From NCBI RefSeq assembly GCF_007746795.1, contig NZ_CP036343.1, positions 4,563,357 to 4,627,356 of the forward strand: DNA of 64,000 bases, written 5' to 3'. Origin of the DNA: Gimesia algae. Lineage in GTDB: Bacteria > Planctomycetota > Planctomycetia > Planctomycetales > Planctomycetaceae. Positions within the stretch are counted from its first letter, which is position 1. Each line of letters begins with the position of its first letter. The notes below the pieces were generated by a model. The model was not told where the DNA came from. It did not search any database and saw only the letters and a program-made list of their open reading frames with translations. Made by a program: the position numbers and the translations under genes. Positions 1-64,000 of the stretch are shown piece after piece.

Positions 1-2
1 TC

Positions 3-1586
3 ATGCAGATACAACCGGTTCTCATCAACGGACAATGGATTACTTCCACAGGCACCACCAGCTTCCAGGCAGTCAATCCGGCCACAGCGGAAAAGCTCGA
101 GCCTGAATTCCCTGTCAGCGCCTGGGACGAAATCGAATCGGCAGTCGAAGCGGCTGCCGACGCTGCGAAAGCTATGCGGGGCTGGCCGGGTGAACGCTTT
201 GCCGCCTTCCTGGAAGCGTACGCCGACGAAATCGAAAAACGAGCCGACGACCTGGTCGCGACCGCGCATGCAGAGACCGGCTATCCCGAATCCCCCCGCT
301 TAAGAGACGGCGAACTTCCCCGCACGACCAATCAACTCCGTCAGGCAGCCACGCATGCCCGCGAAGGTTCCTGGGCACAACCGACGATCGATACGGCCGC
401 TGGCATCGGTTCGATGTTTGGTCCCATTGGCCCGGTGGCGGTCTTCGGCCCGAACAATTTTCCCTTCGCCTTCAACAGCATCGCCGGCGGTGACTTCGCC
501 GCTGCCGTCGCCGCGGGCAATCCGGTGATCGCGAAAGGTCACTCATCGCATCCCAAAACCACACAGATCTTCGCGGAAGCCGCCGACGCTGCTGCCAAAG
601 CGACCGACATGCCCGCCGGTTTCGTCCAGCTCATTTATCGCACGAGTCACGCCGATGGCTGTCGACTGGTCTCGCATCCCCTGATGGGTGCCATCGGCTA
701 TACCGGCGGACGCAGTGCGGGCCTCACAATCAAAGAAGCGGCAGACAAAGCCGGCAAACCGGTCTACCTGGAACTCTCCAGCATCAACCCGGTCTTCATT
801 CTGCCCGGCGCATTAACCGAACGGGGCGCCGACCTCGCCGAAGAATTCAAAGGCAGCTGCCTGATGGGTACCGGCCAGTTCTGCACCAATCCCGGTCTGG
901 TCGTCCTCAAAGCCGGTCAAACCGCCGACGCCTTCATTGATGCGGTCAAACAGAAATTCGAAGCGGCCCCCGCGGGCATACTGCTGGGCGAAGGAGTACA
1001 GCGCGGCTTCCAATCCGGCATCACCGCCATCCAGTCTGCTGGCGCCACACTGGTGACCGGTGGCCTGCAGACCGATGGCCCCGGCTACTCCTGTGCGAAT
1101 ACCCTGCTCAAAGTCAGTGGCAGCCAGTTCCTGGAAAATCCGGAAGCCCTGCAGGCAGAAGCCTTCGGAAACAGCTCGTTGATCGTTGTTGCCGATTCGG
1201 ACGAACAGCTGGTAAAGATCGCCGAATGCCTGGAAGGCAACCTCACCGGCTGCATTTACAGTCATACCGGCGACGAAGATGAAGGTCTCTACGAGCAGCT
1301 GGCCCCCGCGTTGCGTCAGAAAGTAGGACGCCTGCTGAACGACAAGATGCCCACCGGCGTGGCCGTCAGCCCGGCAATGAACCATGGCGGCCCCTTCCCG
1401 TCCACGGGGCACCCGGTCTTCACCTCGGTCGGCATTCCGGCGGCCATCCACCGCTTTTCGATGTTGCAGTGCTTTGACAATGTCCGCCCGCAGCGTCTTC
1501 CCGAGGCGTTACAACCGAAAAACCCGAATGGCAGTCTGTGGCGGTATATTGATGGAATGTACACACAGGCCGACTACGAGGCATAA
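3..1586 (+). CDS. Ketoglutarate semialdehyde dehydrogenase (aldehyde dehydrogenase family)
   Basis: A 527-residue NAD(P)-dependent aldehyde dehydrogenase of the 2,5-dioxovalerate (alpha-ketoglutarate semialdehyde) type, which oxidises the semialdehyde to 2-oxoglutarate in oxidative sugar-acid catabolism. The cofactor region GPIGPVAVFGPNNFPFAF lies near residues 139-156. The general-base Glu257 sits in LELSSINP and the nucleophile Cys294 in GQFCTNPG; the LELSSINP form is typical of this subfamily rather than of betaine aldehyde dehydrogenases. The length matches the family. The ATG begins two bases into the window, so its ribosome site is not visible; the N-terminus VLINGQW aligns with normal family starts, so the gene is probably complete. 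Exact substrate is inferred from the family. A tRNA gene follows 273 bp downstream. Confidence 0.88.
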   Translation: MQIQPVLINGQWITSTGTTSFQAVNPATAEKLEPEFPVSAWDEIESAVEAAADAAKAMRGWPGERFAAFLEAYADEIEKRADDLVATAHAETGYPESPRLRDGELPRTTNQLRQAATHAREGSWAQPTIDTAAGIGSMFGPIGPVAVFGPNNFPFAFNSIAGGDFAAAVAAGNPVIAKGHSSHPKTTQIFAEAADAAAKATDMPAGFVQLIYRTSHADGCRLVSHPLMGAIGYTGGRSAGLTIKEAADKAGKPVYLELSSINPVFILPGALTERGADLAEEFKGSCLMGTGQFCTNPGLVVLKAGQTADAFIDAVKQKFEAAPAGILLGEGVQRGFQSGITAIQSAGATLVTGGLQTDGPGYSCANTLLKVSGSQFLENPEALQAEAFGNSSLIVVADSDEQLVKIAECLEGNLTGCIYSHTGDEDEGLYEQLAPALRQKVGRLLNDKMPTGVAVSPAMNHGGPFPSTGHPVFTSVGIPAAIHRFSMLQCFDNVRPQRLPEALQPKNPNGSLWRYIDGMYTQADYEA

Positions 1587-1739
1587 TCGCAGGCCAGTTC
1601 GCAACAGTAAAGGCAGCAGGAAATGCGGTTCGGAAACGTTCAGAGAGCCGATTCGGCGAACCAGCTGCGGTGAAGTGCCCTCTATAGAACTAAGCACTGA
1701 GAAAATATGAATTTACAATGATTTTTTTTGCCCGTAACA

Positions 1740-1769
1740 TTGTGAAGTGATTGTGGTTGTTGCTATTAT
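1740..1769 (+). promoter_or_regulatory. Possible promoter of the tRNA-Lys gene
   Basis: TTGTGA at 1740-1745 and TATTAT at 1764-1769 are separated by 18 bases and lie about 90 bases upstream of the tRNA. The match to a sigma-70 promoter is only fair, four of six and five of six bases. Confidence 0.3.
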
Positions 1770-1859
1770 CCTGACTCAGTCAACAAACGGCCTGTCGAGC
1801 AGCGGACACCAACCACGCCGCAAAAGTGCTCCGGCCGATCAAATACAGTAAGAACAAAT

Positions 1860-2036
<177 letters not shown>

Positions 2037-2046
<10 letters not shown>

Positions 2047-2076
2047 CAGCGGGTTATCCATGTAAACAGCGGGTTA
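2037..2076 (+). repeat. Two tandem 20-bp units
   Basis: Two identical copies of a 20-base unit beginning TCCATGTAAACAGC stand head to tail at 2037-2056 and 2057-2076, at the right edge of the left direct repeat. The copy at 7503 has only the start of one unit, so the doubling is local. Confidence 0.8.
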
Positions 2077-2905
2077 GAAGTCGTAACGCTGACTGTGCTG
2101 ATGATGCTCTATTCCTTTGCCTGGATCACGTTTCAGATCCTAAATGTCATGCCGACGGCTTTCACTGGGGGGGATTCGCGCGGGTTTTAATACACCATGC
2201 TCTCACGGATGGGAGAAGATCACGGGCATATCTCGGCGATTAGGTGTTGAGAACTCGAGTCTGGGAGTAATCAAATCCTTTTTGACAACGAAGTGCTGGT
2301 CACCATCGCCGTCCAAAATAACTCTGCCAGGGTGGGACATCGGTATCGGGGTTAAGTTGCCGTGGGGGATAACGAGCAGCATACGGCCAACCGGTCAAAT
2401 CACCCCGCCCTGATTCACCTTGCACGCTCAACTGCTGACCTTGGAAGCTCTCCACGCAGCCGATTCGTTCGGGACGCAAAGGTTGCAAGTTCAAATCTTG
2501 TCATCCCGACTTTTAAGCTGTTTTATGGTAACGTCTTACGAAAACGATTTCTGGTCCCTTATTCACCAGATCACACTGGTCCGTTAAGTGGTCCCTTATT
2601 CTGTAATTTTCTGTGTTAAAATACAATCCTCTGGGCTGCGCAGAAGCAACGTTCGCCGCTGATAAACGATTCGACAGGGACCGATTCGCGGTCTCCAGCA
2701 GCGGGCAGAAGAAAAAATGGAGAAAAATCACCACTCGTTAGACACGGGGTGGGCGCGATGTTAAGTTGAGGTGCGATTCAGTGCATGGTAAAGCCTTCCC
2801 GCTTCGACAGCACGAGGTCGTTTTGGAATCCACGCAGACTGGTAGACGATCACCCCTCGCAACAAAAGCCTGCCCCTTTTTCTTCCGGGCGAAGTACGGA
2901 TAATA
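2077..2905. other. Non-coding stretch inside the putative island
   Basis: About 830 bases with no convincing gene. The short open frames here show no domain, no good ribosome site and no codon pattern worth calling. The only recognisable piece is the tRNA-like fragment at 2469-2509. It is probably decayed island DNA. Confidence 0.5.
2469..2509 (+). pseudogene. tRNA-like 3' fragment
   Basis: A T-arm-like hairpin GCAAG-TTCAAAT-CTTGT is followed by an acceptor-like TCCCGA (2504-2509), which pairs with TCGGGA at 2469-2474. No D arm or anticodon arm lies between them. It looks like the 3' end of a tRNA joined to a short 5' acceptor strand, such as a leftover attachment site or a collapsed tRNA gene. 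The parent tRNA cannot be named from this alone. Confidence 0.4.
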
Positions 2906-4318
2906 ATGGCTATGAATTTCTTCGATATCGCCGGCATCCTCGTGGCCCTTGCAGCGGCCTTCGCGTTCATCAACCACAAACTGCTCAAGCTGCCGACGAC
3001 GGTGGGACTGATGCTGCTGGCCATGCTGAACGCGGTCGCACTGCTGCTGATTGATTGGATCGTACCGGGGGCAAGCGCGCTCACCTCGGCTGAGACGCTC
3101 ATCGGCTCGATCGACTTCGACCAGACGCTGATGCAGGGCATGCTTGGCTACTTGCTCTTTGCCGGGGCGTTACATGTCAACCTCAACGACCTCAAGCAAC
3201 AAACCGCGGTCATCGCGCTGCTCGCGACCATCGGAGTCCTCGCCACGACGTTCATTGTCGGTGGGCTGACCTACGTCATCACCGGCTGGCTCGACATCAA
3301 GGTCCGCTTCATCTACTGCCTGATCTTCGGCTCGATTGTCGCCCCAACCGACCCGATCGCGGTACTGGGGATCTTCAAGAGCCTCGGCGCCCCCAAGTCG
3401 CTGGAGACCAAGATCGCTGGCGAGTCGCTGTTTAATGATGGCGTGGGCGTGGTCGTGTTTATCGCGCTCCTGGGCATCGCTGGGTTGGGTGGGCATGGCG
3501 AGTCGGCTGCAGACGTAAATCAGCCGGATAAGTCGAACCAGGTCGTTCAGCAGAGCGAACAAGAACATCCACACGAGGTTCAAGCAGACAGTGAGGTCCC
3601 AGAGACGAACGCAAGCGACGTCGCCAAGCTGTTCGCCCTCGAAGCCGGCGGAGGGATTGCGCTGGGCTTTGTGCTGGGGCTGCTCGCATTCTTTCTGTTG
3701 CGATCCATTGATCACTACGCGACGGAAATTTTGCTTTCGCTGGCGGTGGTGACGAGCGGGTATGCACTGGCGATGAAGCTGCATCTGTCAGGGCCGCTGG
3801 CGATGGTGGTCGCAGGGCTGATCCTGGGTAATCATGGCCGAACGCTGGCGATGTCTGACAAAACACGCGCGCACCTGGACACGTTCTGGGAGCTGGTGGA
3901 CGAACTTCTGAATGCGGTGCTGTTTGTGTTGATCGGCCTGGAGGTCCTGGTGTTGTCGTTCCAGGAGAAATATCTGCTGGCCGGGGCGCTGGCAATCCCC
4001 GCGGTGCTGCTGGCGCGGTTCCTCTCCGTGGGCACGGTGCTAACCGCCCTGAAGAAGGCGACCGGCCGAGAATTCACACCCCATGCAATCAAGGTCATGA
4101 CCTGGGGCGGCCTGCGCGGCGGGATCAGTGTTGCACTCGCGCTCTCGCTCAAGGAAGAAATCCACGCCCGGCAATCGCAGTACGACAACGTCGGCGAACT
4201 CGTCCTGACCATGACCTACGTCGTCGTCGCCTTCTCGATCCTCGTCGGCGGGCTGACTATCGGCCCCCTGCTGAGCCGGCTGGGGCTCGCAGGGCAGGGA
4301 AAAACAGACACCCCATAA
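2906..4318 (+). CDS. Na+/H+ antiporter, NhaP/CPA1 type
   Basis: A 470-residue integral membrane cation:proton antiporter that would expel Na+ in exchange for H+. There are about a dozen hydrophobic segments. APTDP (residues 146-150) and the Asn177-Asp178 pair in [10 protein letters not shown] form the ion-binding signature of electroneutral CPA1 exchangers, and a TWGGLRGG-type motif follows near residue 395. A hydrophilic, acidic insert at about 195-238, rich in Gln, Glu and Ser, separates two membrane segments; most homologues have a short loop there. ATG 2906 is used; a second ATG lies two codons later and the ribosome site is weak. The gene is visibly richer in G and C at third positions than neighbouring genes, which fits acquisition with the surrounding island. 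Confidence 0.88.
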
Positions 4319-4542
4319 CTACTGATAGCCGCATCACCTAATTCAAGAGGCTGAATTAAGCTACTCCAGAAAAGTTCGAAAACGGTGCGTTATCTCTAAA
4401 ACCCGTTGAGGACTTGAAACTTTATAAGTTGCTTTGGCTTTACAACCTCTGTAATCAACCCGCGTACGAGTCTTTACGAAGAAGGTTTTGCACGTGACGC
4501 ACATTTACACATGGAAGTCCGGGTTATCAGCTGCTGTTCCCA

Positions 4543-4638
4543 TTAGACTGTGTCCCGTTTTACTGTAGCGTCTCCAGGACCATTTGGAGCGAGTATAATA
4601 GATTGAGAGACGCTATGGTTAAATGTGACGCGCTCTAG
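4543..4638 (+). repeat. 96-bp palindromic repeat, copy A
   Basis: The first of five copies of an interspersed repeat. The arms 4543-4574 and 4607-4638 are imperfect inverted repeats of 32 bases, identical over the inner nine (TAGCGTCTC/GAGACGCTA) and near the ends (TTAGA/TCTAG), around a 32-base centre. It lies between the converging antiporter and hflC genes, where the hairpin could stop transcription from both sides. Confidence 0.88.
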
Positions 4639-4715
4639 ATCCCGTCTGAATCAGTCGGAATCTCGCGTAATATGGTGGTTGAATGACGATCGAGACGTGA
4701 ACGCCGACTTGCCAT

Positions 4716-5753
4716 CTAATTCTGTTGCTTCTCTGTTTCTTTTTCTTTCGGACTCTGATCCGCGTCTGGAGCCGGAGCTTCCGACTTGAGGTAGCGGAAG
4801 TAATCGGAGTCGCTGCTGAGTATGGCGGTGACGCTTTCGCCGAGGGATTCCGAATAGCTTTCCAGTGTGCGTAGAAAACTGTAGAACTCCGGGTCACTGC
4901 CGAAGGCTTCACTGTAGATGCGGGTTACTTCCGCGTCGGCTTCCCCACGAATGATCTCCGCTTCCTTTTGGGCTTCGCTTTCAATCTCGGCGAGCATGCG
5001 TTCGGTTTCCCCTCCAATTTCCGAGGCGCGGCCCTGGCCTTCACTCCGGAATTGTTCGGCGATCCGTTGTCGTTCGGCAATCATTCGCTCGAAGACCTGC
5101 TGTTGGACCGACTCGACGTAGTCGAGCCGTTTGATCTGGATGTCGACCAATTCGATCCCATACTGAGGCATCTGCTGCTGAGCGGTTTTGAGAATATCTC
5201 GGACCATTTCGCCCCGTCCCGTTTCCACTTTCTGAAGCAGAATCTCTTCTTCCCGTTCACCGGTCATGGTCCGTTGCAGGTCCTCTTCCGTGACCTCCCA
5301 ATCTTTAGAGCGGACAATATTGACTAGCGGACTGGATGCGATTTTGTCGCGAACGACCGAATCGAGGATATCATTGAGCCGGTTCCGGCCTCCCGCTTCG
5401 TCCTGTACGCTTTGCAGGAATTTGAGGGGATCGACAATCTTCCAGCGAGCGGTGGTATCGATTGAAATGAACTGTTCTTCAACAGTGGGAACCTGATTCG
5501 GATCACCATCCCAGGAAAGCAGGCGTTTGTCGAACTTGCGAACTTCCTGAATGAAGGGAATGCGGAAGTGGAGACCGGGTTCGGTGACGGGATCGCCGAC
5601 GGGGGCGCCGAATTGCACGACAATCGCCTGAGTCGCTTCATCGATGGTAAATACTGAAGCGCGCGCGACAACAGTAATGACGATAATCAGAACAAATATC
5701 AACGGAATGAGGTACTGTCGAAATCCGCCGGAGCGCCGAAATGAAATTGACAT
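4716..5753 (-). CDS. hflC: Protease modulator HflC (SPFH domain membrane protein)
   Basis: A 345-residue stomatin/prohibitin-family protein that with HflK forms the periplasm-facing complex controlling the FtsH protease. One N-terminal membrane anchor (about residues 13-32) precedes the SPFH domain, with VQFGAPVGDPVTEPGLHF near 47-64. A long Ala/Glu/Arg-rich coiled coil (RMIAERQRIAEQFRSEGQG) follows, then a charged tail ending in Lys/Glu/Gln residues. The ATG has AGAGG six bases upstream. It follows hflK by 45 bases on the same strand and is surely co-transcribed. The order hflK-hflC is the usual one. Confidence 0.9.
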   Translation of the reverse strand: MSISFRRSGGFRQYLIPLIFVLIIVITVVARASVFTIDEATQAIVVQFGAPVGDPVTEPGLHFRIPFIQEVRKFDKRLLSWDGDPNQVPTVEEQFISIDTTARWKIVDPLKFLQSVQDEAGGRNRLNDILDSVVRDKIASSPLVNIVRSKDWEVTEEDLQRTMTGEREEEILLQKVETGRGEMVRDILKTAQQQMPQYGIELVDIQIKRLDYVESVQQQVFERMIAERQRIAEQFRSEGQGRASEIGGETERMLAEIESEAQKEAEIIRGEADAEVTRIYSEAFGSDPEFYSFLRTLESYSESLGESVTAILSSDSDYFRYLKSEAPAPDADQSPKEKETEKQQN

Positions 5754-5798
5754 GGGAAGCCTCTAATAGGAATGTTAAATCAATAAGAATAAATCGCG

Positions 5799-6806
5799 CT
5801 AGCGATTCTGGACAGGATTGTTCTTGTCCAGATTGAGCAGTGGAACAGGCGATTGTCCTCCCGGTTCAATTACATAAATTTTGCCGAGCGAGGGGAGCAC
5901 CTTATCGAGTGTTTCCAGATACATCCGTCGCCGTGTCACTTCGGGAGCAATCTTGTATTCTTTCAGGATCGCTTTGAAGCGGGATGTCTCCCCCAGAGCC
6001 CCGTTGACGCGTTCCGCTCGATAACCTTCCGCCGTTGCGACGACCTGCTTCGCCTTGCCCCGCGCGGCCGGGATTTGCTGATTCTGTTTTTTCTCGGCTT
6101 CGTTGATCAGTTGCTCCTTCTCCTGTTCGGCCTGGTTGACTTCGTTGAATGCCGGTTTGACCGAATCCGGTGGGTTCACATCCTGCAATTCTACGGTCCC
6201 GATCCTGACTCCCATATCGAAGGAATCGAGCAGTCGCTGGATTTCTTGCTTTGCGTTCAGGGCGATTTCGACACGCTTGATCGTCAAAACGTCACTGCCC
6301 AGGTTATTGCCGACAATTCTCCGCATCACCGCTTCGGAAATATCCCGAATCGTCTTGTCGACCTGTTCAACCCGGTGCAGATACTTGTTCGGGTCGTCCA
6401 CGCGGTATTGCACAACCCACTCCACGTCGACAACCTTCAAATCACCGGTCAGCATCAACGATTCATCGCGATATTCTTCGGATTTACGATAAACGGTGGA
6501 GGCTCCTTCCTGGGCGGCGGTCCGAAAACCGAATTCCTGTTTAAGCACGCGAGCCGTCGGCACGAATTCCTGCTCGTCGATTCCGAAGGGAAGTTTGAAG
6601 TGCAGGCCTGGATCTTTGATCGCGATCACTTTTCCAAACCGCTTGACAACGGATTGACCTTCCGGCTGGACGGTATAGTAGGACGTAAAAATGCCCCAGA
6701 GGATGATCAGCCCCAGGATGACAAACAGGATGAACCACATGACGCGCGATCCGTCGATATCGGCCAACCATTCATCGAACGGACTTCGCTCTCCGGAATG
6801 TCTCAT
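5799..6806 (-). CDS. hflK: FtsH protease activity modulator HflK
   Basis: A 335-residue SPFH-domain membrane protein, partner of the HflC encoded just downstream. One membrane helix (about residues 23-42) is followed by YTVQPEGQSVVKRFGK, typical of the HflK SPFH start, and then a coiled coil rich in Glu, Lys and Gln (EVNQAEQEKEQLINEAEKKQ). It is somewhat shorter than E. coli HflK, lacking the Gly-rich N-terminal extension. No strong ribosome site is seen before ATG 6806. The gene pair lies between the two tRNA-Lys-derived repeats, so it may have arrived with the island or have been trapped there. Confidence 0.9.
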   Translation of the reverse strand: MRHSGERSPFDEWLADIDGSRVMWFILFVILGLIILWGIFTSYYTVQPEGQSVVKRFGKVIAIKDPGLHFKLPFGIDEQEFVPTARVLKQEFGFRTAAQEGASTVYRKSEEYRDESLMLTGDLKVVDVEWVVQYRVDDPNKYLHRVEQVDKTIRDISEAVMRRIVGNNLGSDVLTIKRVEIALNAKQEIQRLLDSFDMGVRIGTVELQDVNPPDSVKPAFNEVNQAEQEKEQLINEAEKKQNQQIPAARGKAKQVVATAEGYRAERVNGALGETSRFKAILKEYKIAPEVTRRRMYLETLDKVLPSLGKIYVIEPGGQSPVPLLNLDKNNPVQNR

Positions 6807-6928
6807 GGCAGAGATACTTTCTTTAAAACAGTCTGATCCGGTCGGAACCGAACGAAATGATCATAACGATAATCAGCGTAGGAAGCTCATTCAGGTAACA
6901 AATACTCACGACACTCCTCTACTCTATC

Positions 6929-7200
6929 TCACAGAAGCGGGATTGCAAACCGCATCAGAACCGCGGTGTAGACCGATATTTCCCATTTGAGTTGAGCCTG
7001 GAGCCGCCTCTGACCCGCAATCCTCTCCATTATAGCAGCGCATGCGTGCCCCGTCACCTTGGCTCCGATCTTTACCAGCTTCTCCCGCAGCGTCGTCAGC
7101 GACCAGTTCTGTATCGGCTTGGGAAACACCAGTCGCCGCAGGAAGTTGCCGTGCTGTTTGTCACGACTTTCCAGGCATGATCGCGCGAGTTCTCGCGTCT
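6929..7200 (-). pseudogene. IS1380-like transposase C-terminal remnant
   Basis: On the minus strand a frame reads GNFLRRLVFPKP and then QNWSLTTLREKLVKIGAKV, the C-terminal signature I associate with IS1380-family transposases (normally followed by a VTFQ-AEVAVPR-type stretch). Here that stretch is missing, and the frame jumps to an unrelated-looking tail after GAKVTGHA. No start, catalytic domain or terminal inverted repeats are visible, and a stop codon closes the frame upstream. It is a scrap of a mobile element near the right end of the putative island. Family assignment is from memory of the motif. Confidence 0.6.
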
Positions 7201-7343
7201 GGTGTCATTTTTGGGGGAGGCAATCCGCGCGAATTGATCACGAATCAGATCTGAAGCGGAGTTTAAAAAAGCACTTACGTTTTATAGGATTAAAGTAAAC
7301 AGTTGAAATATGGCTCCTATTCGATCCATGCCGGAAGCCTGGG

Positions 7344-7503
7344 CTTCTAATCCGTAGGTCCAGTGTTCAATTCCCTGCGCCCTCATTCTTAAGAGCCTTA
7401 AGTTTCAATAGTTTAAGGCTCTTTTATTTTACTGGTTGTGCACCTGAATGAATGAATGATTTTTAATGTGTACCTAATTTGCTCGTTTTCAAAGGCATGT
7501 AAA
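7344..7503 (+). repeat. Right copy of the tRNA-Lys-derived direct repeat
   Basis: It begins at the anticodon loop (CTTCTAA instead of CTTTTAA), contains the tRNA 3' half to 7385 with changes in the T arm (CAGTG-TTCAATT), a diverged terminator hairpin, and the downstream block seen after the real tRNA. No 5' half of the tRNA is present, so this is a pseudo-tRNA. It marks the far end of the 5.5-kb region that starts at the intact tRNA. Confidence 0.85.
7391..7430 (+). terminator. Duplicated tRNA terminator hairpin
   Basis: The stem 7391-7402 pairs with 7412-7423 (11 Watson-Crick pairs plus an inner G-T), followed by a T-rich tail. It is a diverged copy of the hairpin at 1938; the inner stem has changed but the outer eleven pairs are kept. 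Confidence 0.65.
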
Positions 7504-7707
7504 TAATGGTTAAAAAACGTATCGCTGCATGTGCTTCAGCTACTCTCCTTGCAGGAAGGAAATCAGGAGGCCCGTTTCTCCTAAAGGATCAGTCAGGCTG
7601 CCAGCAGAAGCGAAGTGATATACTCACCCAGCAGAGCACAATCCAGTGAGAACTTAAAAAACGCGACGTGGAATATTCCCAGGGAACACTTTCATTTCTA
7701 ATCGCGT
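7504..7707. other. Short gap after the right repeat
   Basis: Nothing recognisable is seen here. The whole interval from the hflK start to the esterase/sialidase stop has no intact gene; it holds only the transposase scrap and the duplicated tRNA end. Confidence 0.4.
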
Positions 7708-9738
7708 TCAGTTTTCATGTTCCGTTTGACAATCGGTCGTCAGTAGAGTGGTCTTGAGGGGCCGCGTCAGTCGAAACACACCTGCAGGTCCCCCCGGTGC
7801 ACCGGAATAAAAGAAGACATGCTGCACACCGGTTTGCAAATCGACGACAGAACCTCCGGTATGAAAGCCGTCGGCTGTCGCATAAAATATTCCTTTGCGA
7901 TCCAGCAATCGGCATTCCAGCTTCCAGTCCGCCGTCTTCCATTTCTCCGGTGAGATGCTGAAGAGATTGATCGACATGCTGCTGCGATCCGACTGCACCG
8001 CTTCGAAGTTTCCGGTCACGGGATTGAAAATCAGGTCGGAAGTATCTACCGAGCGTTTACTGATCATGTTCGTCTCTTTGGCCTCGAACGATGCGCCGGG
8101 TTTGCCGCGCAGTTGGATCAGATGCCGCGTCGTCTGATTCCGGGCCAGACCATAGAACTCTCCCTGGTGAAAGATAAAGTTGGGCTCGGCCTGATGACAC
8201 CAGTCGGGTAGCGGCATGCTGATATTGTTCCAGCTTTCTCCCCCGTCTTGCGACTGATACAGGGCCAGTTCCCTGACGATCGTGCCGGGGCGATGATTCT
8301 TATACTTCGTATGGTGGCCGAACAGCAGCAAACCCAGTTTCGGATCATCGATAATCCGGGGGCCGACGTAAACAATGGGGCCGGAATGATGGTCTTCCCG
8401 AAAAGCGGTTTTCAGATGGCGCCAGGTTTTCCCCTCATCATCCGAACGAAAGACACCGTGATTACTGACCAGAATGACCGCCCCGTTCCGCATCGTTCCA
8501 ATGGCATTCAGATGCACTTTGTATCCGAGCGGACTTAAGTTTTTGGGTCCGAATTTGTAACGATGAGACAGGGGAATCATTCCGCCACGATTACGGTCTG
8601 CTGCCTGCATGCAGTCCCGTATATCGTAAGGTGAAGACCAGGTTTTGCCTCCATCTGTTGAACGCACAATCACCGAATAGGTCGTATCGGCATCGGCTTT
8701 GCCCGAGAGTTTCACATTATGTCCCGGCATGGCGCGATGCACGACAATCAGGGAGTCCCCCGACTTGGTAGCGACGGGCCAGCCATAATGGTCATTGTCC
8801 CCCTGGGGATCGTGAGGGAGATTGACAGGGGCAATTTCGAACTGGGCTGCATTCTCGCAACAGGCCTGCGCATTTGGTTCGGCGTTCAACAGCCGCGTTG
8901 CCAGAGCGTCGGACCGGGGAGAAGCGACCCCGGTTGACGCCAGTTTTAAATACGCTTGCACGAGTTGCGTTCCCAGATCGATCTGCCCGCGAGAACTGTA
9001 ATGTGCCAGCAACTTTGTCGGCTTGCCGTTCACGGTGATTTCTTCCGGTTTCCGTTCCAGTGCATCCGTGTCGATCATGACCACGTTCGCCAGTTCATCG
9101 GCGACCTGCTGCTGTATCTGGCGGATCTGGTCTGTATATTCCCGTTCCGGAATAATTCTGCTGATACGACCGAAGACGACCGGTAACTCAGGCTGGTCTG
9201 ACTTCTGTCGTACCGCCTGAATCAGGTTCTGGAATTTTTTTGCATACGCCGGTTCATGGAAGCGGGCATCCCGTTCCCCCTGCATCCAGAACAGAGCAGC
9301 GACTTCTCCCCCGCCGGCTTTCTGGGCGTTGTCCAGTTTCTGAAACAAGTCTCTGACCAGCGGCATGCGCGGCTGCCAGAGCCGAATGGCCGTGCCTCCT
9401 TTGGCATGTTTGATCAGACCAATATTCTCGTCCGGAAATGCCCGCGACAGTTCATGGGCAATCGCCAGCTCGGGACCGAATTCCTTACCGGGCTTTACGT
9501 AAGCAACTTTATTATGATAAGGAACCCATGTTCCGTTTGACCAGAAATAGACGTTCTTCGGTGGTTGCTGTAATTGTTCCGGGAGTTCTGCCAGGGTGCC
9601 CTGTGAAACCATGTTCGACTGACCAGCCAGGAGGAATAATTTGTCGATCGCCGGTTCTTTCGCAGAGACCCTGGTCAGGTTGAACCATACCGCCAGCAAT
9701 AAACACAGAATGAGGAATCGTCGAGAATGAAAAATAAT
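7708..9738 (-). CDS. Secreted carbohydrate esterase (CE6/SASA) fused to a sialidase-like BNR domain
   Basis: Two catalytic-type modules in one exported protein. The N-terminal half is a sialate O-acetylesterase/acetylxylan esterase domain: FLLAGQSNM carries the serine nucleophile, and GGTAIRLW and WMQGERDA are further family blocks. The C-terminal half has sialidase-type Asp-boxes STDGGKTW, SDDEGKTW and SQDGGESW, suggesting a six-bladed propeller. No ATG opens the frame. A TTG at 9699 would cut into the signal peptide. Reading upstream gives a good leader (FHSRRFLILCLLLAVWF, cleavage near VSA), and the ATT at 9738 has GGGAG seven bases before it, so I place the start there. Removal of O-acetyl groups and then glycosidic cleavage is inferred. 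Divergent from the XylR-type regulator. Confidence 0.82.
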   Translation of the reverse strand: MIFHSRRFLILCLLLAVWFNLTRVSAKEPAIDKLFLLAGQSNMVSQGTLAELPEQLQQPPKNVYFWSNGTWVPYHNKVAYVKPGKEFGPELAIAHELSRAFPDENIGLIKHAKGGTAIRLWQPRMPLVRDLFQKLDNAQKAGGGEVAALFWMQGERDARFHEPAYAKKFQNLIQAVRQKSDQPELPVVFGRISRIIPEREYTDQIRQIQQQVADELANVVMIDTDALERKPEEITVNGKPTKLLAHYSSRGQIDLGTQLVQAYLKLASTGVASPRSDALATRLLNAEPNAQACCENAAQFEIAPVNLPHDPQGDNDHYGWPVATKSGDSLIVVHRAMPGHNVKLSGKADADTTYSVIVRSTDGGKTWSSPYDIRDCMQAADRNRGGMIPLSHRYKFGPKNLSPLGYKVHLNAIGTMRNGAVILVSNHGVFRSDDEGKTWRHLKTAFREDHHSGPIVYVGPRIIDDPKLGLLLFGHHTKYKNHRPGTIVRELALYQSQDGGESWNNISMPLPDWCHQAEPNFIFHQGEFYGLARNQTTRHLIQLRGKPGASFEAKETNMISKRSVDTSDLIFNPVTGNFEAVQSDRSSMSINLFSISPEKWKTADWKLECRLLDRKGIFYATADGFHTGGSVVDLQTGVQHVFFYSGAPGGPAGVFRLTRPLKTTLLTTDCQTEHEN

Positions 9739-10034
9739 GTCACTGCTCCCGTACTGAATCGATGAAAAGTCTGTCCTGTTTTCCTACGTGAATCACCAGT
9801 ACTCTGACTGAAAAGATCTGGTGACTGGAATGAAAACCGCATTCTCATGATGGTCGCTATGGCAACTCACGTCTATTCAACATAGCGAATAACCTGTTCA
9901 CTTTTGCGACTTTCGATTTTTACGGCAGAATCGGTTTGCTATTCCCGGAGACAGACTCTACAAACAGAACTGACAAAAAATACTATCAACAGCTTTTGGA
10001 ATATTACTGATTTAAAACAGCAAGGCTCATCATT

Positions 10035-11207
10035 GTGGATCGTTTGCGAGTAGCGCTGCTTGTGGAAACGTCGAGAGGCTACGGTCGTGGAATTCTGCAC
10101 GGCGTCTGGCAATACATTCAGGAACACGAAACCTGGTCGATTCTGTATCGGCCCTGCGGTTTTGGACAAGTGGCACCTTCCTGGATCTCTTCCTGGGACG
10201 GTGACGGGATTATCGCTTTTATCGACACCGCCAAAACGGCACGGCTGTTAAAGCAATCCGGTGTACCAACGGTTGATTTACTTGGAGAACTGATTCCCAA
10301 GCCGCAGGTTCCCTTTGTCGCGCCTGACAATCAGCAGGTCGCAGAACTGGCGGTTCAATATTTTCTGGACCGGGGTTATCAGTCGTTTGCCGCCTGTGGA
10401 TTTCGGACCGGTCTGCGTCCCATGCTGGATCAACGCTGTCTTAAATTTCAGCAGCAGATTCAGGAAACCGGTGTCGAATGCGCGCTGTTTACGCCACGGG
10501 GAGGCGGCAAAGAGGGGCCTTCCTGGGAACGCGAACAGGAACAGATCGCCCGCTGGTTACAAGGTCTGCCCAAACCGCTGGCGCTCTTTACCTGTAATGA
10601 TACACGAGGGCGGGAAGTCTTGAACGCCTGTCAGACACACAATATTTCCGTTCCGGAAGAGGTCGCGGTACTGGGAGTCGGTAATGATGATATTCTCTGT
10701 CAGCTCAGCGACGAGCGTCTCAGCAGCATCGACGTGGATCCCCAACGCGTGGGATACCAGGCGGCTGCCGTCTTGGATTCCTTAATGCATCAGAAACCGG
10801 TTTCCGATCTGACCTTGATCCCTCCCCGCCGGGTCGTCTCGCGGCACTCGACGGATTCACTGGCTGTCACCGATCCGGAACTGGCAACCGCGATTCAGTA
10901 TATCAGACGCTACGCCTGTCGGCAGATTCAGGTGGAGGACGTCGTCAAACAGGTCAATCTGGAACGCCGCGTACTGGAACGACGGTTTCGAAAACTGCTG
11001 GGCCGTTCTCCCAAGGCTGAGATCATCCGTCTACAACTGGTGCGTGCCCGCGAATTACTGGCTGAAACAACGCTCTCCAATACAGAAATCGCCTACCGCT
11101 GCGGGTTCAACAGCGCCGCCTATTTTATGGACCTGTTTCGCCGTAAAGTCGGTCAGACCCCAGGTGAATTTCGCCAGACCTCTCAAAGTTCGGAACAGAT
11201 TGTTTAA
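10035..11207 (+). CDS. XylR-type AraC-family transcriptional regulator
   Basis: A 390-residue regulator with a LacI/periplasmic-binding-type sensor (about residues 1-270, starting RVALLVETSRGYGRGILHG) and a C-terminal AraC double helix-turn-helix (about 285-385, with ERRFRKLLGRSPKAEI and IAYRCGFNSAAYFMDLFRRK). This architecture binds a sugar and then activates a neighbouring catabolic locus. The start is GTG, with a weak AAGG about nine bases before it. It stands divergent from the esterase/sialidase gene and upstream of the dioxygenase-transporter pair, so it probably controls one or both. The ligand cannot be read from sequence. Confidence 0.88.
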   Translation: MDRLRVALLVETSRGYGRGILHGVWQYIQEHETWSILYRPCGFGQVAPSWISSWDGDGIIAFIDTAKTARLLKQSGVPTVDLLGELIPKPQVPFVAPDNQQVAELAVQYFLDRGYQSFAACGFRTGLRPMLDQRCLKFQQQIQETGVECALFTPRGGGKEGPSWEREQEQIARWLQGLPKPLALFTCNDTRGREVLNACQTHNISVPEEVAVLGVGNDDILCQLSDERLSSIDVDPQRVGYQAAAVLDSLMHQKPVSDLTLIPPRRVVSRHSTDSLAVTDPELATAIQYIRRYACRQIQVEDVVKQVNLERRVLERRFRKLLGRSPKAEIIRLQLVRARELLAETTLSNTEIAYRCGFNSAAYFMDLFRRKVGQTPGEFRQTSQSSEQIV

Positions 11208-11260
11208 GCGATAGAAGTAAGTACACTGCAACACGAAAATGACGCGTATCAGAATATCTG

Positions 11261-11276
11261 ATTCGCAATTGTGAAT
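11261..11276. promoter_or_regulatory. Imperfect 16-bp palindrome, possible operator
   Basis: ATTCGCAATTGTGAAT has half-sites agreeing at seven of eight positions. It lies in the gap between the XylR-type regulator and the dioxygenase gene, 160 bases upstream of the latter. It could be an operator; nothing in the window repeats it exactly. Confidence 0.25.
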
Positions 11277-11435
11277 AGACGATGGTCAGGAAAATGTTAC
11301 CTTGGTAATCAGACCGTTCCGCAATCATGTGAGACTGCGATGGGTCCTTCATTTCAGACAAAAATCGGTTGTATCACAGTGACGGGACACACGGCTGATT
11401 AAAAATATCAAACATCAAAAGCAGTTAGAACAACC

Positions 11436-12281
11436 ATGGATCAATTTGAAATTGCCGCTCGCCTCAAACAGGATGGGTACTGTGTTGTCGAAAATGTGAT
11501 TCCTCCCGGTAAGATCGATTCCATCCGTGAAGAAGTCGTCGCCGCTCAGTTGGCGCATCACGAAGAAGCGGAACGCGAGCTGGAAAAAACGCGTGCCCGC
11601 GGGCATCGGATCGGGGTGATTGGTGTGGGACTGTTGAAGCAGGTCATCAATGCCACGCAATGCTTTACTCCTTACCTGGCCGATCCCCGTGTACTGGGAG
11701 TTGCGGAAGAGATCTTTGGCGATTTTGTCCGTATCTCCTGTACTGACTGTGTGGTGACGCATCCCGGAAATGATCGGGGCTACTGGCACGCCGACTGGCC
11801 TTACAATGCCACGAACACCACGCACGTCAAGTCTCCCTATCCCGATGCGATAATGCATCTGGCTTCGATCTGGATGCTGACCCCTTTTACAAAAGAGAAC
11901 GGCGCGACCTTTATTCTTCCCGGCAGCCATAAATATGATAATAACCCTGCCGCCGGCGGAATGAGCGACATCGATCAGGATGCGAATCATCCGGATGAAG
12001 TTCAGGCCACGGGTTCTGCAGGCAGTGTCCTTCTTTACGATAGTCGGCTCTGGCATGCCGTCGCACCGAACTGCAGTGATGAATCGCGGGCTGCATTGAT
12101 CATCCGCTATGCTCCCTGGTGGCTCAACCTGACCCCCACCATTCGCGGCACACCCGATCATGAACGGATGGTGCTGGAAACGGGAGGCAAAAATTATGAC
12201 GCAGTCCCGGTTCGCAGAGATCAATTTGAAAGACTTCCCGACAATATCAAGGATCTGTATCGGCATTGGGTGTCTGAATGA
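11436..12281 (+). CDS. Phytanoyl-CoA dioxygenase family protein
   Basis: A 281-residue Fe(II)/2-oxoglutarate oxygenase of the PhyH family, without a signal peptide, so cytoplasmic. The iron facial triad can be placed at His118 and Asp120 (YWHADWP) and His207 (SRLWHAVAPN), with Arg218 as the likely 2-oxoglutarate anchor. The length is typical. Its stop overlaps the start of the transporter gene as ATGA, so the two are translationally coupled and the substrate is probably something that transporter imports. The actual substrate is unknown; PhyH-family oxygenases in such loci are diverse. Confidence 0.87.
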   Translation: MDQFEIAARLKQDGYCVVENVIPPGKIDSIREEVVAAQLAHHEEAERELEKTRARGHRIGVIGVGLLKQVINATQCFTPYLADPRVLGVAEEIFGDFVRISCTDCVVTHPGNDRGYWHADWPYNATNTTHVKSPYPDAIMHLASIWMLTPFTKENGATFILPGSHKYDNNPAAGGMSDIDQDANHPDEVQATGSAGSVLLYDSRLWHAVAPNCSDESRAALIIRYAPWWLNLTPTIRGTPDHERMVLETGGKNYDAVPVRRDQFERLPDNIKDLYRHWVSE

Positions 12282-14773
12282 CTTCTACAGCAGGTTTGAC
12301 TCCTGGTAGCACAGGAGGAAGCTTTCTGCTGTATGTCTTACGGTATTTCCTCCTCATCTGCCTGTGTCTGATGTCTCTCGGCGGGAGTGTCCGCGCTGCC
12401 GAGCCTCAAACCGCTGCGCTGGACTGGCAGGAACTTAGCATGCCGGCACCTGAGACCGTCGGCAAGTATGCCGTCCTGCAAAATCAACTGCTGTTCGTCT
12501 CTGAAGATAATCGCATCTTCACACTCACCGGCTCAGAAGCAACCTGGCAGCAGGTCGACCTTGCCCCTGATAAAGAATGGTCGACGCTGTTTCACCAACT
12601 CAAGCAGGGAGCCAGTCTGCAATCCACCACAGCCGGCGTTATCTGCAGCGGGGGAACATCAGCAGAAGTGCGTCTGATCCGGGACAGTAACGGACGACTG
12701 CAACTTTCCACTCTGCCACGATTACCGGATTCGATTCAACAGACCGCCTGTGCTGTTCTGAACGATGTGCTGTATCTATTGGGCCGGCTTGAGAACAGCG
12801 CCAACAGTAAAGGCTGGTCGATAGATGTTTCAGCCGACGCAGACCAGCAACCCAACTGGCAGGAATGGCATCTGCCTGTCAAGCAGCTCCAGCAACCTGT
12901 ACTGCGGGTTCAGAACGGGAGTTTGTATCTGCTGCAGCAACAATCTTCCGAAGTCTATCTCTACAAGAAACAGGGAGGCTGGCAACCCGTCAGTTCGGCG
13001 CCGCGCAGTACTTTCAGTCAGCCGGCCCTTAACCTGGGACCCTCTCATTTCCTGCTGCCGGCTGATTCCGCGCAGGACCACGATCTGCTCTATCACACTA
13101 TCACCGACACCTGGCGCATCGCCCCTTTTATCTTAAAGCCAACCGCTGACCAGACACGAGACGCACTTCAGTCCGCCTGCAACTGGCAGGGAGGGGTGCT
13201 GTTGGTCTATCCGGAAACACTGTTCTGGGGACATCCACAGCGTATTGCTCAAGGCTTTCAAACAGCCGACCTGATTGTGCTCGGGTTGTATTCGGTCATG
13301 CTGATCGCGATGAGCGTTTATTTTGCCCGGCGGAACCAGAACTGCGAGGAATACTTTCTGGCAGGCCAGCGCATTCCCTGGTGGGCTGCCGGCCTGAGTC
13401 TGCTCGGCAGTTCGTTGAGTGCCATTACCTTCATGGCATTCCCGGCCATGTCCTTTCGCACCAACTGGGTCTACCTGCTGGGGAACTTCATGATACTGGC
13501 GGTCGCACCACTGGTGATCTGGTTTTATCTCCCCTTCTATCGCCGCCTGAAAGTGACGACAGCCTATGAATATCTCGAACACCGTTTCGGACTGCCCACA
13601 CGGCTGGTCGGCAGCAGTGCGTTTCTGCTGTTCCAACTGGGGCGCATGGGAGTCGTGGTTTATCTGCCGGCCCTCGCCTTGTCGACCGTCAGCAGTTGGG
13701 ATGTCTATACCTGTATTCTGGTCATCGGCTGCGTGGCGACATTGTATACGACGCTGGGAGGTATCGAAGCGGTCATCTGGACTGATGTCATACAGGTTCT
13801 CGTGTTGATTGGGGGCGCCCTCGTCAGTCTGATTGTCATACTGTCGAAAATCCCGGGCGGAATGGAGACAGCCATTTCAGCAAGTCTCTCAGCCGGTAAA
13901 CTGCATGCAGTGAATTATTCCTGGGATGTGGCATCCACGGGAATCGGCGTTGTGATTGTCGGGAATCTGTTCAAATTTCTCATTCCTTACAGCAGCGATC
14001 AGGGGGTGATTCAACGCTATCTGACCACCAGCAACGAACGTCAGGCGGCGCGGGGAATCTGGCTCAACGCCGCCGCATCGATTCCGGTCTGGACGCTGTT
14101 TTTTGCGCTGGGAACCGGCTTATGGGTCTTCTATCGGGCCAGCCCGGAACGACTCGACCCGCTCGGTCGTACCGATGAAATTTTTGCCTGGTTCATTGTG
14201 CATGAGCTTCCCGCCGGTATCTCGGGATTAGTGATTGCCGGCCTGTTTGCTGCTTCCATGTCGAGCCTGGATACCAGTCTGAACTCCATGGCGACGGCGA
14301 TCACTGCCGACTTTTATCAGAGTTTACGCCCGCAGGCTACCGACCGCAGTGCCTTGCGGCTGGCGCGCTGGCTGACAGTGTTACTGGGGATCTTCGGAAC
14401 GCTGACTGCGATCTACCTGGCCCGCGCGAACACGCAATCCATCTGGGACCAGTTTCTGAAAATCATGGGACTGTTTGGCGGAGGCCTGGCGGGTATGTTT
14501 ATTGCGGGAATTTTTACACGCCGCACGACCCAGGCTGGAGTTCTGGCCGGATTTTCGCTGAGTGCATTCGTGCTCTACCAGGTACAGCTTCGGGGCACCG
14601 TTCATTTTTTTCTGTACGGTGCTATTGGAATTCTGACCTGTGCCCTCAGCGGCTGGCTGTTCAGTCTGCTGCTGCCTCAGAGCAAAAAACAGATCGAAGG
14701 CCTGACGATTTACACATTAAAACCGCCTGGTTCGGGGGAAGCTGACCTTAAGCAATCAGAGTCAGTTGATTAA
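12278..14773 (+). CDS. Sodium/solute symporter with N-terminal kelch/mutarotase-like domain
   Basis: An 831-residue fusion. After a signal-like segment (about residues 13-35) comes a region to about 320 with repeated Trp-rich, galactose-oxidase/NanM-like kelch blades, expected outside the membrane. From about 327 (LIVLGLYSVMLIAMSVYFARR) it is a sodium:solute symporter with about 13 membrane helices; SEYFLAGQR-like NCEEYFLAGQRIPWW and SSLSAITFMAFPAMSF are characteristic. NanM-type domains equilibrate sugar anomers, so the fusion may present the right anomer to its own transporter. It overlaps the dioxygenase gene by four bases. Sialic acid or a related sugar is an inference from the neighbouring sialidase/esterase. 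Confidence 0.85.
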   Translation: MTSTAGLTPGSTGGSFLLYVLRYFLLICLCLMSLGGSVRAAEPQTAALDWQELSMPAPETVGKYAVLQNQLLFVSEDNRIFTLTGSEATWQQVDLAPDKEWSTLFHQLKQGASLQSTTAGVICSGGTSAEVRLIRDSNGRLQLSTLPRLPDSIQQTACAVLNDVLYLLGRLENSANSKGWSIDVSADADQQPNWQEWHLPVKQLQQPVLRVQNGSLYLLQQQSSEVYLYKKQGGWQPVSSAPRSTFSQPALNLGPSHFLLPADSAQDHDLLYHTITDTWRIAPFILKPTADQTRDALQSACNWQGGVLLVYPETLFWGHPQRIAQGFQTADLIVLGLYSVMLIAMSVYFARRNQNCEEYFLAGQRIPWWAAGLSLLGSSLSAITFMAFPAMSFRTNWVYLLGNFMILAVAPLVIWFYLPFYRRLKVTTAYEYLEHRFGLPTRLVGSSAFLLFQLGRMGVVVYLPALALSTVSSWDVYTCILVIGCVATLYTTLGGIEAVIWTDVIQVLVLIGGALVSLIVILSKIPGGMETAISASLSAGKLHAVNYSWDVASTGIGVVIVGNLFKFLIPYSSDQGVIQRYLTTSNERQAARGIWLNAAASIPVWTLFFALGTGLWVFYRASPERLDPLGRTDEIFAWFIVHELPAGISGLVIAGLFAASMSSLDTSLNSMATAITADFYQSLRPQATDRSALRLARWLTVLLGIFGTLTAIYLARANTQSIWDQFLKIMGLFGGGLAGMFIAGIFTRRTTQAGVLAGFSLSAFVLYQVQLRGTVHFFLYGAIGILTCALSGWLFSLLLPQSKKQIEGLTIYTLKPPGSGEADLKQSESVD

Positions 14774-14794
14774 ACAGCGTCTCTTTCAGCTTGA

Positions 14795-15217
14795 CTATTT
14801 CTTCAGGTTGAATTCGTGTTTATGCGGTTCCTGTCCCGCTTCAATTTGAATTTCCAGTGTAGAAGCGGAGTTCCACTCATCGGGAAGGTACTGTTCTGTG
14901 GACGGACCATCGTCCATCGGGCTGTCTTCCACCTTCTTATCGACGGGGCGATATGCTTCTACCTGCACACGATGCTTCCCTAATGGAACGCCCCCCTTAT
15001 GATCAATGATGAACGTACCATTTTTAATATACGCAGAAGAAGCCGGCCCCCCTTGTTCCCCAAGGGGGGTAAACCGGATGAGACCATCCGTGATCGGTGC
15101 TTCCTCATAAATCACGGTTCCCTGAACTACCCGACGCGATGGTTCGTCACCGAGTTGTGTTCCACAACCAGACAGAACCAGACTTAATAATCCGATAAAC
15201 AGCCCGCTTCGAATCAT
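14795..15217 (-). CDS. Small lipoprotein with transthyretin-like fold
   Basis: A 140-residue lipoprotein with lipobox LSGC at about residues 15-18. The rest resembles the carboxypeptidase-regulatory/transthyretin-like beta sandwich common in planctomycetes (VQGTVIYEEAPITDGLIRF, then GKHRVQVEAYRP). Function is unknown. ATG 15217 has AAAGG nine bases upstream. It follows the DUF1559 gene by 87 bases on the same strand, a pairing often seen in this phylum, so the two are probably one operon. Confidence 0.78.
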   Translation of the reverse strand: MIRSGLFIGLLSLVLSGCGTQLGDEPSRRVVQGTVIYEEAPITDGLIRFTPLGEQGGPASSAYIKNGTFIIDHKGGVPLGKHRVQVEAYRPVDKKVEDSPMDDGPSTEQYLPDEWNSASTLEIQIEAGQEPHKHEFNLKK

Positions 15218-15304
15218 TACAGTGTACCTTTATTGCTAAACAGAGGAAGAAACCGTAACTGGTTCACATTTTTCCTGATACTGAATTTTATAGAAAAGTT
15301 AAAC

Positions 15305-16225
15305 TTAGAATTCGCCAACAACTTCTCCACCGGCACGCGTGGTCAGGTCTGCCAGAACTCCCGCATCGATGTTCTCGGAAATGAAGTGCACACTGCCGTC
15401 AGCCATCAGCATATGGCAACCACCGGTATGTCGACTGGACAGCGCCCCATCCAGCCGATAGTTCCCCGGCGGTGTTCCCAGACGCGTGTTAAAACCGTTG
15501 ATGCCATCGGACGTGTCAACCAGGTTACTGTAGTTCCAATAAAACCCGTCATGAGAACCAGGGCCTCCGCCGAGTACTTCTCCTACGATAAAGGTGTTAC
15601 TAGTACCATCGATGACGTCCCGGACTTTTGTATTCGAGAGCGCAAAGAAGATGCCATTTTTATTCACCCCCATACGATTGGCCGTCGCAGAGCAGCGACG
15701 CTGCGCACTGTCTGCCACGCCCGCCATATTGGTGATACCAAAATCCTGCTTATCACAGGCATCGCCGGCAGAACCAACTGAGCAATCACCATTAGTCCGA
15801 TTACTGCAGCAGGACACCAGTTCGAACCCCTGATCATCACTGGGACAGAGATAGACGGGGATCTGCGTCGCGCCTAATGACCAGTCGGCAACGCTCGTGT
15901 TGTAATAGTTATCGGAAAACGTGTACTGATTGTACAAGTTGGCAAAGTCCAGATACGGCAGGATGTAAACGCTCCAGGCCCAGCCTCGGATCTGCACGGA
16001 AAATCCGCAGGTACTGTCTGCAATCAGTGAGCCGGGGGGGAATGCGGAATGGGTATCGTGATAGTTATGTAAAGCCAGGCCTACCTGTTTAAAGTTATTT
16101 TTGCAGGCAGAACGGCGGGCAGCTTCCCTAGCCTGTTGAACAGCCGGCAGGAGTAACGCGATCAGAATGGCAATGATGGCAATCACGACCAGCAACTCAA
16201 TCAATGTAAAAGCTCGTCGGCGCAT
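15305..16225 (-). CDS. DUF1559 domain-containing pseudopilin-like protein
   Basis: About 306 residues. It begins with a type IV pilin-like leader, RRRAFTLIELLVVIAIIAIL, followed by ALLLPAVQQAREAARRSACK, the hallmark of planctomycete DUF1559 proteins. Near the C-terminus the family's His-x9-Asp-Gly element is present (HTGGCHMLMADGSVHF). The open frame continues upstream to 16267, but ATG 16225 has GAGGA in front and puts the prepilin peptidase site at the expected distance, so I choose it. These proteins are thought to be processed, surface-associated filament subunits; the precise role is unknown. Confidence 0.9.
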   Translation of the reverse strand: MRRRAFTLIELLVVIAIIAILIALLLPAVQQAREAARRSACKNNFKQVGLALHNYHDTHSAFPPGSLIADSTCGFSVQIRGWAWSVYILPYLDFANLYNQYTFSDNYYNTSVADWSLGATQIPVYLCPSDDQGFELVSCCSNRTNGDCSVGSAGDACDKQDFGITNMAGVADSAQRRCSATANRMGVNKNGIFFALSNTKVRDVIDGTSNTFIVGEVLGGGPGSHDGFYWNYSNLVDTSDGINGFNTRLGTPPGNYRLDGALSSRHTGGCHMLMADGSVHFISENIDAGVLADLTTRAGGEVVGEF

Positions 16226-16267
16226 GATGAATCCTCGATTCAAGTAAGAAGGTATAAATAAATTCAC

Positions 16268-17083
16268 TCAATCAGTGATGGAGTGTTTGTAGAAAAAAAC
16301 TGGAATCTTAACCGAGAATAAAGCACAACTTAACCTATGCCAATTCGTAATAGCGACATCTCAGTTCGTCTTTGCGTCAAACCAGATACACATACCCTGC
16401 CCCTTCATAATCGCATCCAGACACTGCGAGACAACTCGAGTTCCTGGAACTAATGAGGAAACTGCGTTAATCTTCGTTTTCGCGAAAGTCTACTAAATTA
16501 CTCAGAACTCTTCGTAATCTGCCCAAGCTGAATTCGTTATTGTTGTGTTTGAAATCAAAATCACTTTTTCCCGTCAGTGGTGACAAAAACCGGAGCAGCT
16601 TTGAACGGAGCTACAGCACCGCCACGAGAGTGCCTGTGCATCGATGTGGCAAGCATGTTGAGCATTCAAAGTTTTCCGTAAAACCTGAGTGAGCTATTTG
16701 TGTACCGGGGGAGTCCCTGGGAAAACGGCTACATCGTATCATTCAACAGAAAACTGCGAGATGAATTGCTCAACGGTGAAATCTTCGATACGTTATGGTA
16801 AGCCAAAGTGCTGGAACGGTCAAAAGAGACCAAACCCCGATACCCGTATCCAGCGAAAGCATGTGCTATCTTAGCGATGCGTATTTCCTGCGCACTCCAC
16901 GCAGGCCGAATTGTATTCGGGCTCACACTTGATTTGCGAGCTTGCTCTGATCCCCTGCTTCCCTAGATCATCTTTAATTTATTTCCTTATGCGAACAGGT
17001 CTGGCATGTCGTGACAGATTGCAGGGCAATTACTGCGGCTTTCAGGAATCAGCGGGCTATTGGTGAGCCATCCGAAAGGTGGA
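16268..17083. other. Gene-less stretch
   Basis: About 800 bases upstream of the DUF1559 gene with no supported gene. A short block around 16980-17007 (TTATTTCCT, TATGCG, CAGGTCT) resembles 22679-22705, and both lie near a 96-bp palindromic repeat. Otherwise nothing recognisable. Confidence 0.45.
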
Positions 17084-17179
17084 TTAGACTGTGTCCAGAT
17101 TTACAATAGCGTCTCCAAGGCCATTGGGACCGAGTATCATAGATTAAGAGACGCTATAGTCAAATGTGATGCGCTCTAG
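17084..17179 (+). repeat. 96-bp palindromic repeat, copy B
   Basis: Arms 17084-17115 and 17148-17179, with TAGCGTCTC/GAGACGCTA inside. It ends 40 bases beyond the stop of the minus-strand gene that begins at 17858, in the position of a transcription terminator. Confidence 0.88.
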
Positions 17180-17219
17180 CTCAACGCAACCGGGGGGGAG
17201 CAGTGTTCATCGAGAAGAG

Positions 17220-17858
17220 TTACTGCTGCAGATTGCGGTAAAACTTGTCGCGGATGGTTTGCATTGACTGCCAGATATTGGCTTTCAAGTCCTGCGGCGA
17301 AACGCAGACGAACAGATAGCCGTCTTTGGTTGTTTTGCCTGTCCAGGCCTGGATGATCAGATTCAGCGTTTGCGGTTTCTGTGTGACAAATGGTTCCGTC
17401 CAATTGACCGTGGCCGCATATTCTGTGAGCCCCTGGGGGTAAATCTTCTGTGGATCGACGGGCATGACTTTTGTCAGTTTGCAGGTAAACTCGCTGGTAT
17501 CAATTTTCTTTTTTCGGCTGTTAAAGATGGCACTCGACAGCCCCTGATAATATGTGAGTAATTCGCGTTCGATGTTTTTTTGTGTCAGCTCACTGCCGGG
17601 ATTGATTTTAAATACGAAGAAGTAGGAGAAAAACGTGTCCGATTTTTCCTGAAACATGCCCGGCGAAAACCGGGCTTCTTCGATCCCTTTGAACTGCATT
17701 TCTTTAGCAAATGAAGGGGGCAGCGAAATCTGCTCCCCCTTCCAACCGGCGGGAACGGTGATGTGCTGTGCTAACTCCATATCGGCGGCCAGCACGGTGT
17801 TCGTTCCAACCAGAATTGCCAGTAAAACTGCAAAACGGCGAATTTCAAAAGACTGCAT
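17220..17858 (-). CDS. Secreted protein of unknown function
   Basis: A 212-residue protein with a clear signal peptide (FAVLLAILVGTNTVLA, then AADMELAQ). The mature part has no recognised domain; it is rich in aromatic residues and alternating beta-like segments (FFSYFFVFKINPG). It lies 34 bases after the Gfo/Idh/MocA oxidoreductase gene on the same strand and is likely co-transcribed. I do not recognise the family. Confidence 0.7.
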   Translation of the reverse strand: MQSFEIRRFAVLLAILVGTNTVLAADMELAQHITVPAGWKGEQISLPPSFAKEMQFKGIEEARFSPGMFQEKSDTFFSYFFVFKINPGSELTQKNIERELLTYYQGLSSAIFNSRKKKIDTSEFTCKLTKVMPVDPQKIYPQGLTEYAATVNWTEPFVTQKPQTLNLIIQAWTGKTTKDGYLFVCVSPQDLKANIWQSMQTIRDKFYRNLQQ

Positions 17859-17892
17859 ACAAGACGTTTTCTATCTTAAGGAATGCGGGATT

Positions 17893-19224
17893 CTAGAGTG
17901 AAGCGATTTCGAAACCGGTGCGGTAGTCCCGCGTCAGGTATTTGTTGGCCTCCGAGTTGTTCGTGATCTTGAGTGCTTTACCATCGAATTCGAGGGTTTC
18001 GCCGGGGAAGAACGCGGCGACATTTCCTAACTGCACGGCCTCGGTCAGATGGCCCCCGTATTCAAACCCGTCGCTGGGCTGTTTTCCGGACAGGCAACCA
18101 TCGACCCAGCCGTGATAATGGTCTAGGCTTTCCACCGGTTCTATATTCACGCCTTCGATGTTGACGAACGGCTGGCTGTAATGAGGCAGAATCATGTTGC
18201 CTTTTTCACCAACGAAAATTGAGCCTCCGCTCGGCAGAGACTGGCCGGGTAAAAGTTTGGCGATTCTGCTATCTGGCCGCCGTCCGCCATCGTACCAGGT
18301 AATCGGCAGGCTGCGACCGGCCGTATACTGCGTACCGGGAATAACGTATTTGATGGTTTCCTGGGCGGGCCAGACTTCATCATTTATGCCGGTGTGTGAC
18401 GAGTGCACACTAATAGGGTCGCCCGTGATTTTGAGAGCCGTGTACACGGGGTCGAGTAAATGGCAACCGAAATCGCCGATGGCTCCGGAGCCGAAGTCCT
18501 GCCAGTCTCTCCATGTAAAGGGATGGTAGACCCGGTTTCCGCCGTAAGGACGCATGGGGGCCACGCTGATCCAGAGATTCCAATCGAGTGTTTTTGGTAC
18601 CGCTTCATTATTCGCAGGCTTGTTGAGCAAACCGCTACGTCCATGGCCGGTGGTGCCAACCCAGGAATGGATGGCTGTCACCTTCCCGATAACGCCATCT
18701 TGAATCGCTTTCGCTGCGGTGCGATAAGCTGAATGCGAATGGATCTGGTTTCCCATCCGTGTAATGACGCCTGATTTTTTTGCCTGCAATCGCATCTGGC
18801 GGGCTTCCCACACAGTGCGCGTCAACGGTTTCTGGCAGTAAACGTGCTTTCCTCGCTGCATTGCGTCCATGCTGATGATGGCGTGAGTATGGTCGGGAGT
18901 GGATACCGAGACGGCATCGATTTTATCGCCCAGTTCATCCAGCATTTTTTTGTAGTCCTGGTAGACAGGAGCCTCGGGGGCCAAAGGCTTGACCTTTGCG
19001 GTCCGCGACAAATCAACATCGCAAAAAGCAACGCATTTCACTTTGTCGTGGCTGGCGATGAGCTTAATATCGGAATACCCTTTGCCGTCGGTGCCGATAC
19101 CCGCAAACTGTAATTGTGAGTTCAAATTCTGTCCGCGGACAAAAGCAGGTGCGGCGAACGCGGACGCGGCAGCAACGGATGTTTTCAAAAATTCGCGGCG
19201 GGTGGTATCTGAGTTGGATGTCAT
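17893..19224 (-). CDS. Tat-exported Gfo/Idh/MocA family oxidoreductase
   Basis: A 443-residue NAD(P)-dependent sugar-type oxidoreductase. The N-terminus TTRREFLKTSVAAASAF is a twin-arginine leader, so it would be exported folded with its cofactor. A Rossmann fold follows (FAGIGTDGKGYSDIKLI, then FCDVD). The usual EKP catalytic-lysine motif appears as CQKPLTRT, with Gln in place of Glu, as in other secreted planctomycete members. Substrate is unknown. It is divergent from the ceramidase-like gene across a 335-bp gap containing repeated TCGTGATTC motifs. Confidence 0.87.
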   Translation of the reverse strand: MTSNSDTTRREFLKTSVAAASAFAAPAFVRGQNLNSQLQFAGIGTDGKGYSDIKLIASHDKVKCVAFCDVDLSRTAKVKPLAPEAPVYQDYKKMLDELGDKIDAVSVSTPDHTHAIISMDAMQRGKHVYCQKPLTRTVWEARQMRLQAKKSGVITRMGNQIHSHSAYRTAAKAIQDGVIGKVTAIHSWVGTTGHGRSGLLNKPANNEAVPKTLDWNLWISVAPMRPYGGNRVYHPFTWRDWQDFGSGAIGDFGCHLLDPVYTALKITGDPISVHSSHTGINDEVWPAQETIKYVIPGTQYTAGRSLPITWYDGGRRPDSRIAKLLPGQSLPSGGSIFVGEKGNMILPHYSQPFVNIEGVNIEPVESLDHYHGWVDGCLSGKQPSDGFEYGGHLTEAVQLGNVAAFFPGETLEFDGKALKITNNSEANKYLTRDYRTGFEIASL

Positions 19225-19295
19225 GATTGCGGGATTCCTGCTAAGTATTTTAGTGGGAAGTATTATGGGTCAGAGCCGGTTAATCGTTTTGGATC

Positions 19296-19422
19296 GAATC
19301 ACGATTATAACATAAACGGTCCGCGATACGTCAATTGAGTCAGCGTGATGAAGTGTAAACAAATTCGTGATTCGTTCTGCATTGAGAAATGATGGTAATC
19401 CATGAATTTTGATTCGTGATTC
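19296..19422. promoter_or_regulatory. Three TCGTGATTC-type motifs in a divergent intergenic region
   Basis: The nine bases TCGTGATTC occur at 19365-19373 and 19414-19422, 49 bases apart, and as the reverse complement GAATCACGA at 19296-19304. They lie between the Gfo/Idh gene and the ceramidase-like gene, which are transcribed apart. They could be binding sites for one shared regulator. Confidence 0.35.
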
Positions 19423-19559
19423 TTCTGAGCTTGTCTGTTAACATATCAATCAGCAGATTATCCAGGATTCAGAAATCGAATGTGATTCTGGCAGGAGCAG
19501 TTTGTTTGTAACAATCGGTGAACCGGAAAACCATTACCATTTGACTGAAAGAAGATACT

Positions 19560-20996
19560 ATGTTTTGGCGAACAATATTCTTCACGCTGCTCGTCTGGTG
19601 TGCCACGAAACCTGCCAGCGAGGTAATGGCCGAGTCGGGGCAACTGAAAGCAGGGGCCTCCGCAGTCGATGTTTCACCAAAGCAGTTTCCCGTCAGCCTG
19701 CGAAGTGGAAAAGCAATGGATCAAAACGCTGTCCATGACCCGCTGCATGCCCGTACGATCGTCCTGAATGATGGCAGGACCATTGTTGCGATTGCCGTAC
19801 TCGATGCACTCGGCGCTCCCCCCGAAATGTTGAACGAAGCAAAACTGATCGCTTCTAAGAAAACGGGTATACCCGTTGAGCGAATCCTGATTTCATCGAC
19901 GCATTCGCACTCAACGCCGCCTTCCAACCGGACGGAAGGTTCCCCGGGGGATGTCGCTTATCGGGACGTTCTGATCAATGGACTTGCCCAATCCATCATC
20001 CAGGCATTCGATCAACAGCAAACCGCTTCCCTGGGCATGGCGTCTCATGCTCTCCCTGAAGAAGTCTTCAATCGACGCTGGTTTCTGCAGCCCGGTAAAA
20101 TGCCCGCGAATCCCTTTGGGAAAATGGACATCGTAAAAATGAATCCGGGAACCAGCGCGGCCGTGCTGGAGCGGCCCGCTGGCCCTGTTGATCCTGAGTT
20201 GATGGTCCTTTCCATACAGAATCAGAAGCGAAAACCGCTGGCCATATTGGCCAATTATGCGCTGCATTATGTGGGAGGCATTCCCCAGAGGCATGCTTCA
20301 GCAGACTACTTTGGCGAGTTCGCCCGCCTGATGCCCAGTCGGCTGCGTGCGGGCCAGGACTTCGTAGCCATGATGTCGAATGGCGCCTCAGGAGACATCA
20401 ACAATATCCCCTTTCTCGTGAATCGCCCCCCGCGAGAGCCGTTCGAGCAGGTCCGGATTGTGGCGAGTAAAGCCGCCGATACCGCTTATTTCGCTTATAA
20501 GAAAATTGATACATACGAACGTGATCTCACCATCGACATGCTGGAACGAAGGGTCGACTTAAAATACCGACGCCCCACTGCAGAAGATGTGACTGCAGCA
20601 CAAAAAGTACTCGCATTAAAAGACAAGAACGAAATCGCCAGGCTGCCTAAAAAAGCCGTCAACTACGCACGCAAAGTGGTCCAGGCTCACGAACGGGAAG
20701 AAGATTCGCTCACCGTCACAATCCAGGCCATTCGCATTGGTGAATATGCCATTGTGGGCATCCCTTTTGAAACACTGGTTGAGATCGGACTGGAAATCAA
20801 GGATCGCAGCCCGTTCGCGCGCACGATGGTGATCGGACTGGCCAACGGACGACACGGCTATTTACCCACTCCCGAACAGCATCGCCTCGGTGGTTATGAA
20901 ACATGGCTGGGCACAAACGTCGTCCAGAAAGATGCGTCAGTAATCCTGACTGACAATCTGCTGGAGATGCTGGCAGAACTTCATATGCGTAAATAA
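19560..20996 (+). CDS. Neutral/alkaline non-lysosomal ceramidase N-terminal domain protein
   Basis: A 478-residue secreted hydrolase-like protein. A signal peptide (FWRTIFFTLLVWCATKPASEVMA) precedes AGASAVDVSP, the typical opening of the neutral ceramidase N-terminal domain. SSTHSHSTPP supplies candidate zinc-binding histidines, with a further histidine in NYALHYVGG and MMSNGASGDIN later. Full neutral ceramidases are about 650-700 residues, so this shorter planctomycete form lacks the C-terminal immunoglobulin-like part and may act on another amide or ester. The start has AAAGAAG before it. The sulfatase gene follows 41 bases later, suggesting joint degradation of sulfated lipids or glycans. 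Confidence 0.83.
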   Translation: MFWRTIFFTLLVWCATKPASEVMAESGQLKAGASAVDVSPKQFPVSLRSGKAMDQNAVHDPLHARTIVLNDGRTIVAIAVLDALGAPPEMLNEAKLIASKKTGIPVERILISSTHSHSTPPSNRTEGSPGDVAYRDVLINGLAQSIIQAFDQQQTASLGMASHALPEEVFNRRWFLQPGKMPANPFGKMDIVKMNPGTSAAVLERPAGPVDPELMVLSIQNQKRKPLAILANYALHYVGGIPQRHASADYFGEFARLMPSRLRAGQDFVAMMSNGASGDINNIPFLVNRPPREPFEQVRIVASKAADTAYFAYKKIDTYERDLTIDMLERRVDLKYRRPTAEDVTAAQKVLALKDKNEIARLPKKAVNYARKVVQAHEREEDSLTVTIQAIRIGEYAIVGIPFETLVEIGLEIKDRSPFARTMVIGLANGRHGYLPTPEQHRLGGYETWLGTNVVQKDASVILTDNLLEMLAELHMRK

Positions 20997-21037
20997 CGCT
21001 CAGATGGATTTTTTATCTTCAAATTAGAAAAGAGACA

Positions 21038-22477
21038 ATGATGCGGAATCGACATGTTTTGTTAGCAGCAATGGGAGCCGTTTTTAGCCTGGTCGCGACA
21101 GGAGTCTCATTTGCGACCAATGCGGAAAGTTCTGGTAAACCCAATATCATTCTGGTGATGGCGGATGACCAGGGCTGGGGAGACACTGGTTATAATGGTC
21201 ACCCGTTTGTCAAGACGCCGGAACTCGATGCCATGGCACAGGACGCATTCGTCTTTGACCGCTTCTATGCCGGTGCGCCGGTCTGTTCGCCGACCCGGGC
21301 CAGCGTGATGACCGGGCGGAATCCGAATCGGACCAAAGTCACCAACCATGGACGCTACATGCGTCCGCATGAGCAGACGATCGCGGAAACATTGAAAGCC
21401 GCCGGTTACATCACCGGCATCTTCGGCAAAGTGCACCTGGGTTCGGGTCAACCCGACTCGCCCTGCAACCCCAGCGGCATGGGCTTCGATGAATGGGTGA
21501 TCGGCCTCAACTTTTTCGACAACGATCCCTACTTGAGCCGCATGGGAAAGATCGAGCATCGTCAGGGCAAAGGCTCGGTGATCCTGATGGATGATACGCT
21601 CGACTTTCTCAGGAAACACAAGGACGGCGATCGTCCCATCTTTACGGTTGTCTGGTTCCCCTCTCCGCATGCCCCACACGCGGAATTGCCTGAAGGCCCG
21701 AGCCTTTACGAGGGCAAACGGCACGCGGGGTACTACCGCGAGATTACGTTACTGGATCAGCAGGTCGGGCGTCTGCGACGCGCACTCAGGGACATGGGCA
21801 TGGCGGAGAATACCATCGTCTGGTACTGCAGCGATAACGGCGGGCTGGTCAAGGAAACGTCTGGTGGTCGTGAGAAAAAGGGGAGCATCTACGAAGGGGG
21901 CCTGCGCGTACCGGGAATCATCGAATGGCCCGCGCGTCAGCTCAAGGGGCGCACCTCGGTCCCTGTGGCGACCTTTGATATCTATCCAACTCTCCTGGCT
22001 ATGGCCGGCGTGGATTTGTATGCGCCCCACCCGCTTGACGGAATGGATGTGAGCGGCATCATTTCGGGAACGGTTGCCGAACGGAGTAAGCCGATGGGTT
22101 TCTGGCATAAATTACAGGGCGGACAAGGTACCCGGAGCGATCAGATTCAGAAAGCGATCATGGAAAAGCAACAGGCGGGTGCCCCCTTACCGCATGATCC
22201 TGTCAGAATGCGCAAAGACGTCGACGAATTCCCTCAGTTTCCCAAAGAGACCACAACCGGACATGCCGCGTGGAACGACTGGCCCTGGAAACTGCATCGC
22301 ATAAACGGCTCAAAATACGAGCTCTATAATCTAAGTGATGACCCAATGGAGAAGACTGATCTTTCCCAAGATCCAGAACAGGCCCAGCGAGTGAAACAGA
22401 TGAAGCAGGGGCTGGATGCCTGGATGCGGTCTGTGATTCACAGTATTAATGGAAAAGACTATCAGGGTCTGAAGTAA
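21038..22477 (+). CDS. Secreted type I sulfatase (arylsulfatase family)
   Basis: A 479-residue exported sulfatase. After a signal peptide ending near SFATNAE come the metal ligands Asp43-Asp44 (MADDQGWGD). The active-site motif is CSPTRASVMTGR, in which Cys83 would be converted to formylglycine by a maturase encoded elsewhere. GKVHLG and PHAPHAELP carry further active-site Lys and His residues, and YCSDNGGL gives the second metal-binding Asp-Asn. The length fits the family; the sulfated substrate cannot be read. Two ATGs stand together at 21038 and 21041. It lies downstream of the ceramidase-like gene, probably in one operon. Confidence 0.92.
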   Translation: MMRNRHVLLAAMGAVFSLVATGVSFATNAESSGKPNIILVMADDQGWGDTGYNGHPFVKTPELDAMAQDAFVFDRFYAGAPVCSPTRASVMTGRNPNRTKVTNHGRYMRPHEQTIAETLKAAGYITGIFGKVHLGSGQPDSPCNPSGMGFDEWVIGLNFFDNDPYLSRMGKIEHRQGKGSVILMDDTLDFLRKHKDGDRPIFTVVWFPSPHAPHAELPEGPSLYEGKRHAGYYREITLLDQQVGRLRRALRDMGMAENTIVWYCSDNGGLVKETSGGREKKGSIYEGGLRVPGIIEWPARQLKGRTSVPVATFDIYPTLLAMAGVDLYAPHPLDGMDVSGIISGTVAERSKPMGFWHKLQGGQGTRSDQIQKAIMEKQQAGAPLPHDPVRMRKDVDEFPQFPKETTTGHAAWNDWPWKLHRINGSKYELYNLSDDPMEKTDLSQDPEQAQRVKQMKQGLDAWMRSVIHSINGKDYQGLK

Positions 22478-22495
22478 AAGGGGGGAGTCCCGGTA

Positions 22496-22591
22496 TTAGA
22501 GCGCATCACATTTAACCATAGCTTCTCACAATCTATTCTACTCGGTCCAAATGGCCCTGGAGACGCTACAGTAAAACTGGACATAGTCCAG
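22496..22591 (-). repeat. 96-bp palindromic repeat, copy C
   Basis: This copy is in the opposite orientation to the others. It starts 18 bases after the sulfatase stop and lies between converging genes (sulfatase and the cis/trans isomerase). The inner arm has one change (GCTTCTC for GCGTCTC). Confidence 0.87.
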
Positions 22592-22623
22592 GATCGGTGT
22601 GGTTTGCTTTCCCTGTCTGTTTG

Positions 22624-22664
22624 CTGCTCGCCTGACGGGCGGACACATGGGTCCGCACCCTACG
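22624..22664. repeat. Short intergenic palindrome-bearing repeat (GCTCG... family)
   Basis: GCTGCTCGCCTGACGGGC leads into GCGGAC/GTCCGC (22639-22656) and then ACCCTACG. The layout resembles the element at 41725-41765: a GCTCG lead, a GC-rich palindrome, then a CCTACC-like end. Confidence 0.45.
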
Positions 22665-22732
22665 TTTCTGTTGCGATTTATTTCCTGTATGCGCAGGTCT
22701 TGTCTCATCCTTCGTCGCGGGTGTCCTGACCT

Positions 22733-25153
22733 TCAATACCTGGAATCGAGCAGCATGTAGTATTTCAGGTCGAAATAACCGGCGTCGGGTTGGCGGTTCT
22801 GGAAGTTCCAGTCGGTCAGCCAGTCGAGGAGAGTCCAGAACGCGGCTGTATTGCGGAGTGTGCCGTACTTGTTTTTCCAGGCTGTCCATTCCTCCGTCGT
22901 GGAGACGGCGTTCAGCTCGGTGAGAAACGCCGAAGCCTGCTCCAGTTTCAGATCAATGATGAGATTGGGAAAGTCTCCCACAAGACCTTGGTAGACGCTC
23001 AGTGTATCCAGGTCGGGTTGTCGGGCGCCGTTTTCGTCGAAGACGACATTATTGAAGGCATACGAGCGGTTGGCGACCAGCGAGTAAACGCGGCTTTCTT
23101 CTCGTTTGGTCAGACGGATGAACGTGTTGCTGGGTAAAAACTGTGTGAACTTCAGCTGGGTCCGCATGGTGAGAGTGGAAACAGCCGCCTCCCAGCCGGC
23201 AAAGTCATTCACGGGGTCCGTCAGTTTGACGTCCGGTTTCCTGCCTGGATTGAGCAGGTCGTGCGGGCCACTGACGGCTTCGGTGAAGCGGCGTTGAATC
23301 TTGCTGAGCACGCCTGAAATAGGGTCCAGCCCTTGCATGTCGATCCCCTGTCCGGCTTCTTCGCCGGGAAACGGCATCCTGAAGAGCAGTTCCTGTCCAA
23401 TGCCGCGCGTCCAGAGGTCGCGATATTTCTGACGATCGTCGACAGGCAGCAAGCGGAGAAAATTGTCTTCGAACTCCTGCCGCAGCCGACTCATGAATTC
23501 CCAGGTGGCGAGCTTTTGTTCGACGCTGCCATAATATTCGTAGTTGACGACCAGGGAGTAGTAGAGGCGTTCGAAGCCACTGTAGTCGATCATCCAGAAT
23601 GTGGGTGGAATGCCGCCCTGTCGCCCGCGTAAGACGGTGGCGTTGGTTTCATTGCGGAGGATGGTCAGCCAGGCATTTGAATTTTCCTGATTCCCATCCC
23701 AGACATCGTCGATCTGGTAGCCGGTCGGCTTGTATTTATCGAGCATCCGATTATAGGCTTCATTGTAGACGGCGTTACCCTTGATGCCGTAATCCATGAA
23801 ATCATTCCACGACTGGAGTCCGAGTTCCGGCTTGAGGACGGAGGGATCGTGAGCGGGGTCGACGAAGAAGACCCAGAAATTATCTTTAATGGCGTAGGTC
23901 GCCAGGTTACCAACGCAGACCGGGCCGCGAATCATGCCGCTGACGATCAAGTGCGAATTTTCCACAAGAAACAGGGCACGCGACCGGGCAGGGATCGCCT
24001 GGAAGACTTCGAAGGGGTTGTGACTCGAATAGCCGGGCGTCAAACTCTTACCGGATACCGGATCGACTTGAAAAAAGAGTTCCTTAAGGCGTTTCAGTCT
24101 GGCGTCGCTCAGTTGCCACACAAACATTGACTTCTGGGCCCGCGCTTCGGTGACTTTTTTCAATCGATAGTAAATCTGGTCGACGCCGCTGAGATAGGGT
24201 GTGTCATAAGGTCGGGCCGTCTTGATTTCGTGAACCGGACTCGGCACGACGAATTGTTTTCCGTCTTCGTCGTTTTTGACCTGGATCGGCGGGGTAGTGG
24301 AACGCACGAGGCGGAAGTATTCACCCTGCGATTCTTCAAAATGCAGCGTCGCGAGGAAAGCGTGTTCGAAAATAAAGCGGCTGACCAGCGGCGAGAGTGG
24401 GGCCTGCTGATTCAGAAAGGCTTCCCAGCGGGCGATGACTTCCGGCTGCGCTAATTTTTCGACCTCGGCCATCACATCGGCCGTGGGTCCTGGTGAGCCG
24501 GCGGAGATCCATTCGGAAAACCGCTGATTCTCTTCTGGTGACAAGGCAGGCAGGCCGAAGGGCATGCCCGCGGTCGGTCGCTGTTTCAGATAAGCGTCGA
24601 TACCCTGTTCGCACGGGCAAATGTGTTCGTTGACGGACTTGTAGACCGATTCGAGCGGCTGCACATCAAAGGGGGGCTGGTTTTGTTCGGTGCCGGCGAC
24701 CAGCATGCGGAACAGAATGCTCTTCGCGGGGCGTTCTTCAGGCGGGCCCTGTTGTTCAACGACGCTGCAGAAGCCTTGCTCGCGCCAGGCCGCCAGAGAG
24801 GGCTGGTCATGCAAGCGTACCGGTTTTTCCGCAAACAGGTGTGTGGCGTCGGGATTGACTTTGCGGGCTCCGCGGAGCAGCCCTTCGTAACAGGTGAGTT
24901 TAAGCAGACAGGGCGAATCGAGACAGCCATGACAGACAATACAACGCCGGTTGAAAATCGGTTGAATTTTGTCGAGATAGAAGTGGCCGTCGAGATTTGA
25001 ACCAGTGGTCTCCGGATATGCGGTTGGCGTCAGTACGAATGGTTGCCAGTCTGACTGCTGTTCCACCCGGTTCCAGAGCATGCTGCCCACGATTACGCCG
25101 ACAGCAACAAGGGTGAGCAGTATAACAGCCGTATAGCGAACCTTGTTTTTCAA
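22733..25153 (-). CDS. cti: Fatty acid cis/trans isomerase
   Basis: About 806 residues. Cti is a periplasmic haem enzyme that turns cis-unsaturated membrane lipid chains into trans forms under solvent or heat stress. The class c haem site is CIVCHG, shortly after FYLDKIQPIFNRR. Downstream blocks FFVDPAHDPSVLKPELG and FWMIDYSGFERLYYSLVVNYEYYG are family-typical. The N-terminus has one membrane-spanning or signal segment (YTAVILLTLVAVGVIVGSML). The frame is open without ATG up to 25252. TTG 25153, giving MKNKVRYTAV, has GGGGA upstream and places the helix at the N-terminus, so I favour it; a TTG at 25252 is the alternative. Confidence 0.85.
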   Translation of the reverse strand: MKNKVRYTAVILLTLVAVGVIVGSMLWNRVEQQSDWQPFVLTPTAYPETTGSNLDGHFYLDKIQPIFNRRCIVCHGCLDSPCLLKLTCYEGLLRGARKVNPDATHLFAEKPVRLHDQPSLAAWREQGFCSVVEQQGPPEERPAKSILFRMLVAGTEQNQPPFDVQPLESVYKSVNEHICPCEQGIDAYLKQRPTAGMPFGLPALSPEENQRFSEWISAGSPGPTADVMAEVEKLAQPEVIARWEAFLNQQAPLSPLVSRFIFEHAFLATLHFEESQGEYFRLVRSTTPPIQVKNDEDGKQFVVPSPVHEIKTARPYDTPYLSGVDQIYYRLKKVTEARAQKSMFVWQLSDARLKRLKELFFQVDPVSGKSLTPGYSSHNPFEVFQAIPARSRALFLVENSHLIVSGMIRGPVCVGNLATYAIKDNFWVFFVDPAHDPSVLKPELGLQSWNDFMDYGIKGNAVYNEAYNRMLDKYKPTGYQIDDVWDGNQENSNAWLTILRNETNATVLRGRQGGIPPTFWMIDYSGFERLYYSLVVNYEYYGSVEQKLATWEFMSRLRQEFEDNFLRLLPVDDRQKYRDLWTRGIGQELLFRMPFPGEEAGQGIDMQGLDPISGVLSKIQRRFTEAVSGPHDLLNPGRKPDVKLTDPVNDFAGWEAAVSTLTMRTQLKFTQFLPSNTFIRLTKREESRVYSLVANRSYAFNNVVFDENGARQPDLDTLSVYQGLVGDFPNLIIDLKLEQASAFLTELNAVSTTEEWTAWKNKYGTLRNTAAFWTLLDWLTDWNFQNRQPDAGYFDLKYYMLLDSRY

Positions 25154-25252
25154 TGCCTTGATCCCCACAGCATCACGAGAAAGTTTTCCGGGGCAAGATT
25201 TACGTTCACCTGACCCGAATTTCAAGATAGGCGTGTGTAAAATTGCTGTCAA

Positions 25253-25580
25253 CCCACGCCTGTGAATTGGTGCGGGTAGGTGGGCGACTGCACCTGATTT
25301 TTACAGCAGTGGGGACAATCTTCCTCTTGTGTTTGATTGCTCTGGGACCTCCTGCTCGCTGTGCTCGGCCCTAATTTTATTTGGCCCCATCCATTAATGG
25401 TGGGAGAACTTGAATTGATGCGCACTGTCGGGCGAGCCGCCAGATGGCACCGGTCGACTGTTCTCATAAATCGCAGATTGGCAGGTGAAACAAATCAATG
25501 GGTTGCCATTTCTGCATTCATTGTATGCGCTGTGGGACGCGTGTACGATGGGGTCTGGACACGTTTCAAGTCAAACTAAA
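25253..25580. other. Divergent intergenic region with a GCTCG-type repeat fragment
   Basis: Between the cis/trans isomerase and the sialidase-like gene. Around 25350-25385 a GCTCGCTGTGCTCGGCCC block, followed by a weak GGCC-type palindrome, matches the start of the repeat at 41725. Otherwise nothing is recognised. Confidence 0.4.
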
Positions 25581-26978
25581 ATGAGAATCACCATGCGCTT
25601 CATCTTCTGTTTATTATTTGTGATTGCCTGTTCGACCAACGCAGCCGCTCAGGAGAAATCCGCGCCGCGGATCAAGCTGACGATGGGAGAACCGCATGTC
25701 ATCGTGCGGGGGATTCGGCCGGAGGAGCAGCTCTGGGGGCCGTACCAGTTTCCGCGTCCTTATCGGCTGAAAGACCGGTTCGTTGTTTCCGTGCATGTGA
25801 AAAACGACGACATCAGCAATTACGGTGCGACAGCTCTCTGGTTTGAAAGTCGCGATCAGGGTGTGACGTGGAAAGAGATCGATGATTCGGTCGCGCAGGA
25901 GTGCGGCTTGCTGCTAACGAATGGTGACCGGGTCTACCTTCCGCCGGAATCAGGTGTCGACGTGAGCGAGTACCAGCAGATTCCCTGGAACAAATACACG
26001 CCTGGTTATGTTTTCTCAAAGCAGGCGGAGGAAGGAACGCTGCCGATTCCCGATGGCATGACCTTCTGGATGGGAGGCACAACCATCAATGCATTTAACG
26101 CCGATCGCCTGCCGCCAAGTCTGTCCCAAAAGGAATGGACCCTGTATCGAATTCCCGCAGGACAGACGAAGCCGGTGCTGGAACATGCTCAGGTGGACTG
26201 GCCGTTTCTAACGCGGGTGGTGCACGTCAGTCGCAATGGGAAGAAGGTGCTGAAGTCGATCTTTCCGCGGGGCAATCCCAAACTGGGTCCCGACGGGGCG
26301 ATCTGGGTGAGTGTATTTTCGGGTGAGGGACATCTCAATCCGGAGAACGGGCAGTACAGCCCTTACTACTCTGCGGAAATCTTCCGTTCCGAGGACAACG
26401 GTAAAACGTTCCAGCGGCAGTCGCATCTGGAGTACGAAGCGAACGGCCACGCGTTCCCTTACAAGAGTGGTGGATTCAGCGACAGCGATTTTGAGTTTAT
26501 GCCGGACGGCTCGATTGTCTGGTTCCTGCGGTCGACCTGGTATGCTTCGACCGGCAAGGAATGGGACCCGATGTATATGACGCGTTCGACCGACGACGGA
26601 CGAACCTGGTCGAAGCCGGTGAAGTTTGACAAGGTCGGGATTCTGCCACGATTATGCCGACTCGAGAATGGGGTGACGCTGCTGTGCTATGCCCGTCCGG
26701 GAACATTCGTGCGGGCTGCGCTCAACGACAGCGGAACAGAGTGGACTGAACCGCTGGTCGTGATGACGCCCGGTGATCGCAGCGGCCTGGCCAACAAACC
26801 GGTGGCTGATCCGACGTTCCATGACTGGGATGGCTCCTGCAATAACCCGGAGATCGTGCCTCTGGACGAGAACAGTGCCCTGCTCTTCTACAGTGATTTT
26901 TACTATCCGGATGAGAGTGGCGTGAAACGGAAAACGATTCTGTGTCGGAAGATTACGGCGGAGCGGGAGGCGGAATGA
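25581..26978 (+). CDS. Secreted sialidase-like (BNR/Asp-box) protein
   Basis: About 465 residues from ATG 25581 (a second ATG follows at 25593). The signal peptide is FIFCLLFVIACSTNAAAQ. Asp-boxes SRDQGVTW, SEDNGKTF and STDDGRTW indicate a sialidase-type beta propeller. No clear RIP motif is seen at the N-terminus, so true exo-sialidase activity is uncertain; another glycan-binding or hydrolase role is possible. The frame is open upstream to 25485, but that part lacks a leader, so the internal start is preferred. No obvious operon partner. Confidence 0.78.
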   Translation: MRITMRFIFCLLFVIACSTNAAAQEKSAPRIKLTMGEPHVIVRGIRPEEQLWGPYQFPRPYRLKDRFVVSVHVKNDDISNYGATALWFESRDQGVTWKEIDDSVAQECGLLLTNGDRVYLPPESGVDVSEYQQIPWNKYTPGYVFSKQAEEGTLPIPDGMTFWMGGTTINAFNADRLPPSLSQKEWTLYRIPAGQTKPVLEHAQVDWPFLTRVVHVSRNGKKVLKSIFPRGNPKLGPDGAIWVSVFSGEGHLNPENGQYSPYYSAEIFRSEDNGKTFQRQSHLEYEANGHAFPYKSGGFSDSDFEFMPDGSIVWFLRSTWYASTGKEWDPMYMTRSTDDGRTWSKPVKFDKVGILPRLCRLENGVTLLCYARPGTFVRAALNDSGTEWTEPLVVMTPGDRSGLANKPVADPTFHDWDGSCNNPEIVPLDENSALLFYSDFYYPDESGVKRKTILCRKITAEREAE

Positions 26979-26997
26979 AACGGGGGGAAACTTCTCC

Positions 26998-27040
26998 GTT
27001 TTTTCTACCACGAAAAACACGAAAGGGCACGAAAACAGGG
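26998..27040 (+). repeat. CACGAAA-type intergenic repeat, copy 1
   Basis: TTTTTCTACCACGAAAAACA followed by CGAAAGGGCACGAAAACAGG. Two related copies stand at 38845 and 39251. The gap from 26979 to 27322 holds nothing else recognisable. Confidence 0.65.
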
Positions 27041-27322
27041 CTGGTATCTGCCGCGCTGTTTCAGGGCAGAGTAAAAGGGGCCAGCGGTGCCTGCTTATTG
27101 TTTCCATTTGCTGCTACGTTTAGTCTGGTATCGTTTAAAACTGCGTTAGATAGATTTCTAATGCATGGATGTCGTTCCTGTGTCTGGTCACAAACTCTCT
27201 CGAACTGTTGCCCTGGATTGGTTAGCTTTGTTAAGATAATACTGCTCCTGCTCTGGTCAACGTCAAACCGCGAAACGATCAGACCGCCCAAGATTTAATC
27301 ACTTCAGTAAGGAAATAAGAAC

Positions 27323-28795
27323 ATGCCAGCCTGGCCAGATAAGATGTATATTGATGGAAAATGGGTCGACGGTCGTTCTGAGACCAGTTGGACGATCACG
27401 AACCCGGCGACCCGTGAACCGCTGGCGGAGATTGCCCTGGCGAATGCCAGTGATGTCGATCTGGCCGTGACTGCGGCCCGCCGTGCGTTTGACAAGGGAG
27501 AATGGCCGCGGATGGATCCTCTGCAGCGCGGGCGGCTGCTGTATAAGCTGGCAGAACGCATTCGAGAATCCGCCGAAGATCTTGCGATGACCGATACGGT
27601 CAATATCGGCAAGCCGATTCGTGATACGCTCGGGTTTGACATTCCCTGCGGGGCTGACGTGATCGAAAGTTATGCGGGACTGCCAGACAAAATTGCCGGA
27701 CATTCTTATGGAGGGCTGCCGGACAATGTGACGATGCAGTTTCGCGAGCCAATGGGTGTGATCGCGGCAATTGTTCCCTGGAATTATCCCATGACCAACG
27801 CCGCCATTAAACTGGCGCCGATTCTCGCCTGCGGCAATACGGTGGTGCTGAAGCCTTCTGAAGTCTCTCCCCTGTCTGCGTTGATGCTGGCGAAAATGGC
27901 CGAAGAAGTGGGCTTTCCTCCCGGCGTGATTAATGTGATTCACGGTACCGGCGCGGAAGCGGGGACGGCTCTCGTGAAACATCCAGGCATCAACAAAATT
28001 GCCTTCACGGGACGGTATGAAACCGGTGCGCAGCTAATGGAAGCGGCCAAGGACGGAATGAAAGGGGTGCTGCTGGAACTCGGCGGCAAAACTCCGAGCG
28101 TGGTCTTTCCGGATGCGCCGCTGGATCATGTTGTCAATGGTGTGATCACGGGCATCTTCTGTCACCTGGGTCAGATCTGCGTGGCTGGCTCGCGACTGCT
28201 GGTGCATGAGAGTCAGCATGATGAACTGCTGGAGCGGATTATCGCCAAGGCCCAGAGTCTCAAACAGGGTGACCCGACCGATCCCGAAATGCACCTGGGT
28301 TGTCTGGCGACACCAACGCACTGTGATTTTGTGCGGAATCGCGTCGAACAGGCGAAACAGGAAGGCGCACGCTTAGTCCTTTCGGGTGATATCTCCGATG
28401 ATCCACTGGACTGCTTCTATCCGCCAACTATTTTCGATCAGGTCTCCCCCGACATGGCTGTGGCGAAGGAAGAAGTTTTCGGCCCGGTCTTAAGCGTCAT
28501 GACATTTAAAACGGAAGAGGAAGCGATTCGCATCGCCAATGATTCCGATTTCGGCTTAATGGCCAACATCTGGTCCACCGATGGAACACGGGCCCTGCGG
28601 GTCGCGCGCGAATTGCAGGCCGGGCGGATCTCCATCAATGGTGGCGGTTACCTCAGACCGAACGTGCCGATCTACGGTTACAAAAAGAGTGGGTTCGGAG
28701 CGGAACTGGGCTTCATCGAAGCAGCCCACGAATTCTGCAATTCCAAGTCCGTGATTTATTCCCTGGCGACCGAGAAATCTCCGTGGCCTGAGTAA
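27323..28795 (+). CDS. Aldehyde dehydrogenase family protein
   Basis: A 490-residue NAD(P)-dependent aldehyde dehydrogenase of the betaine-aldehyde/gamma-aminobutyraldehyde-like group, cytoplasmic. PWNYPMTNAAIKLAPILACG carries the conserved Asn of the oxyanion hole. The general base Glu is in LLELGGKTP and the nucleophilic Cys in GQICVAGSRL. The family block FTGST appears here as FTGRYETG, an uncommon variant at the cofactor-binding loop. The length is normal. The start has GTAAGGAAA about ten bases before it. It stands alone, so the substrate is not indicated; it is only distantly related to the dehydrogenase at the window start. Confidence 0.86.
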   Translation: MPAWPDKMYIDGKWVDGRSETSWTITNPATREPLAEIALANASDVDLAVTAARRAFDKGEWPRMDPLQRGRLLYKLAERIRESAEDLAMTDTVNIGKPIRDTLGFDIPCGADVIESYAGLPDKIAGHSYGGLPDNVTMQFREPMGVIAAIVPWNYPMTNAAIKLAPILACGNTVVLKPSEVSPLSALMLAKMAEEVGFPPGVINVIHGTGAEAGTALVKHPGINKIAFTGRYETGAQLMEAAKDGMKGVLLELGGKTPSVVFPDAPLDHVVNGVITGIFCHLGQICVAGSRLLVHESQHDELLERIIAKAQSLKQGDPTDPEMHLGCLATPTHCDFVRNRVEQAKQEGARLVLSGDISDDPLDCFYPPTIFDQVSPDMAVAKEEVFGPVLSVMTFKTEEEAIRIANDSDFGLMANIWSTDGTRALRVARELQAGRISINGGGYLRPNVPIYGYKKSGFGAELGFIEAAHEFCNSKSVIYSLATEKSPWPE

Positions 28796-28840
28796 GCGGC
28801 AGTAGCAGCGACGATATCATTCTTACCGGAGAACCAAAGG

Positions 28841-28877
28841 GGGCGGGACGCAGGATAATTGTGCCCTGCCTTTTTTT
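28841..28877 (+). terminator. Probable terminator after the aldehyde dehydrogenase
   Basis: A GC-rich imperfect hairpin (GGCGGG or GCAGG pairing with CCCTGCC, 28841-28870) is followed by seven T residues, about 45 bases after the stop codon. Confidence 0.5.
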
Positions 28878-28987
28878 ATTGATATGGGGCTGGTTAATCG
28901 ACCACTGTGGGGAGTGATTAGGCGGGCGGGAGTGACTAGGCCGGACCCATGGCGCGCACTGAAGACAAGGGACAGGAACAGCCCTTA

Positions 28988-29425
28988 CTAATGGATGCTC
29001 TGCATCACCCGAGGATTTGGAAACAGAGAAGCCTGGGCATAATCACTGAGCATTTTGACCAGTAAGTCGACCTGCGTTTTACTGAAATATCCTGCTACAT
29101 TTTTTTTGTAGGCTTTGGCAATATCGCGTGGATGCTCTGAAGTGGAAAGAACAAATACGATGGTATGGCTAAGTTCAGGGTCTTCCCGAAGTTCATCCAG
29201 AAACTGCAGGCCATTCATCCCGGGCATGTTCAGGTCAAGCAGAACGACAAAATCTTCATTCAGCTTATCTGCTGATTCCCCACGCAGTATGGATAAGGCT
29301 TCCGCCCCTTCAGAGGCTGTATACAAGCTACAACCCAACTCCTGACGTTTAATGGCCCGATTGACCACTTCACGATCGACGTCATCATCTTCAACTAATA
29401 GAATTGAAAACCGATTTTGCAGCAT
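28988..29425 (-). CDS. Single-domain response regulator (Rcp1-like)
   Basis: A 145-residue stand-alone receiver. The phosphoacceptor is Asp64 in VVLLDLNMPGMNG, with acidic residues Glu12-Asp15 in LVEDDD, the conserved Thr/Ser region FVLSTS, and Lys in YFSKTQVD. It has no output domain; proteins of this form are cyanobacterial-phytochrome-type (Rcp1) receivers acting within phosphorelays or by protein contact. The start has AAGGA eight bases upstream. It lies 45 bases after the HAMP kinase gene on the same strand and is its likely partner. Confidence 0.9.
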   Translation of the reverse strand: MLQNRFSILLVEDDDVDREVVNRAIKRQELGCSLYTASEGAEALSILRGESADKLNEDFVVLLDLNMPGMNGLQFLDELREDPELSHTIVFVLSTSEHPRDIAKAYKKNVAGYFSKTQVDLLVKMLSDYAQASLFPNPRVMQSIH

Positions 29426-29470
29426 TTTTGTAATCCTTAAGTACTTAAAAACTCCTCATTATATTATAGG

Positions 29471-31336
29471 TTATTTTTTGGGCCATGTGAAGCGGAATAT
29501 CGTATTCTGCTTCACCGCCGATTCAACAGAAATTTTGCCTCCCAGCGTCTCGATCTGTTTTTTAATGATTGCCAGGCCCATTCCACTCCCTTCAGCATTA
29601 GTATTGCCTACGCGCTGGTACATTTGAAATATTCTATCGTGATGCTTGGGATCAATCCCTGGCCCGTTATCTTTGACGCTGAACTCATACAAATCGGGAA
29701 GTTCCCGATAATCGATATCAATTTTTCCCGTTTCTGGATGATCATGGTGCTTGACGGCATTGGTGATCAAATTGAGAAAGACATGCCGCAGTGGTGTGCG
29801 AAAGGTATTCAGAACGGGCATATCAGGGGCAATGGTAATTTGAATTTTCTCTGGATTATCAATCAGATCACTGATTTCTTTGAGCATGGCTCCCGTATCA
29901 GTTCGTTCACATTCACCGGTAATTCGACCAATGCGGGAGTATTCCAGCAAATCATTCAGCAGTGTCTCCATGGTTCTGATTCGCCCCTGCAGCTTATTCA
30001 GATTGACACACGATTCTTCAGAAAGTTCCTCGGCAGAATCTTCCTGAATCCATTTAGCCAGCTGGTCGATGCCTCGGAGAGGAGACTTAAGATCGTGGGA
30101 AGCAATATATGCAAAATTGTCGAGTTCGGAGTTGATCATTTCCAGCTCCCGGGTTTTTTGTATCAGTTCCTGGCTTAATGTCTGCGATTGCTGCAGCAGG
30201 TTTTTAGTCACGAAGTTCTGCTTATTAAAAATATCTGCAGCAATTGCCATCTCCCCGATTTCGTCATTACGATCTGTAGCCGGAATCGTAATGAGTGTTT
30301 CACCGGCTCCCAGTCTTCTGAATGTGTTTGTCATTGCTGTAATCGGCTGTACGACAGAATATGCCAGTCGCCAGGCATAATATAATCCGATGAGCAAGGC
30401 TCCAATAATCGCGATCGTTGTGATATTTTTAATATTCTGTGTGTGCACGATGGTGGCCTGATTGATCTCTGTCCGCTTGCTCTCGGCGATGTTTTTAATC
30501 TGCATCGAATAATAGGCAAACTCAGAAGCTTCACCAGACATTACGACATTTACCAGATAGAGATAACTTCGCGTTGCCTGAAATGCTCTCAGGCAAATTC
30601 TTTCGTACTCATCCAATTGCGATAGAAGGTCATTTACGAGTCCTGTTTCAGACTTGAGCGCCTCGGCTTGAATGGATTCAATAATCGAGCGAGTGTCCTG
30701 AAGCGAACTTAAAGTTTTATCGACAAAAGGTGTACTGGGTTCGGCAAAATAGCGTAATGCATTTTTTTCAGCAAGCGCGAAAAAACGCTGAGCGGATAAC
30801 GCAGCCAGATAATGTCGACTCGTCTCTTTGGGACTGGCATGTGCCTGCGCTTCCAGCTTTTCCAGATTCACTTGTACTCTTTGCCCCTGTTCCGGAAGAG
30901 ATGTTTGAACCAGGGACGTCCGCAGCTGGCGTTCTTCCGTTGCTAGTGTGAAATTCTTGAAATACCCCTCCAGATGTGACTTCATAATGATTAACGACTC
31001 ACTGATCTCTTCGTCATTCACGTCAGACAGGAGACCGCTGACCTGCTTCTGCAGTTTTCCATATGTCACCTGCACGGCATCGCGGTTCGAAGAATGGCCG
31101 GTATTAATATACTGATTCACACGGCGTTTCAGTTCCTGCACATTGCGATCGATGGCCAGAGATTCGTTATAGGTTTTTTCTACATCGCGGTATTGATCAA
31201 AGCTCTGCATCGCATTGCCTAGACCGTAAATACCTAAAATACCATTCGAAATCAGAAGCAGAATCATCCCACCAAAACCGATGTAGATTTTCCACTGCAG
31301 GCTCGTCATTCGTTTTGGTTTAATCTTGTCTATCAT
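29471..31336 (-). CDS. Membrane sensor histidine kinase with HAMP domain
   Basis: 621 residues. The N-terminal membrane helix (about 13-35) and a second (about 305-325) enclose a long helical periplasmic sensor region, like the four-helix sensors of chemoreceptors. A HAMP domain follows (RRLGAGETLITIPATDRNDEIGEM), then a coiled coil. The dimerisation/phosphoacceptor domain has the His in YIASHDLKSPLRG, and the ATPase domain has VKDNGPGIDPKHHDRIF and GSGMGLAI. It sits between a substrate-binding protein gene (63 bases upstream) and a receiver gene (45 bases downstream), so the binding protein may present the ligand to the periplasmic sensor. Confidence 0.9.
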   Translation of the reverse strand: MIDKIKPKRMTSLQWKIYIGFGGMILLLISNGILGIYGLGNAMQSFDQYRDVEKTYNESLAIDRNVQELKRRVNQYINTGHSSNRDAVQVTYGKLQKQVSGLLSDVNDEEISESLIIMKSHLEGYFKNFTLATEERQLRTSLVQTSLPEQGQRVQVNLEKLEAQAHASPKETSRHYLAALSAQRFFALAEKNALRYFAEPSTPFVDKTLSSLQDTRSIIESIQAEALKSETGLVNDLLSQLDEYERICLRAFQATRSYLYLVNVVMSGEASEFAYYSMQIKNIAESKRTEINQATIVHTQNIKNITTIAIIGALLIGLYYAWRLAYSVVQPITAMTNTFRRLGAGETLITIPATDRNDEIGEMAIAADIFNKQNFVTKNLLQQSQTLSQELIQKTRELEMINSELDNFAYIASHDLKSPLRGIDQLAKWIQEDSAEELSEESCVNLNKLQGRIRTMETLLNDLLEYSRIGRITGECERTDTGAMLKEISDLIDNPEKIQITIAPDMPVLNTFRTPLRHVFLNLITNAVKHHDHPETGKIDIDYRELPDLYEFSVKDNGPGIDPKHHDRIFQMYQRVGNTNAEGSGMGLAIIKKQIETLGGKISVESAVKQNTIFRFTWPKK

Positions 31337-31399
31337 GATTCAGTCTACTTCGGGCATCATTCAGCCTGCGCCAGGCGTAATACTCAATTCCACAATCCT

Positions 31400-32698
31400 T
31401 CAAGCCGAGAGAAATTCGTTCCATTTCAGAAGAGAATATTCATAAGTATCCATCACCGTATTCCAGACAGCCACATTACTGAAACGTTCAAGATAGGAGC
31501 CTCCGTTACGGATTTCACCTTTCTTTACTACGACTCGCCCATCAGTTCCGGCAAGATCCGTAAGGGCAGGTTTTCCTTCATACCAGTAGTTCCATTCATT
31601 ATCTGTAAGCAGCGAACGTGAACGCTCCGGATTGGAAATGTAATACCCCTGTTTCGCAATAAAAGCACCAGGCCAGCCTGACAGCCACCAGTTCATATAA
31701 TCATAAGCCGCATCCTTAACTGCTCCCTGAGTTTGAGAAGAAAGGCACATCACACCATGCCAGGCACGATAGCCTTCTTTAGGGGCAGCATAGACACAAT
31801 CGATCCCTTGTCCTTTGAGATCGAATACCGCAGGCGAAAACATGCTTTCAATTACGACTTCCTTACGCTGCATCAGTCGCACCGACTGGGGCACGGAACT
31901 CCAGACACCCCGGAAATGACCTTGGTACCTGAGTTCGATTAATATCGCAAACAGCTCATCAATTTCGTTTCTGGAAAGATTTCCTATATCTTTAAATTTC
32001 ATTAAGCCTTTCGCCTGGACCGCGAGTACGGCGTCAAACAATCCAATCGATGGAGCATTGACGAGTGCCACCTTGCCTGCATAGCGTTCATCCAGCAGCC
32101 AACTCCAGCTTTCTGTTTTATAGGGGAGGCCACGCGGAATCACACCTGCATTGTAGCCAAAGGAATCCACATTGTGGACGTAAGGCAGAAAGCTGACCTG
32201 TTGACTGGGAACAGAACTCAGTGAGTGATCTTTCTGAACATACAACAGTTTTGAGGGAGCATCACCAGCACCGAGTTTGGCTCCTGTCGTGATGCGCCCG
32301 GTTTTGGTGAGATTATTGATTTCATTCCAGTATTTGAGTCGTCCGATGTCAATTGCTTGTATTGCATTGGCCTGCCATAAGACTTTCAGACTATTCGACC
32401 ACTGCTCGTACAGGTCAAACGATGCCGGACGAGTGGAAGCCTGATGCAAAACAGACGCACTGCCACCTGGCTGAAATTCAATATCGATCCCCAGGTCCTG
32501 TTGCGCTTTTTTACGCAGTTCTTCCTGCAGCGTCACATGCGTACCCAGAATCCGTAACTTCGTACGATGACGCGCAAACACATAAGGAGCATTCGTAAAT
32601 GCTCCCACCCCACTCGACAAAGCCAGAGTGTTCTTAAGGAAAGTGCGTCGCGTTGTCCTGGTCTGTTTTAGATTGTCAGTTGAATCTGCAGTGCTCAT
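31400..32698 (-). CDS. Tat-exported extracellular solute-binding protein (family 1/PotD-like)
   Basis: A 432-residue periplasmic binding protein. The N-terminus TTRRTFLKNTLALSSGVGAF is a twin-arginine leader. The mature protein has the type II binding-protein pattern (KLRILGTHVTLQEELRKKA, later DLYEQW and YDYMNWWLSGWPG), closest by eye to the spermidine/putrescine and sugar-binding groups. No ABC permease or ATPase gene is near. It is followed by a HAMP histidine kinase and a receiver on the same strand, so a sensing role is more likely than import. The ligand is unknown. The start has GAGAG upstream. Confidence 0.82.
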   Translation of the reverse strand: MSTADSTDNLKQTRTTRRTFLKNTLALSSGVGAFTNAPYVFARHRTKLRILGTHVTLQEELRKKAQQDLGIDIEFQPGGSASVLHQASTRPASFDLYEQWSNSLKVLWQANAIQAIDIGRLKYWNEINNLTKTGRITTGAKLGAGDAPSKLLYVQKDHSLSSVPSQQVSFLPYVHNVDSFGYNAGVIPRGLPYKTESWSWLLDERYAGKVALVNAPSIGLFDAVLAVQAKGLMKFKDIGNLSRNEIDELFAILIELRYQGHFRGVWSSVPQSVRLMQRKEVVIESMFSPAVFDLKGQGIDCVYAAPKEGYRAWHGVMCLSSQTQGAVKDAAYDYMNWWLSGWPGAFIAKQGYYISNPERSRSLLTDNEWNYWYEGKPALTDLAGTDGRVVVKKGEIRNGGSYLERFSNVAVWNTVMDTYEYSLLKWNEFLSA

Positions 32699-32816
32699 TA
32701 TTAACTCTCACGAGTGATGTATTTTTTATAGAGATCTAAATAAAATCGCTGTGGCGCTGGATCTTACCATTCCCGGACTGAATTCAGTAGATGACTATTT
32801 TAGATCAGGCTTAATC

Positions 32817-33833
32817 TCATGCCATTGACGCTACCTTGTCGTCATTGTTGTTAAATGAAATTGTTGCCGTTTCCTGTGTGAGCATATATTTGATTGGGAT
32901 CACACTCTGTAATTCTTTGATCAGTTCATTGATCGGAACGGGTTTCGTCAGAAACGCTTCCACTCCCAGACTCAATATCTGATGTTTGATTGCCGGATAG
33001 CTTTGACCAGTCAGAACGATTACTGGAATTTCACTGAGTAAAGGGTTCGACCTGATACGGCGCACAATATAAATGCCCTCCGCTTCTGGTAGTACCAGAT
33101 CGGTGATAATCACATCAGGCATGTGTTCTACAGCCATTTCATAACCTTGATCACCAGTGAAAGCAGACAGACACTCTACGCCGTGCGGTTTGAGTTTCAT
33201 TTGCAGCGCTTTAGAAATATCACGATCATCATCAATTGACAGTACAATCGGAGGCCGCTTGTCGCAGGAATTCTGGGAGGCCGAGTCTGCCTCCTGGGCT
33301 GGATCCGTGGCATTCTCTTCTGAAGCCGAATCCATCGGATTCCCATCTGCTTCTGAGACTTCATACTCTGCTTTGCCCATCGACTTGATGTAGGACAGGC
33401 TGAGATCTCGCGTTTCCGCAGTTTTTTGAGCTTCTTCTACCGGTTCAACAACTGGCTGGATATCAAGCTGCAGAAATTCCCTGGCGATCTCGGTGATCGT
33501 TGCTGGGGAACCAGGGCATTTCTGGATATAGACCGCCCCGAGTTGTTTACAACGTTGAATCGTCTCGGTATCTGAGTGGCCCGTATGAATAATCACTGGA
33601 ATTCCATGGCAGCTTTCATCACCGTTCAACATTTCACACACTGCCAGACCATTTCCGCTGGGCATGTCCACGTCCAGAATGATCAGGTTTGGCTTGATTC
33701 TCATCGCACCAATGAGTGCGTGAGAGGCATCGGGAGATCGCATCACGGTATAGCCTAAGCCTCTCAGCCGAATGGCTAGAGCTTGTGATAACTCATGGTC
33801 ATCATCGGCAATCAGTACCACTTTATCTGTCAT
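32817..33833 (-). CDS. Tandem double-receiver response regulator
   Basis: 338 residues with two complete receiver domains and no output domain. The first (about 5-125) has Asp in LIILDVDMPSGNG and Lys near YIQKC. The second (about 195-315) has Asp in VIITDLVLPEAEG and Lys in FLTKPVP. A Ser/Glu/Ala-rich linker of about 60 residues joins them. Such proteins may pass phosphate between kinases or act as a sink. Its start overlaps the end of the preceding receiver gene by 11 bases, so translation is coupled. Confidence 0.9.
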   Translation of the reverse strand: MTDKVVLIADDDHELSQALAIRLRGLGYTVMRSPDASHALIGAMRIKPNLIILDVDMPSGNGLAVCEMLNGDESCHGIPVIIHTGHSDTETIQRCKQLGAVYIQKCPGSPATITEIAREFLQLDIQPVVEPVEEAQKTAETRDLSLSYIKSMGKAEYEVSEADGNPMDSASEENATDPAQEADSASQNSCDKRPPIVLSIDDDRDISKALQMKLKPHGVECLSAFTGDQGYEMAVEHMPDVIITDLVLPEAEGIYIVRRIRSNPLLSEIPVIVLTGQSYPAIKHQILSLGVEAFLTKPVPINELIKELQSVIPIKYMLTQETATISFNNNDDKVASMA

Positions 33834-34263
33834 ATCTGTACTTCACTTTCATGTCTGGGGTGGCAGAAATTGAACCCGGCAGTTCATCACATTCTGCCTG
33901 ATCAATCGCCGCGTTGACAGCCTCGATCAGTTCACAACCCTCATATGGTTTACTTAGAAAATAGCTTGCGCCGGCGTCCAATGCTTTTTCCCTGTCCACG
34001 AGACTCGCGGAGAGCATCACTACCGGTATCTGGTGTGTATCTGATTTTTGTTTCAGTTCATCCAGTGCGGTCAGGCCATCCTTTTGAGGCATCCTCACAT
34101 CCATGACAATAGCCGTCGGTTGATCTTCAGTTGCATTCGCGACTGCTTGCATTCCATTGAGCGCGGTAGACGTTTCAAAACCGGCAACTGTCAACCTGAG
34201 ACTGGTGGCGCGAAGTATATCTGAATCATCATCGACCAGTAATATTCTCTTTCGACGCTGCAT
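33823..34263 (-). CDS. Single-domain response regulator
   Basis: A 146-residue receiver with the acidic triad in LLVDDDSD, phosphoacceptor Asp in AIVMDVRMPQKDG and Lys in YFLSKPYEG. There is no output domain; a tail of about 25 residues follows. The start has GGGAG seven bases upstream. Its stop overlaps the start of the double-receiver gene. It belongs to the minus-strand signalling run. Confidence 0.9.
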   Translation of the reverse strand: MQRRKRILLVDDDSDILRATSLRLTVAGFETSTALNGMQAVANATEDQPTAIVMDVRMPQKDGLTALDELKQKSDTHQIPVVMLSASLVDREKALDAGASYFLSKPYEGCELIEAVNAAIDQAECDELPGSISATPDMKVKYRYDR

Positions 34264-34385
34264 GTGCCTGCTCCCTTAAAAAATTGGATTCCGGACCTTT
34301 ACAGGTCAACGAATTGAAGCCCATCCTGCGAGTCAGAATTCGCCAGATAATCACTTCCAGTATTAACTCATTCGTTATGACTGGG

Positions 34386-35969
34386 TTATGTACAGACGCT
34401 CGACTGCTGTGTGATTCTGCAAAAGTGTCTGTGGATCGCTTCTGAATCTGCCTTTATTTTCCATTTGCCCTCAATGTTTAACTGATAACCGGGCAAGGGC
34501 CCAAAAGGTCGATTCCGGTTTGTTTTCTGCCACTCACTCTCAAGTCTGCTGACAAATTCAGAAAGTTCCAGGCAGGGAATTGAGAGCACAAACAGCCATT
34601 CACAGCTGCCCGTTCGGAATAAAAGATCATTTGTGCGTAGTAAGAAGTTGAAAAAAGCGTCCATGTCTTCTTTATCCGTGTCGGCTGTTTCTTCATCAAT
34701 TCGTGCAAAGACCAGGGCCACCACGGATTCGCTGCTGGTTAACCTTTGAGTACGATCCAGATAGCGTGTCATCACACTGGAGGGATTATCCAGAGGGACG
34801 CTAAATGAAAACGTGGTTCCTGTTCCCACCTGGCTTGCCACTGACATTTCACCAAAATTCAAATCGACTAATTCCCTGGCGATATTCAATCCCAGTCCAA
34901 ACCCTTTAGTGCTGCTGTTAAGCTGGGTTTTGAGTTGTCTGAAGCGCTGGAAGATTTCCGCCAGCCCTTCTTCATCGATGCCCGGGCCATTATCGGTAAC
35001 TCCAATGATTATTTCTCCCTGGTCCGCCCTCTCTTCAGTCCACAACCGTACGCTTCCCGGATTGCCACAGAATTTCATGGCATTCGTAACCAGATTGACA
35101 ATCACGCGGCCGACCTTCTCCGAATCGCAGTAAATCGCCGGGAGTCCCGAATCGACATCCGCTTCGAAATGAATTCCCTTAACAGCCGCTTTTTTTGCCA
35201 GAGGAGCACAAACAGACTCAATAATGTCAGGCAACTGGCAGGGACGTCTCCATGCTCCCAGCAGGCCCGCCTCCAGTTTACTGACATCGAGCATGTCATC
35301 GACCATGTTGTTAAGTTCGTCAGTACGGATACTCGCAATATCCAGCATTTGACCTTGTTCCTCGTTAATTTTCCCCACCAGTCCTTCGCGGACTAAAGAC
35401 ACATAATCCTTGATCACAGTCAGAGGAGTGCGAAATTCGTGCGATACGTTGTCGACAAAACGATGTGCTGTTTTATTGAGTCTGCGCAAACGCCGATTTT
35501 TCTTTTTCAGCAGCACTTTCTGTTTCAGAAGCAGTTCCCGGCTCGTTTCGACTTCCGTCAAAAGACGCTGATTTTCCACCACGCTTTCCTGCCTCTGAAT
35601 TGCGTGGTGGATTGCCCGTTCCAGCATATGCGGTGAAGCTTCGTCTTTGAGAAAATAATCCTGAGCCCCCACGGAGAGCGCGATTAATCGAACATCGTTG
35701 TCGTTGAGTGTCGTGAGCACGACAATCGGCACATCTCGATTGTAATCGCGGATTTTCTTTACCGTTTCCAGGCCGAAACTGTCGGGTAATGATAAGTCTG
35801 TCAGGACCACATCAAATGTGCTCTCCCCAAATTTTAACAAGCCAGATTCGAGGGTTTGCGCCCAGACCAGTTCAAAGGCTGATGCCGATTTTGACAGACT
35901 GAGTTTGATCAACTGATGATCAACCGGGTCGTCTTCGATCAATAGTACTCGCAGGTTCTCTTTATTCAT
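34386..35969 (-). CDS. Hybrid receiver-histidine kinase with a degenerate GGDEF-like tail
   Basis: 527 residues from the ATG at 35969, which has GGAG seven bases before it; an ATG two codons earlier is too close to that site. Order of domains, numbered from 35975: receiver (Asp60 in VVLTDLSLPDSFG), Lys/Arg-rich coiled coil, phosphoacceptor His179 in NVSHEFRTPLTV, ATPase domain (VTDNGPGIDEEG, KGFGLGLNIAREL), then about 130 residues after 400. In that tail LLRTNDLLFRTGSCEWLFVL aligns with the block around the GGDEF signature of diguanylate cyclases, with GSCEW (456-460) in place of GGDEF, so it is catalytically dead. It is soluble, and its start overlaps the end of the preceding receiver gene. 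Confidence 0.88.
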   Translation of the reverse strand: MNKENLRVLLIEDDPVDHQLIKLSLSKSASAFELVWAQTLESGLLKFGESTFDVVLTDLSLPDSFGLETVKKIRDYNRDVPIVVLTTLNDNDVRLIALSVGAQDYFLKDEASPHMLERAIHHAIQRQESVVENQRLLTEVETSRELLLKQKVLLKKKNRRLRRLNKTAHRFVDNVSHEFRTPLTVIKDYVSLVREGLVGKINEEQGQMLDIASIRTDELNNMVDDMLDVSKLEAGLLGAWRRPCQLPDIIESVCAPLAKKAAVKGIHFEADVDSGLPAIYCDSEKVGRVIVNLVTNAMKFCGNPGSVRLWTEERADQGEIIIGVTDNGPGIDEEGLAEIFQRFRQLKTQLNSSTKGFGLGLNIARELVDLNFGEMSVASQVGTGTTFSFSVPLDNPSSVMTRYLDRTQRLTSSESVVALVFARIDEETADTDKEDMDAFFNFLLRTNDLLFRTGSCEWLFVLSIPCLELSEFVSRLESEWQKTNRNRPFGPLPGYQLNIEGKWKIKADSEAIHRHFCRITQQSSVCT

Positions 35970-36465
35970 CTTCATACTCCAGGAAGGTCTGAATTTCAGT
36001 CTGCTTATAGACTAATCCGTTTTTATTTGCCGTGGCCCAATCAAGAGATGTCAGCGAAACAAAACGTCTGATTTCTGCCAGGAGACTGGTGTAATGCACC
36101 GGTTTTTGCAGAAAACCGGCAGCACCAAGATGTCGCAACCGACCTGGTAGATGGGCATCCCGCTGTCCCGTCAGCACAATGACCGGAATGTGTGAGGTTT
36201 GCGCATTAACTTTTACCTCCTCCAGTAAGTGCTGTCCGTCTCCATCCGGCATTCGCAGATCAGTGATGATCAAATCCGGTTTCTTCTTGTAAACGTCCCA
36301 CGTACCAAGACGTCCGCAGCAATCACTGATCACGTCCACGTCGTAATTGGATAATATCTTTTGAATCGCGCATGTGATATCAGGATCGTCGTCAACGCAA
36401 AGAATGGTCGTACGGGATGTGGGTTCCAACAGGTCTGTACTCGCTGCTTGAATTTGCTCTTTCAT
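35962..36465 (-). CDS. Single-domain response regulator
   Basis: About 167 residues. The start at 36465 is chosen because AGGAG lies seven bases upstream; the frame is open further to 36561 but that part has no ribosome site and looks non-coding. The receiver has CVDDDPD, phosphoacceptor Asp in LIITDLRMPDGDG, Thr in VIVLTGQ and Lys in FLQKPVH. No output domain. It is the first gene of the minus-strand signalling run and overlaps the hybrid kinase gene by eight bases. Confidence 0.88.
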   Translation of the reverse strand: MKEQIQAASTDLLEPTSRTTILCVDDDPDITCAIQKILSNYDVDVISDCCGRLGTWDVYKKKPDLIITDLRMPDGDGQHLLEEVKVNAQTSHIPVIVLTGQRDAHLPGRLRHLGAAGFLQKPVHYTSLLAEIRRFVSLTSLDWATANKNGLVYKQTEIQTFLEYEDE

Positions 36466-36646
36466 GATCTTTCTCCTGATGCTTATTAAGACTGCGAAAT
36501 CATCCAGGCCCTGAAAAAGCATATGACACGTGCACCAGAACCAGATAATTATTCTATTCATTTCTGTATTCGCTGATTGCCTTTACAGCGCGTGTCTCTT
36601 TAAGTTCATTAAGCAGCATGTATTACACGTGAGAACAATGTAATGA

Positions 36647-36683
36647 GGGTTTTAACCCAAATTCGATGGTCGAGGGTTTAACC
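36647..36683. promoter_or_regulatory. Pair of GGGTT(T)TAACC palindromes
   Basis: GGGTTTTAACCC (36647-36658) and GGGTTTAACC (36674-36683) lie with centres about 26 bases apart in the gap between the minus-strand signalling genes and the divergent MASE3 kinase gene. The spacing of about two and a half helical turns and the shared sequence suggest operators for one regulator controlling both sides. Confidence 0.35.
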
Positions 36684-36867
36684 TTAGTTACCATGAGGTA
36701 TTCCACTTCACCATCAATTGCCAGACAAAGCCCACCTATCACCAAAATGGATCTGAGACTATAAGCTGAATGTACCTGATGCGGGACTTTGATTGAGACC
36801 GGCTGATTCATTTCACACAACTCGATGATACATATCTGGAAGAGATTCACGTAAGAAGGCATCGAAC

Positions 36868-38832
36868 ATGACGTTTGAGCAAAAACAACACCTGAAGATT
36901 TGGGTATACACGATCGCTGCTAGCTTCTGCCTTGCCTTTGCTGTTCTGCTCCAACACTCGGTCTATCGAGGCTCACAACACTTGCACACCACTATGGAAG
37001 TGGTGGCAACAATGCTGGCGTTTTTTGTTGCGGCCTTATCCCTCGTTCGTTTTTATTCAAAAAAAAATAACCTGTACCTGTTTGTGAGCATGGGTTTCCT
37101 CGGCGTGGCGCTGCTCGACAGTTATCATTGCCTCGTCACCAGTTCCTTCTTTCAGGATCATTTCCCTTCTCCCCCCAAGTCGTTAATCCCCTGGAGCTGG
37201 AATGCTTCGCGAGTCTATCTGGCAGGTTTTATGTATCTCAGTTTCTGGGCATGGAAGCGGGAACAGAAATTAGGAAAAGCGGGACAAATCAGTGACCGTA
37301 GCGTATTAGCCGTAACCGCGATCCTGACTCTATTCAGTTTTTTGTTCTTCATCTTTGTTCCACTACCCCGTGCGTATTATCCTGAATTCTTTCTGGGTCG
37401 ACCTGAAGAAATCGTTGCCGGAGTGTTTTTTCTATTGGCTCTCATTGGCTATTACCGGAAGGGGGACTGGCAACACGACGCATTTGAATACTGGATCGTA
37501 ATGTCATTACTCATTGGAACAATTTGTCAGGTAGTGGTCATGTCACGTTCATTCGCTCTTTTCGATGCGATGTTTGACCTGGCACACATCATGAAGATTG
37601 CTTCTTATTCGTGTCTCCTCATCGGCTTGCTGGTCGGCATCCACCACCTCTCTTCAAAAATGCAATCCGATATCCAACTCGTGCATGAACAGTTTGAGCT
37701 GTTAATCGAGGAGTCGCCGGTGGCTATGATCATGATTAATCAGGAGCGCGAGATCATCATCGCCAACCCGGCTACGTCCAACTTTTTTGGCTATAAAAAA
37801 GAGGAATTACTGGGAGAGAAGATCGAGAAACTACTTCCCCAAAGATATCGTCCACAACATCCACAACAGGTTGCTTCTTTTTTTAAGGATGGTAAATCTC
37901 GCCATCTGGATGTAGGGCGCGATCTCATCGGCCTGCATGGAGACGGACACGAATTCCCTGTCGAAATCTTTATCAATTACGTTCAAACGACTCGATCTGG
38001 ACCTGCCGTGATTTGTTCGGTCGTGGATATTTCAAAGTGGAAAATTGCTGAAGCAGAAAATCAACGACAATCTGAAGAACTGAAAAGGTCGAACCTTGCC
38101 TTGGAAAGCATCAATTCCGAACTGGAGCAATTTGCATATATTGCTTCACATGACCTGCAGGAACCCCTCCGCAAGGTCGCTTCCTGCTGCCAGATGCTGA
38201 AAGATGATTACGAAGACAAATTAGATGATGACGGTCGGATGTGGATTGGCTATGCGATTGATGGTGCAGTCCGGATGCGTCAACTGGTGAATGACCTGCT
38301 TGAATTTTCTCGAATCGGCACACTCGGATACGATCCCCAGCCAACTGATGCCCACCAGGCATGTCAGGAAGCGTTATATAATCTTTCTGATTCGATTGAG
38401 CAGAACAAAGCTCAGATTATCTGTCGGCCGCTCCCTGTTGTCCTGGCAGATAAACAGCGTCTGATACAGCTGTTTCAGAATCTGATCGGTAACGGCATTA
38501 AGTACTGTCGTGAAGAACTGACGGTCATTGAAATCGGTGCAGAACCGGAAGGTTCCCACTGGAAGTTTTATATCAAAGATAATGGCATCGGCATTGCGCC
38601 CGAATTTCACGAGCGAATTTTTCAGATCTTTCAACGATTACATCTTAAGAATGAATACTCGGGGACTGGTATTGGCCTCGCGATCTGTAAAAAAGTCGTA
38701 GACAAGTCTGGCGGTAAAATATGGCTTGAATCGCAAGTCGGAAGAGGTACGACTTTCTACTTTACATTGCCGGCAGAAGATCGAGTCAACAAACCCCAGC
38801 CAATCACTGAGGTACATGATCAGGGGACCTGA
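36868..38832 (+). CDS. Sensor histidine kinase with MASE3 and PAS domains
   Basis: 654 residues. The N-terminal 265 residues hold about seven hydrophobic helices of the MASE3 integral membrane sensor type (VATMLAFFVAALSLVRFYS, then LGVALLDSYHCL). A PAS domain follows at about 275-390 (LLIEESPVAMIMINQEREII), then the phosphoacceptor His in YIASHDLQEPLRKV, the form found in phytochrome-like kinases, and an ATPase domain (IKDNGIGIAPEFHERIF, GTGIGLAI). AAGAAGG lies eight bases before the ATG. It is divergent from the six-receiver cluster and very likely feeds it. Confidence 0.92.
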   Translation: MTFEQKQHLKIWVYTIAASFCLAFAVLLQHSVYRGSQHLHTTMEVVATMLAFFVAALSLVRFYSKKNNLYLFVSMGFLGVALLDSYHCLVTSSFFQDHFPSPPKSLIPWSWNASRVYLAGFMYLSFWAWKREQKLGKAGQISDRSVLAVTAILTLFSFLFFIFVPLPRAYYPEFFLGRPEEIVAGVFFLLALIGYYRKGDWQHDAFEYWIVMSLLIGTICQVVVMSRSFALFDAMFDLAHIMKIASYSCLLIGLLVGIHHLSSKMQSDIQLVHEQFELLIEESPVAMIMINQEREIIIANPATSNFFGYKKEELLGEKIEKLLPQRYRPQHPQQVASFFKDGKSRHLDVGRDLIGLHGDGHEFPVEIFINYVQTTRSGPAVICSVVDISKWKIAEAENQRQSEELKRSNLALESINSELEQFAYIASHDLQEPLRKVASCCQMLKDDYEDKLDDDGRMWIGYAIDGAVRMRQLVNDLLEFSRIGTLGYDPQPTDAHQACQEALYNLSDSIEQNKAQIICRPLPVVLADKQRLIQLFQNLIGNGIKYCREELTVIEIGAEPEGSHWKFYIKDNGIGIAPEFHERIFQIFQRLHLKNEYSGTGIGLAICKKVVDKSGGKIWLESQVGRGTTFYFTLPAEDRVNKPQPITEVHDQGT

Positions 38833-38844
38833 TTCCAGCCCCGA

Positions 38845-38888
38845 TTTTTTCTACCACGAAAAACGTGAAATGACACGAAAGCAGGTCG
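38845..38888 (+). repeat. CACGAAA-type intergenic repeat, copy 2
   Basis: TTTTTTCTACCACGAAAAAC, then GTGAAATGACACGAAAGCAGG. Closely related to 26998-27040 and, less so, 39251-39293. Confidence 0.65.
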
Positions 38889-39140
38889 GGCGCTGGTAGT
38901 GAACTTTCAGAATCATCTCTGTTAATCTGCCGGTAAGTTATTGTTTTTTTCCGATGTTGTTTGAGTCGGTTCCATGTCAAATAATCGCCCTGTTCGAGGG
39001 TGGATTTCATGATGGTGACGACGAGTTTTGACCTGATAGATTCCCGGTCAGATTATTTCGTGAGTTTTCGTAATTTTCGTGGTAGTCAATCATTACGTGA
39101 CTGAATGAGCGACTGCTCCCAATAAGATGAAAAACAGGGA

Positions 39141-39240
39141 TTGACAACTCGATTGCGTGGATTATTATCCCTGCGTGAAAGAACGAGCATGGTGCAAGAA
39201 ACAGCCCCACAGGAAGGATCCCGCGGGGCTGTTTCGTTTT
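39141..39240 (+). ncRNA. Candidate small RNA with its own promoter and terminator
   Basis: A consensus -35 TTGACA (39141-39146) and a -10 TATTAT (39163-39168), 16 bases apart, precede a short stretch that ends in an 11-bp perfect GC-rich hairpin (39198-39208 with 39225-39235) and GTTTT. The predicted transcript would start near 39175 and be about 65 bases. It sits between genes that do not use this terminator closely. The stretch also encodes a 17-codon frame from ATG 39189, so a small peptide or leader is an alternative. Confidence 0.5.
39198..39240 (+). terminator. Strong rho-independent terminator
   Basis: GAAACAGCCCC (39198-39208) pairs fully with GGGGCTGTTTC (39225-39235), followed by GTTTT. 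It is about 365 bases past the MASE3 kinase stop, so it more likely ends the small transcript from the promoter at 39141. Confidence 0.75.
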
Positions 39241-39250
39241 GAACATTCAG

Positions 39251-39293
39251 ATTTTTTGCTACCACGGACAACACGAAATAACACGAACGCCTG
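39251..39293 (+). repeat. CACGAAA-type intergenic repeat, copy 3 (diverged)
   Basis: TTTTTTGCTACCACGGACAA, then CACGAAATAACACGAACGCC. Same layout as the copies at 26998 and 38845 with more changes. Confidence 0.55.
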
Positions 39294-39331
39294 GCTGGTA
39301 ACCTGTTACTGTTTTTCAGGGTGCCGCAGGG

Positions 39332-39856
39332 TCATTGATTTATATTGTTTACTTTAATGATCTGCACGGATTTGAGATCGTATTCGACCTCATAGAGTTT
39401 GCCCAGACATTCTGCTTCGTACCTGAGTTTCGTCCCCGTCGGTCCCGTGCATCTGATTCTAAGTTGTTCCGTGCCCAACTGTGTCTGAAGAGACTGAAAG
39501 ACCTGATAGTAATCAGATCCGTCGTCCTGAAGGAAATCGTTTGCGTCCCGCCAGTTATCTTTCGACTTCCCCTTTTCAATCCTGTTGACATGATTGCGTG
39601 CCATTACTTCTCTCCTCGAATAGCCGGAAACCAAGTCAGCGATGCCTGTGTCCCATTTTATTTCTTCGGTGTGTGCTTCACCGTCACGCTCTTCATTGGA
39701 GGGGATTCCACCAAAACTCAGCCCTTCGATTTCCGGAGATGGTGGTTCAGAGGTAGTCCGCCCCTCAGATGAGATCACCTCTACCGTATGATCCGTTATA
39801 TGTGTCTCGGTGCAGGCTACGAGAATAATCAGACTGGGGAGAATGATGTGTTTCAT
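39332..39856 (-). CDS. Hypothetical lipoprotein
   Basis: A 174-residue protein with a short leader and lipobox LVAC (Cys15). The mature part is acidic, rich in Glu, Ser and Asp, and has no recognised domain. The C-terminal third (RIRCTGPTGTKLRYEAECLG, then LYEVEYDLKSVQIIKV) looks like a small beta-strand domain. I do not recognise the family. No operon partner is evident. Confidence 0.6.
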   Translation of the reverse strand: MKHIILPSLIILVACTETHITDHTVEVISSEGRTTSEPPSPEIEGLSFGGIPSNEERDGEAHTEEIKWDTGIADLVSGYSRREVMARNHVNRIEKGKSKDNWRDANDFLQDDGSDYYQVFQSLQTQLGTEQLRIRCTGPTGTKLRYEAECLGKLYEVEYDLKSVQIIKVNNINQ

Positions 39857-40075
39857 GCCTGTTAGAGTTGTCGGGGACTGTCAGAGTTCCCGAAATGTGT
39901 TCGTGATCTGAATTTTATAAAAGACCTGCGCGATGTTCATCTGCGGCTTGTCTGGCTCGTCTTTTCTATCGATGTGGAACTGATTGTCTGGGCGCAGTTT
40001 ATTGACCTGTCTCGTATCAGATTTGACGGAGGACGATCCAGCATGCCAGTAGTCGCTCTCCCTTAGTGTGGCTGA

Positions 40076-41215
40076 TTAATTTTTGTCTGATTCTCGGTTG
40101 CGTTGCAAGTTTTCCAATCTTTGGTAGTCAGTGGAAAGGGGATCGACGGGTTCTTCGTAAACAATGGCCCATCCACACTCGGGTTCGACTTCCAGTGTCT
40201 CATCATCCTGGGAAACCCCAAGCAGGCCACCAACCAGTCGCATCTTCGTTTCTCGTTCCCCCCAAAATACTGTGAGTGGAACGGACGTGAAGCAGGACGG
40301 GATCGCTGACAATCCGACGCCTTGTGGATTATCCCACCGTTCCTTCCAATTCTGCTGGTCATCAATGCTCAATCGCTCGTTCCAGTCACTCAGATAGGGA
40401 TTCGGGTAGAGCTTTTCGGAATTGTTATCCTTGAAATAGGGAAACAGCACATTGGCCCACCCTGTCATCACCGCAGGCCCTGATCCGCTGTTATAACGAA
40501 ACAAGGACTTCCAGAATTCTGTATTCACCTGCCCTTTCTTAGCATTAACAAACTCTCCAAGAATCGGGTCGAGCGCACTGATCCAATCGTTTAGTCCATA
40601 GTCCGCAAATCGTCGAACACAGTGCCGCAGTTTCTCCCAGTCTTCAATTGTTCCGGTAAGCGTAATCGAAGGTATCCCGCATCCTGCATATAAAATGTAC
40701 TCGAAGTATGACTTGAATGTCTCCATTGCCATCAGACTAGAGACGGCTCGTTCCACCGGTCCGGTTGTGCTGAAATCAGCCTGGACCAGTTCAGATAATC
40801 CTCCGGTGTGATCCGCAATCTGCTGATTGAAATCAGAAAACACTTCTGGCCATGGATTTTCTTCACCTGGTGAAAAATCCGTTCGGCTAACAATTAGTTC
40901 CTTCTTGCCCGAATGCGAAACAAAATGATGCCGCAGAGACTCAGCGTTTTCATTTACATGAAGTGCAAAGCCGCGCACCAGCGTAATCCAGATCACATCC
41001 GGTGAGAGTCGAAGCGGGAAATGATCGTAAAAAGACATTTTCATCGCCGTTATCAAGGCATGGTCATCATCACAGGCAACAAGCGGCTTACGAGGAAACC
41101 ACGTTGCTTCGATTGGACGCCGAAAGGCAACTCTTAATTTACCCACGTAGTCCACTTTCTCTGGAGGCGTTTTGGGAATCACATCCGGTGAGACAGGGAA
41201 TTTCGTGTGTGTCAT
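40076..41215 (-). CDS. DUF4419 domain-containing protein
   Basis: A 379-residue soluble protein with no signal peptide. The block MSFYDHFPLRLSPDVIWITL, with HVNENAESLRHHFVSHSGKK soon after, is characteristic of the DUF4419 family, found in fungi and scattered bacteria and of unknown function. A second block, AGCGIPSITLTGTIEDWEKL, is also typical. ATG 41215 has GGAGCAG upstream. It is a single gene in a gene-poor stretch. The patchy distribution of this family suggests horizontal spread. Confidence 0.8.
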   Translation of the reverse strand: MTHTKFPVSPDVIPKTPPEKVDYVGKLRVAFRRPIEATWFPRKPLVACDDDHALITAMKMSFYDHFPLRLSPDVIWITLVRGFALHVNENAESLRHHFVSHSGKKELIVSRTDFSPGEENPWPEVFSDFNQQIADHTGGLSELVQADFSTTGPVERAVSSLMAMETFKSYFEYILYAGCGIPSITLTGTIEDWEKLRHCVRRFADYGLNDWISALDPILGEFVNAKKGQVNTEFWKSLFRYNSGSGPAVMTGWANVLFPYFKDNNSEKLYPNPYLSDWNERLSIDDQQNWKERWDNPQGVGLSAIPSCFTSVPLTVFWGERETKMRLVGGLLGVSQDDETLEVEPECGWAIVYEEPVDPLSTDYQRLENLQRNRESDKN

Positions 41216-42347
41216 AATAAACTGCTCCTATACATGGTGCTTCACATACCTGCATTATGAACCACACCGCGCTTACTGTTGATTAGGATATTTAGATCAA
41301 AGTAACTATGGTTCGGACTTGCATGTGCTCTGCTTCTTCTCAATCACGGTTCCGGGAAACGATCAAAAGTGAGTCAGGAGATAACATTTTAACTGTTTAG
41401 ATCATCATGGGACACAAAATCTCGCTTTAAACGAAGAAATCGTCGTCAACTGTAAAGATGCTGGGAGTGCCATACTGGTTCGTAATTCCTGAATATGAAG
41501 TAGCAAAGAATTCAAGATGTCAACATTCGACAAGTTAATCAGTAATACGAAGCATCCTCGCGACCAAATGAATTACGTGCCACATATTCATCTGCCGGGT
41601 TTCGGGTGAAATCTGGTAGGATCTGTCTATTGAGTCGAATTGCGGAATGACACAGGGGGCATCCTCTGCGGCTGGGCAGGTCAGTCAGTGGAAACATTAT
41701 TGTGCGTTTCCTCTGACAGTTTCCTGCTCGCTGCGCTCGGCCCGGATGTGCATCCGGGCCTACCCTTTTCGATTGGTGTTTTATTATTCTCTCGATCGTT
41801 GTTGGGCGAGCCAACTGTGCCCTGGTCGCTGATTTTAAAGATATAGGAGTTTTTCAGTTGTCCTGTTACTTTTCTATTTTGCATGGTGGATTATTTTGTG
41901 GAAGTGCGTGGGAGAGTCAAGGGGAGATGAACAATTTCAGTTGGCGATATGGGTTGATACAGGACCGATATAAGGCGATCTCGAGGCGGTTTCGGCGTGA
42001 AGCATTCCGATGTGCGGCGACCCGCAGGCATACATTCGGAACTGGTGCTGTTATGAGAACTGACTATCTGGAAAAAAGGGCTGATATTTGAGTGATGATG
42101 GCGAACTGGTGTCGCGTGTTTAAGTGCACTGTAAACTGGGCACGCGCGCGACTCAAAACAACGTTTATCGATATCGTCGCGGCGGAGTCAAGTCGAATCT
42201 CTTCAGTAGCGGTTCGCGATGTGCACGGAGCTGAATATGAATTTTCGATAAACAGTGGCTCTGTCTACTTGTGTCAGCCGCGCACTTGAACACAATTGGT
42301 TCTGAACATTGTCTGTTGCATACATCCTGCTGAATTGAGGCCCGACT
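41216..42347. other. Gene-less stretch with a GC palindrome repeat
   Basis: About 1.1 kb without a supported gene; the short frames here have neither domain nor convincing start. The only structured part is the repeat at 41725-41765. Confidence 0.45.
41725..41765. repeat. Intergenic repeat with a 10-bp-arm palindrome
   Basis: A GCTCGCTGCGCTC lead runs into GGCCCGGATG-TG-CATCCGGGCC (41739-41760), a perfect palindrome with a two-base centre, then TACCC. Partial relatives stand at 22624 and about 25350. Confidence 0.6.
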
Positions 42348-43340
42348 GTGAAACGCTTCTCTCTCCTGTTTGTTTTCCTCGTGTTGTTTTTGCTGACACC
42401 AGAGTCAACACAGGCCTGGAATTACGCCGGGCATCGGGTGATTGCTTCGATCGCCTGGGATCAGCTGACGCCGGAAACGCAGACGGCGATGATTGCATTG
42501 CTGAAACAGCATCCCCGGTTTGAACAGGATTTCCAGTCACGGATGCCGGAGGTGATCCGCAAGGCGAGCCCTGCGGTTCAGGATCGCTGGCTGTTCATGC
42601 GGGCCGCGACCTGGCCGGATATTGCCCGCAGTTTTAAAGAAGCGGATCGCGAGAAGTATCATCATGGCACGTGGCATTACATCAATCAGCCGATCTACCT
42701 GGACACAGCTTCCGAACAGGCATTGAGTTCAAATCTGCCTGTGAACACCGCCAGGTCGATCAGACCGGAAGACGATCCGCTGCAGTTCAATATTCTGCAG
42801 GCGCTGGAGTATAACGTCGCGCAAATGACAGCCCCTGCTGTCAGCCCGGCGGACAAAGCGCTGGCGCTCTGCTGGATTATGCATCTGACCGGGGACAGCC
42901 ATCAACCCCTGCATTCTTCTGCTTTGTTCAGCAAAGGCTCCTTTCCCGAAGGAGACCGCGGGGGGAACAGTATTCGCATTGGCAAATCGAATCTGCATGC
43001 GCAGTGGGATGGTTTGCTGGGAAACAGTTTCAAGGATTCGGAAATTGTGAGTCAGGCGGTCGGACTGGCTCGCGACCCGGCGTTAAAGCAACTGGGCGAA
43101 CAGGCGACAAAGAATCTGAATTATGCTGTCTGGATCGATGAGAGTCACGCACTGGCTAAAAGTGCCGGCTACACTCAGTTGATTTTGGACGCAGTGAAAC
43201 AGAATGATGCGCCTCAGAATGAATTCATCAAACTCACGGCCTTGCCCGCTGAATACTATCGATCAGCGGGCACGATCGCTGCCAAACGGGCGGCTCAGTC
43301 CGGCTGGCGACTGGCGGCAGTGATTAACGGCTTTCAGTAA
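42348..43340 (+). CDS. Secreted S1/P1 nuclease
   Basis: 330 residues. The signal peptide ends before Trp24, and the mature N-terminus WNYAGH gives Trp1 and His6 of the P1-nuclease zinc site. The other zinc ligands are visible: Asp in ATWPDIAR, His in HGTWHYINQP, His/Asp/His in WIMHLTGDSHQPLH, and HxxxD in LHAQWDGLL. All three zinc ions should therefore bind, and the enzyme should cut single-stranded DNA or RNA and remove 3' phosphates outside the cell, probably for phosphate or nucleotide scavenging. The start is GTG with GAGG seven bases upstream. No partner genes. Confidence 0.93.
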   Translation: MKRFSLLFVFLVLFLLTPESTQAWNYAGHRVIASIAWDQLTPETQTAMIALLKQHPRFEQDFQSRMPEVIRKASPAVQDRWLFMRAATWPDIARSFKEADREKYHHGTWHYINQPIYLDTASEQALSSNLPVNTARSIRPEDDPLQFNILQALEYNVAQMTAPAVSPADKALALCWIMHLTGDSHQPLHSSALFSKGSFPEGDRGGNSIRIGKSNLHAQWDGLLGNSFKDSEIVSQAVGLARDPALKQLGEQATKNLNYAVWIDESHALAKSAGYTQLILDAVKQNDAPQNEFIKLTALPAEYYRSAGTIAAKRAAQSGWRLAAVINGFQ

Positions 43341-43609
43341 TATCGCGAGAATCTTTCAAATGCCGGGTTCGGGTTCGACAGGTTTGACCTTCCACCAGAC
43401 GAGGATCAGCGAAGGAAATTTGTCGCCTTCATGATCGTCCATGCTCCGCCGGGCAGAAACTGTGTGAGGACATCGAGTTAAAGAGGCTGTGAATGCACCT
43501 GATTACACCGAACTGTAAGAAAGATCATCATTTCATGCAATTCGTATTTTCAACAGTCGCAAACCCGCTGCATTCAAGACTTTTCAGCAGTAAGTGATGC
43601 GATGCTTCT

Positions 43610-45919
43610 TCAACCGGCATTCATCTGTTGCAGGATGCGAACGGTGTCGCGGGCAGCAGTTTCCGGCTTGAGTGCCGTGGCTGCGACTCCGGAAACGACG
43701 CGGGTGATATTATGATCGACCTGACCTGCTTTTCCCCAGAGTGATCCATCAGGCGATGTCATATAAACAGAGAAAGTCCGGTGCCCGGTTCCCGGTCGTT
43801 CGCCGATGATATGCAGGATGGCCCGATTTCCGGATAACCCTCCGAACAGGAGTTCCCCCACCTGGTATCCCGCACGGACGCGGCCTGATCTCACGATAAT
43901 ATTGCGGTCGGCGGTAGAGAACCCTGCGGACTTTAACTCCTGTCTGAGCAGACTGAGAAATGGATCGAGATGTCCTTCCTGCATGATGGACAGCGCATTG
44001 AGTCCATCGGAAATCACAATCTGTACGTTAAATTTGTTGAGATAGGATTCGCGCAGACTCCGAATCGATTTGACGGATGGCTCTGAAAGTTGTTCTCCGG
44101 TTGTGGGGTGGAGGATGTACTCCAGCCGATCACTGGAATTCGTTTCCACGGGAAGCACTTCAGGCACGCTGGCGACAAACACCGGAGTCAGTTCTGCCCA
44201 GATACTTTTTTTGGCATCGTCATAAATCTGATCGATCTGGATCTTCAATGCCGGCGCCAACTCAGCCTGTGTTTTCCCAAAGCCTTCCGCGAGAAACAAA
44301 CCGCGACTGCGGACTTCGTTCATCTGTAGGCGGCCTTCATTCAGGATGATTTCTTCACCGCGGGTATCACCTTTTTTCCGTCGATACTGCAGATACACGT
44401 ACAACGGATTCCCAAAGTTCCCGGTTGGTTTGCCTTGGCTATCGATGACGTTCAATTCTTGAAAGAACGACCACAGGGCATCATTGACACGGTAGCCGAA
44501 CTTCTCGCGAATTCTGACATGATCCTGAAATCCTGTGGTGAGATAACCGAGCATGGGATCAATCTTTGTCGGCAGAGCCATCAGGTAAGCCGGGTTGGCG
44601 GGCATGATCTGATCCAGACACCAGTCAAGATCGTGGAGAGAGACGTCCATATGCAGGGTCGAGCAGACATCCAGGCCAATAGTCAGGCCATGCAGTTTGC
44701 CCATGACAATATCTTCCAGGCAGCAGCGAACCAACTGTTCGCGCGAACGGAAGACTTCGGGGCCGATAAAGCCGGCGACATCATTCAAGTGTACCCAGGG
44801 AGCAGGTTCCCGGCCGCTTGCCTGCTGTGCGGTCGCGACTTCCCTCGTCAACGCGCGGGCGAAGCCATATTTACGGGATTCGTGCAGCACCATATCGAAG
44901 CCATGGCTGTGACCATTAGTGAAATCGGCCCCCTGCCCGGTTTCAAAGTACAAAGCGTACTGCCCGGTGCGCGAGCGGGCGTAGTCTCGCATTTTCTTCA
45001 GGTCGATATCAAAGGTCTGATTCGCGGCATCACTGCCGGCGATACTTTGAAACCAGAGAGCCGTACTGCCGGGACTGCGGCGTTCGACTTCGGCCTGCAC
45101 ATCGATATGTGAGAGCACACAATGCGGCAGAACGTGGTCGATTCCAAATGTCACCAGCAGGTCACGGAGCACCAGTTCGATGGCTGCTACCGATTCGGGT
45201 TCACTGGAAACCGGATTCGTTCCCAGTACGACATCGCCCACAGCATACGACCAGCCATCCAGTACCTGCCAGAAAATATCATCGGGATTGTCAGTCGGAG
45301 AGTTCGGTTGAATGCGGGCTCCCAGATAACCTTTCGCGCCGATCTGGCTGCCTGGTAATGAATTGAAGATTTTGGAGCCGACCGTAATCAGTTCCTGCTG
45401 ACTCATCAGTTTCACAACGCAGCCAATCACATCGCTGGATAGCTGCTGTGAGATCTGCTTGATGATTGCCTCGTTTTCGGTCAAGAGGAACTGTTTCAGA
45501 TCTCCTACGGTTTCAATTGTGCGGGAAGCGGTTGAGACGGCTTTCGCCGGGGTAATGTATTCAGTCAAATTGTCCTGATAGACCGGATGAGCGTTGATAT
45601 CTTTGATACGGGTATTCGTCAACAGAGATCTGGCATTCAACTGAGAGGGTTGATCAGCGGCAGCCACGCCGATCATTTGATCGCCCTCTTTGAATTCATT
45701 GGCGGCTCCGAGCAACTGGCGATACAAAACAGGATCGAAACCGCCGCGCCTACGATCGATGTAGGAATACAGATCTTCCCCTTCGTGAATCTCAGGGATC
45801 GAAACCTCGCCGACACTTTCCGTTTCAGCGGTCACTTTCCTGGACTGCGTCAAAGAAACGGTGACCGCGAGCGGTGCTCCCAGCATGGCCTGTACGAAGT
45901 CGCGTCTGTTCAACGGCAC
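43610..45919 (-). CDS. Fused ethanolamine ammonia-lyase EutB-EutC with Tat-like leader
   Basis: 769 residues joining both subunits of the adenosylcobalamin-dependent lyase that splits ethanolamine into acetaldehyde and ammonia. EutB part (about 40-530): residues matching the known substrate and cobalamin contacts are all present: Arg202 and Gln204 in ARIQPNSPTDN, Asn225 in GTNPV, Glu326 in YFETGQG and Asp417 in GLDVC. EutC part (about 590-769): VISDGLNALS and IIGERPGTGHR. The N-terminus NRRDFVQAMLGAPLAVTVSL looks like a twin-arginine signal, although the normal enzyme is cytoplasmic. The GTG start has AGGAA eight bases upstream. No EutA reactivase or microcompartment genes are nearby. Last gene of the IclR/PSD1/DUF1501 run. 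Confidence 0.9.
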   Translation of the reverse strand: MPLNRRDFVQAMLGAPLAVTVSLTQSRKVTAETESVGEVSIPEIHEGEDLYSYIDRRRGGFDPVLYRQLLGAANEFKEGDQMIGVAAADQPSQLNARSLLTNTRIKDINAHPVYQDNLTEYITPAKAVSTASRTIETVGDLKQFLLTENEAIIKQISQQLSSDVIGCVVKLMSQQELITVGSKIFNSLPGSQIGAKGYLGARIQPNSPTDNPDDIFWQVLDGWSYAVGDVVLGTNPVSSEPESVAAIELVLRDLLVTFGIDHVLPHCVLSHIDVQAEVERRSPGSTALWFQSIAGSDAANQTFDIDLKKMRDYARSRTGQYALYFETGQGADFTNGHSHGFDMVLHESRKYGFARALTREVATAQQASGREPAPWVHLNDVAGFIGPEVFRSREQLVRCCLEDIVMGKLHGLTIGLDVCSTLHMDVSLHDLDWCLDQIMPANPAYLMALPTKIDPMLGYLTTGFQDHVRIREKFGYRVNDALWSFFQELNVIDSQGKPTGNFGNPLYVYLQYRRKKGDTRGEEIILNEGRLQMNEVRSRGLFLAEGFGKTQAELAPALKIQIDQIYDDAKKSIWAELTPVFVASVPEVLPVETNSSDRLEYILHPTTGEQLSEPSVKSIRSLRESYLNKFNVQIVISDGLNALSIMQEGHLDPFLSLLRQELKSAGFSTADRNIIVRSGRVRAGYQVGELLFGGLSGNRAILHIIGERPGTGHRTFSVYMTSPDGSLWGKAGQVDHNITRVVSGVAATALKPETAARDTVRILQQMNAG

Positions 45920-46033
45920 GGTTCTATTTCCTTAACGAAGTGAGCGGGGACTCAAACGCCAGGGATAGCGTGCCCTGACAGAAGAGGTTTATGATACCAT
46001 GTTGGAAAACAGGAGATCAAGAAATGACTGAGA

Positions 46034-47449
46034 TTAACTCAAGATCTCCTGCACCACGTGGCCGTGCACATCCGTCAGACGACGGTCAATACCAGCCGTG
46101 CGGACCGTTAACCGTTTATGATCAATCCCCAACAGATGCAGGATTGTAGCATGCAGGTCATAACAGTACGTTTTCCCTTCCGCAGTCTGGTATCCCAGAT
46201 CATCACTTTTTCCATGACTGGCTCCCGCTTTCACACCTGCTCCCGCCAGCCAGGTCACGAATGTTCCCCGATTATGATCGCGGCCCAGACTTCCCTGTGC
46301 AAAGGGAGTGCGACCAAATTCGGTCGTCCAGATGACCAGCGTATCATCCAGCATACCCCGCGATTTCAGATCCCGAAACAAGGCTACAATTGGTTGATCG
46401 ACACTTTTGGCAATGGGGGGGAGTTCCGTTTGAATATTGCCGTGGTTGTCCCAGTTGTTGACCGCGCCTTGCGGGCCGCTCCAGACCTGCACAAACCGTG
46501 TCCCCCGCTCGAGCAGGCGTCTCCCCAACAGACAGCGTCTGCCAAAGTCTTCGGTTTCTTTTTGATCGAGTCCGTAGGCGGAATGAGTTTCTTTGGTTTC
46601 GCGAGTCAGATCAAACGCTTCCGGGGCACTCAACTGCATTTTAGCCGCGAGTTCCCCGGCTGCGATGCGGGCTTCCAGCCGGCTATCTTCCGGATGAGAG
46701 GCGGCATGTTGTCGATTCAACTGCTGTAACAATGTCACAGTATCTCGATCGGCTGAACCGCGGGCGAATTTGTATTGTGCGTCGGCAAACAGATCTGGAA
46801 TCGGAGTCTGACTGGCGGCATTGACCAGGGTTCCCTGATGCTTCGCGGGGAGGAATCCACAACTGAAATTGGCTTTCTGATTGTAAGGGAGCCCACGACT
46901 GTCGGGAAGTACTACAAACGTCGGGAGATTATCAGCAAGATTTCCCAGAGCGTAAGAGACCCAGGCCCCCAGGCAGGGGAAGCCTGGTAGCATGAAGCCG
47001 GTATTCATCATGTAACTGGCTGGTCCATGCACGTTTGTTTTTGTCGTCATCGCCATCAAGAAAGCCAACTCGTCGACAATCTGAGCCTGATGCGGAAAGA
47101 CGGAACTGACCCAGCGGCCCGTTTCTCCCTGCTGTTTGAATTCAAACGGACTTTTCATCACCGAACCAACGGCTCCGGTAAAGCCTTCCGGTTTTTCCTT
47201 CGGTCCCAGATTTTGTCCATGCAGCCGCTTCAACTCAGGCTTATAGTCGAAAGTATCCATCGGGCTGGCACCACCATTCATGAACAGTTGAATGACTCGT
47301 TTCACTTTCGCCCGATGATGCAGCCCACCGTTCAAATCAGGTTCAGCAGCTTCTGATGATTCACTTCCCAGCCAGCAGGCCAGCGCGGCTGCACCAAAAC
47401 TGTTTCCCGAACAGGAGAGCATTTCTCGTCTTGTGAGAGCATTATGCAT
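46034..47449 (-). CDS. DUF1501 domain-containing protein (Tat-exported)
   Basis: About 471 residues from ATG 47449, which lies 17 bases after the stop of the preceding gene; the frame is open upstream into that gene, but LTRREMLSCSG then would not be near the N-terminus. The leader has twin arginines. DUF1501 proteins belong to the alkaline-phosphatase-like superfamily: MNGGASPMDTFDYKPEL, then DTLVIWTTEFGRTPFAQG and GRDHNRGTF are typical metal-ligand regions. They are nearly always paired with PSD1/DUF1553 proteins, as here. The substrate is unknown. Confidence 0.9.
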   Translation of the reverse strand: MHNALTRREMLSCSGNSFGAAALACWLGSESSEAAEPDLNGGLHHRAKVKRVIQLFMNGGASPMDTFDYKPELKRLHGQNLGPKEKPEGFTGAVGSVMKSPFEFKQQGETGRWVSSVFPHQAQIVDELAFLMAMTTKTNVHGPASYMMNTGFMLPGFPCLGAWVSYALGNLADNLPTFVVLPDSRGLPYNQKANFSCGFLPAKHQGTLVNAASQTPIPDLFADAQYKFARGSADRDTVTLLQQLNRQHAASHPEDSRLEARIAAGELAAKMQLSAPEAFDLTRETKETHSAYGLDQKETEDFGRRCLLGRRLLERGTRFVQVWSGPQGAVNNWDNHGNIQTELPPIAKSVDQPIVALFRDLKSRGMLDDTLVIWTTEFGRTPFAQGSLGRDHNRGTFVTWLAGAGVKAGASHGKSDDLGYQTAEGKTYCYDLHATILHLLGIDHKRLTVRTAGIDRRLTDVHGHVVQEILS

Positions 47450-47465
47450 CAGCGGAAGCCTTTTC

Positions 47466-50429
47466 TTACTCGACAAACAGAAATTCATTACTGTTGAGAA
47501 CCAGACGACAGACCGATTCCAGACCATGCTGCCGTGCCAGTGCTGACATTTGGTTCAACTCTTCAGTTGTTGGCTCACGCAGCCAGGTCCAGCGGATCAC
47601 TTGTCTGATTTGGTCCGATAATTTTGATTCCGACTTAGCTGCTCGTTCGGCCATCTTCTGAGCGAAATGTAAAACAAATCGATTGTTTAACAATACCAGC
47701 GACTGCAGAGGCGAAGCAGAAAAACCGCGTGTCGGAGCCAGCAGCCCCAGATCCGGGAAATCCAGCGCATCCATCAGAGGATCGGGAATTCCCCGCCAGA
47801 CGACACGGTAGATACTTCGCCTGTGTGCGTCCGGTCGATTTAAATCGAACTGATCATAATGCAGAACGGGAGTGACCTGAGGGCCGGGAGTCGTTGTGAA
47901 ATGTGCATCTCCAGGCCCGCCCCGCTTCAGATCAAGTTCTCCGCTGACGAGCAGTACGGAATCTCGATAGCTGTCCGCATCAAGGCGTCGTCGTGACCTG
48001 CGGGCTAACAGTCGATTTTCCGGATCGAGTTTCACCAGTTCGGAACGGGAAGCTGATGACTGGCGGTACGTATTGCTGTTACAAATCAGACGATGCAGGT
48101 GTTTTAGCGACCCATTGTTATCACGTAATTCACAGGCCAGCCAGTCCAGCAGTTCCGGATGTGAAGGCTTGCCTCCCATGCGTCCAAAATCGTTGGGTGT
48201 ATCACAAAGCCCTGTTCCAAAATGATAATGCCAGACTCGATTGGCAATGCTTCGCCAGGTCAAAGGATTTCTTGAATCAGCCAGCCAGTCTGCCAGAGCG
48301 GCCCGCCTCGCTGATTCAGTATGCGAAGCGGGTAAATCAAACCGACCTGGTAATGGCGACAATGCAGTCAAAGCTCCCGGAGGAACGACTTCGCGTGGTT
48401 TTCCGAGATCGCCTCGCGCGAGCAGATGGATTTCGCGAGGCTGTGAAAACTTCACCATTCCACGTTCATTCACAGCCTCCGCTGCAGCCGCATAGACCTT
48501 CTCCTGAGGCGGGAGCTGCTTTAATTCCTGTTCTGCACGATGTTTCAAAACCACGGACGCCAGCGTCAAATGTTGTTCCGGTGTTCTCTGGTGCTGAGGA
48601 ATAGTGAGCGCCGTTTCTGCTTCAGCAGTGAGTGCAATCACATCCAGATTTGGTGAGTTGGTCACAGAGAGTTTAAATCGCCCGATCGTATGAGCTCCGC
48701 CGTGCAACTGTTTCAATGTGACAACCAGCCTGGTATCGGGGTCTACCTTTAATGGCATTTGCGGTTCGAAAATGGCAAAATGACCAACGCTGACCTGGGG
48801 ATAAATGCCCCAGGCGGTTTTCGGATTCCCATCGAGGGCATGCTGAATCGTCCAGCCAGCCTGATTGAAATCAGCTGTTGCCCGCTTGATGGGAATAGCA
48901 GTACCGGACGACGCATTTGCCGGAAATATCTGTAGTTCGAATTCACTCAAATGCAGATTACCATTATGAGCTCTGCCGGGCCCATTGTGTGGAAGCGAAT
49001 CATCGGTCAATAGATCCAGTCGGACCGCGGAGACGATGGAAAGCTTTTCAGTACTCCCCGTCACGACAACCGTTTCCTGATCGGTCGGTTCCGCTTCTGA
49101 CAGAATAGAACCATCAGGTAAACGTTTTAAATTTGCGCCATATGTTGAAACGAATACATCTGGCTGTAATGTTTCCCACTGCGGTTGAGGACGACGCACT
49201 CGCTCCCACTCTGCAACGATTTTTTGATTTTCCGGTTTTAACAACTCTTCCGATTTCTGATTTACTGCTGCAGTTTTCAATGCTTGCCAGCGAGTGCGCT
49301 GCACTGCGATATCTCGCTCAACGTCGAATGAAATATCTCCTTTTCCGACACCGGCAAACACAGCCTGGAGAGCAAAGTAATCTGACTGAGTGATGGGATC
49401 GAATTTATGGGTATGGCATCGCGCGCAATTGGCAGTAGTACTGACAAAAGCCCCCATGGTCTGCGTCACCAGGTCATCCCGATCCAGATACTCAAATGAT
49501 TTCGGAGCGGTCGCAGCAGCGCTCTGGTCGTAAGGTCCTGCCCCCAGGAATCCGAGAGCCGGCATCAGATCGGTTTTCTCAGGAAAGAAATAATCGACGG
49601 CGAGTTGCTCGCGAATAAATTGTGACCAGGGAACATCTACATTCAATTGCTGAATGACATAATCACGATACCTCCAGGCATGCGGGCGAAAGACATCGTG
49701 TTCGAACCCATGCGAGTCAGCAAAGTGGACCGTATCAAGCCAATGGCGCGCCCAGCGTTCACCGTAGTGTGAAGATTCCAGCAAACAATTTACCAGTTGA
49801 TCGTATGCATCAGGGGCCGTGTCATTTTCAAAAGCTTCCACATCAGCAAGGGTGGGTGGTAAACCATGTAAATCATAAGTTAATCGCCGAATCAAGGTAC
49901 GACGATCTGCAGGCTGGGAGGCGGATATACCTTCTTCTTTCAGGCGTGCCTGGATAAACGCATCGATCGGATTTCCGACTGAAAAGGCAGGTACATCTGG
50001 ACGCTCAAGTGGTTTCAAAGACCACCAGTCGGTTGCGTTTGCAGTTTCGCTGACTGGCTTTGTATTCCGGGGATCAACGGCCCCCTGCTCCACCCAGCGT
50101 ACCAGTATCGCAATCTCCTCTTGAGACATTTTTGTTTCAGGCATCTGTAATTCGGGATCCGTGTGCTGAACCGCTTTAATCAAGAGGCTTAGATCCGGTT
50201 GGCCCGGAATGATTGCAGGACCTCGCGTCCCCCCTGTTTTCCAGCCACTCTGCCAGTCCAGAGTGAGTCCTCCTTCCATAAGTCCGGCAGTATGAGAGTG
50301 ACAATCATAACAGTGCTTATTCAGAATGGGTTCAACCGAATCACGAAAGAATTTGTTCTCGTCAGCGAAGCTTCCGGAAACCGGCATCAGCAGATTCAGA
50401 AACAAGCATGAGACGAAGAGGTCTTTCAT
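47466..50429 (-). CDS. PSD1/DUF1549/DUF1553 cytochrome c-like secreted protein
   Basis: 987 residues. A signal peptide (FVSCLFLNLLMPVSGSFA) is followed by a planctomycete cytochrome c domain with CYDCH (about residues 40-44) and a Met axial candidate in ELQMPETKM. DUF1549 follows from about 150 (DAFIQARLKEEGI, RLTYDLHGLPPT, YGERWARHWLDTVHF), then a discoidin-like beta region (about 450-610), then DUF1553 in the last 300 residues (NPLTWRSIANRVWHYHFGTG, RPDAHRRSIYRV). The start overlaps the IclR stop as ATGA, so the two are coupled. The family is thought to serve extracellular glycan oxidation or breakdown, but activity is unproven. Confidence 0.9.
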   Translation of the reverse strand: MKDLFVSCLFLNLLMPVSGSFADENKFFRDSVEPILNKHCYDCHSHTAGLMEGGLTLDWQSGWKTGGTRGPAIIPGQPDLSLLIKAVQHTDPELQMPETKMSQEEIAILVRWVEQGAVDPRNTKPVSETANATDWWSLKPLERPDVPAFSVGNPIDAFIQARLKEEGISASQPADRRTLIRRLTYDLHGLPPTLADVEAFENDTAPDAYDQLVNCLLESSHYGERWARHWLDTVHFADSHGFEHDVFRPHAWRYRDYVIQQLNVDVPWSQFIREQLAVDYFFPEKTDLMPALGFLGAGPYDQSAAATAPKSFEYLDRDDLVTQTMGAFVSTTANCARCHTHKFDPITQSDYFALQAVFAGVGKGDISFDVERDIAVQRTRWQALKTAAVNQKSEELLKPENQKIVAEWERVRRPQPQWETLQPDVFVSTYGANLKRLPDGSILSEAEPTDQETVVVTGSTEKLSIVSAVRLDLLTDDSLPHNGPGRAHNGNLHLSEFELQIFPANASSGTAIPIKRATADFNQAGWTIQHALDGNPKTAWGIYPQVSVGHFAIFEPQMPLKVDPDTRLVVTLKQLHGGAHTIGRFKLSVTNSPNLDVIALTAEAETALTIPQHQRTPEQHLTLASVVLKHRAEQELKQLPPQEKVYAAAAEAVNERGMVKFSQPREIHLLARGDLGKPREVVPPGALTALSPLPGRFDLPASHTESARRAALADWLADSRNPLTWRSIANRVWHYHFGTGLCDTPNDFGRMGGKPSHPELLDWLACELRDNNGSLKHLHRLICNSNTYRQSSASRSELVKLDPENRLLARRSRRRLDADSYRDSVLLVSGELDLKRGGPGDAHFTTTPGPQVTPVLHYDQFDLNRPDAHRRSIYRVVWRGIPDPLMDALDFPDLGLLAPTRGFSASPLQSLVLLNNRFVLHFAQKMAERAAKSESKLSDQIRQVIRWTWLREPTTEELNQMSALARQHGLESVCRLVLNSNEFLFVE

Positions 50430-51190
50430 TGGATGAGCCTCCTGGATATTTCATTGGCGCTCTGCAAGATGTGCTTTCCGACACTCGCGAACATTGCTTT
50501 AGGCAGCCGTTTCGAAGGAGCCGATACCCAGAGGACGGCAATCAGTTGTTCATCTTGCCCGATGACAGGTGCAGAAATGCAGTGGATTCCTTCGTCCGCT
50601 TCTGCATAATCAGTCGCATAACCTCGCTGGCGAACCTGTTCACATTCCTGCTGTAACGATTTTGGATCTGTGAGAGTTCGCGGAGTATCTTGTGTTAAGG
50701 GAATTCGTTTCAGTGTCTCTTCCAGGTCAGATACACTCTGCCAGGCCAACAGAATTTTACCAGGAGCATTATTATGGAGAGGAAAGCGTAACCCGATATC
50801 GACGGCAATCCGTAATGGATGCAGTCCGCTCACCTGCTCGATGATAACGCCTTCATCGCCGACGCGGAGTCCGAGCTGAACTGTTTCGCGGGTCTCGTCG
50901 CGCAAAACCCGCATGATGGGTAAGGCTTCTTCTACCAGACTGACATCCCCGACCTGTGGCAAACCAAGGGTCAGGAACTTTGTCGACAATCGAAAGCGTT
51001 TACTTAGCGGATCGCGTTCGAGATACTGGCGATCCATCAGCGTATGAGTAATACGAAAGACGGCATTCTTATTGAGTGAGAGCCGAGTAGCCAGTTCGCT
51101 GATTCCCAGACCATCGGGTACCTGATTCAGGACTTCCAATACATCCAGGCCACGCTCCAGCGCAGGCACACTTGTTGTCGCTGTTTTCAT
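50426..51190 (-). CDS. IclR family transcriptional regulator
   Basis: About 254 residues from ATG 51190, which has GGAGG four bases upstream; an upstream ATG at 51220 lacks one. An N-terminal winged helix (ALERGLDVLEVLNQVPDGLG, then LSLNKNAVFRITHTL) is joined to the C-terminal IclR effector domain (LRVGDEGVIIEQVSG, NNAPGKILLAWQS, EGIHCISAPVIG). It is first in the run with the PSD1 and DUF1501 genes, and possibly the EutBC gene, and so probably controls them. Ligand unknown. Confidence 0.9.
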   Translation of the reverse strand: MKTATTSVPALERGLDVLEVLNQVPDGLGISELATRLSLNKNAVFRITHTLMDRQYLERDPLSKRFRLSTKFLTLGLPQVGDVSLVEEALPIMRVLRDETRETVQLGLRVGDEGVIIEQVSGLHPLRIAVDIGLRFPLHNNAPGKILLAWQSVSDLEETLKRIPLTQDTPRTLTDPKSLQQECEQVRQRGYATDYAEADEGIHCISAPVIGQDEQLIAVLWVSAPSKRLPKAMFASVGKHILQSANEISRRLIQ

Positions 51191-51572
51191 TATTCCTCCG
51201 ACCACAGGAACACGTCCCATATACGTGACGCGTCACACCAGAATAACAACAGCACAGTTCTCAGTCAAACTAAATCCTACCAAAACAGTTTCCGCTCTGA
51301 GGATTCGTCCTCCCCAGGGATACGTACTGCACTAGCGAAAGCAGCTGTTTCGCACTGCATCACCTGTTTTGCGCACCGGTGCAAAATAGAGCAGATATTT
51401 TTCCAGCTATCAATTTTTGCAGATGCGCTCATACAACTCAGACAGAACACTTTGCGCTTCATTACTGCCCGTAGGCTGTAATCAAAACCTAGACTTTTTT
51501 TGCAATGGACCTGTTGATCAGAAACATTGACTTCAGAGATTAACTACCTTCAATTATTTCAAGAAGTTTGTC
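51191..51572. other. Intergenic region upstream of the IclR gene
   Basis: About 380 bases with no recognised gene or repeat; presumably holds the promoters of the IclR run and of the small plus-strand genes. Confidence 0.35.
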
Positions 51573-51755
51573 ATGCAGAAATTTGTCATTGAAAAACTAT
51601 CCGAAAGAATCCCGATTGTCCGAGATGAAATCTGGAGTGTTTACATTGAAGACAAACCAAAATTCACCGGCACCCTCAAACAATGCTGTGACTGGGTTCA
51701 GAATCCTGAAAAAGAGCATCCATCCCGCTCTGCTTCGCTCTTTGGAATGTGGTAA
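51573..51755 (+). CDS. Small hypothetical protein (60 aa)
   Basis: A 60-residue frame (MQKFVIEKLSERIPIVRDEI, later TLKQCCDWVQNPEKEHP) with an even charge and aromatic pattern that looks coded. The ribosome site AAGAAG is modest. It ends 88 bases before the next small gene. No known family. An overlapping frame from 51568 is less convincing in composition. Confidence 0.45.
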   Translation: MQKFVIEKLSERIPIVRDEIWSVYIEDKPKFTGTLKQCCDWVQNPEKEHPSRSASLFGMW

Positions 51756-51843
51756 TCACCACGAAGCATTAATTGATATCAATCTGCAACTCAGCAGAAT
51801 GATTTTCTCTGCTCTAGAATTACCTGAGTAAGGAAGAGCCATT

Positions 51844-52134
51844 ATGAATCAAAAAGCGATTCGTTTTAATCAACCTGATCCTGATATCATACCAGCGGAA
51901 ATAGCTGCACTTGGTGATATCATTTCTACCTTCGCTTATCCCGAACAGAAACAACTGTCTGCCTGTTATCAGAAAATTGTGAAATTCTCCCAGCGGAGAA
52001 TCGAAATTCTAAACATGTTGACTGATTCCCTTTCCCAGATGCGCCTCGATTCGAAATTACTGCTGTTTGACCTGGATATTACTCGGGAAGAACGTGACCG
52101 GGCGATTGCACAACTGGAAGAACGTGAATGGTAA
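51844..52134 (+). CDS. Small hypothetical helical protein (96 aa)
   Basis: A 96-residue protein with AAGGAAG seven bases before its ATG. The sequence is largely helical, ending in a charged coiled-coil-like segment (LDITREERDRAIAQLEEREW). No domain recognised. It lies between another small gene and the FixJ-like regulator but is separated from the latter by 660 bases. Confidence 0.6.
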   Translation: MNQKAIRFNQPDPDIIPAEIAALGDIISTFAYPEQKQLSACYQKIVKFSQRRIEILNMLTDSLSQMRLDSKLLLFDLDITREERDRAIAQLEEREW

Positions 52135-52793
52135 TTGACATGTCTGCTGTTTCGCAGAATGAATATTTCTACCATCAAATAATCTGCCTGGAATCTGGTT
52201 CTTCTGACCCTCTACTAAACAGATTGAAAGACCTCATGATATCGCAGGTCAATTAAACTGTTTTATAGTCAGTTTTACCTAAAAAACTCGTTTAGCTGCA
52301 GGAAACACCTCCCGAACACATCAAACCATTAACATGTTTTAGAATTTAAAAATGCTATATTCGTTAGAAGACGAACTGGGTCCTTCTGAATACTAAGTTC
52401 ACATACGATCCGATACAGGATTGGACAGACTCTTTGATGTTATGTGATAAAATTTGGTTATGTCATATTTACAGAAAGCTTTGAAACTGTCCTGCAGGAT
52501 CATCGCTCATTCAAAATCACAGTATATGAACTTGAATGGGCTTTCCGAACAGACTTGTCTCATTGAGTTCCTTTCAAAACTGAGCTAACCGTCCCGGGTG
52601 CTGTGTTGAATTCTCGGCAACAGAATGCAACACATTTCAGTCACCAGAAATATATCTATCTCAAGTTCAGTGACATGTTATTTTCGAGCTGTCAGCTGTT
52701 ATTTATTTCTACCTGAGAAACGAACAACAGATACGTTAAGAAAATCATTCACGAGACTGAAACAGGATTACCCATTTTGTTTCTGGACTTAAG
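52135..52793. other. Gene-less, A+T-rich stretch upstream of the FixJ-like regulator
   Basis: About 660 bases, clearly more A+T-rich than the neighbouring genes. No open frame, repeat or hairpin is convincing. It may hold a long leader or regulatory region for the regulator gene. Confidence 0.4.
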
Positions 52794-53504
52794 ATGGCGA
52801 CTAATCTTATGATTAATCAACTTAGGCTCCCCCCCGATTACTTCCCTCGGGTCTATATTGTTGATGACGACGAAGCGGTGCGTTCTTCAATCATCGAATT
52901 GATCGGTTCCATGGGTTTTCAAGCCATGGGATACCCTTCCGCCGAGGATTTTATCTCAAAGACAGATAACCAGATTTGTGGTTGTGTCCTGTCCGACTTA
53001 CGCATGTTGGGCTGTAATGGCATCGAACTGTTGAAACTGATGAATTCAACGGGATACGAGATACCATTCATCATCCTCTCTGCTTATGTTGATGTTACTA
53101 ACACTGTCGCTGCAATGTCAGAGGGCGCTTTAACTGTACTGGAGAAACCATATCCGGAACAGGAATTATGGGACTGCATCATTACTGCGATTTTACTGAA
53201 TTCAGAACAACGGCAGGGACGCAGCTGGCTTTGGGAGTTTCAAAATAAAGAAAAACGTTTAACTCCTGCTGAGTCAGAAGTCATGAAACTTCTTTTAAAA
53301 GGATGCTCCAATAAAAGTATCAGCCATTTACTGGAACTGTCACAGAGAACTATTGTCATGAGACGCAAATCAATATTACAGAAATTCGAAGTTGAAAATC
53401 TGATTGACCTGACAAAACTGATTACAAAAGCACAGATCATCCAAAAGCAATTCCCCCCCTGGTCAAGTATGGTTGATACAGATTCTTTCCAACAGGACTC
53501 CTGA
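52794..53504 (+). CDS. FixJ/LuxR-type response regulator
   Basis: 236 residues. The receiver domain has IVDDDEAVRSS, phosphoacceptor Asp68 in CVLSDLRMLGCNG, and Lys in VLEKPYP. A LuxR-type helix-turn-helix follows (RLTPAESEVMKLLLKGCSNK, then LSQRTIVMRRKSILQKF). This is the only response regulator in the window with a DNA-binding domain. No cognate kinase is adjacent. ATG 52794 or the ATG at 52809 could start it. A palindromic repeat begins 25 bases after the stop. Confidence 0.9.
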   Translation: MATNLMINQLRLPPDYFPRVYIVDDDEAVRSSIIELIGSMGFQAMGYPSAEDFISKTDNQICGCVLSDLRMLGCNGIELLKLMNSTGYEIPFIILSAYVDVTNTVAAMSEGALTVLEKPYPEQELWDCIITAILLNSEQRQGRSWLWEFQNKEKRLTPAESEVMKLLLKGCSNKSISHLLELSQRTIVMRRKSILQKFEVENLIDLTKLITKAQIIQKQFPPWSSMVDTDSFQQDS

Positions 53505-53529
53505 TTTTCGCATTGCCAGCCCACTTGCA

Positions 53530-53625
53530 CTAGACGGTGTCCAGATTTATTGCAGCGTCTCCAGGGCTATTTGAACTGAGTCTAATAGATAGAGAAATGC
53601 TACGGTTAAATGTGATACGATCTAG
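53530..53625 (+). repeat. 96-bp palindromic repeat, copy D
   Basis: The most diverged copy (inner arms CAGCGTCTC/GAGAAATGC). It lies between converging genes: 25 bases after the FixJ-like regulator stop, and its right end overlaps the last four bases of the efflux pump gene, supplying the TAG stop codon (53622-53624). Confidence 0.85.
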
Positions 53626-56600
53626 AACTCATCTTTTGGCTGCGTGTCGAGATTCTTCAGTTCTTTCTCTGTCAGCCTGGGGGCAAACCAGGGATAAATC
53701 GCCGGCACCACCAGTGATGTCAGCAGAGTGGACGTAATTAACCCTCCGATCACGACACTGGCCAACGGTCGCTGCATTTCTGCACCATCACTGTGTGAGA
53801 GAGCCATCGGCAGGAATCCCAGGCTGGCCACCATCGCTGTCATCAGAACAGGCCGTAACCGCGCCATGGCTGCCTGAAACGTTGCATCCGACACGGGGAC
53901 CCGTTCTTTCGTGCGCAGGTTCTCCGCCGCACTGACCCAGACCAGGCCATTCAGAACTGCGACTCCAAATAAGGCAATGAACCCCACACCGGCGGAGATA
54001 CTGAAAGGCATGTCGCGCAACGCCAGTGCAAACACACCTCCGGAGGCTGCCATGGGAACGGCCAGAAATATCAGAAGCGCCAGACGCACCGATCGAAAAG
54101 TGGTATGTAACAATAGAAAGATTAATAACAGCACAATCGGGGTAATGATCACGAGTCGCTTACTGGCAGACTGCAGGTTCTCAAAATCTCCGCCCCAGCG
54201 AATTTCATATCCATTGGGTAACTGTATGTGGTCCTGTACCGCCTGCTTGGCATCGGCCACAAAACTGGCGACGTCACGCCCTCTGACATTGGCCTGAATA
54301 AACGTCCGTCTACGATTCGACTCATGCTGTACTGCGGGAGGAGTCTCCTCAAACGTAATATCAGCCAGTTCTTTTAAAGGGACCGGAGTACCTTTGGCAT
54401 TGGAAACCGGCAATTGCTCAAGCAGGCTGATTTTTTCACGCCAGGTTTGTGGAATCCTGACAATAATTGGAAACCTTGCACGCCCTTCAAAAATCAGCCC
54501 CACCTGATGCCCCCCTAGAGAAGACACGACGTCCATCACATTTTTGGCATCCATTCCATTCCGCGCGAGCACATCCCATTTCGGTTCGATGCGAATCGTC
54601 GGCAGACTGGCCTGAATATCTGCTTTGACATCAACAGCGCCGGGAACTTTTTTCAATACACGTTCGATCTCCTTTCCTTTGGAACTCAATACTTCCAGGT
54701 CGTCACCATACAGTAAGACGGCGACGTCGGCTTTCACACCTGCGACCAGTTCATCCACCCGCATTTCAATCGGCTGTGTAAATCCAAAAGCGACGCCCGG
54801 TACACTCTGATTCAATTCTGCTGACATTTCCTCGATGAGTTCATCGCGTGTCTTAGGTTGAGGCCATTCCAGTTGTGGCTTCAGAATCACCCAGACATCT
54901 GTTTGATGCACTCCCATCACGTCATTCGCGATTTCAGGACGGCCTGTCTTTGAGAAAACAGTTTTGACCTCGGGGTACCTGATCAGTACTTTTTCAATCT
55001 GAGTCGACATTTCTACCGAATCTTCAATGGTCGCACTGGGTAACCGGACCGCTTCTACCAGTAAATCTCCCTCTTCCAGACGAGGCATGAATTCTGCCCC
55101 CAGGTTCCAGCCGACTGGCAGACTGATCAGAAAGACCAGCACAGCGATACCGACTGTCAGCCAGGGTCGACGAATGGTCCAGCTCACCAGGGGCCGGTAG
55201 ACCCACTTCACCCAACGGATCAGAAAGATTTCTTCCTCAGACATTTTTTTGGGGAGTGCCAGAGAAGCGAGTGCCGGCATCAACGTTAATGACAGTACCA
55301 GTGATCCGGCCAGAGCGAACAGGACAGTCAATGCCATAGGGCGAAACAGTTTTCCTTCCGTTCCCTGTAACGCCAGGATGGGTAAATAGACAACGGAAAT
55401 AATCAATTCGCCAAACATAGTTGGTTTTCGAACTTCAATGGCTGCATCACGAATCACAGCCAGATACGATTTTCCGGACTGATTCATGGAAAGTCGACGA
55501 ATGCAGTTTTCCACCATGATCACCGAACTGTCTACAATGAGTCCAAAGTCGATCGCTCCCAGGCTCATCAAACTGGCCGTGATTCCTGTCGCCGCCATCA
55601 GGTTTGTGGCAAACAGCATCGAAAGCGGAATGGCTAACGCCACGATCAGCCCAGCACGAACACTGCCCAGCATCACCAACAGAATGACTATGACCAAGAT
55701 CCCCCCTTCGACCAGATTGGTCAGTACGGTTCGTAAAGTACGACTGATAAGCGAAGACCGATCGTAGGTAATTTCCAACGTCACTCCCTGGGGAAGTGAT
55801 TTCTCTATTTCTTCCAGTCGCGTCTTGGATGCGGCCACCACCTCACGCGAATTCTCTCCAATTAACATCATCACCAGGCCTGTTACGGCTTCACCCCGTC
55901 CATCGCGGGTCACAGCTCCTTGTCTGGTCATCGGCGCTATTTTGACTTCGGCGACATCGCGTACCAGGATGGGCGTACTGTTTTTATCGTTGCGCACAAA
56001 TATGTTTTCAATGTCATGTTGATCTTTCAATAATGCCTGACCGCGAATAAAGCGCTGCTCTTGATTATGGACAACATAGCCTCCCCCGGCGATTGAGTTG
56101 TTCTCCTGAATCCGCTGAAACAGATCTCCCAGTGAGATTCCATAACTGTTAAGACGATCTGGATTTGGCTGAACTTCAAAAGTTTTGTAAAAACCGCCAT
56201 GCGTGTTGATCTCGGTGACCCCCTGCACCTCACGCAACCTGGGTGCAATTTCCCATTCGAGCAGCGTACGTAACTGCATCGGACTGTAATCTTTGCCACG
56301 GACTTCGAACTGCAGAATCTCTCCCAGGGCAGTCGCCAGCGGTCCCAGTTGAGGAGTCCCGTATCCGGGAGGGATGTCAGCAGCAACCATGGTGATGCGC
56401 TCAGTCACCAATTGGCGTGCCCAGTAAATGTCGGTTCCTTCTTCGAAGACAATCGTCACTACTGAGATACCAAATTTGGACACACTGCGAACCTCTTCCA
56501 CAGCAGGCAGCCCCCCCATGATCGTTTCCACAGGGTAGGTCACGTAGCGTTCCACCTCAACCGGCGACAGAAAACCGGCATCGGTTACAACCTGTACCTG

Positions 56601-56744
56601 GACGTTGGTCATATCAGGCACTGCATCAATCGGCAGATGGATGGCAGAATATACCCCACCTGCTGCCATTAGAAATGTCAGTACCAGGACAATAAACCGG
56701 TTAGCCAGAGAAAATTCAATCAAACGCGAGAGCATCAGCTTCAC
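53622..56744 (-). CDS. CusA/CzcA-family heavy-metal efflux RND transporter
   Basis: A 1040-residue inner-membrane proton-driven pump of the HME-RND family. The first helix (FIVLVLTFLMAAGGVYSAIH) and the proton-relay helix LGAIDFGLIVDSSVIMVEN are typical, as are PDMTNVQVQVVTDAGF and FGISVVTIVFEEGTDIYWAR near the N-terminus. The pattern fits divalent Zn/Co/Cd or Cu/Ag pumps; the ion cannot be settled. It follows the adaptor gene by 45 bases. The stop codon lies within a palindromic repeat, so the C-terminus may have been reshaped by that insertion. No outer-membrane TolC-like gene is present. Confidence 0.92.
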   Translation of the reverse strand: MKLMLSRLIEFSLANRFIVLVLTFLMAAGGVYSAIHLPIDAVPDMTNVQVQVVTDAGFLSPVEVERYVTYPVETIMGGLPAVEEVRSVSKFGISVVTIVFEEGTDIYWARQLVTERITMVAADIPPGYGTPQLGPLATALGEILQFEVRGKDYSPMQLRTLLEWEIAPRLREVQGVTEINTHGGFYKTFEVQPNPDRLNSYGISLGDLFQRIQENNSIAGGGYVVHNQEQRFIRGQALLKDQHDIENIFVRNDKNSTPILVRDVAEVKIAPMTRQGAVTRDGRGEAVTGLVMMLIGENSREVVAASKTRLEEIEKSLPQGVTLEITYDRSSLISRTLRTVLTNLVEGGILVIVILLVMLGSVRAGLIVALAIPLSMLFATNLMAATGITASLMSLGAIDFGLIVDSSVIMVENCIRRLSMNQSGKSYLAVIRDAAIEVRKPTMFGELIISVVYLPILALQGTEGKLFRPMALTVLFALAGSLVLSLTLMPALASLALPKKMSEEEIFLIRWVKWVYRPLVSWTIRRPWLTVGIAVLVFLISLPVGWNLGAEFMPRLEEGDLLVEAVRLPSATIEDSVEMSTQIEKVLIRYPEVKTVFSKTGRPEIANDVMGVHQTDVWVILKPQLEWPQPKTRDELIEEMSAELNQSVPGVAFGFTQPIEMRVDELVAGVKADVAVLLYGDDLEVLSSKGKEIERVLKKVPGAVDVKADIQASLPTIRIEPKWDVLARNGMDAKNVMDVVSSLGGHQVGLIFEGRARFPIIVRIPQTWREKISLLEQLPVSNAKGTPVPLKELADITFEETPPAVQHESNRRRTFIQANVRGRDVASFVADAKQAVQDHIQLPNGYEIRWGGDFENLQSASKRLVIITPIVLLLIFLLLHTTFRSVRLALLIFLAVPMAASGGVFALALRDMPFSISAGVGFIALFGVAVLNGLVWVSAAENLRTKERVPVSDATFQAAMARLRPVLMTAMVASLGFLPMALSHSDGAEMQRPLASVVIGGLITSTLLTSLVVPAIYPWFAPRLTEKELKNLDTQPKDEF

Positions 56745-56789
56745 TCCATCAGAATACGGAAAAACAGAAAGAAATGGACCTCTGGAAAA

Positions 56790-58250
56790 CTACTCTTCTC
56801 TTTCCAGCAGCAGTTCGGACTTCAAGGTAAAAGCACCGTCTTCTACGACCTGCTCTCCCCCCTTGAGCCCCATTTGAACCTCAACCCAATCCTCTGTTTT
56901 GAGACCTGACTGAATATCAACGCGTCGGAATGTCCTGTCTGAATTTTTGACAAATACAAATTCCTGAGCAGCATCATCAAGTACCGCTCGCGCAGGTACT
57001 GCAATTACTTCTGCATGCTGCTTCCCAGGAATTCGCACCTGAGCATACATGCCCGGTCTGAGAATTCCGTCTGGATTTTTGATTTCTGCAATTAAAGGGA
57101 CTGAATTTGTGGCTGTTGACACTTGTCGTCCCAGATAGTGCAATCGTGCGGGAAAGGTCTGACCGGGAACCGCGTTCACGGTCACGCTCAAATTTTGTCC
57201 TTTGTTTAACTCTATCGAGTTCCAGTCTGATTCTCTGATATCCGCAGCCACCCAGAGGGTATCAGTCTGTGCCAGGGTAAACAGGGAATCGGCACGATTA
57301 ACCCGTTCTGACTGACTGAAAGTTCTCTCCTCGATCGTTCCGGTAAAGGGAGCGATAATTTCCAGACGCGATAATTTTTCTGCAGCTTTTAAGTCGGCAC
57401 TGTTAAGATCAACCCCACACCCCACAAGTGATTCCAGATGCTGACGACTGATCGTCATACGATTTTCCGCGTCATTCAGGTCGGCTAACGCCTGATCCCG
57501 TTCCAGTTTGACATCATAGATTGATTGCTCACATAACGCTTTTAAAGCAGCTCTGGTCTCCTGGACATCAGCTTCACGCATCTGGATCGTCTGCTGTGAA
57601 ATTGCTCCCGACTTTGCCAGGGGAGCCGATTTTTTACTGATCATCACAGCCAGTAAATAACGGGTATAGGCCGGCAATAACTGCGAACGATAACTCCCCA
57701 GTTTGGTCTCAGCGAATTGAGTCTCGACAGCATCCATAGTCAGATGGCTTAGCAGCGCGTCGACCAGTTTCTGTACATTATTCTGGATTGATAATTTCCA
57801 GTCATACTGCTTACGAACCAGTTGATAATCCGTGGTCCTCTGTAACAGATCAGCTCGTGCGGTTCCAATTTCCCGGCTGTTCAGAACTGCCAGAATCTCA
57901 CCTGCTTCAACGATGTCCCCCGGTTTCACGCGGACTTCTACCAGTACCCCCTCGGTCGGTGCTTTGATTGCTACATGCTTACGGTCATCGTACTGCAGTC
58001 GTCCGGGCACCACCCGGGTCTGATTCAGTTTCTGCCGTTTTACCTCGGATACGGTGAACCGAATCGCTTTCATTTTCTCATCGGAAAGAGAAACCTCTGC
58101 AGGCTGTAATTCCTGGTCGGCATTATTTTCTGATGGATCCGCTGTGATTGATTGTGACTCACTGGCTGGCTGCGGCCATACTTTCCATATAATGCCAGTT
58201 CCGGCGGCAAGAATGATGATCGCCAGGATAATTTGATTCTGAATTTTCAA
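56790..58250 (-). CDS. Efflux RND transporter periplasmic adaptor (CusB/CzcB type)
   Basis: 486 residues. An N-terminal anchor (IILAIIILAAGTGIIWKVW) is followed by an acidic linker, the split lipoyl domain (IKAPTEGVLVEVRVKPGDIV and IIAPFTGTIEERTFSQ), a long alpha-helical hairpin between them (about 150-290), and beta-barrel/membrane-proximal domains (PGMYAQVRIPGKQHAEVIAV). It bridges the pump to an outer-membrane channel. It lies directly upstream of the pump gene and 124 bases after the small His-rich protein gene. Confidence 0.92.
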   Translation of the reverse strand: MKIQNQIILAIIILAAGTGIIWKVWPQPASESQSITADPSENNADQELQPAEVSLSDEKMKAIRFTVSEVKRQKLNQTRVVPGRLQYDDRKHVAIKAPTEGVLVEVRVKPGDIVEAGEILAVLNSREIGTARADLLQRTTDYQLVRKQYDWKLSIQNNVQKLVDALLSHLTMDAVETQFAETKLGSYRSQLLPAYTRYLLAVMISKKSAPLAKSGAISQQTIQMREADVQETRAALKALCEQSIYDVKLERDQALADLNDAENRMTISRQHLESLVGCGVDLNSADLKAAEKLSRLEIIAPFTGTIEERTFSQSERVNRADSLFTLAQTDTLWVAADIRESDWNSIELNKGQNLSVTVNAVPGQTFPARLHYLGRQVSTATNSVPLIAEIKNPDGILRPGMYAQVRIPGKQHAEVIAVPARAVLDDAAQEFVFVKNSDRTFRRVDIQSGLKTEDWVEVQMGLKGGEQVVEDGAFTLKSELLLEREE

Positions 58251-58374
58251 GTTTCTTCTCCCGAATCGACGGAAATGAGAGAGGAATTATGCTGAGCTTA
58301 GAATGTCAGGAAAATAATTCTGCGCATAATCCCGCTAGTAAAACGAGACGTCAATTACTCAGAAAGAAACAGAA

Positions 58375-58848
58375 TCAGCAAAGAGAGATACTGATCAGAT
58401 CGCGAAGGGATCGCTGTTGGAAAGCCTGCATGAAATGGAGTCCGGCCGCTCTATCACCGTGGACCGGGTGAGCCTGCTGATTTCTCTGAACGACGTGTTC
58501 AGTCATTACAGTCACAAATCTCGCTGACTGCAACTGGTCTGCAGAAAAGTATCCACAGGCAGGCAGCGAATTGGCAGATTCCCCTGTAATAAAATGGTGC
58601 TGTGCCGGGAACTTCTTTTCCAGAGGATTGTTACAATTATCCATCCCAAGGTAGACAAAATGCAGATGCCAGCCATGCTCGTCTGATTCGGGAATTCCGT
58701 GATACTCTTCCAGATGAGAAGGCAGCCAGACCCCCTGTTCTGACTCCAGAGCCAGATCATGGTTATGGACCCATGGGAACGGCAGATTCCATAGCGAAAG
58801 CAGAACGCAGGCGCGAATCAGACATCGCGTCGTCCAATGTAACTGCAT
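58375..58848 (-). CDS. Small secreted His-rich protein in the metal efflux operon
   Basis: About 157 residues from ATG 58848, which places the hydrophobic leader (CLIRACVLLSLWNLPFPW) at the N-terminus; the frame is open up to 58983. The mature region has clustered histidines and acidic residues (VHNHDLALESEQG, HLEEYHGIPESDEHGWHLHF), plausible metal ligands. No known domain. It stands first in the same-strand run with the adaptor and pump genes, so a periplasmic metal-binding or sensing role is inferred. Start choice is uncertain, as no clear ribosome site is seen. Confidence 0.65.
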   Translation of the reverse strand: MQLHWTTRCLIRACVLLSLWNLPFPWVHNHDLALESEQGVWLPSHLEEYHGIPESDEHGWHLHFVYLGMDNCNNPLEKKFPAQHHFITGESANSLPACGYFSADQLQSARFVTVMTEHVVQRNQQAHPVHGDRAAGLHFMQAFQQRSLRDLISISLC

Positions 58849-59166
58849 TTCATAATCTAAAATGGAATTGATTTGCACGGGAATAGAGCCAATAAAGGAA
58901 GATCTACAGGAAGAATCCAGGCAGGAGATCTGCATCGCAGTCATAGTTACTATATTATTCGTACAAGAGAAGAAATATGTCAAGTAATTTCTATTCGGTC
59001 TACCGAAACTTCCTCGACAAGAGATTCTGTCTCACTAGCCTGTCGAGACAGAATCTCTGCTGCACGGAACAGATTATCAGATGCTACCTCTCCCGTTCTG
59101 TCAGCTGCTGCTGTTGAGCAGTCTGGAAAATCTCCCCTCGGAATTAATGAGAGAGAATTTCGCCTG
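58849..59166. other. Intergenic region before the efflux operon
   Basis: Contains the likely promoter region of the minus-strand efflux operon. A partial inverted repeat around 59025-59065 (AGAGATTCTGTCTC and GAGACAGAATCTCT) could form a hairpin with 14-base arms. No gene is seen. Confidence 0.4.
59023..59057. repeat. Inverted repeat with ~14-base arms
   Basis: AGAGATTCTGTCTC and GAGACAGAATCTCT are exact reverse complements about ten bases apart, in the gap between the efflux operon and the channel gene. It may be a terminator-like or regulatory hairpin; no T-run follows. Confidence 0.55.
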
Positions 59167-59262
59167 CTAGACTGTGTCCCGTTTTACTGTAGCGTCTCCA
59201 GGGCCATTTGGACCGAGTATCATAGATTGTGAGACGCTATGGTTAAATGTGATACTCTCTAG
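59167..59262 (+). repeat. 96-bp palindromic repeat, copy E
   Basis: Arms 59167-59198 and 59231-59262. It is close to the family consensus and is the only copy upstream of a start codon rather than after a stop; it lies 138 bases before the channel gene. Confidence 0.88.
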
Positions 59263-59400
59263 AACAAGCTAATCAGCCTGGACTTCTGATCCCACCTTGC
59301 CCTATTCCACTGGAAACTACTAAACTGGGCTACGCTTCATTCTGATAAAGACTCCTAAACTTCCAAACCAGCTTAATCCATTCGAGAAACTTAATATCGT

Positions 59401-62400
59401 ATGTCTGCTCGTTCTGATTCTCTGAAATCACTTTCATTACCTGTCATCTGTCTGTTTCTGGTTCTGTTTTTAACCATGCAGGCTGAAGGACAGACACAGA
59501 CCAATTCACCTACATTAAGTCCCCCTCTAACAACGCCTGCCACGACAGCGCAAACACCGACTGTCACCAGCGATACCGTTCAAAAACGGATAGAACAACT
59601 CAAAGAGGTCAAAGACCTTTCTGAAGAAAACCAGAAGAAATCGCTCGATTTTTATAATCAGTCTTTGAGCAACCTCAAAAAAACAGCCGACTTTCAGGCT
59701 GACGCCACCAAGTATTCAACGCTTGCCCAGAATGCGATGCAGCGTCTGGAAGAAAAAAAGGCTGAAATTGAGAACCTGAATAAAAAACCGGCTCCCACAT
59801 TCACTGAGAACCAGACTCTCCCCCAGTTGGAGCAGTTACTGGTTCAGGAAGAAGCAGAGTTGGAACAGGACAAAACCGCTGCTTCCAGTTGGGATGAAGA
59901 AATTGCACGCCGGTCCAATCGCCAGAAAGAAGTGTTAACCCGGGTTACCGAACTGGATGACAGAATCAGTGAACTGGAAAAACAGCTGAAGCTGCCTGTT
60001 CCCGCAGACGAACCTGCCGCTGTCACTGATGCCAGAAGGATGGAACTCTTCACCCGTTTAAATATGCGAAAAGCGGAAAAACCCGCGTTAAGAAACGAAC
60101 TGACTGCCTATGAGGCAGAAGAAAATATCGGATTCCCACGCACCAATCAGGACTTCTTAAAACTCGAAGTCAAAAAACAGACTGAGTTAGTTGACGCGTT
60201 AAAAGCTCAGATCAAGAAGCTGCGTAATCGTGAAGCAGCCATGCGAGTGAAAGAAGCAAAACGACAGGTTTTCAAAACAAATCCTCTGCTGCAGCCACTC
60301 GCAGAGAAAAATCAGAACTACGCCGAAGAAATCGTTGCCCTCAATAAAAAAATCGAGTCAACCGATAAAAAATACTCGCAAACGACAAAGATTCTCGAAG
60401 ATCTTAAAAAGCAGTTTGACCAGACCAAGGCAAAAGAAGAATTGATTGGTCTCACCGGACCGATTGGCTTAATGCTCCGCAATCAGCAGGCGAATCTGCC
60501 CGATATTGAAAACCGAATACAGGACATCGAAAAATACAGCAAAACGATAGATCAAGTCAATTTGAAACAGTTTGAGCTCGACGAGGCCTGGGATGATTTC
60601 CCTTCCGTCGATGAGGTATTTGATGAAATCCGTGATAACAGTCAGCATGAACTGACAGAAGAAGAGGAACTGAATCTCAAAAATGTTATTGAGGAAACGC
60701 TCAGCACGCAAAAAGAATACTTAGACACACTCATTCGCAGCAATAAAAGCTACTTCACCAAACTGCTCGACATCTATACGACCGAACAACAACTGGTTAA
60801 AGAGACGGAAAAATATTCAGATTACATCCAGGAACGAATTTTCTGGATCAAAAGCTCGCCTCCGATCTCATTTTCTGAAATCAAACAGACCTCCAGCACA
60901 CTCAGGTGGCTTTTCTCCCCGACGCACTGGAAACAGCTCTTCATCGCTGTCCAACAGGATGTCGTCAGCAATCCTGTCATTTACTTCACAGCAGTTTTCT
61001 GTTTTCTGAGCCTGCTGTACCTTTCCTACAATGTGCGTCAGCAGCTACGGATTATTAACAAAGAAATCATCCGCAGCAGTTTTCGTAAATTTGGTATTAC
61101 CGCGCGCGTAGCATTTCTTACCCTGTTCATTGCTATTGTCTGGCCTGGCTTTATCTGGTTCATCGCCTGGCGCGTGGGCAGCCATCCTGATGTTCCTCCT
61201 TTTGTCAAAGCCGTGGATAACAGCCTGCGCCAGGTAGGCTGGCTGCTTTTCTTCTGGGAACTCATCAGACAGATCTGTCGTCCCCTCGGTCTGGGTGAAT
61301 CCCATTTTGGCTGGTATAAACAGACGGTACTCTATGTTCGTAAAAACATCCGCTGGGTCATCCCTTTTTCCATTCCCCTGTTGTTCATTACGCTACTGCT
61401 GCATGGAAAAGAAGTAGACCGTACACAGGACCTGCTGGAACGTTTATTTTTTACCGCGCTGCTGGTTGTCTATACAATTTTTGCCAGACGTGTTTTCCAC
61501 CCGCGTTCCGGGCTGTTTCAGTCCATCATGAATTACAACCATGAAGTCTGGTACGACCGACTGAAGTATGTAGTTTATTTTCTTACCTTATTTGTCCCCT
61601 GCTTACTGATCTTCCTGGCTCTGATTGGTTTCTACTTCACCGCCATGAGCCTGTTTCACCTGATCTTTCTGACGCTCTGGCTGTTTCTGGTTGTCGTTCT
61701 GTTCCGGGCAATTTTATTACGCTGGATCCTGATTCACCACCGCAAACTCAGTTATCAGCAAAATCAGGAACGAATGGATGCGATCCGCAAGGAATCGCTC
61801 GAGTCCAGTTCAGAAACGAATATAGCTGGTATCACGACTGAAGAAGAGAACCCCGCAGACCTCACCAAGATCTCCGCGCAAATCAAAAAACTGGTTAATG
61901 CCAGTATGGTGGTTATTCTGCTGGTGGGAGCATTCTGGATCTGGGGGGATACCCTGCCCGCCTTCAATCGGCTGGATAGTGGTGACTACAAAGTCTGGAC
62001 CACCACAGTAGAGGTTGTCGGCGATGATGGCAAAATTATAGAACGATTGGAACCGGTCACTTACCTCGACTTTGGAATCGCAATCATCCTTGCTGTGTTT
62101 GCCATAGTGGCGACGAACAATGCACCCGGTCTGCTGGAATTTCTGGTCCTGCAGCGATTACCACTCGACGCTTCGGTTAAATACGCGATCACCACACTCG
62201 CCCGCTACTTCGTCTCGTTAATAGGAATCTTCGTGGTCTTCTCGACGATGGGGATTGGCTGGACAAAACTGCAATGGCTGGCGACCGCATTAACCTTCGG
62301 CCTCGGTTTCGGGCTTCAGGAAATCTTTGCGAATTTTGTTTCTGGCCTGATTCTGCTGATTGAACGTCCGATCCGTGTTGGTGATATCATCACCGTCGAC

Positions 62401-62907
62401 GAGATCACCGGGATCGTTTCCAGAATTCGCATGCGTGCCACCACAATCACCAACTGGGACCGCAAGGAATATATTGTCCCGAACCGTGATTTCATTACCG
62501 GTAAACTCCTCAACTGGACTTTAACCGATTCTGTAAACCGTATCACCATCACCGTGGGTGTGGCGTATGGTTCAGACACAAATCATGCCTCTGAAATCGC
62601 TTTAAAAATTCTCATGGATCATCCGCTGATCCTGGAAGACCCGCCACCAAGTATTACGTTTGAATCCTTCGGGGACAGTACCTTAAACCTGATACTGCGG
62701 GCCTATCTGCCGGATCTGGAAAAACGTCTGGTTGTGATTCATCAAATCCATACATCCATCCATGAACAATACGCCAAAGCAGGAATCGAAATTGCCTTTC
62801 CTCAACGGGACATTCACTTATACTACGAAAACCAGTCGAGTCTGCTGCCGCCACCGAATCTGGATTCGGCTGAACCAGAATCCCCTAATCCGGATCATCA
62901 AAAATAG
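59401..62907 (+). CDS. Large mechanosensitive ion channel (MscK/KefA-like, MscS domain)
   Basis: 1168 residues. A signal peptide (LPVICLFLVLFLTMQAEGQ) is followed by about 460 residues of periplasmic, Glu/Lys/Gln-rich coiled coil, then about ten membrane helices from about residue 520, and the MscS pore and beta domain near the C-terminus: LGFGLQEIFANFVSGLILLI, RPIRVGDIITV, NWDRKEYIVPNRDFITGKLLNW, and IAFPQRDIHLYY. It opens under membrane tension to release solutes on osmotic downshift. The size matches MscK rather than MscS. It is a single gene; a thioesterase gene ends 19 bases beyond on the other strand. Confidence 0.92.
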   Translation: MSARSDSLKSLSLPVICLFLVLFLTMQAEGQTQTNSPTLSPPLTTPATTAQTPTVTSDTVQKRIEQLKEVKDLSEENQKKSLDFYNQSLSNLKKTADFQADATKYSTLAQNAMQRLEEKKAEIENLNKKPAPTFTENQTLPQLEQLLVQEEAELEQDKTAASSWDEEIARRSNRQKEVLTRVTELDDRISELEKQLKLPVPADEPAAVTDARRMELFTRLNMRKAEKPALRNELTAYEAEENIGFPRTNQDFLKLEVKKQTELVDALKAQIKKLRNREAAMRVKEAKRQVFKTNPLLQPLAEKNQNYAEEIVALNKKIESTDKKYSQTTKILEDLKKQFDQTKAKEELIGLTGPIGLMLRNQQANLPDIENRIQDIEKYSKTIDQVNLKQFELDEAWDDFPSVDEVFDEIRDNSQHELTEEEELNLKNVIEETLSTQKEYLDTLIRSNKSYFTKLLDIYTTEQQLVKETEKYSDYIQERIFWIKSSPPISFSEIKQTSSTLRWLFSPTHWKQLFIAVQQDVVSNPVIYFTAVFCFLSLLYLSYNVRQQLRIINKEIIRSSFRKFGITARVAFLTLFIAIVWPGFIWFIAWRVGSHPDVPPFVKAVDNSLRQVGWLLFFWELIRQICRPLGLGESHFGWYKQTVLYVRKNIRWVIPFSIPLLFITLLLHGKEVDRTQDLLERLFFTALLVVYTIFARRVFHPRSGLFQSIMNYNHEVWYDRLKYVVYFLTLFVPCLLIFLALIGFYFTAMSLFHLIFLTLWLFLVVVLFRAILLRWILIHHRKLSYQQNQERMDAIRKESLESSSETNIAGITTEEENPADLTKISAQIKKLVNASMVVILLVGAFWIWGDTLPAFNRLDSGDYKVWTTTVEVVGDDGKIIERLEPVTYLDFGIAIILAVFAIVATNNAPGLLEFLVLQRLPLDASVKYAITTLARYFVSLIGIFVVFSTMGIGWTKLQWLATALTFGLGFGLQEIFANFVSGLILLIERPIRVGDIITVDEITGIVSRIRMRATTITNWDRKEYIVPNRDFITGKLLNWTLTDSVNRITITVGVAYGSDTNHASEIALKILMDHPLILEDPPPSITFESFGDSTLNLILRAYLPDLEKRLVVIHQIHTSIHEQYAKAGIEIAFPQRDIHLYYENQSSLLPPPNLDSAEPESPNPDHQK

Positions 62908-62925
62908 CTGGCACTCAGCCATTCT

Positions 62926-63378
62926 TCACAACAGTTTTGCAACAAAGATTCCCTTAATGACTGCCGCGATCTGACCGTTCACTTTGACGGTTGATTCCAA
63001 CGTAATTCGTCCGCGACGTTTTCGCTGAAGACTTGCATGAAATGGCGTCCATACACCTTCGCCAGGTAGCGGACACTCTGCAATGAAATCGGCTTCAATC
63101 GGCTTTAAAAACTCGATTTCACTTTTCTGGATAACGATTTTGTAATTCGGTTGATCAACTCTGAGTTTTAGATGAATCAAAGTCCAGCCTGCCAGAATTC
63201 CCAGGCTCGCAATGCTGCCCCCAAAGGCGGTTTCCTGGTGGTTCAGATTGGGAACCAGTTTCGCACTCAGTTTCAGTGAACCATCTGTTACAGGCAATAC
63301 GCTGAACTGCATGGCACGTGTTACCGGAATATGCTGATGTAAGTAAGCAGTCACTTCCTCAACATCGAATTCCATCAT
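62926..63378 (-). CDS. YiiD-type thioesterase domain protein
   Basis: About 150 residues with the hot-dog thioesterase fold of the YiiD C-terminal family (HQETAFGGSIASLGILAGWT, then YKIVIQKSEIEFLKPIEADF). It is expected to hydrolyse an acyl-CoA or acyl-ACP thioester in the cytoplasm. The open frame runs to 63429, but two adjacent ATGs at 63378 and 63375 have AAGGA just upstream and fit the domain start. It converges with the channel gene. Confidence 0.82.
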   Translation of the reverse strand: MMEFDVEEVTAYLHQHIPVTRAMQFSVLPVTDGSLKLSAKLVPNLNHQETAFGGSIASLGILAGWTLIHLKLRVDQPNYKIVIQKSEIEFLKPIEADFIAECPLPGEGVWTPFHASLQRKRRGRITLESTVKVNGQIAAVIKGIFVAKLL

Positions 63379-63492
63379 TGTTCCTTCCAGACAGATACGC
63401 ACTACATTCAGTAATCGCCTCGGAACCAATAGTGGTCTATCATCGAAGAAAACGCAAGCGTTGCCGGATCGCTCGAATCACTGGCGCTTATG

Positions 63493-64000
63493 TCAGTCTG
63501 TAGAAGGAAGTGGCGGTAAGAATTCAGGGCCTCCACTGGCAGGAGCCTTTAGTCCAGGTGGCTGTGCCGAAGGAAAGCGCGGCCCCATATTTCGAGAAGG
63601 TTGCCACCCAATATCCCGATCTGGCAATGGCGGTCCGACTGGTCCCGTTTGTGGCTGAGTCCTGTTGTGCTCAAATTCCTGATCAGGAACGGGGGCCGGG
63701 AAGGTTTCTTTAACAGGGAGCTGGACAGGCTGAGGGGAGAAATGAGCCTGCAACTGACTGATCGTAATCTGCATCCCCTCCAGAGTCTGATTTAAACTGT
63801 TCATTTTATACTCTGGAATCATCCGATACGGATAGCCACGGTATTCAAATCGTGGCTGGGGGTAGCCATTTCCCCCGTGGAAAACATATCCGTTTGGTCC
63901 CGTTGGTCGGATGACTGGTTCCCTGAGCACAGGCAACTGCATGACGGCCAGAGAATGGTCCAGATCATCAACCAGTCGTTCCAGATCTGATAATGCCTGC
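63493..64000 (-). CDS. Partial Pro/Gly-rich protein (5' end beyond the window)
   Basis: The frame is open from the stop at 63493 to the window edge without interruption. An ATG at 63940-63942 is possible, but upstream codons in frame encode ALSDLERLVDDLDHSLAV, a coiled-coil-like segment that looks coded, so the real start probably lies beyond position 64000. The visible C-terminal part is rich in Pro, Gln and Gly (PEFLPPLPSTD at the end). No domain recognised; possibly a secreted or envelope-linked protein. Confidence 0.65.
   Translation of the reverse strand, partial: QALSDLERLVDDLDHSLAVMQLPVLREPVIRPTGPNGYVFHGGNGYPQPRFEYRGYPYRMIPEYKMNSLNQTLEGMQITISQLQAHFSPQPVQLPVKETFPAPVPDQEFEHNRTQPQTGPVGPPLPDRDIGWQPSRNMGPRFPSAQPPGLKAPASGGPEFLPPLPSTD

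Follow-up and report, generated by a model that had tools for sequence, protein, structure and literature searches.

A single-chain EutB-EutC protein of Gimesia algae is a predicted Tat substrate and belongs to a clade in which export signals are conserved

Radical enzymes that depend on adenosylcobalamin (AdoCbl) are regarded as cytoplasmic, the compartment in which synthesis of the cofactor, its adenosylation and ATP-driven reactivation are located. Fused EutBC enzymes were described in Pelobacter carbinolicus, strains of which grow on ethanolamine; this organism has two such proteins, EutBC1 and EutBC2 (Pcar_0491 and Pcar_0467), which are 70% identical, and no eutA (PMC3543383, the parts considered here). 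The genes that neighbour these fusions encode a corrinoid-type ABC transporter, VWFA proteins, an ATPase, and periplasmic binding and multitransmembrane proteins. In the same parts of that article the neighbours are read as uptake genes and substrate uptake is discussed, and a leader on the lyase is not mentioned (PMC3543383). The protein EutA removes damaged corrinoid from cytoplasmic ethanolamine ammonia-lyase, according to the sections of PMC5821096 covered here. A limited open-licence search of titles and abstracts, with parts of PMC3543383, PMC4360534 and PMC11596606, returned no description of an exported ethanolamine ammonia-lyase or of an exported AdoCbl enzyme.

The window analysed here, a stretch of 64,000 nucleotides from the Gimesia algae genome, contains an open reading frame for a EutB-EutC fusion of 769 aa that begins with GTG (positions 45919-43610, minus strand). 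A profile search identified this fusion as the sole EutB match in the 7.93-Mb genome. Because a Shine-Dalgarno-like AAGGA precedes the GTG at a distance of 9 nt, and no alternative start codon occurs between the GTG and an in-frame stop five codons 5′ of it, we consider the N-terminal leader to be part of the gene. The features of the protein and of its surroundings are collected in Table 1.

Table 1. Features of the window gene, its upstream neighbours and selected genes of Sec-type loci. Positions are those of the window unless a locus is named.
Feature	Position	Strand	Basis or remark
Shine-Dalgarno-like AAGGA	45929..45933	(-)	Read from sequence, 9 nt before GTG start
Twin-arginine leader, residues 1-35, NRRDFV at 4-9	45815..45919	(-)	Sequence, alignment, pLDDT
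N-terminal extension of mature protein, residues 36-66	45722..45814	(-)	Precedes Pfam EutB match
EutB domain, residues 67-499	44423..45721	(-)	Pfam PF06751, structure match, residue mapping
Linker, residues 500-551	44267..44422	(-)	Gap between EutB and EutC Pfam matches
EutC domain, residues 552-767	43619..44266	(-)	Pfam PF05985, structure match
DUF1501 protein, upstream neighbour, 114 bp away	46034..47527	(-)	Pfam PF07394
PSCyt1-PSCyt2-PSD1 cytochrome-like protein	47466..50429	(-)	Pfam
IclR-type regulator, overlaps next gene by 4 bp	50426..51220	(-)	Pfam PF01614 + PF09339
Unnamed membrane protein, examples	L054:2630-3412; L059:12439-13254		27 other Sec-type loci likewise
MoxR, DUF58, unnamed protein and VWA/BatA genes after corrinoid-type transporter	L059:16146-21821; L198:14924-19499		

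An initial sequence-only reading had placed both subunits on one chain, and this was borne out by Pfam matches to EutB (448.5 bits against a cut-off of 25) and EutC (110.3 bits against 25.8) within the same protein. The EutB half also passes NCBIfam NF011649 (584.4 against 554 bits). The EutC half falls below the cut-off of the equivalog NF003971 (84.4 against 230 bits), and we filed it as a putative divergent fused subfamily rather than as an EutC equivalog. In the AlphaFold model of the fusion (mean pLDDT 82.8), residues 1-35 score below 50 and values above 90 are reached from a block that starts at residue 41. VIA-align matched the EutB half to E. coli EutB (3abo_A, Z 36.8, 429 residues, rmsd 3.2) and the EutC half to 5ysr_D (Z 24.6, 240 residues, rmsd 5.3); the next structural matches were the AdoCbl enzymes diol dehydratase and glycerol dehydratase, with Z of about 19, and Foldseek agreed with these fold matches. 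Residues R160, Q162, N193, E287 and D362 of E. coli EutB, which we take to be its ethanolamine contacts, map to R202, Q204, N235, E326 and D417 of the fusion. The sequence-only reading had already listed the key contacts as conserved; Arg202, Gln204, Glu326 and Asp417 stood, whereas the residue it called "Asn225" is in fact a tyrosine, the asparagine in question being Asn235. Together with S292 and F384, the five contacts are kept in all 85 usable members of the clade described below. In the EutC half, all 84 clade rows that are ungapped at G639 and R680 keep these two residues, and all 82 that are ungapped at E707, R708, D735 and H736 keep those four.

Tat signals carry a motif resembling S/T-R-R-x-F-L-K that is followed by a hydrophobic stretch. 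The N-terminus of the window protein (MPLNRRDFVQAMLGAPLAVTVSLTQSRKVTAE) contains a twin-arginine motif of the form NRRxF (NRRDFV), followed by a stretch of moderate hydrophobicity; the VTA-like cleavage site is weak. R5 and R6 are nearly invariant (at least 90%) in a 28-row alignment (A2). A TatC gene is present in the same genome (G000:C1:4006406-4007230). Among 27 genomes tested, 26 have TatC, including that of the window; the exception (G1141) has a Sec-type enzyme. A cobalamin adenosyltransferase was found in all 27, again including that of the window.

Relatives came from 30 loci on named genome contigs and from four groups of genomes that were searched. EutB was present in 30 of 392 Planctomycetota genomes, which held 14 leader-bearing fusions, two leaderless fusions of the same clade, two distant fusions and 12 stand-alone EutB proteins. 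For the other three groups the query was the fusion alignment (A1), which also finds stand-alone EutB; it matched in 36 of 395 genomes from the phylum of a Desulfobacterales locus, 32 of 297 from the phylum of an Acidobacteria locus and 37 of 195 from the class of a Geobacter-labelled locus. Leaders were called by a pattern and a hydropathy rule combined with reading by eye, and four regex Tat calls (L100, L139, L144 and L153) were changed to Sec on reading the sequences. Fragments and failed extractions (L058, L060, L101, L122, L155 and L161), a locus cut at its 5′ end (L049) and duplicates (L115 and L217_1; L084, L099, L116 and L138) were left out. Among the 85 usable clade members that remained, the leader is of Tat type in 47 and of Sec type in 36, and two have none. 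The sequence-only reading had noticed the Tat-like N-terminus, had proposed a search for further Tat-led fusions and had named orthologues that begin beyond residue 35 as evidence against its view. A leader is present in 83 of the 85, and only L024 and L028 start after that point. Two exported-type EutBC copies occur in each of the genomes G1114, G1116, G1130, G1132, G1144, G1178 and G1224, and the paired copies possibly differ in substrate.

The Tat pattern required RR and allowed F, L, M, I, V or A after it. The Tat-type sequences have phenylalanine there (RRxF) in 45 of 47 cases though the pattern admitted the other residues, which argues that the leader is not a product of chance. A start codon lies one to four codons before RR in 43 of the 47. 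In L097, L114 and L113 the nearest start codon is 14, 23 and 38 codons away, respectively, and L053 has none within 40, so that the Tat calls of these four are less sure.

Trees were built from the mature parts of the proteins, with the leaders excluded. On a 97-row tree the distribution of Sec-type and Tat-type leaders requires two changes, and on a more careful tree built from 45 of the rows the Tat-type trio L097, L151 and L154 lies inside the Sec-type clade with support of 99/96; the start codon of L151 and L154 is two codons before RR. A single change between Sec and Tat was allowed by 0% of 200 bootstrap trees. An exchange of leader type on the same mature enzyme is thus strongly supported. 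Because two kinds of export signal occur on one enzyme, export itself would seem to be maintained by selection, and the swap would be hard to explain otherwise. When the tree was rooted on the distant fusions L019 and L023, the leaderless L024 and L028 fell outside the 83 leader-bearing members (SH-aLRT 99, with a long-branch warning). Their position would fit a cytoplasmic ancestor, and the two may represent either the ancestral state or a secondary loss.

Genes for an IclR-type regulator, a PSCyt protein and a DUF1501 protein precede the fusion on the same strand. We dropped this PSCyt/DUF1501 arrangement as a functional clue, as the genome contains 105 DUF1501 matches and the DUF1501 genes at related loci are only 40-43% identical to that of the window (40-42% for those beside the fusion in L032, L033, L036 and L072, and 43% for a second, separate gene in L064). 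The DUF1501 copy in the window has a Tat-like LTRREM close to its N-terminus. On the other side, an S1/P1-type nuclease gene whose product has a signal-like N-terminus (42348-43340) is convergent to the lyase gene, and homologues of this nuclease occur at the lyase locus in six other family loci. A Pfam scan found no known eut gene among five neighbouring window genes. The sequence-only reading had noted that reactivase, permease and microcompartment genes were missing nearby, and genome-wide searches for EutA, EutH and shell proteins agreed: EutA and EutH had no match anywhere in the genome, and about 2 Mb separate the fusion from the two microcompartment shell matches. The locus is thus unlike a metabolosome-type eut cluster, in which EutA, EutH and shell genes accompany the lyase. 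No cobalamin riboswitch was detected at the window gene, at seven further planctomycete loci or at six other Tat-type loci, and promoter and terminator scans performed no better than shuffles.

We also considered whether lack of EutA marks the exported type, and rejected this as non-specific. EutA matched in none of the 14 leader-bearing planctomycete genomes, and it was likewise absent from 11 of the 12 planctomycete genomes with stand-alone EutB, the remaining one (G105) having a weak match under the cut-off. Five exported-type genomes from outside the planctomycetes gave four partial matches (24-33 bits over 44-104 of 475 positions) and one full-length EutA, in G395 (G395:C175:13779-15173, locus L078, 455 bits), which is on a different contig from the fusion; the only EutB-type match in the G395 genome bin is its Sec-type fusion.

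These results led us to consider it likely that the window protein is a single-chain AdoCbl-dependent ethanolamine ammonia-lyase of an extracytoplasmic clade that is exported in folded form to the periplasm by the Tat pathway. This reading is based on the fusion, the leader, the retention of leader and active site throughout the clade, the swapping of leaders, and the presence of TatC and the adenosyltransferase; from these we infer export, cofactor, substrate, activity and cofactor loading before export. The protein would fold in the cytoplasm, probably binding adenosylcobalamin there before export, and the folded chain would leave through Tat. Cleavage of ethanolamine in the periplasm would give acetaldehyde and ammonia, products that could re-enter the cell. 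Fusion of the subunits would allow one leader to serve both halves and would remove the need for two-chain assembly after export.

A modified form of this reading is that the leader serves as a membrane anchor, either as an uncleaved Tat anchor or as a lipoprotein signal, with the enzyme facing outward. The weak cleavage site of the window leader is in keeping with an anchor, and so is L048 (L048:2851-5151, on a contig labelled Myxococcaceae), in which the Tat leader is followed by a lipobox-like AVGC that suggests a lipoprotein. An AxA-like site fits 30 of the 36 Sec-type leaders, which speaks against an anchor, and we consider this form unlikely. Slightly less probable in our view is that the N-terminus is an unused signal, whether a leader that has degenerated or a peptide that serves targeting or encapsulation, on an enzyme that is cytoplasmic like other EutBC proteins. 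The two leaderless clade members and all 12 of the more distant fused enzymes, none of which has a leader, are compatible with a cytoplasmic enzyme, and the portions of PMC5821096 considered here place the enzyme in the cytoplasm or inside a microcompartment. Against this, RRxF is kept, while the remainder of the leader varies, in Tat-type rows with 56-92% identity to the window protein, Sec-type leaders substitute for it in 36 relatives, the exchange of leaders has the strong support given above, and the shell genes are some 2 Mb distant.

The Sec-type genes have a characteristic neighbourhood. At 29 of the 36 Sec-type loci an unnamed membrane protein of 260-270 aa without a Pfam match follows and adjoins the lyase, the lyase being taken as a block of about 3.5 kb and a distance of 0 meaning adjoining or inside that block. 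BtuF- and BtuC-like corrinoid transport genes follow nearby at 20 of the 36, and MoxR does so at 19, commonly together with DUF58 and VWA/BatA genes. The best NCBIfam matches of the transport proteins are corrinoid transporters, below the cut-offs, and the best match of the binding protein is another family. An SBP_bac_6 periplasmic binding protein is encoded at most 9 kb away in 22 of 36 loci; 28 loci have a gene for an outer-membrane barrel-like protein (Gcw_chp, below cut-off) and 10 have one for an aldehyde:ferredoxin oxidoreductase. A distant oxidoreductase relative is found near the Tat-type L097. The membrane protein, BtuF and BtuC were found within 9 kb of none of the 45 Tat-type genes examined (L020 and L022, which have no flanks, were left out). 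In whole genomes, the membrane protein was absent from 18 with a Tat-type enzyme, two with a leaderless fusion and two with stand-alone EutB, and the two Sec-type genomes that matched the query are its own sources. The module is missing around four Sec-type genes whose flanks are free (L090, L098, L150 and L153); three more genes are at contig ends (L057, L089 and L100). By a plain count, the link between Sec leader and module gives a Fisher p of about 1e-15, but a test on independent pairs could not become significant, because the tree contains only two Sec/Tat changes. A structure model of the membrane protein built on a two-sequence alignment was uninformative (mean pLDDT 37.3), and among solved structures a sequence search found one weak match, to a lipase (E 0.053).

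This neighbourhood bears on a further alternative, namely that the protein is exported but has ceased to be an ethanolamine ammonia-lyase, its substrate being a different amino alcohol (choline, for example) or its reaction not requiring adenosylcobalamin. The EutC half is divergent, some Desulfuromonadia carry two copies, and distinct ethanolamine and choline lyases were suggested for P. carbinolicus (PMC3543383, the parts considered here), all of which would suit another substrate. Conservation of the five contact residues throughout the clade argues for ethanolamine, and use of the cofactor is favoured by the corrinoid-importer-like genes and by cobalamin riboswitches at L059 and L192, two of the 11 Sec-type loci that were searched for them; that of L059 (L059:8086-8258) lies 5′ of a gene for a TonB-dependent receptor, with about 1.7 kb between it and the lyase start. 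Of the three alternatives, we rate this one lowest. Chance or a wrong start codon as the origin of the window leader is ruled out by the ribosome-binding-like box, the close in-frame stop and the conserved leaders.

Returning to Tat export of a loaded enzyme, cytoplasmic loading would not be the sole solution in this family, because the 36 relatives with Sec-type leaders would export the chain unfolded. We tentatively propose, while considering it rather doubtful as a whole, that periplasmic AdoCbl chemistry is sustained in two ways, with Tat-type enzymes leaving the cytoplasm loaded and Sec-type enzymes being loaded and repaired outside by a dedicated kit. In this kit the unnamed membrane protein may, by conjecture, export adenosylcobalamin, and the corrinoid ABC importer would return the spent cofactor. 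The MoxR-DUF58-VWA machine might take over the part of EutA and reactivate the enzyme in the periplasm at the expense of ATP from the cytoplasm, which is likewise a conjecture; a general replacement of EutA by MoxR-VWA is less likely because the Sec-type genome G395 holds a full-length EutA. The neighbourhoods fit the idea that only chains exported unfolded require outside help, with about two independent events behind the contrast.

If the proposed export is correct, an exported adenosylcobalamin radical enzyme would be new. A widespread extracytoplasmic clade would raise the questions of how adenosylcobalamin passes outward across the membrane, how a radical enzyme prone to suicide inactivation could be repaired where ATP is not available, and why bacteria would produce acetaldehyde outside the cell. 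The exchange of Tat and Sec leaders on one enzyme would constitute a natural experiment on cofactor loading before as opposed to after export. For Pelobacter-like bacteria, ethanolamine use would involve periplasmic cleavage rather than uptake of the substrate.

Reductive dehalogenases are corrinoid enzymes with a Tat leader and provide a precedent for Tat export of a corrinoid enzyme. They reduce organohalides with a corrinoid and iron-sulphur clusters and are not adenosylcobalamin radical enzymes, whereas the window protein, also Tat-led, is predicted to be one. With E. coli EutB and EutC (3ABO) the fusion shares its folds and substrate-contact residues; however, the E. coli enzyme consists of two separate chains and has no leader, in contrast to the single led chain of the window. 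The distant leaderless EutBC fusions (L118-L121, L156-L160 and L179; L019 and L023) are also single chains, are 33-40% identical to L059, and differ in that none of the 12 has a leader. A EutA gene is located directly upstream of one of them, L019 (L066 / G061:C58:72275-75049). Genome G1114, which we infer to be that of P. carbinolicus, encodes two Sec-led fusions that are 71% identical to each other and are the sole A1 matches in that genome. These belong to the same clade as the window protein and differ from it in leader type, the window protein being Tat-type and without neighbours of the P. carbinolicus kind. The fusion itself has therefore been known since the 2012 description of P. carbinolicus, and, as far as our searches of the literature go, what the present comparison adds is predicted export as a conserved and apparently undescribed property of these enzymes.
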